Shown here: positions 1 through 11,835 of the stretch, piece after piece
Numbering within the stretch: the first letter of the stretch is position 1
Layout: the number at the start of each line of letters is the position of its first letter
Assembly (NCBI GenBank): GCA_023130215.1
Contig: JAGMAN010000033.1
Span: forward strand, 1-11,835
DNA: 11,835 nucleotides
From: a bacterium
Lineage (GTDB): Bacteria; NPL-UPA2; JAGMAN01
Direction: 5' to 3'
Notes under the pieces: generated by a model
What the model saw: only the letters and a program-made list of their open reading frames with translations
Told to the model about the DNA's origin: nothing
Databases searched by the model: none
Made by a program: the position numbers and the translations under genes

Positions 1-19
1 AAGTGATAAGTGCGAATTA

Positions 20-147
20 ATCCCGCTGAGTGTGTCAAAATTGTAGAACCCTCTGGAATTTCTCAAAGGAGAAATTCCGAGGACTTTGTCCCGGGAATGC
101 TTTGCATTCCACGGGGTAGAATTTTGGCACAGCTTACGAAACGGGAT
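20..147. repeat. Nested palindromic element beyond the 3' end of the operon
   Basis: The element is built of nested inverted repeats. The outer arms ATCCCG (20-25) and CGGGAT (142-147) match. The main arms, 31-42 (TGTGTCAAAATT) and 120-131 (AATTTTGGCACA), pair over 12 bp with one G-T pair. Inside are two strong hairpins. One has a 10-bp stem, 55-64 with 69-78, and an AAAG loop. The other pairs 90-100 with 104-115 around a TTT loop, with one bulged A at 111. No ORF spans the element. It could be a dispersed palindromic repeat or MITE-like unit, or a folded RNA made from the operon's 3' end. The structure is seen directly and its nature is inferred. Confidence 0.6.
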
Positions 148-198
148 AAATCACCCGACAGTAGATAGCCGTCCGCCTCTTGGTACAATCTTTACAGA

Positions 199-226
199 TT
201 AAAGGTATCTAATCAGAGACCTTTAA
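199..226 (-). terminator. Hairpin over the prepilin peptidase stop codon, possible weak terminator
   Basis: TTAAAGGT (199-206) pairs perfectly with ACCTTTAA (219-226) around a 12-nt loop. The TGA stop of the prepilin peptidase gene lies in the loop. No U-tract follows on the minus strand, so intrinsic termination is uncertain. The hairpin may instead protect the 3' end of the operon mRNA. Confidence 0.3.
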
Positions 227-1019
227 AATACCAGTTGATTAATCTCTCCCCCCAGAGCAGGCTGATTATTGCTCCTAAGGCCAGATAAGGTCCATAAGGG
301 ATATAGCTTTGTCCCTTCCTCAGCTTTATGACTATACCCACAACGGAACCAAAGAGGGAAGAGAGAAATATGGTCAGAGCTACCATCTGCCAGCCGAGGA
401 AGGCTCCCACCATAGCTAACAGTTTTACGTCCCCTCCCCCCATAGCTTCCTTCTTAAATGCTTTCTTTCCGACGATGCCTATAAGGTAAAGAAAGGCTCC
501 CCCTGAGATAGCTCCAAACAGAGAGGCAAGGAGTCCTTCCCAGGGACTGGTGCACATTTTGCTCCAGTGCGGAAGAATTCTTTGTAAATTAGGATAAACT
601 ATGCTCAAGATAAGTCCCAGTATCATCCCCGGGCAGGTAACTACATCCGGTATTATCCAGTGCTCAAAATCAGTGAAAGTGGCAATTATTAAGCCGCAGG
701 TGAAGATTAGATAAATGGGCAGATTGAAGCTCAGCCCAAATTTCCCGAACAGTAATAGAAATAAAAGAGCCGTTAGAAACTCAACTATGAAATAGCGAAA
801 GGTGATTTTAGCGCCACAGTTCCGGCACTTTCCCTTGAGAATGAGGTAGCTCAGGAATGGTATATTATTATACCAGGCAATACCCTTCTTGCAGTGGGGA
901 CAGTGAGACCAGGGTGAAATAATGGACTCTCCCCGGGGAAGCCGATAGATACAGACATTTAAGAAACTTCCTACCATGGAGCCAAAGACGAAGCTAACTA
1001 CCCCCGGGAAAATTTTCAA
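213..1019 (-). CDS. pilD: Prepilin peptidase (type IV leader peptidase, PilD/GspO family)
   Basis: This inner-membrane aspartic protease cleaves, and usually N-methylates, type IV prepilins and type II secretion pseudopilins. The 268-residue length is normal for the family. The N-terminal domain has the zinc-binding pair C40-x2-C43 and C65-x2-C68. The likely catalytic aspartates are D117, in a TDFEHWIIPD stretch, and D197, in the GGGDVKL motif. Multiple hydrophobic segments run through the rest. The start codon is TTG, supported by a GAGGAG ribosome site 7 nt upstream. It is the last gene of the operon, 48 bp after aroE, from which a hairpin separates it. No pilin or secretion genes are nearby, so its substrates are probably encoded elsewhere. 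The gspO name would fit equally well. Confidence 0.95.
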   Translation of the reverse strand: MKIFPGVVSFVFGSMVGSFLNVCIYRLPRGESIISPWSHCPHCKKGIAWYNNIPFLSYLILKGKCRNCGAKITFRYFIVEFLTALLFLLLFGKFGLSFNLPIYLIFTCGLIIATFTDFEHWIIPDVVTCPGMILGLILSIVYPNLQRILPHWSKMCTSPWEGLLASLFGAISGGAFLYLIGIVGKKAFKKEAMGGGDVKLLAMVGAFLGWQMVALTIFLSSLFGSVVGIVIKLRKGQSYIPYGPYLALGAIISLLWGERLINWYFKGL

Positions 1020-1047
1020 GATATCTCCTCGCTACGCTCAGAATCAA

Positions 1048-1068
1048 GGGCTTCGTTTTGTGAAGCCC
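1048..1068 (-). terminator. Hairpin between aroE and prepilin peptidase gene
   Basis: A perfect 7-bp stem, GGGCTTC (1048-1054) with GAAGCCC (1062-1068), encloses a 7-nt loop. It begins inside the aroE stop codon. On the minus strand it is followed by TTGATTCT, a poor U-tract. It may act as a partial terminator or processing site that lowers expression of the distal gene. Confidence 0.35.
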
Positions 1069-1925
1069 TATTGTTTCTGAAATTGCTCCTCCAGGACCTT
1101 GCGCATCACCTTGACAGGGGCCTCTTTTCCGGTCCACAGCTTGAAGGAGATAGCTCCCTGATGAACGAGCATCCCCAATCCACCCACTGCCCGACAACCT
1201 CTCTCCCTGGCTGCCTTCATCAGCTTCGTCTCTCCTAAGTTATAGACTAAATCGAAGACGAGAAGCTTGGGCTGGAGCCAATCTGGATCTATGAGGATTG
1301 GGTCATTTAGTTTCATTCCCACCGGAGTGGCGTTGATGAGAAAATGAGCTTCCTTGAGCCTGAATTTAATTTCATCTTCAAAGACTGCCTCGACCTGGCA
1401 AGAAGGGATATTTCTCCTGATATCAGAGGATAACTTTTCTGCTCTTTCCACAATTTTATCCATTATGGAAATTCTCTTTGCTCCCTCCAGAGCCGCCTGG
1501 GTAGCTACTGCTCTTCCCGCTCCCCCACCTCCCAAGATAACCAAGTTCTTGCTTCTAACTTCCTCCCGGCCGTCCTCTTTGAGGGAGGTGATAAACCCCT
1601 GGCCATCTGTATTATAGCCAATAATCCTCTCAGATTTAACAATAATGGTATTTACCGCTCCCATCAGTTTAGCCTCTTTAGAAATCTCATCTAAATAAGA
1701 GCAAGCAGCCTCCTTGTGAGGAATGGTCACATTCACCCCCGATATGTTCAAGGCAGTAAGTCCCCTAACTGCTTCTCCTAATCTTTCAGGTCGGACCTCA
1801 AAAGGAAGATAGATATAGTCAAGCCCCAGGGCCTTAAAGGCGGCATTGTGCATAGCCGGGGAAGCACTATGCTTGACGGGATAACCAAAAACTCCTACTA
1901 TCTTAGTTCCACCTTCTACCTTCAT
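1068..1925 (-). CDS. aroE: Shikimate dehydrogenase (NADP+)
   Basis: AroE reduces 3-dehydroshikimate to shikimate with NADPH in the cytoplasmic shikimate pathway to chorismate. Its 285 residues match the family size. The substrate-binding residues are visible: S20 and S22 in KHSASPAMHN, catalytic K71 in NVTIPHKEA, N92 in VNTI and D107 in NTDG. The Rossmann loop GGGGAG lies at 132-137, and the conserved LVHQGAISF segment is near the C-terminus. The ATG is preceded by GAGGAA at good spacing. The gene lies 62 bp after the PP-loop gene and 48 bp before the peptidase gene on the same strand. No other aromatic biosynthesis gene is present, so the operon mixes pathways. Confidence 0.97.
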   Translation of the reverse strand: MKVEGGTKIVGVFGYPVKHSASPAMHNAAFKALGLDYIYLPFEVRPERLGEAVRGLTALNISGVNVTIPHKEAACSYLDEISKEAKLMGAVNTIIVKSERIIGYNTDGQGFITSLKEDGREEVRSKNLVILGGGGAGRAVATQAALEGAKRISIMDKIVERAEKLSSDIRRNIPSCQVEAVFEDEIKFRLKEAHFLINATPVGMKLNDPILIDPDWLQPKLLVFDLVYNLGETKLMKAARERGCRAVGGLGMLVHQGAISFKLWTGKEAPVKVMRKVLEEQFQKQ

Positions 1926-1987
1926 TTATTCCTCAAGAATGATAGAGGACCTGCCCTCGCTCATTTTACAGCATGGTTCTCTGAAAG

Positions 1988-2986
1988 TCAAATTCTCAGT
2001 CTTTGAAGTTCCTCCTCAGGCATTGGCGAGATGACCGAGGATTGGAGCTCCGTGCCCGGCAATCTCCAATAATCTACTTTAATGATCTCTTCTCCCTTCC
2101 CTTTGCTGTAATGGGCTGTGAGGGCACAGGCCTTAGATATGCCCTCACTGTTCAGTTCGCCCCGGGCAATGGTAATCGGGCCCGGGAACTGAGCTACCCT
2201 GAAGCAAAAATCTCCTGGCCGGGCGAAGGTGAGAAGCTCAGCATTCTCTCCCTCGTTTCTTCCTACTATTAATTTAGTCTGTGGGGAGAGACGGAAGTGC
2301 CTTCCTAATTTGAGAAGCTGAACATCATTGACCTTTGCTTCACTGTGCTTAAACAGGTCCTTCAGCCGAGAGGCGAATCCCTGGTCGGTTAGAAGACATC
2401 CTCCGGCGGGAGAGGGATATTCAGTCAATCCAAACTGGGCGGCTAATTCCATCTGTGGCTTCCTGGAACGTCCTTTGATGGCCAGCAATCTCTCTCTGTC
2501 TACCCAGCCTTCCTTCTCCGGGATGGTTGGTTCCAACAACTTAGCTGAAAGAGGTCTTAGAATCAAACCTCCCAATTTAGAATCTCTCTCTATAATCCTG
2601 AGAGCATCCCGGCGCTGAGACATTGGTCTTTCTCCTAAGACCTCGCCTGTGATGAGGAAAGAGGCTCCCACTTTCCTCATATATTCTCCTGCTTTCTTGA
2701 GCATGAAGATGCGGCAATCAATGCAGGGATTGATATTCTTACCGTAGCCATAACGGGGATGCTTCACCAGTTCTAAATACTCCTGGGAGGCATTGAAAAC
2801 TTTGAGAGGAATGCCAAGATTTTCGGAGGCTCTCTTTGCTTCCAGGCGACAGGAACTGCCTGAGGTGAAGGTAGAGAATATGGTTACAAAGTTCACTGCT
2901 TCCACCTCTACCTTCTGCCCTAAGATAAGTTTCACTGCCAGGGTGCTATCCAATCCACCGCTCAGTAAAGATACTGCCTTAGTCAA
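1988..2986 (-). CDS. PP-loop ATP pyrophosphatase, ThiI/MnmA-like tRNA thiolation protein
   Basis: The N-terminus carries the PP-loop SGGLDS (residues 9-14), which adenylates a substrate carbonyl, as in the tRNA thiolases ThiI and MnmA. Conserved cysteines that could carry sulfur or bind a metal include C46, the CIDC pair C88/C91, and C197 in the PAGGCLLTD motif. A GEVLGERPMSQRR stretch is typical of this ThiI-related group. The C-terminal 100 or so residues resemble the small RNA-binding domain often fused to it, though I recognise that part weakly. The start is TTG and overlaps the thiL stop as TTGA, with AAGGA about 9 nt upstream. A sulfur-transfer role in tRNA modification is inferred from the family. 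The thiL neighbour could also hint at thiamine sulfur chemistry. Genome pipelines often call such proteins tRNA methyltransferase or queC-like. Confidence 0.75.
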   Translation of the reverse strand: MTKAVSLLSGGLDSTLAVKLILGQKVEVEAVNFVTIFSTFTSGSSCRLEAKRASENLGIPLKVFNASQEYLELVKHPRYGYGKNINPCIDCRIFMLKKAGEYMRKVGASFLITGEVLGERPMSQRRDALRIIERDSKLGGLILRPLSAKLLEPTIPEKEGWVDRERLLAIKGRSRKPQMELAAQFGLTEYPSPAGGCLLTDQGFASRLKDLFKHSEAKVNDVQLLKLGRHFRLSPQTKLIVGRNEGENAELLTFARPGDFCFRVAQFPGPITIARGELNSEGISKACALTAHYSKGKGEEIIKVDYWRLPGTELQSSVISPMPEEELQRLRI

Positions 2987-3969
2987 GGCCTATTTTCCTT
3001 AAAGTGCTCATATCCTTTCGATTCCAAAGGATGAAGTTTTCCCTCTTTATCAATTAGTAATAGCTTCCCTTTCTGGTCGGTTATTTCTCCAATTACGGTC
3101 ATAGAAACATCAATTTCTGACATGAGCTTAGAAAGTCTCCGGGGTGAAGCAGTAAACAGCAATTCGTAATCTTCTCCTCCCTCTAAGGCCAGCCTGAGAA
3201 AGTCCTTGCCTGATTGCTCAGACATCTGCCGGGTTTTCTCCGAGACGGGAATCTTCTGTGACCAAATCTTCGCTCCTACCTGACTGGATTCGCAGATGTG
3301 CCTGAGGTCACTGGCTAAACCATCACTTATATCAATCATTGAAGTAGGCCAAAGCCTCCTGACAATGACCCTTCCTTCTTCCACCCGTGGCCGGGGAGGA
3401 AGATGTTTCCCTGCCAGACGGTGGGCAGCCGAGCCTCCCAGATCCCCCGTCACCAAAACCTTATCTCCAGCCTTCGCACCAGAGCGAAGGGCAAGATATT
3501 CTTCCTCTACCTCGCCCAAAAGGGAGATATTAACTATGAGCTGAGGTGACCTTGCCGTATCTCCTCCCACAATGTTTACCTTGAATTTATTGGCTAAGTC
3601 CTTTATCCCTTGATAGAAGCTATCTACGAAATCAACCGGGGTCTGGGGAGGTAGTCCGATGGAGACCAGCCCATGTTTAGGAACTCCTCCCATGGCGGCT
3701 ATATCGCTTAAGTTTACAGCCAGGGCTTTCCAGCCAATCTGGTAAGGGGTAATGGTAGAGCAGGTGAAATGGACATTCTCTATGAGACTATCGGTGGTGA
3801 AGAGAATTAGTTTAGGCCCACCGGCTTTAATTGCTGCCGCATCGTCTCCAATGCCAGCTACTACCTGAGCGTCATTGATGGAAATATCATCAGCTAAGCG
3901 TTTAATGAGACCAAACTCACCCAAATCTTTTAACTTCATCGTGAAACTCGGCATCACCCTTACATCCAT
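2983..3969 (-). CDS. thiL: Thiamine-monophosphate kinase
   Basis: ThiL phosphorylates thiamine monophosphate to the cofactor thiamine diphosphate, the last step of the pathway. Family motifs appear in order: GEFGLI (18-22 region), GIGDDAA (39-45), TTDSLIENVHF (58-68), then VGGDTARS, DISDGLASDL and GGEDYELLF. These form the ATP- and Mg-binding sites of the PurM-like fold. At 328 residues the length is normal. The start is uncertain. The ATG at 3969 overlaps the end of the DUF362 gene by 10 bp. An ATG at 3954 follows AAGGGTG closely, and one at 3939 gives the family-typical MKLKDLGEFG beginning. The 3' end overlaps the next gene by 4 bp, which implies coupling. Confidence 0.95.
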   Translation of the reverse strand: MDVRVMPSFTMKLKDLGEFGLIKRLADDISINDAQVVAGIGDDAAAIKAGGPKLILFTTDSLIENVHFTCSTITPYQIGWKALAVNLSDIAAMGGVPKHGLVSIGLPPQTPVDFVDSFYQGIKDLANKFKVNIVGGDTARSPQLIVNISLLGEVEEEYLALRSGAKAGDKVLVTGDLGGSAAHRLAGKHLPPRPRVEEGRVIVRRLWPTSMIDISDGLASDLRHICESSQVGAKIWSQKIPVSEKTRQMSEQSGKDFLRLALEGGEDYELLFTASPRRLSKLMSEIDVSMTVIGEITDQKGKLLLIDKEGKLHPLESKGYEHFKENRP

Positions 3970-5132
3970 AACTTAGCTAATAGGCTTCTCCTGAGCTGGA
4001 TTGCATTTTGAGGACACAGTTCGTAGCAGCAGAGGCAGAGAATGCAGCCCCTATGGTCAACCCGGGGATAGTCATCTTTTAGAGAGATAGCTTTCACCGG
4101 GCAATTCTCAAGGCAGGATTGGCACTGGCTGCATTTTCCCTTATCTACCGTTGGCTTAACCATTACCCTTCGGGCAATAAGTTTTAAAATGGACTTGGGA
4201 ATGCTCCGCACAACTGCATTGGAGGGTAGCCGAAAATCATCAACTATTACTTCCTCCAATCGCTCTCCCACAACCTCTATTCTTCCCAAGTCGCCTATGC
4301 CCAACCCTCTCTTTACCGCGGCCGCGGTGGTGGGGACATCAAAAGGCTTTAGACCAATTATGGTCTGCACGGTGGTATCCAGGGCAACGGCATCAGTGCT
4401 GGCTAAGATTAATCCTATCTTTCTGAGGTCGTCAGAGACGGGGCCGTTGCCTTCCATGGCTACGACTCCATCCATGATGGATAGTTTTGGCTTGACTGCG
4501 GCTAAAATATCTACGACGGCTTCTCCAAATTCACCGGGCTGAGGGCATCGCTTATGAAATTCTGACTTCCCTAAGCCAGGAATCAGTCCCAACAGGTTCT
4601 TCACCGCTCCTGTATATAAGGTCAGATTATGAGTCTTAAGCTTGGGCAGGCTAATGAGGGCATCTACCTCTAAGGCTATTTGAGGCAGATGAAGCCTTTT
4701 ATAGACTCTTCCCTGGGGGACTTCTACCTCCTCAAGATTTCGTTCCAAATTCACTAAGGGTGCCCCGGTAATCTCTGAAACCTCCTTGTAGCCACAAACT
4801 TCCCAGAACTTGGCGATATCTCTATTCACCCCACCCGGGCTATCACCGATGAGAGGATCTGCCCCCACTTCTTTCAGCATTTCCACTACTGCTCTGAGGA
4901 GGTTAGGGTGAGTAGTTACTGCCCTCTCAGGATTCCGGGCAGAGAGCATGTTTGGCTTCACTAGAACCCGATGGCCCCTCTTTATAATCCCTCCTATACC
5001 TCCGATTAGAGCCAAGGCTTGCCTCACAGCCTTATCTACATTTCCCTGGCTGTAATCGCTACAGCGGACAACCGAGACCTTTACCCCATTGGGTAGCGAG
5101 TCGCTAACGGGGTTTACCCCATTTAAGGTCAT
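3960..5132 (-). CDS. DUF362 domain protein with C-terminal 2x[4Fe-4S] ferredoxin domain
   Basis: DUF362 (about residues 17-300) is a widespread domain of unknown reaction. It shows the typical HRVLVKPNML, THPNLLRAVV and LPKLKTHNLTLYTGAVKN stretches. A bacterial-type ferredoxin module follows with two complete CxxCxxCxxxCP motifs, C334/337/340/344 and C363/366/369/373, so two [4Fe-4S] clusters and an electron-transfer role are expected. The ATG has AAGGAG 5 nt upstream and overlaps the PAC2 stop as ATGA. The first 16 or so residues come from a palindromic repeat and precede the conserved VKVSVVRC start of the domain. Iron-sulfur chemistry suggests anaerobic or redox metabolism. No substrate can be named. 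Confidence 0.9.
   Translation of the reverse strand: MTLNGVNPVSDSLPNGVKVSVVRCSDYSQGNVDKAVRQALALIGGIGGIIKRGHRVLVKPNMLSARNPERAVTTHPNLLRAVVEMLKEVGADPLIGDSPGGVNRDIAKFWEVCGYKEVSEITGAPLVNLERNLEEVEVPQGRVYKRLHLPQIALEVDALISLPKLKTHNLTLYTGAVKNLLGLIPGLGKSEFHKRCPQPGEFGEAVVDILAAVKPKLSIMDGVVAMEGNGPVSDDLRKIGLILASTDAVALDTTVQTIIGLKPFDVPTTAAAVKRGLGIGDLGRIEVVGERLEEVIVDDFRLPSNAVVRSIPKSILKLIARRVMVKPTVDKGKCSQCQSCLENCPVKAISLKDDYPRVDHRGCILCLCCYELCPQNAIQLRRSLLAKLWM
5080..5123. repeat. Palindromic repeat element inside the 5' end of the DUF362 gene
   Basis: TTTACCCCATT occurs twice, at 5080-5090 and 5113-5123, exactly 33 bp (11 codons) apart. Between the copies lies the near-perfect palindrome TAGCGA-G-TCGCTA (5094-5106), and GGGGTTTACCCC at 5109-5120 is another inverted repeat. 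The DNA encodes the low-conservation N-terminus NGVNPVSDSLPNGVK in frame. Confidence 0.6.
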
Positions 5133-6052
5133 TGATGCTCCTTGAAGAGGTCTAGGAATCTATCTTCATAGAATTTGTATAGATCCCACCTGTCCAGTTC
5201 TTCCTTCAGCGGGTAGGCTTTTTTTCTGTCCACCTTAGCTTCCTGGAAGAGCTTATCTATCTTCTTCATCACATAGTCCGGCACCTTCTCTTTTTCTAAG
5301 TTAACTATTTCCTCTTCCTTCTCCATCAGCGGAAAGATTTCTTTTATCCTCTCTTCAATCATAGCCATCCTCTCATCCATCTCTTTAACGGCTAAATCCA
5401 GTTCTCTCATATCCACTCTGACATTCGAAATTCTGCCCAGAACTTCAGCTATGGCTCGGGAAGCCTTCGGATTAGGAAAATTTATTGCATAGTTTGGGAG
5501 AGTGGCCAGCAGGCAGGCTGCCTCAATTCCCCTCCTCTCGGCAAACCCTAAAAGCAAACCATTTAAGCCGGATATCTGTCCTCCTTCCATTATCCTCACC
5601 CGGTAATGAGATAGAAGATCTCTCAAAGACTTTTGGTTGGCTACTCCATAAACCCGAGGTGCTTCCTGGTAACTCATTGGAAGAGGGAAGGCAGCTGCGG
5701 TATAGATTCTTCTAACCTTTAATTCCCGAGCTAAATCCAAAATCTCATTCATTAAGATAATGCTTGCCTTTCCAGTCAACTGGGCTTCGCCCTCAAAGAT
5801 GACTAAGTCTGGATGCTTTGTATAGTAAAATAGATTCCTTGGCAGGGGGGGAAGTTTGGCTAAGCCATCCTTAATTATAACGGCATCGGGTGTAGAGAAT
5901 TTACCTGTGTCTATCTCAGCAAAGTGGACACCTCCCATCTTCTTTCTAAGATAATCTATGGCCATCAGGGCCACATTGCCCATTCCCGGCCATCCAGCCA
6001 GCATAACCGGGTCCTTAACATTTACCCTTCTATAAATCTTTATATCCCGCAT
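5129..6052 (-). CDS. PAC2 family protein (proteasome assembly chaperone 2-like)
   Basis: Proteins of the PAC2 family occur in archaea and scattered bacteria and share the fold of eukaryotic proteasome assembly chaperones. Their bacterial role is not established. The diagnostic GWPGMGNV lies at residues 20-27. Later segments, such as YTAAAFPLPMSYQ, ISGLNGLLLGFAERRGIEAACLLATLP and NYAINFPNPKASRA, fit the family. The last 90 or so residues are strongly charged and probably form a coiled coil. I chose the ATG at 6052, giving 307 residues, because AGGAAAGGTGAC lies just upstream. The ATG at 6097 would lie upstream of the predicted transcription start near 6081. It is the first gene of the operon, overlapping the DUF362 gene by 4 bp. 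Confidence 0.88.
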   Translation of the reverse strand: MRDIKIYRRVNVKDPVMLAGWPGMGNVALMAIDYLRKKMGGVHFAEIDTGKFSTPDAVIIKDGLAKLPPLPRNLFYYTKHPDLVIFEGEAQLTGKASIILMNEILDLARELKVRRIYTAAAFPLPMSYQEAPRVYGVANQKSLRDLLSHYRVRIMEGGQISGLNGLLLGFAERRGIEAACLLATLPNYAINFPNPKASRAIAEVLGRISNVRVDMRELDLAVKEMDERMAMIEERIKEIFPLMEKEEEIVNLEKEKVPDYVMKKIDKLFQEAKVDRKKAYPLKEELDRWDLYKFYEDRFLDLFKEHQ

Positions 6053-6087
6053 GTCACCTTTCCTATAATTTACTCCCGTATGTAGTG

Positions 6088-6116
6088 CTTTTATCACATA
6101 TTGGGATAGAAATCAA
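6088..6116 (-). promoter_or_regulatory. Sigma-70 promoter of the PAC2-to-pilD operon
   Basis: On the minus strand the -35 box TTGATT (6111-6116) is separated by 17 bp from the -10 box TAAAAG (6088-6093). TGA directly upstream makes it an extended -10. The predicted start near 6081 leaves a leader of about 28 nt before the PAC2 ATG at 6052. Confidence 0.6.
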
Positions 6117-6121
6117 GGCAT

Positions 6122-6141
6122 TTGTTCGCAATTGTTCGCAA
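6122..6141. promoter_or_regulatory. Tandem 10-bp repeat upstream of the operon promoter, candidate activator site
   Basis: TTGTTCGCAA occurs twice back to back (6122-6131 and 6132-6141). Each copy has TTG and CAA ends, like a short dyad. The pair spans about -41 to -60 relative to the predicted start, where activators often bind. It also lies 56 to 75 bp upstream of the opposite-strand -10 box. Confidence 0.45.
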
Positions 6142-6193
6142 TCCTTTAATTCTTTTCAATAACCAGTTTTCCCTTTATTTTCGTATGAGGGTA

Positions 6194-6202
6194 TGGTAAA
6201 AT
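6194..6202 (+). promoter_or_regulatory. Extended -10 promoter for a possibly leaderless transcript
   Basis: TGG-TAAAAT has an extended -10 with only a weak TTTATT at the -35 position 17 bp upstream. Six nucleotides separate the -10 box from the ATG at 6209, so transcription would start at or next to the start codon. No ribosome site is seen upstream of that ATG. Confidence 0.45.
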
Positions 6203-6208
6203 TGGGCC

Positions 6209-6283
6209 ATGAGAGCAATTACGCTTTTGACTGACTTTGGAATGAAAGATAGCTATGTGGGAGTGATGAGAGAGATGGGATGA
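6209..6283 (+). pseudogene. N-terminal stub of a DUF62 (SAM hydroxide adenosyltransferase) gene
   Basis: The 24-codon reading frame begins MRAITLLTDFGMKDSYVGVM, closely matching the N-terminus of DUF62 enzymes. These hydrolyse S-adenosylmethionine to adenosine and methionine, and fluorinases and chlorinases are relatives. The Asp of TDFG is a SAM-contacting position in the family. After VGVM the frame leaves the family consensus and stops at once, where a full gene would continue for about 240 residues. The stop overlaps the next gene's ATG as ATGA. It is most simply the remnant of a large internal deletion. It may now serve as an upstream cistron that feeds ribosomes to the small gene behind it, or it may be an assembly join. 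Confidence 0.65.
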
Positions 6284-6435
6284 GTGGAACCTTGAAGAAA
6301 TTATGGCAGAGAATAAGGTCGCTTCTCTCAAGCGGTGAGTTCCTCTGCGATACCTGTAAGTATGACTGGGGAAATGTCTGCCGTCGGCGGGAGAGGCCAA
6401 ACGCTACCCAGTGTCCCGACTATAAGAGAAGATAA
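6280..6435 (+). CDS. Small four-cysteine (zinc-ribbon-like) protein, 51 aa
   Basis: This protein has a basic amphipathic N-terminus (MSGTLKKLWQRIRSLL). A compact C-terminal domain follows, with C23-x2-C26, C34 and C45 in the order CDTCKYDWGNVC then ERPNATQCPDYKRR. Four cysteines in 23 residues suggest one zinc ion or a small iron-sulfur site. The internal RERPNATQCPDYK has the look of a conserved motif rather than random translation. Translation is probably coupled to the overlapping upstream stub (ATGA), and purine-rich GAGAGAG lies a few bases upstream. No function is known to me. The gene is short enough to be missed by standard length cut-offs. Confidence 0.65.
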   Translation: MSGTLKKLWQRIRSLLSSGEFLCDTCKYDWGNVCRRRERPNATQCPDYKRR

Positions 6436-6448
6436 GAGTGTAATATAT

Positions 6449-6465
6449 CTGTCCATATTGGACAG
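6449..6465 (+). other. Small hairpin between the four-cysteine gene and the membrane-protein gene
   Basis: CTGTCC (6449-6454) pairs with GGACAG (6460-6465) around ATATT. No T-tract follows, so it is probably not a terminator. It could mark an mRNA processing point upstream of the next ribosome site. Confidence 0.3.
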
Positions 6466-6497
6466 TTGGAGATGAAGGTAAAGGAGAAGAAATCATC

Positions 6498-6689
6498 ATG
6501 AAGAAGCTTATAATTTTTCTCCTCATTAGCTTTGTTCTCGCCTTTATTGTGATGGCTGGAATCGGTCAGGCTGAGGAGGAGAGAGAAGGGGATGAAGCTA
6601 AGGAAGAGGGCTATAAACTTACTCCCGAGGATAAACGGGTTCAGATTATCTCTATCTTGATATTAGTTATCCTGGTCATTGCTCTTTAG
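6498..6689 (+). CDS. Small secreted or membrane protein, 63 aa
   Basis: Residues 1-25 form a signal-peptide-like segment ending in GIGQA, a plausible signal peptidase I site. A very acidic linker follows (EEEREGDEAKEEG), and the last 15 or so residues form a hydrophobic tail (IISILILVILVIAL). The mature protein would be a short C-terminally anchored peptide facing the periplasm. If the signal is not cleaved, it would be a two-pass hairpin. AAGGAG stands 8 nt before the ATG. It lies 62 bp after the four-cysteine gene on the same strand, so the two may be co-transcribed. I recognise no family. Confidence 0.7.
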   Translation: MKKLIIFLLISFVLAFIVMAGIGQAEEEREGDEAKEEGYKLTPEDKRVQIISILILVILVIAL

Positions 6690-6705
6690 CCCGTAGGGCG
6701 GGCTA
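6687..6705. terminator. Hairpin shared by two convergent genes
   Basis: TAGCCCG (6687-6693) and CGGGCTA (6699-6705) form a 7-bp stem with a TAGGG loop. The outermost three bases of each arm are the TAG stop codons of the converging genes. Neither side has a U-tract, so it may act as a bidirectional weak terminator or an RNA-end protector. Confidence 0.45.
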
Positions 6706-6915
6706 ACGGTAGATGATAAGGTAAAGTAGTCCAAGGGAGATGATGATCTCAATGGCTCCCAGAAACCGAAGATTTGCCTTAGATATACTGTTTAGCCAAT
6801 GGGTAATTTTATCAGGGATGAAGAACCAGATAATTCCTTCTGCAAGCAGGGCAAAGCATATCCCGGCGAATATCAATTTCATGTTGCGAAAGGCGAACAT
6901 GTAGAACTGGTCCAT
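6703..6915 (-). CDS. DUF2065-like small inner-membrane protein, 70 aa
   Basis: After a short polar start the protein has a first membrane segment (LIFAGICFALLAEGIIWFF). A loop containing PDKITHWLNSIS follows, then a second segment (FLGAIEIIISLGLLYLIIY). The layout, with ALxxEGxxxFxxPxK and RxxGxxExxxGLxLLYL patterns, resembles DUF2065 (YjeT) proteins of 60-70 residues, whose role is unknown. I chose the ATG at 6915 because AGGAGG precedes it. An in-frame ATG at 6948 lies upstream of the predicted transcription start. The gene is divergent from the lytic transglycosylase gene and convergent with the 63-aa membrane protein. Confidence 0.72.
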   Translation of the reverse strand: MDQFYMFAFRNMKLIFAGICFALLAEGIIWFFIPDKITHWLNSISKANLRFLGAIEIIISLGLLYLIIYR

Positions 6916-6931
6916 AGATTTTCCTCCTCGC

Positions 6932-6940
6932 TGGTAATAG
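6932..6940 (+). promoter_or_regulatory. Candidate extended -10 for the lytic transglycosylase gene
   Basis: TGG-TAATAG has the TGn extension but no recognisable -35 box. It would place a start near 6947, just upstream of the GAGGGAAG ribosome site. Support is weak and rests mainly on similarity to other promoters in the window. Confidence 0.25.
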
Positions 6941-6967
6941 TTTAACATACGTGAGGGAAGATGTCAA
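6939..6967 (-). promoter_or_regulatory. Sigma-70 promoter of the DUF2065-like gene
   Basis: Consensus TTGACA (6962-6967) is followed after 17 bp by TAAACT (6939-6944), with TGT as an extended -10. The -35 box lies inside the first codons of the opposite-strand transglycosylase gene. The predicted start near 6932 leaves a 17-nt leader with AGGAGG. Confidence 0.7.
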
Positions 6968-9012
6968 AGATAATCAAGTGCCTCATCCTGATCCTTGTCT
7001 TCCTGGGTTCAGGTAGAGCCACGGCTCAAATGGCTGATGAGCATCTGGGGAGAGGATGGAAGCTGTTTCAGTGGGGCAAATACAGCCAGGCACAGAAAGA
7101 GTTCAGGAAAGCTGTCCGAAGCTACCCACTCCTGAGTGATTACAGTCAGTATTACTTAGCCAGTTGTTACAAGAAATCAAAGGACTGGAAACGAGCTATT
7201 AGAGAATATTATAAAGTGGTAAGGTCCTATCCTCAGAGCCTGAAGGCCCCTTACGCTCTATACCACATGGCTTCTATTCAGGCTGAGAGAGGTAGACACC
7301 GGAAAGCAGTAGTCAATTATGAGAAGCTCCTTGAAAACTATCCATCCATCTTCCCCTTGGACAGGATTTATTTCCTCCTGGGAGGGCAGTATGAGGCCTG
7401 CCGCTGCAGGAAAGAGGCAACTGCTCTATACACCAAGACAATGGAGAAGTTTCCAAGAAGCCCCTTTGCCTATCAGGCTCTTTTGAAGGTGGAGGAGCTA
7501 AAAACCTACCGACCCACTCCGAAAGAAGAGTATCAAGCAGGGCTGGTTCTTTATCATAACGGCAAGTACGAACAGGCCATTTCTAAGTTGAGAGAAGTTT
7601 TGTTGAGAAGAGCTTTATATCACTCCTTGGCCTCCCAGGCTCAGCATTTGATAGGAGACTGCTTTTATAAGAAGAAGGACTATCAGGAAGCAATAAGAGA
7701 GTATGAGAAACTGATAGCTAACTTCCCGCAGAGTGAGTTAGTTCCTGAAACAATCTATATGATAGCTCAAAGTTTTACCTCCCCGGGCCAGGAGGAGAAA
7801 GCTCTGGAGCGATATGAGGAACTGGTTAGCTCTCATCCCCGGAGTTCCTGGGCAGACGTCGCCATATTTGAGAAGGGTAAATTGCGTGAGAGGCTGGGTA
7901 ACCCCACCGGTAGTATAGAGGAGTATGGCAGAATAATATCCCATTATCCAAATAGCAATCTGAGGGATAAAGCGTACTGGCAGATGTCCAGGTGCCTGAT
8001 GAAATCAGGTGACCACTCCCTGGCTTCTGAGGCGCTCGTAAAGTTAATTGAGGAATATCCTGACCGGGAATTAGCCGGGGATAGTCAATACTGGCTGGGA
8101 AAATTAGAGGAGCGAATGGGTAACTACTCAGGAGCTCTTCAAGCTTACCAGCTCGTCAGGGATAGATTCCCTCACCATTTCTACTGCCGGAGAGCCGAAG
8201 AGAGGATAAGCTGGCTAAGAGATACCTTAGAGCTTAAAGAGGCAGAGAAAAAATCTCCAGTTTCAGCTCCCCGAATGAGGGAGCTACGGCTTTACTCCCA
8301 GCTTCCCCTTTCTCAAGAAGGGGACCTTAATTTCAGGAAAGGATTAGCTTTGATTAGGTTAGAGATGTACCAAGATGCCACCAGAGAGCTGAGAGTTAGT
8401 TTCAGGGAGAAAAAGAGAAGCTTGGAATTCTACTATAACCTGGCCTTCCTCTATAAGTTAGCTAATTTCTACCAACAATCTATTGAGCAGATAGAGATAG
8501 CCTCAAATAAAGTTGACATAGATGAGCTGCCAGGCGAACTCTTATCATTTCTCTACCCCATCCATTACCGGGAATATGTCAAAGAATATTCCCACAGATT
8601 AAACCTGGACCCTCTTCTCGTCCATGCCCTTATCAGAGAGGAAAGTAGATTCAACCCCCGGTCAGAATCCCGATCCAGAGCCCTGGGGCTTATGCAGATT
8701 CTTCCTTCAACCGGAGAATGGATATCTAAGAAAATTGGGGAGAAAGCATTTGAGGAAGGCAGTCTCTTCCAGCCCAAGCCGAATATTAAATTAGGAACCT
8801 GGTATTTAGCCCATCTCCTTGAGAGGTTTAATCAAAATCTCATCTTTGCTCTGGCTGCTTACAACGGCGGTCCAACTAATGTAACTAATTGGCTTAAGAG
8901 AAGCAGTGAAGACATAGATGAGTTTATTGAGGATATCCCCTTATCAGAGCCCAAGCGCTATGTAAAGAAGGTAATGGCCAGCTACGCCATCTATAAGCAA
9001 ATTTATAAATGA
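6961..9012 (+). CDS. Periplasmic soluble lytic murein transglycosylase (Slt70-type) with TPRs
   Basis: It cleaves the MurNAc-GlcNAc bond of peptidoglycan to give 1,6-anhydro ends. Of 683 residues, the first 22 are a signal peptide (cleavage likely at ATA|Q). Residues 28 to about 420 are roughly ten tetratricopeptide repeats, each with a YxxAxxxYxxxxxxYP pattern, and a further TPR-like pair lies near 455-515. The C-terminal SLT domain (about 545-683) holds catalytic E561 in EESRF, GLMQ at 576-579 and AYNGG at 633-637. The tandem TPR region is more regular than the superhelix of E. coli Slt70 and could dock partner proteins. GAGGGAAG lies directly before the ATG, and an in-frame stop (TGA) just upstream fixes the start. 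The 3' end overlaps the convergent PIN toxin frame by 10 bp. Confidence 0.95.
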   Translation: MSKIIKCLILILVFLGSGRATAQMADEHLGRGWKLFQWGKYSQAQKEFRKAVRSYPLLSDYSQYYLASCYKKSKDWKRAIREYYKVVRSYPQSLKAPYALYHMASIQAERGRHRKAVVNYEKLLENYPSIFPLDRIYFLLGGQYEACRCRKEATALYTKTMEKFPRSPFAYQALLKVEELKTYRPTPKEEYQAGLVLYHNGKYEQAISKLREVLLRRALYHSLASQAQHLIGDCFYKKKDYQEAIREYEKLIANFPQSELVPETIYMIAQSFTSPGQEEKALERYEELVSSHPRSSWADVAIFEKGKLRERLGNPTGSIEEYGRIISHYPNSNLRDKAYWQMSRCLMKSGDHSLASEALVKLIEEYPDRELAGDSQYWLGKLEERMGNYSGALQAYQLVRDRFPHHFYCRRAEERISWLRDTLELKEAEKKSPVSAPRMRELRLYSQLPLSQEGDLNFRKGLALIRLEMYQDATRELRVSFREKKRSLEFYYNLAFLYKLANFYQQSIEQIEIASNKVDIDELPGELLSFLYPIHYREYVKEYSHRLNLDPLLVHALIREESRFNPRSESRSRALGLMQILPSTGEWISKKIGEKAFEEGSLFQPKPNIKLGTWYLAHLLERFNQNLIFALAAYNGGPTNVTNWLKRSSEDIDEFIEDIPLSEPKRYVKKVMASYAIYKQIYK

Positions 9013-9383
9013 AAATTCACCGGATATGTTCCGCAGCAGATAAAGAATGGATCTAATAGATTTTCCGATTGGAGCCTGTTTGCCCGAAGGAGGCTTATCT
9101 CATCGGGGACGATAACCTCAAGTATGCTCATAATCTGGCTAATGTATGTTTCAACCTGCTCTTCATTATATTCCTTCTTGCGCCGGAGAAGATATCTCAG
9201 TTCAAGCAGAGTGGTCAGACAGGTTAGTCCTTTAATCTTCCTGGTCTCAACCATTCCAATTATCTTATGTGGAGCTTTCCAGAGTTCTCTGCCAGTGTCA
9301 GTTTCTCGCTCCTTGGTAAGCCAGTTAACTATGACATCTGTATCCAATATCACGGATGGGATAGATTCATTTGATCTTTCCAT
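9003..9383 (-). pseudogene. vapC: PIN-domain toxin (VapC-like), C-terminus disrupted
   Basis: VapC toxins are PIN-fold, Mg-dependent RNases that cut tRNA or rRNA until bound by the paired antitoxin. Here the first catalytic Asp (D14 in ILDTDV), the mid-domain Glu (E61 in TTLLELRYLL) and a later Asp (D111 in NLLDP) are present. After LLDP the reading frame turns into FFICCGTYPVNFHL and stops. The neighbouring frame reads HSLSAAEHIR, which fits the expected D-x-x-H-x-x-x-A segment, and then also stops. The usual final 20-30 residues with the fourth acidic residue are missing. The frame instead ends inside the transglycosylase gene. I read this as a frameshifted and truncated, probably inactive toxin. 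The start overlaps the antitoxin gene by 17 bp. Confidence 0.7.
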
Positions 9384-9552
9384 AGAGACTTGCTCTCAGC
9401 TCCTTGATAAATTGGGTGCTGGTCTTACCCCCGGGAATAATTCCCTTAAATTTACCCAGAAGTTCATCAGCAACCTTTTTCTTCCTGGGGATACAAGGCT
9501 TAACCTTGATCGTCTTGAGTGCCTGAACTGCTTCTTGAAGAGTTGATGACAT
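9367..9552 (-). CDS. Antitoxin partner of the PIN toxin (VapB-like), 61 aa
   Basis: This short basic protein lies immediately upstream of, and overlaps, the PIN toxin gene, the standard antitoxin position. Its C-terminal half (GIIPGGKTSTQFIKELRASLYGKI) looks like the extended toxin-binding tail of PIN-module antitoxins. The N-terminal STLQEAVQALKTI is probably a small dimer or DNA-binding part and shows no classic AbrB or RHH motif to me. The ATG has GGGAGGTGA upstream and a strong promoter 20-50 bp further back. If the toxin is dead, the antitoxin may persist as an orphan or could still neutralise related toxins. Assignment rests on context and the tail. Confidence 0.7.
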   Translation of the reverse strand: MSSTLQEAVQALKTIKVKPCIPRKKKVADELLGKFKGIIPGGKTSTQFIKELRASLYGKIK

Positions 9553-9573
9553 TACTATTCACCTCCCAGTATG

Positions 9574-9602
9574 ACAGTACCATATTCTAGGGTAGATGTC
9601 AA
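9574..9602 (-). promoter_or_regulatory. Sigma-70 promoter of the VapBC-like module with overlapping repeat
   Basis: TTGACA (9597-9602), 17 bp, then TACTGT (9574-9579) with an extended TGG. TACTG recurs 3 bp on (TACTG-TCA-TACTG), so a direct repeat spans the -10 box and could be the autoregulatory operator of the antitoxin complex. Confidence 0.7.
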
Positions 9603-9703
9603 GGAAAAGGGATTTCAATTAAACCGCCGAAGAACCCTGTGCCTATAATCGAATACAACCACCTATTTACCGGCTCCTAAGCATACCTGTGGCAAGACTG
9701 ACT

Positions 9704-9740
9704 AAAAAATGTCTTTTTTACCTCGAAATGCGAGAAAAAG
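9704..9740 (-). terminator. Candidate rho-independent terminator downstream of the RelE-type module
   Basis: CTTTTT (9713-9718) plus CTCG (9722-9725) pair with CGAG (9731-9734) plus AAAAAG (9735-9740), leaving a 3-nt bulge and an AAATG loop. On the minus strand the hairpin is followed by ACATTTTTT (to 9704), a fair U-tract. It lies about 145 bp beyond the toxin stop. Confidence 0.45.
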
Positions 9741-9856
9741 TTTATTCTGTAACAAACGCAGCAAAATCCTCGAGAATGGTAGTTAACTGAAAAGTGGAAA
9801 CAGAGTAGCACATTGAAAGGCTGGCGGCGTAAGTGGTGCATCTATTACTCAAGCAG

Positions 9857-9878
9857 CCCCGTACCCAAACGGACGGGG
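9857..9878 (-). terminator. Hairpin just after the RelE-type toxin stop
   Basis: CCCCGT (9857-9862) pairs with ACGGGG (9873-9878) around a 10-nt loop, 5 nt beyond the toxin stop codon. The stem is GC-rich but no U-tract follows. It could pause transcription or protect the RNA end, with the T-rich terminator further on completing termination. Confidence 0.4.
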
Positions 9879-9883
9879 ATTAG

Positions 9884-10168
9884 TTAATACACTTCCTCAT
9901 GGGTGCCAATTTCTATCAGTAGAATATCGTCCTCTTTTTGGTGCTGGCTCTTTACAAAATCAAATACTACTCGCAGGTTGTATCCAGCACTACAGGCCCA
10001 TGATCCTGATAATTCACCTTTAAGTTTATGTGTCTCTAATCGCGGAACAAAAGGATCTTTGGTCAGAGTCTTTAAAGTCTCCTCAATACCCTCCTTTAAA
10101 TCTGGATGCTTTTTTATTGTTCGTTTAAATGCCCTCTTAAAGGTTTTGCCCCAAATAAGTGTTCTCAT
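9884..10168 (-). CDS. RelE/ParE-family type II toxin (mRNA interferase-like)
   Basis: The 94-residue protein has the compact RelE fold signature: a basic N-terminal helix region (FKRAFKRTIKKHPDL), LETHKLKGELSGSWACSAGYNLRVVFDF in the centre, and a C-terminal ILLIEIGTHEEVY. The GTHxEVY end supplies the usual His/Tyr catalytic or rRNA-contact residues of the RelE/StbE-YafQ-like group, which cut mRNA on the ribosome. The length is normal and the frame is intact. Its ATG overlaps the antitoxin stop as ATGA, so toxin synthesis is coupled to antitoxin translation. Which mRNA codons it cuts cannot be told from sequence. Confidence 0.88.
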   Translation of the reverse strand: MRTLIWGKTFKRAFKRTIKKHPDLKEGIEETLKTLTKDPFVPRLETHKLKGELSGSWACSAGYNLRVVFDFVKSQHQKEDDILLIEIGTHEEVY

Positions 10169-10386
10169 TCTTCAGATAAATCTTTCATCAGTTCATTTGC
10201 CGTGCCTTCTTTAACTTCTCCCTTAGCATACTCTGCCCTTGCTTTCTTAATATTTTTTGCAAGCAGATCTCGTCTATGTTCTATTTGCCTGTGGCGAACA
10301 ATATCAATAAGATCCTCTTGCTGATACTCAGGCAATGATTCGATTACATCTAATGCTTCCTGGAATGTTGCGGCTTGCTTAGACAT
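10165..10386 (-). CDS. Antitoxin of the RelE-type module, 73 aa
   Basis: The protein begins TFQEALDVIESLPEYQQEDLIDIVRHRQIEHRR, a helical segment recurrent in antitoxins that accompany RelE/StbE toxins. It ends in a charged, probably disordered tail (KGEVKEGTANELMKDLSEE) that would wrap the toxin. Its N-terminus resembles that of the other antitoxin in this window (T-[LF]-QEA-[VL]). AGGGGG lies 8 nt before the ATG. The gene is second in its transcript if the 27-codon leader ORF is translated. No standard DNA-binding motif is obvious, so autoregulation is inferred only from the class. Confidence 0.85.
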   Translation of the reverse strand: MSKQAATFQEALDVIESLPEYQQEDLIDIVRHRQIEHRRDLLAKNIKKARAEYAKGEVKEGTANELMKDLSEE

Positions 10387-10402
10387 CTTAAAAACCCCCT
10401 TT

Positions 10403-10486
10403 TTATTTTCCCTTGTCCCTCATATCACGTGGGACAGTAATAATCGTTTCTCCTGTAGTAGCATTATCAGTTTTATCTGTTGCCAC
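10403..10486 (-). CDS. Possible 27-aa leader ORF upstream of the antitoxin gene
   Basis: A GTG-initiated frame encodes VATDKTDNATTGETIITVPRD... ending MRDKGK, with GAGAAG a few bases upstream. It starts about 11 nt after the predicted transcription start and stops 17 bp before the antitoxin ATG. The ETIITVPRDMRDK stretch resembles a piece of an AbrB-like swapped-hairpin domain (TVPKEIRDK), so it may be the remnant of a lost antitoxin. Equally, it may be a short leader peptide, or chance. Confidence 0.35.
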   Translation of the reverse strand: MATDKTDNATTGETIITVPRDMRDKGK

Positions 10487-10503
10487 ATCTTCTCATGTTT
10501 TAA

Positions 10504-10532
10504 ATTCTACCATAAGAAATGAGCTCTGTCAA
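10504..10532 (-). promoter_or_regulatory. Sigma-70 promoter of the RelE-type module
   Basis: TTGACA (10527-10532), 17-bp spacer, then TAGAAT (10504-10509) with an extended TGG. The spacer end TATGG is identical to that of the other module's promoter. The predicted start near 10497 gives a leader of about 110 nt before the antitoxin. Confidence 0.75.
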
Positions 10533-10795
10533 GAAATTAAAAAATTGGTGAATAAAACCAGATTGCATTAAATGCTGACCGACATGAGTCCGTCGGATAA
10601 TTGTATCTAATTTCGCCCCTCTTTTTAACCAACCCTCGTCGGGAAGAATGTTAACAAACACCTATAGGGTAAGCCCAAATAATTTTCCCCTCGTAAATGC
10701 AACATTTTAGGGGAGGGTTTTTCGCCAGATATTTAGTCCAAATTGGGTAGCAGATATAACCTCGGTTAATTTTATTTTTCTGATTTTATTTTTAT
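10533..10795. other. Non-coding gap between the toxin-antitoxin island and the oxidoreductase gene
   Basis: No coding frame with a ribosome site is seen. CCGAC (10579-10583) and GTCGG (10592-10596) form a small hairpin. A larger one lies at 10687-10713. The stretch next to the oxidoreductase stop is strongly T-rich on the plus strand (10767-10798). Confidence 0.5.
10687..10722 (+). terminator. Two-part hairpin followed by a T-run
   Basis: CCCCT (10687-10691) pairs with AGGGG (10709-10713), and AAATG (10695-10699) with CATTT (10703-10707), around a CAA loop. AGGGTTTTT follows on the plus strand, which gives terminator form in that direction. No plus-strand gene precedes it. On the minus strand it lies about 80 bp beyond the oxidoreductase gene with only AAAATTATT after it, so it could partly insulate that gene from the toxin-antitoxin promoter. 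Confidence 0.35.
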
Positions 10796-11824
10796 TTATG
10801 TCCGGGCAATCTTTACTGGCTGATTTTCCTGCGCCGATTGTATTTCAGCCAGGGCTATGCGTACTGAATCGCGGGCTGATTCCGGCGGCACTATCTTAAG
10901 AGAGGTATTTTCTATAACAGTTTTAACAAAATAGTCTATCTCGTTGCCCCAACCACTTCCCGGTGATAGCTCCGGGACAAAACTTTTGCCTGCATCAGGA
11001 TTGATTTTGACAGCAGGGTCCATCATAGAATCGTAAACAATGTTGCCTTTCTCAAACACGGCCAAATAACTCATCTTAAACCCAAACTCGCCGTTGAGCA
11101 CCCAGCTGCAGATAGCATTGACTACAGGCCCGTTAGGATAGTCATAATTCGTGGAGATAATATCATAACCGCTGCCTTTGACGGTGTTCTTTCCTGCCGA
11201 TGAAACCCTTTGAGGCAAACCCAGCAGGTAATTGACCAGATCAACGTCGTGTATGTGCATATCCAAGGCGGCTCCGCCTCCCTTTTCATCCTGCAGTATC
11301 CAGTTTTCACCTGACCAGATAGGGGTGCCGCCGCCCCGGAAACAGAAAAGCCCGGTCAACGCCCCCAATTTTTTGTTTTCTACATAGCCCTTGAGTACTT
11401 CATATTCCGGCCAGAAACGCAGACATTGTCCGATCATAAGTTTCTTATTGTTCTTTTGACTGGCCGCTATCATCCTGTTGTATTCTTTGAGGGAACCGGC
11501 CATGGGCTTTTCACAAAGAACATGCTTGCCGGCCTCTAAGGCGGAAATCGTAAACTTTGCGTGAAGATGGGTAGGCAGACAAATATCTACTATATCCAGA
11601 TTATCGTCTTTGATTAATTCATCTGCGTCTTCATGACACCTTATCCCGGAAAAGTCAAACATGTCCTGCTCGGTGGCAATATTACCGCCGCCGGAAAGGT
11701 CTCCTTTAAGCTTTTGCGGCCTTTTATCCGAAACAGCGGCTAATTCTGCATCTGGATGTTTCAGGTATGTTTCTAAATGCATCCGGCCCATAAAACCCAA
11801 TCCAATAATCCCAACTTTTAACAT
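10796..11824 (-). CDS. Gfo/Idh/MocA family NAD(P)-dependent oxidoreductase
   Basis: Members oxidise or reduce sugars, inositols and sugar-nucleotide derivatives with NAD(P). The 342-residue protein starts with the Rossmann fold (GLGFMG at 8-13). It has the family EKP motif at 105-107, where K106 is the catalytic lysine. In the C-terminal domain D188, H192 and D193 in GGGAALDMHIHDVDL match the substrate-binding D-x-x-x-H-D pattern of myo-inositol dehydrogenase-like members. The substrate cannot be assigned. The gene is complete, and the ATG lies 11 bp from the window edge with AAAGGT very close upstream. Its operon partners, if any, lie outside the window. Confidence 0.93.
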   Translation of the reverse strand: MLKVGIIGLGFMGRMHLETYLKHPDAELAAVSDKRPQKLKGDLSGGGNIATEQDMFDFSGIRCHEDADELIKDDNLDIVDICLPTHLHAKFTISALEAGKHVLCEKPMAGSLKEYNRMIAASQKNNKKLMIGQCLRFWPEYEVLKGYVENKKLGALTGLFCFRGGGTPIWSGENWILQDEKGGGAALDMHIHDVDLVNYLLGLPQRVSSAGKNTVKGSGYDIISTNYDYPNGPVVNAICSWVLNGEFGFKMSYLAVFEKGNIVYDSMMDPAVKINPDAGKSFVPELSPGSGWGNEIDYFVKTVIENTSLKIVPPESARDSVRIALAEIQSAQENQPVKIART

Positions 11825-11835
11825 GACCTTTGCTC

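Follow-up and report, generated by a model that had tools for sequence, protein, structure and literature searches.

What does it mean when the beginning of an enzyme gene stands, without the rest of the enzyme, directly in front of a gene for a small cysteine protein? This question is raised by a 24-codon frame in the window, the stretch of 11,835 nucleotides analysed here, which derives from a MAG of the NPL-UPA2 group (ca. 1 Mb in 136 contigs; G000). We compared the locus with two congeners (G001 and G002) and with nine phylum genomes including G000 itself. All three congener genomes are MAGs. Among the named public genomes carrying the cysteine protein locus, the label 'candidate division NPL-UPA2' is borne by the MAGs of the G002 contig and of Unc8, which is more distant; the G001 contig was deposited as 'Nitrospirota'. 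Unc8, an acetogen, has a genome of ca. 1 Mb and comes from a serpentinizing spring (PMC6305446). Based on our analysis, the frame is very probably the 5' remnant of a deleted DUF62 gene, an unexceptional scar left by a shrinking genome and not a new kind of system. This reading rests on homology, the intact gene of one sister, the independent deletion in a second sister and the widespread losses in G000 compared with G001.

A DUF62 start in front of a conserved cysteine protein gene

The features of the locus are collected in Table 1. On its own, the translated stub matched the Pfam profile SAM_HAT_N with 24.3 bits, missing the curated cut-off of 26.3 bits as expected, since only 18 of the 145 profile positions (1 to 18) are covered. 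Residues 1 to 21 are 90% identical to the intact DUF62 protein of a congener and the first 18 are conserved among the three species. The stub thus shares with the DUF62 family (PF01887; NCBIfam NF058624 and NF053629) the N-terminus, matched by its first 18 to 21 residues, and a full gene occupies the same place in a congener. Unlike members of this (R)-SAM hydrolase family, it lacks more than 90% of the protein (24 codons compared with 276 in G001) including complete N- and C-terminal domains, and is not a functional member. It is also the sole DUF62 match in its own genome (E 6.2e-4 in 1.01 Mb), and no intact copy was found elsewhere in this 90% complete assembly.

The stub and the cysteine protein gene have the ATGA at 6280-6283 in common, with the ATG of the latter at 6280-6282 and the TGA of the former at 6281-6283. 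By itself, such an overlap is unremarkable because chance often produces short upstream frames whose stop falls at a start codon, as seen in a deliberately loose scan that returned 82 candidates around 454 genes. The remarkable feature of the stub is its DUF62 homology and not the overlap. A preliminary description of this DNA had proposed both the DUF62 identity of the stub and its ATGA overlap with a tiny four-cysteine protein, and our searches and frame analysis bear out these assignments.

The conserved gene at the locus is the cysteine protein gene, whose family is spread over several phyla without a Pfam or NCBIfam model. Identity to the proteins of the two congeners is 96% and 88%, and the protein was detected in 21 of 290 sampled genomes, with homologues in named MAGs of Planctomycetota, Armatimonadetes and Hydrogenedentota. 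Its motif pattern (CDxC ... C ... RPNAxxCPxY) is invariant across eight sequences, and no family model in Pfam or NCBIfam was matched. Judging from its cysteines, one might guess at a small metal-binding protein. The predicted structure (mean pLDDT 51) was too poor to use, and a PDB profile search returned nothing credible (best E 0.32). For annotators, it is the cysteine protein and not the stub that marks the conserved gene. A supposed relative in Thermomicrobiales (L037) was rejected, as the match runs antisense in a leucine-biosynthesis-like gene and is without the cysteines of the family. An operon of DUF62 and cysteine protein genes across phyla was likewise rejected, as a DUF62 gene two genes upstream was seen in only one case, a Planctomycetota MAG.

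Further downstream, both G001 and the Unc8 MAG likewise have the TPR-SLT gene in this position. Rfam gave no match in the window. Elsewhere in the window, two toxin-antitoxin-like pairs are encoded on the minus strand (9003-9552 and 9884-10386), one with a PIN-domain protein, the other with a YafQ/ParE-like protein, and both with a small upstream gene. Positions 1-170 hold a repeat with nested inverted repeats, related pieces of which occur in L107, L076, L119 and L130 of G000.

Table 1. Features at the DUF62 stub locus, in window positions
Feature	Position	Strand	Basis
Putative retained DUF62 promoter, extended -10, predicted RNA start ~6209	6166..6208	+	~93% identical to G002 region before its DUF62 stub
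First ~20 codons of former DUF62 (SAM hydroxide adenosyltransferase / SAM hydrolase) gene	6209..6270	+	Pfam SAM_HAT_N E 2.8e-5; 90% nucleotide identity over 61 nt to intact G001 gene
Residual 24-codon frame MRAITLLTDFGMKDSYVGVMREMG and stop; TGA within ATG of next gene	6209..6283	+	ORF list
Deletion junction, exact point located only to this range; ~794 nt of the G001 DUF62 region lie here and are absent from G000; AAGGGA common to both G001 breakpoints	6266..6279	+	Alignment
51-aa four-cysteine protein gene (CDxC ... C ... RPNAxxCPxY)	6280..6435	+	Conserved in both congeners
63-aa small membrane protein, next gene	6498..6689	+	Conserved in both congeners
TPR + SLT lytic transglycosylase-like protein, shared synteny anchor	6961..9012	+	Pfam SLT E 1.1e-30

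Separate DUF62 losses in G000 and G002

The preliminary description had suggested, as one of two readings, a precise deletion of the enzyme body, and a search of relatives for a full DUF62 gene followed by the cysteine protein gene. The deletion is supported by G001 (L026, minus strand), in which this arrangement was found and where an intact orthologue of 276 aa occupies the syntenic position directly upstream of the same cysteine protein gene. The order there is DUF62 stop, ca. 35 nt, cysteine protein gene, 63-aa gene and TPR-SLT gene. G002 (L027) carries the same promoter and the same first 18 DUF62 codons, fused in frame to the last ca. 20 codons of the gene (MRAITLLTDFGVKDSYVG joined to ENAHQALGIGRGGKVVVEMGQDNGLS and a stop), which amounts to an in-frame internal deletion. 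An ABC-ATPase gene overlaps with this fused frame, and a radical-SAM gene and the cysteine protein gene come next, in that order. This radical-SAM gene could be detected in neither G000 nor G001. Of the ABC ATPase gene, whole in G002, G001 keeps the first 8 codons (MASVRLKG) within a 10-codon stub (MASVRLKGMA and a stop) whose TGA again overlaps the ATG of the cysteine protein gene as ATGA. The start of the cysteine protein gene thus overlaps an upstream frame in all three congeners, by ATGA in G000 and G001 and by the end of the radical-SAM gene in G002. These arrangements point to an ancestral order of DUF62, ABC ATPase, radical SAM and cysteine protein genes, of which a different part would have been lost in each species.

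The left breakpoint in G002 lies within ca. 7 nt of that in G000. Descent of the G000 deletion from the G002 deletion was rejected, since the window retains native DUF62 sequence (TGATGA) past the G002 breakpoint, and the two losses are thus independent. Loss of the same gene in two sisters from almost the same left breakpoint is unlike typical deletional remnants and speaks against the scar reading, being more of a coincidence than a purely random scar would predict. A full DUF62 gene is present in only two of the eight other phylum genomes, which indicates that the gene is dispensable.

As we envisage it, the DUF62 gene would once have headed a small operon in front of the cysteine protein gene. 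A deletion of ca. 0.8 kb in a G001-like arrangement, or of ca. 3 kb should the ABC-transporter and radical-SAM genes known from G002 still have been in place, would have removed the sequence from about DUF62 codon 20 to just before the start of the cysteine protein gene, perhaps at a short sequence common to both sides. What remains are the promoter and the first codons, leaving the cysteine protein gene to be read from the old DUF62 promoter, with translation that would begin through re-initiation at the ATGA overlap or else directly. The activity of the retained promoter, any translation of the stub and the mode of translation of the cysteine protein gene are inferences here.

Gene loss in the sampled G000 genome

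In a sampled comparison, 517 kb of G000 (about half of the genome) were set against 446 kb of G001 (about a third). Within ca. 105 kb of alignment, mostly between these two genomes, 15 length differences of at least 60 nt were missing in G000 compared with four in G001, and all seven differences of at least 500 nt were missing in G000; only where a remnant is left can the direction of change be taken as certain, and remnant-free differences could be gains in G001. Genes were named by reading the sequences by eye, without a family search, in case of the kinase, PilT, polymerase, glycosyltransferase and transporter genes. In G001 a PfkB-like kinase has 412 aa (L160, minus strand), whereas G000 has a 65-codon in-frame remnant of it (L061, 2488-2685) made up of three in-frame pieces, with the start and ribosome site kept. 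Of a PilT-like gene, G000 retains roughly the final 13 codons, which are attached to the end of a DNA polymerase III alpha-like gene. Other genes, including a glycosyltransferase-like and a transporter-like one, are absent from G000 with no clear remnant, as are two spacers of ca. 180 nt, so that the genes beside these spacers abut or overlap. Across this comparison, what is left of the lost genes is a 5', internal or 3' piece, or nothing.

At the DUF62 junction the shared run AAGGGA is 6 nt long, and runs of at least 6 nt arose in 1.5% of random trials. Shared runs are also found at the kinase junction (CAAGGATA) and the PilT junction (GAATC). Some deletion junctions share 5 to 8 nt and others do not, and a uniform microhomology mechanism was rejected as only two to three of seven junctions exceed chance.

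The DUF62 stub resembles gene remnants of deletional genome reduction in that part of an ORF is left, its promoter is kept beside a downstream gene, many other deletions occurred in the same genome and short sequences are shared at some of the junctions. Taken together, the loss at this locus appears to be one of many deletions in a shrinking genome of the NPL-UPA2 group. The locus offers a clear example, resolved by relatives, of gene loss in a candidate-phylum genome of ca. 1 Mb, in which breakpoints are situated near the ends of genes, the following gene retains the promoter and some of the remnants are still open. In the sampled sequences we also observed a frameshift after about residue 181 in a DNA polymerase III beta-like gene of G001 (L173, minus strand from about 9254), either a sequencing error or real; the gene is intact in G000 (L120).

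Promoter, translation and alternative readings of the stub

Upstream of the stub, the extended -10 element TATGGTAAAAT was located (TG 6194-6195, TAAAAT 6197-6202), an 11-mer unique to this site in ca. 517 kb of G000. A sigma-70 scan did not list the site, which is explained by the absence of a good -35. With six bases between the hexamer and the ATG, as the preliminary description had stated, the spacing fits, and an RNA starting at ca. 6209 would plausibly be leaderless. The leaderless proposal itself holds only in part. The promoter region differs from that of G002 at ca. 3 of 41 nt, with sequence further upstream unconserved, but G002 has ca. 31 nt more between the -10 and the ATG and leaderlessness is therefore not conserved. 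Further, no clear leaderless peak was seen in 517 kb of G000, where 277 of 393 genes have an SD-like match at some start compared with 13% of single random positions.

These observations bear on the strongest alternative, namely that selection has kept the stub as a translated leader on which ribosomes load at a leaderless AUG and then re-initiate at the ATGA for the cysteine protein. We regard this as unlikely. The extended -10 at leaderless spacing, its conservation with G002 in a region where sequence upstream of the promoter is not conserved, the overlapped start in three of three congeners and the 18 to 20 codons kept in both DUF62 deletions all favour such a role. In reporter work, translational coupling was found to depend on short overlaps (4-nt ATGA), with support for re-initiation (PMC10666635). 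The geometry is the same here, with an upstream TGA overlapping the next ATG, but the frame in front is a remnant of 24 codons, for which coupling would be a prediction from the sequence. On the other side, the stub is about as similar between G000 and G002 (51/54 nt identical) as the functional cysteine protein gene is (144/156), the same promoter is followed by a longer leader in G002 and no leaderless peak was seen in the 517 kb of G000. Overlapping frames are also common by chance, and the remnants elsewhere in G000 are not confined to 5' ends, as comparable scars are 3', internal or absent. A ribosome-loading role of the stub is thus possible but would not be needed to explain the locus.

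Extended to the genus, the same idea would hold that when the first gene of an operon is lost, the promoter and ca. 18 to 20 codons are kept in a frame overlapping the next gene, with erosion stopping at the minimal translation-initiation region because the stub serves as the ribosome entry. The repeated cases would be DUF62 (twice) and the ABC ATPase stub of G001. We consider this generalization improbable too. If it were true that several stubs act as ribosome entry sites, gene starts could outlive their genes.

A false junction in a genome that carries an intact DUF62 gene at this point is a very unlikely explanation. An assembly artefact is conceivable in a MAG split into 136 contigs, given that G001 has the gene intact, but no exact repeat at the junction exceeds 13 nt within the sampled genome, which would be too short for a k-mer assembler to have joined the two sides without spanning reads. 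Other pieces of DUF62 were not found in the assembly, and the gene was lost separately in G002. Moreover, the left side of the junction matches the promoter and stub of G002 while the right side matches both congeners, with shared downstream synteny. That the frame encodes a functional short peptide merely resembling DUF62 is barely credible. The frame is open with a start and stop and has 18 residues conserved in three species, but these residues form the N-terminus of the full G001 enzyme, at the same position and with the same gene next, and the G002 frame continues into the DUF62 C-terminus.

In place of the DUF62 promoter, G001 (L026, minus strand, about 548-652) has a ca. 100-nt element with inverted ends (AGGGACAGC...GCTGTCCCT) that looks like a small repeat or mobile element.
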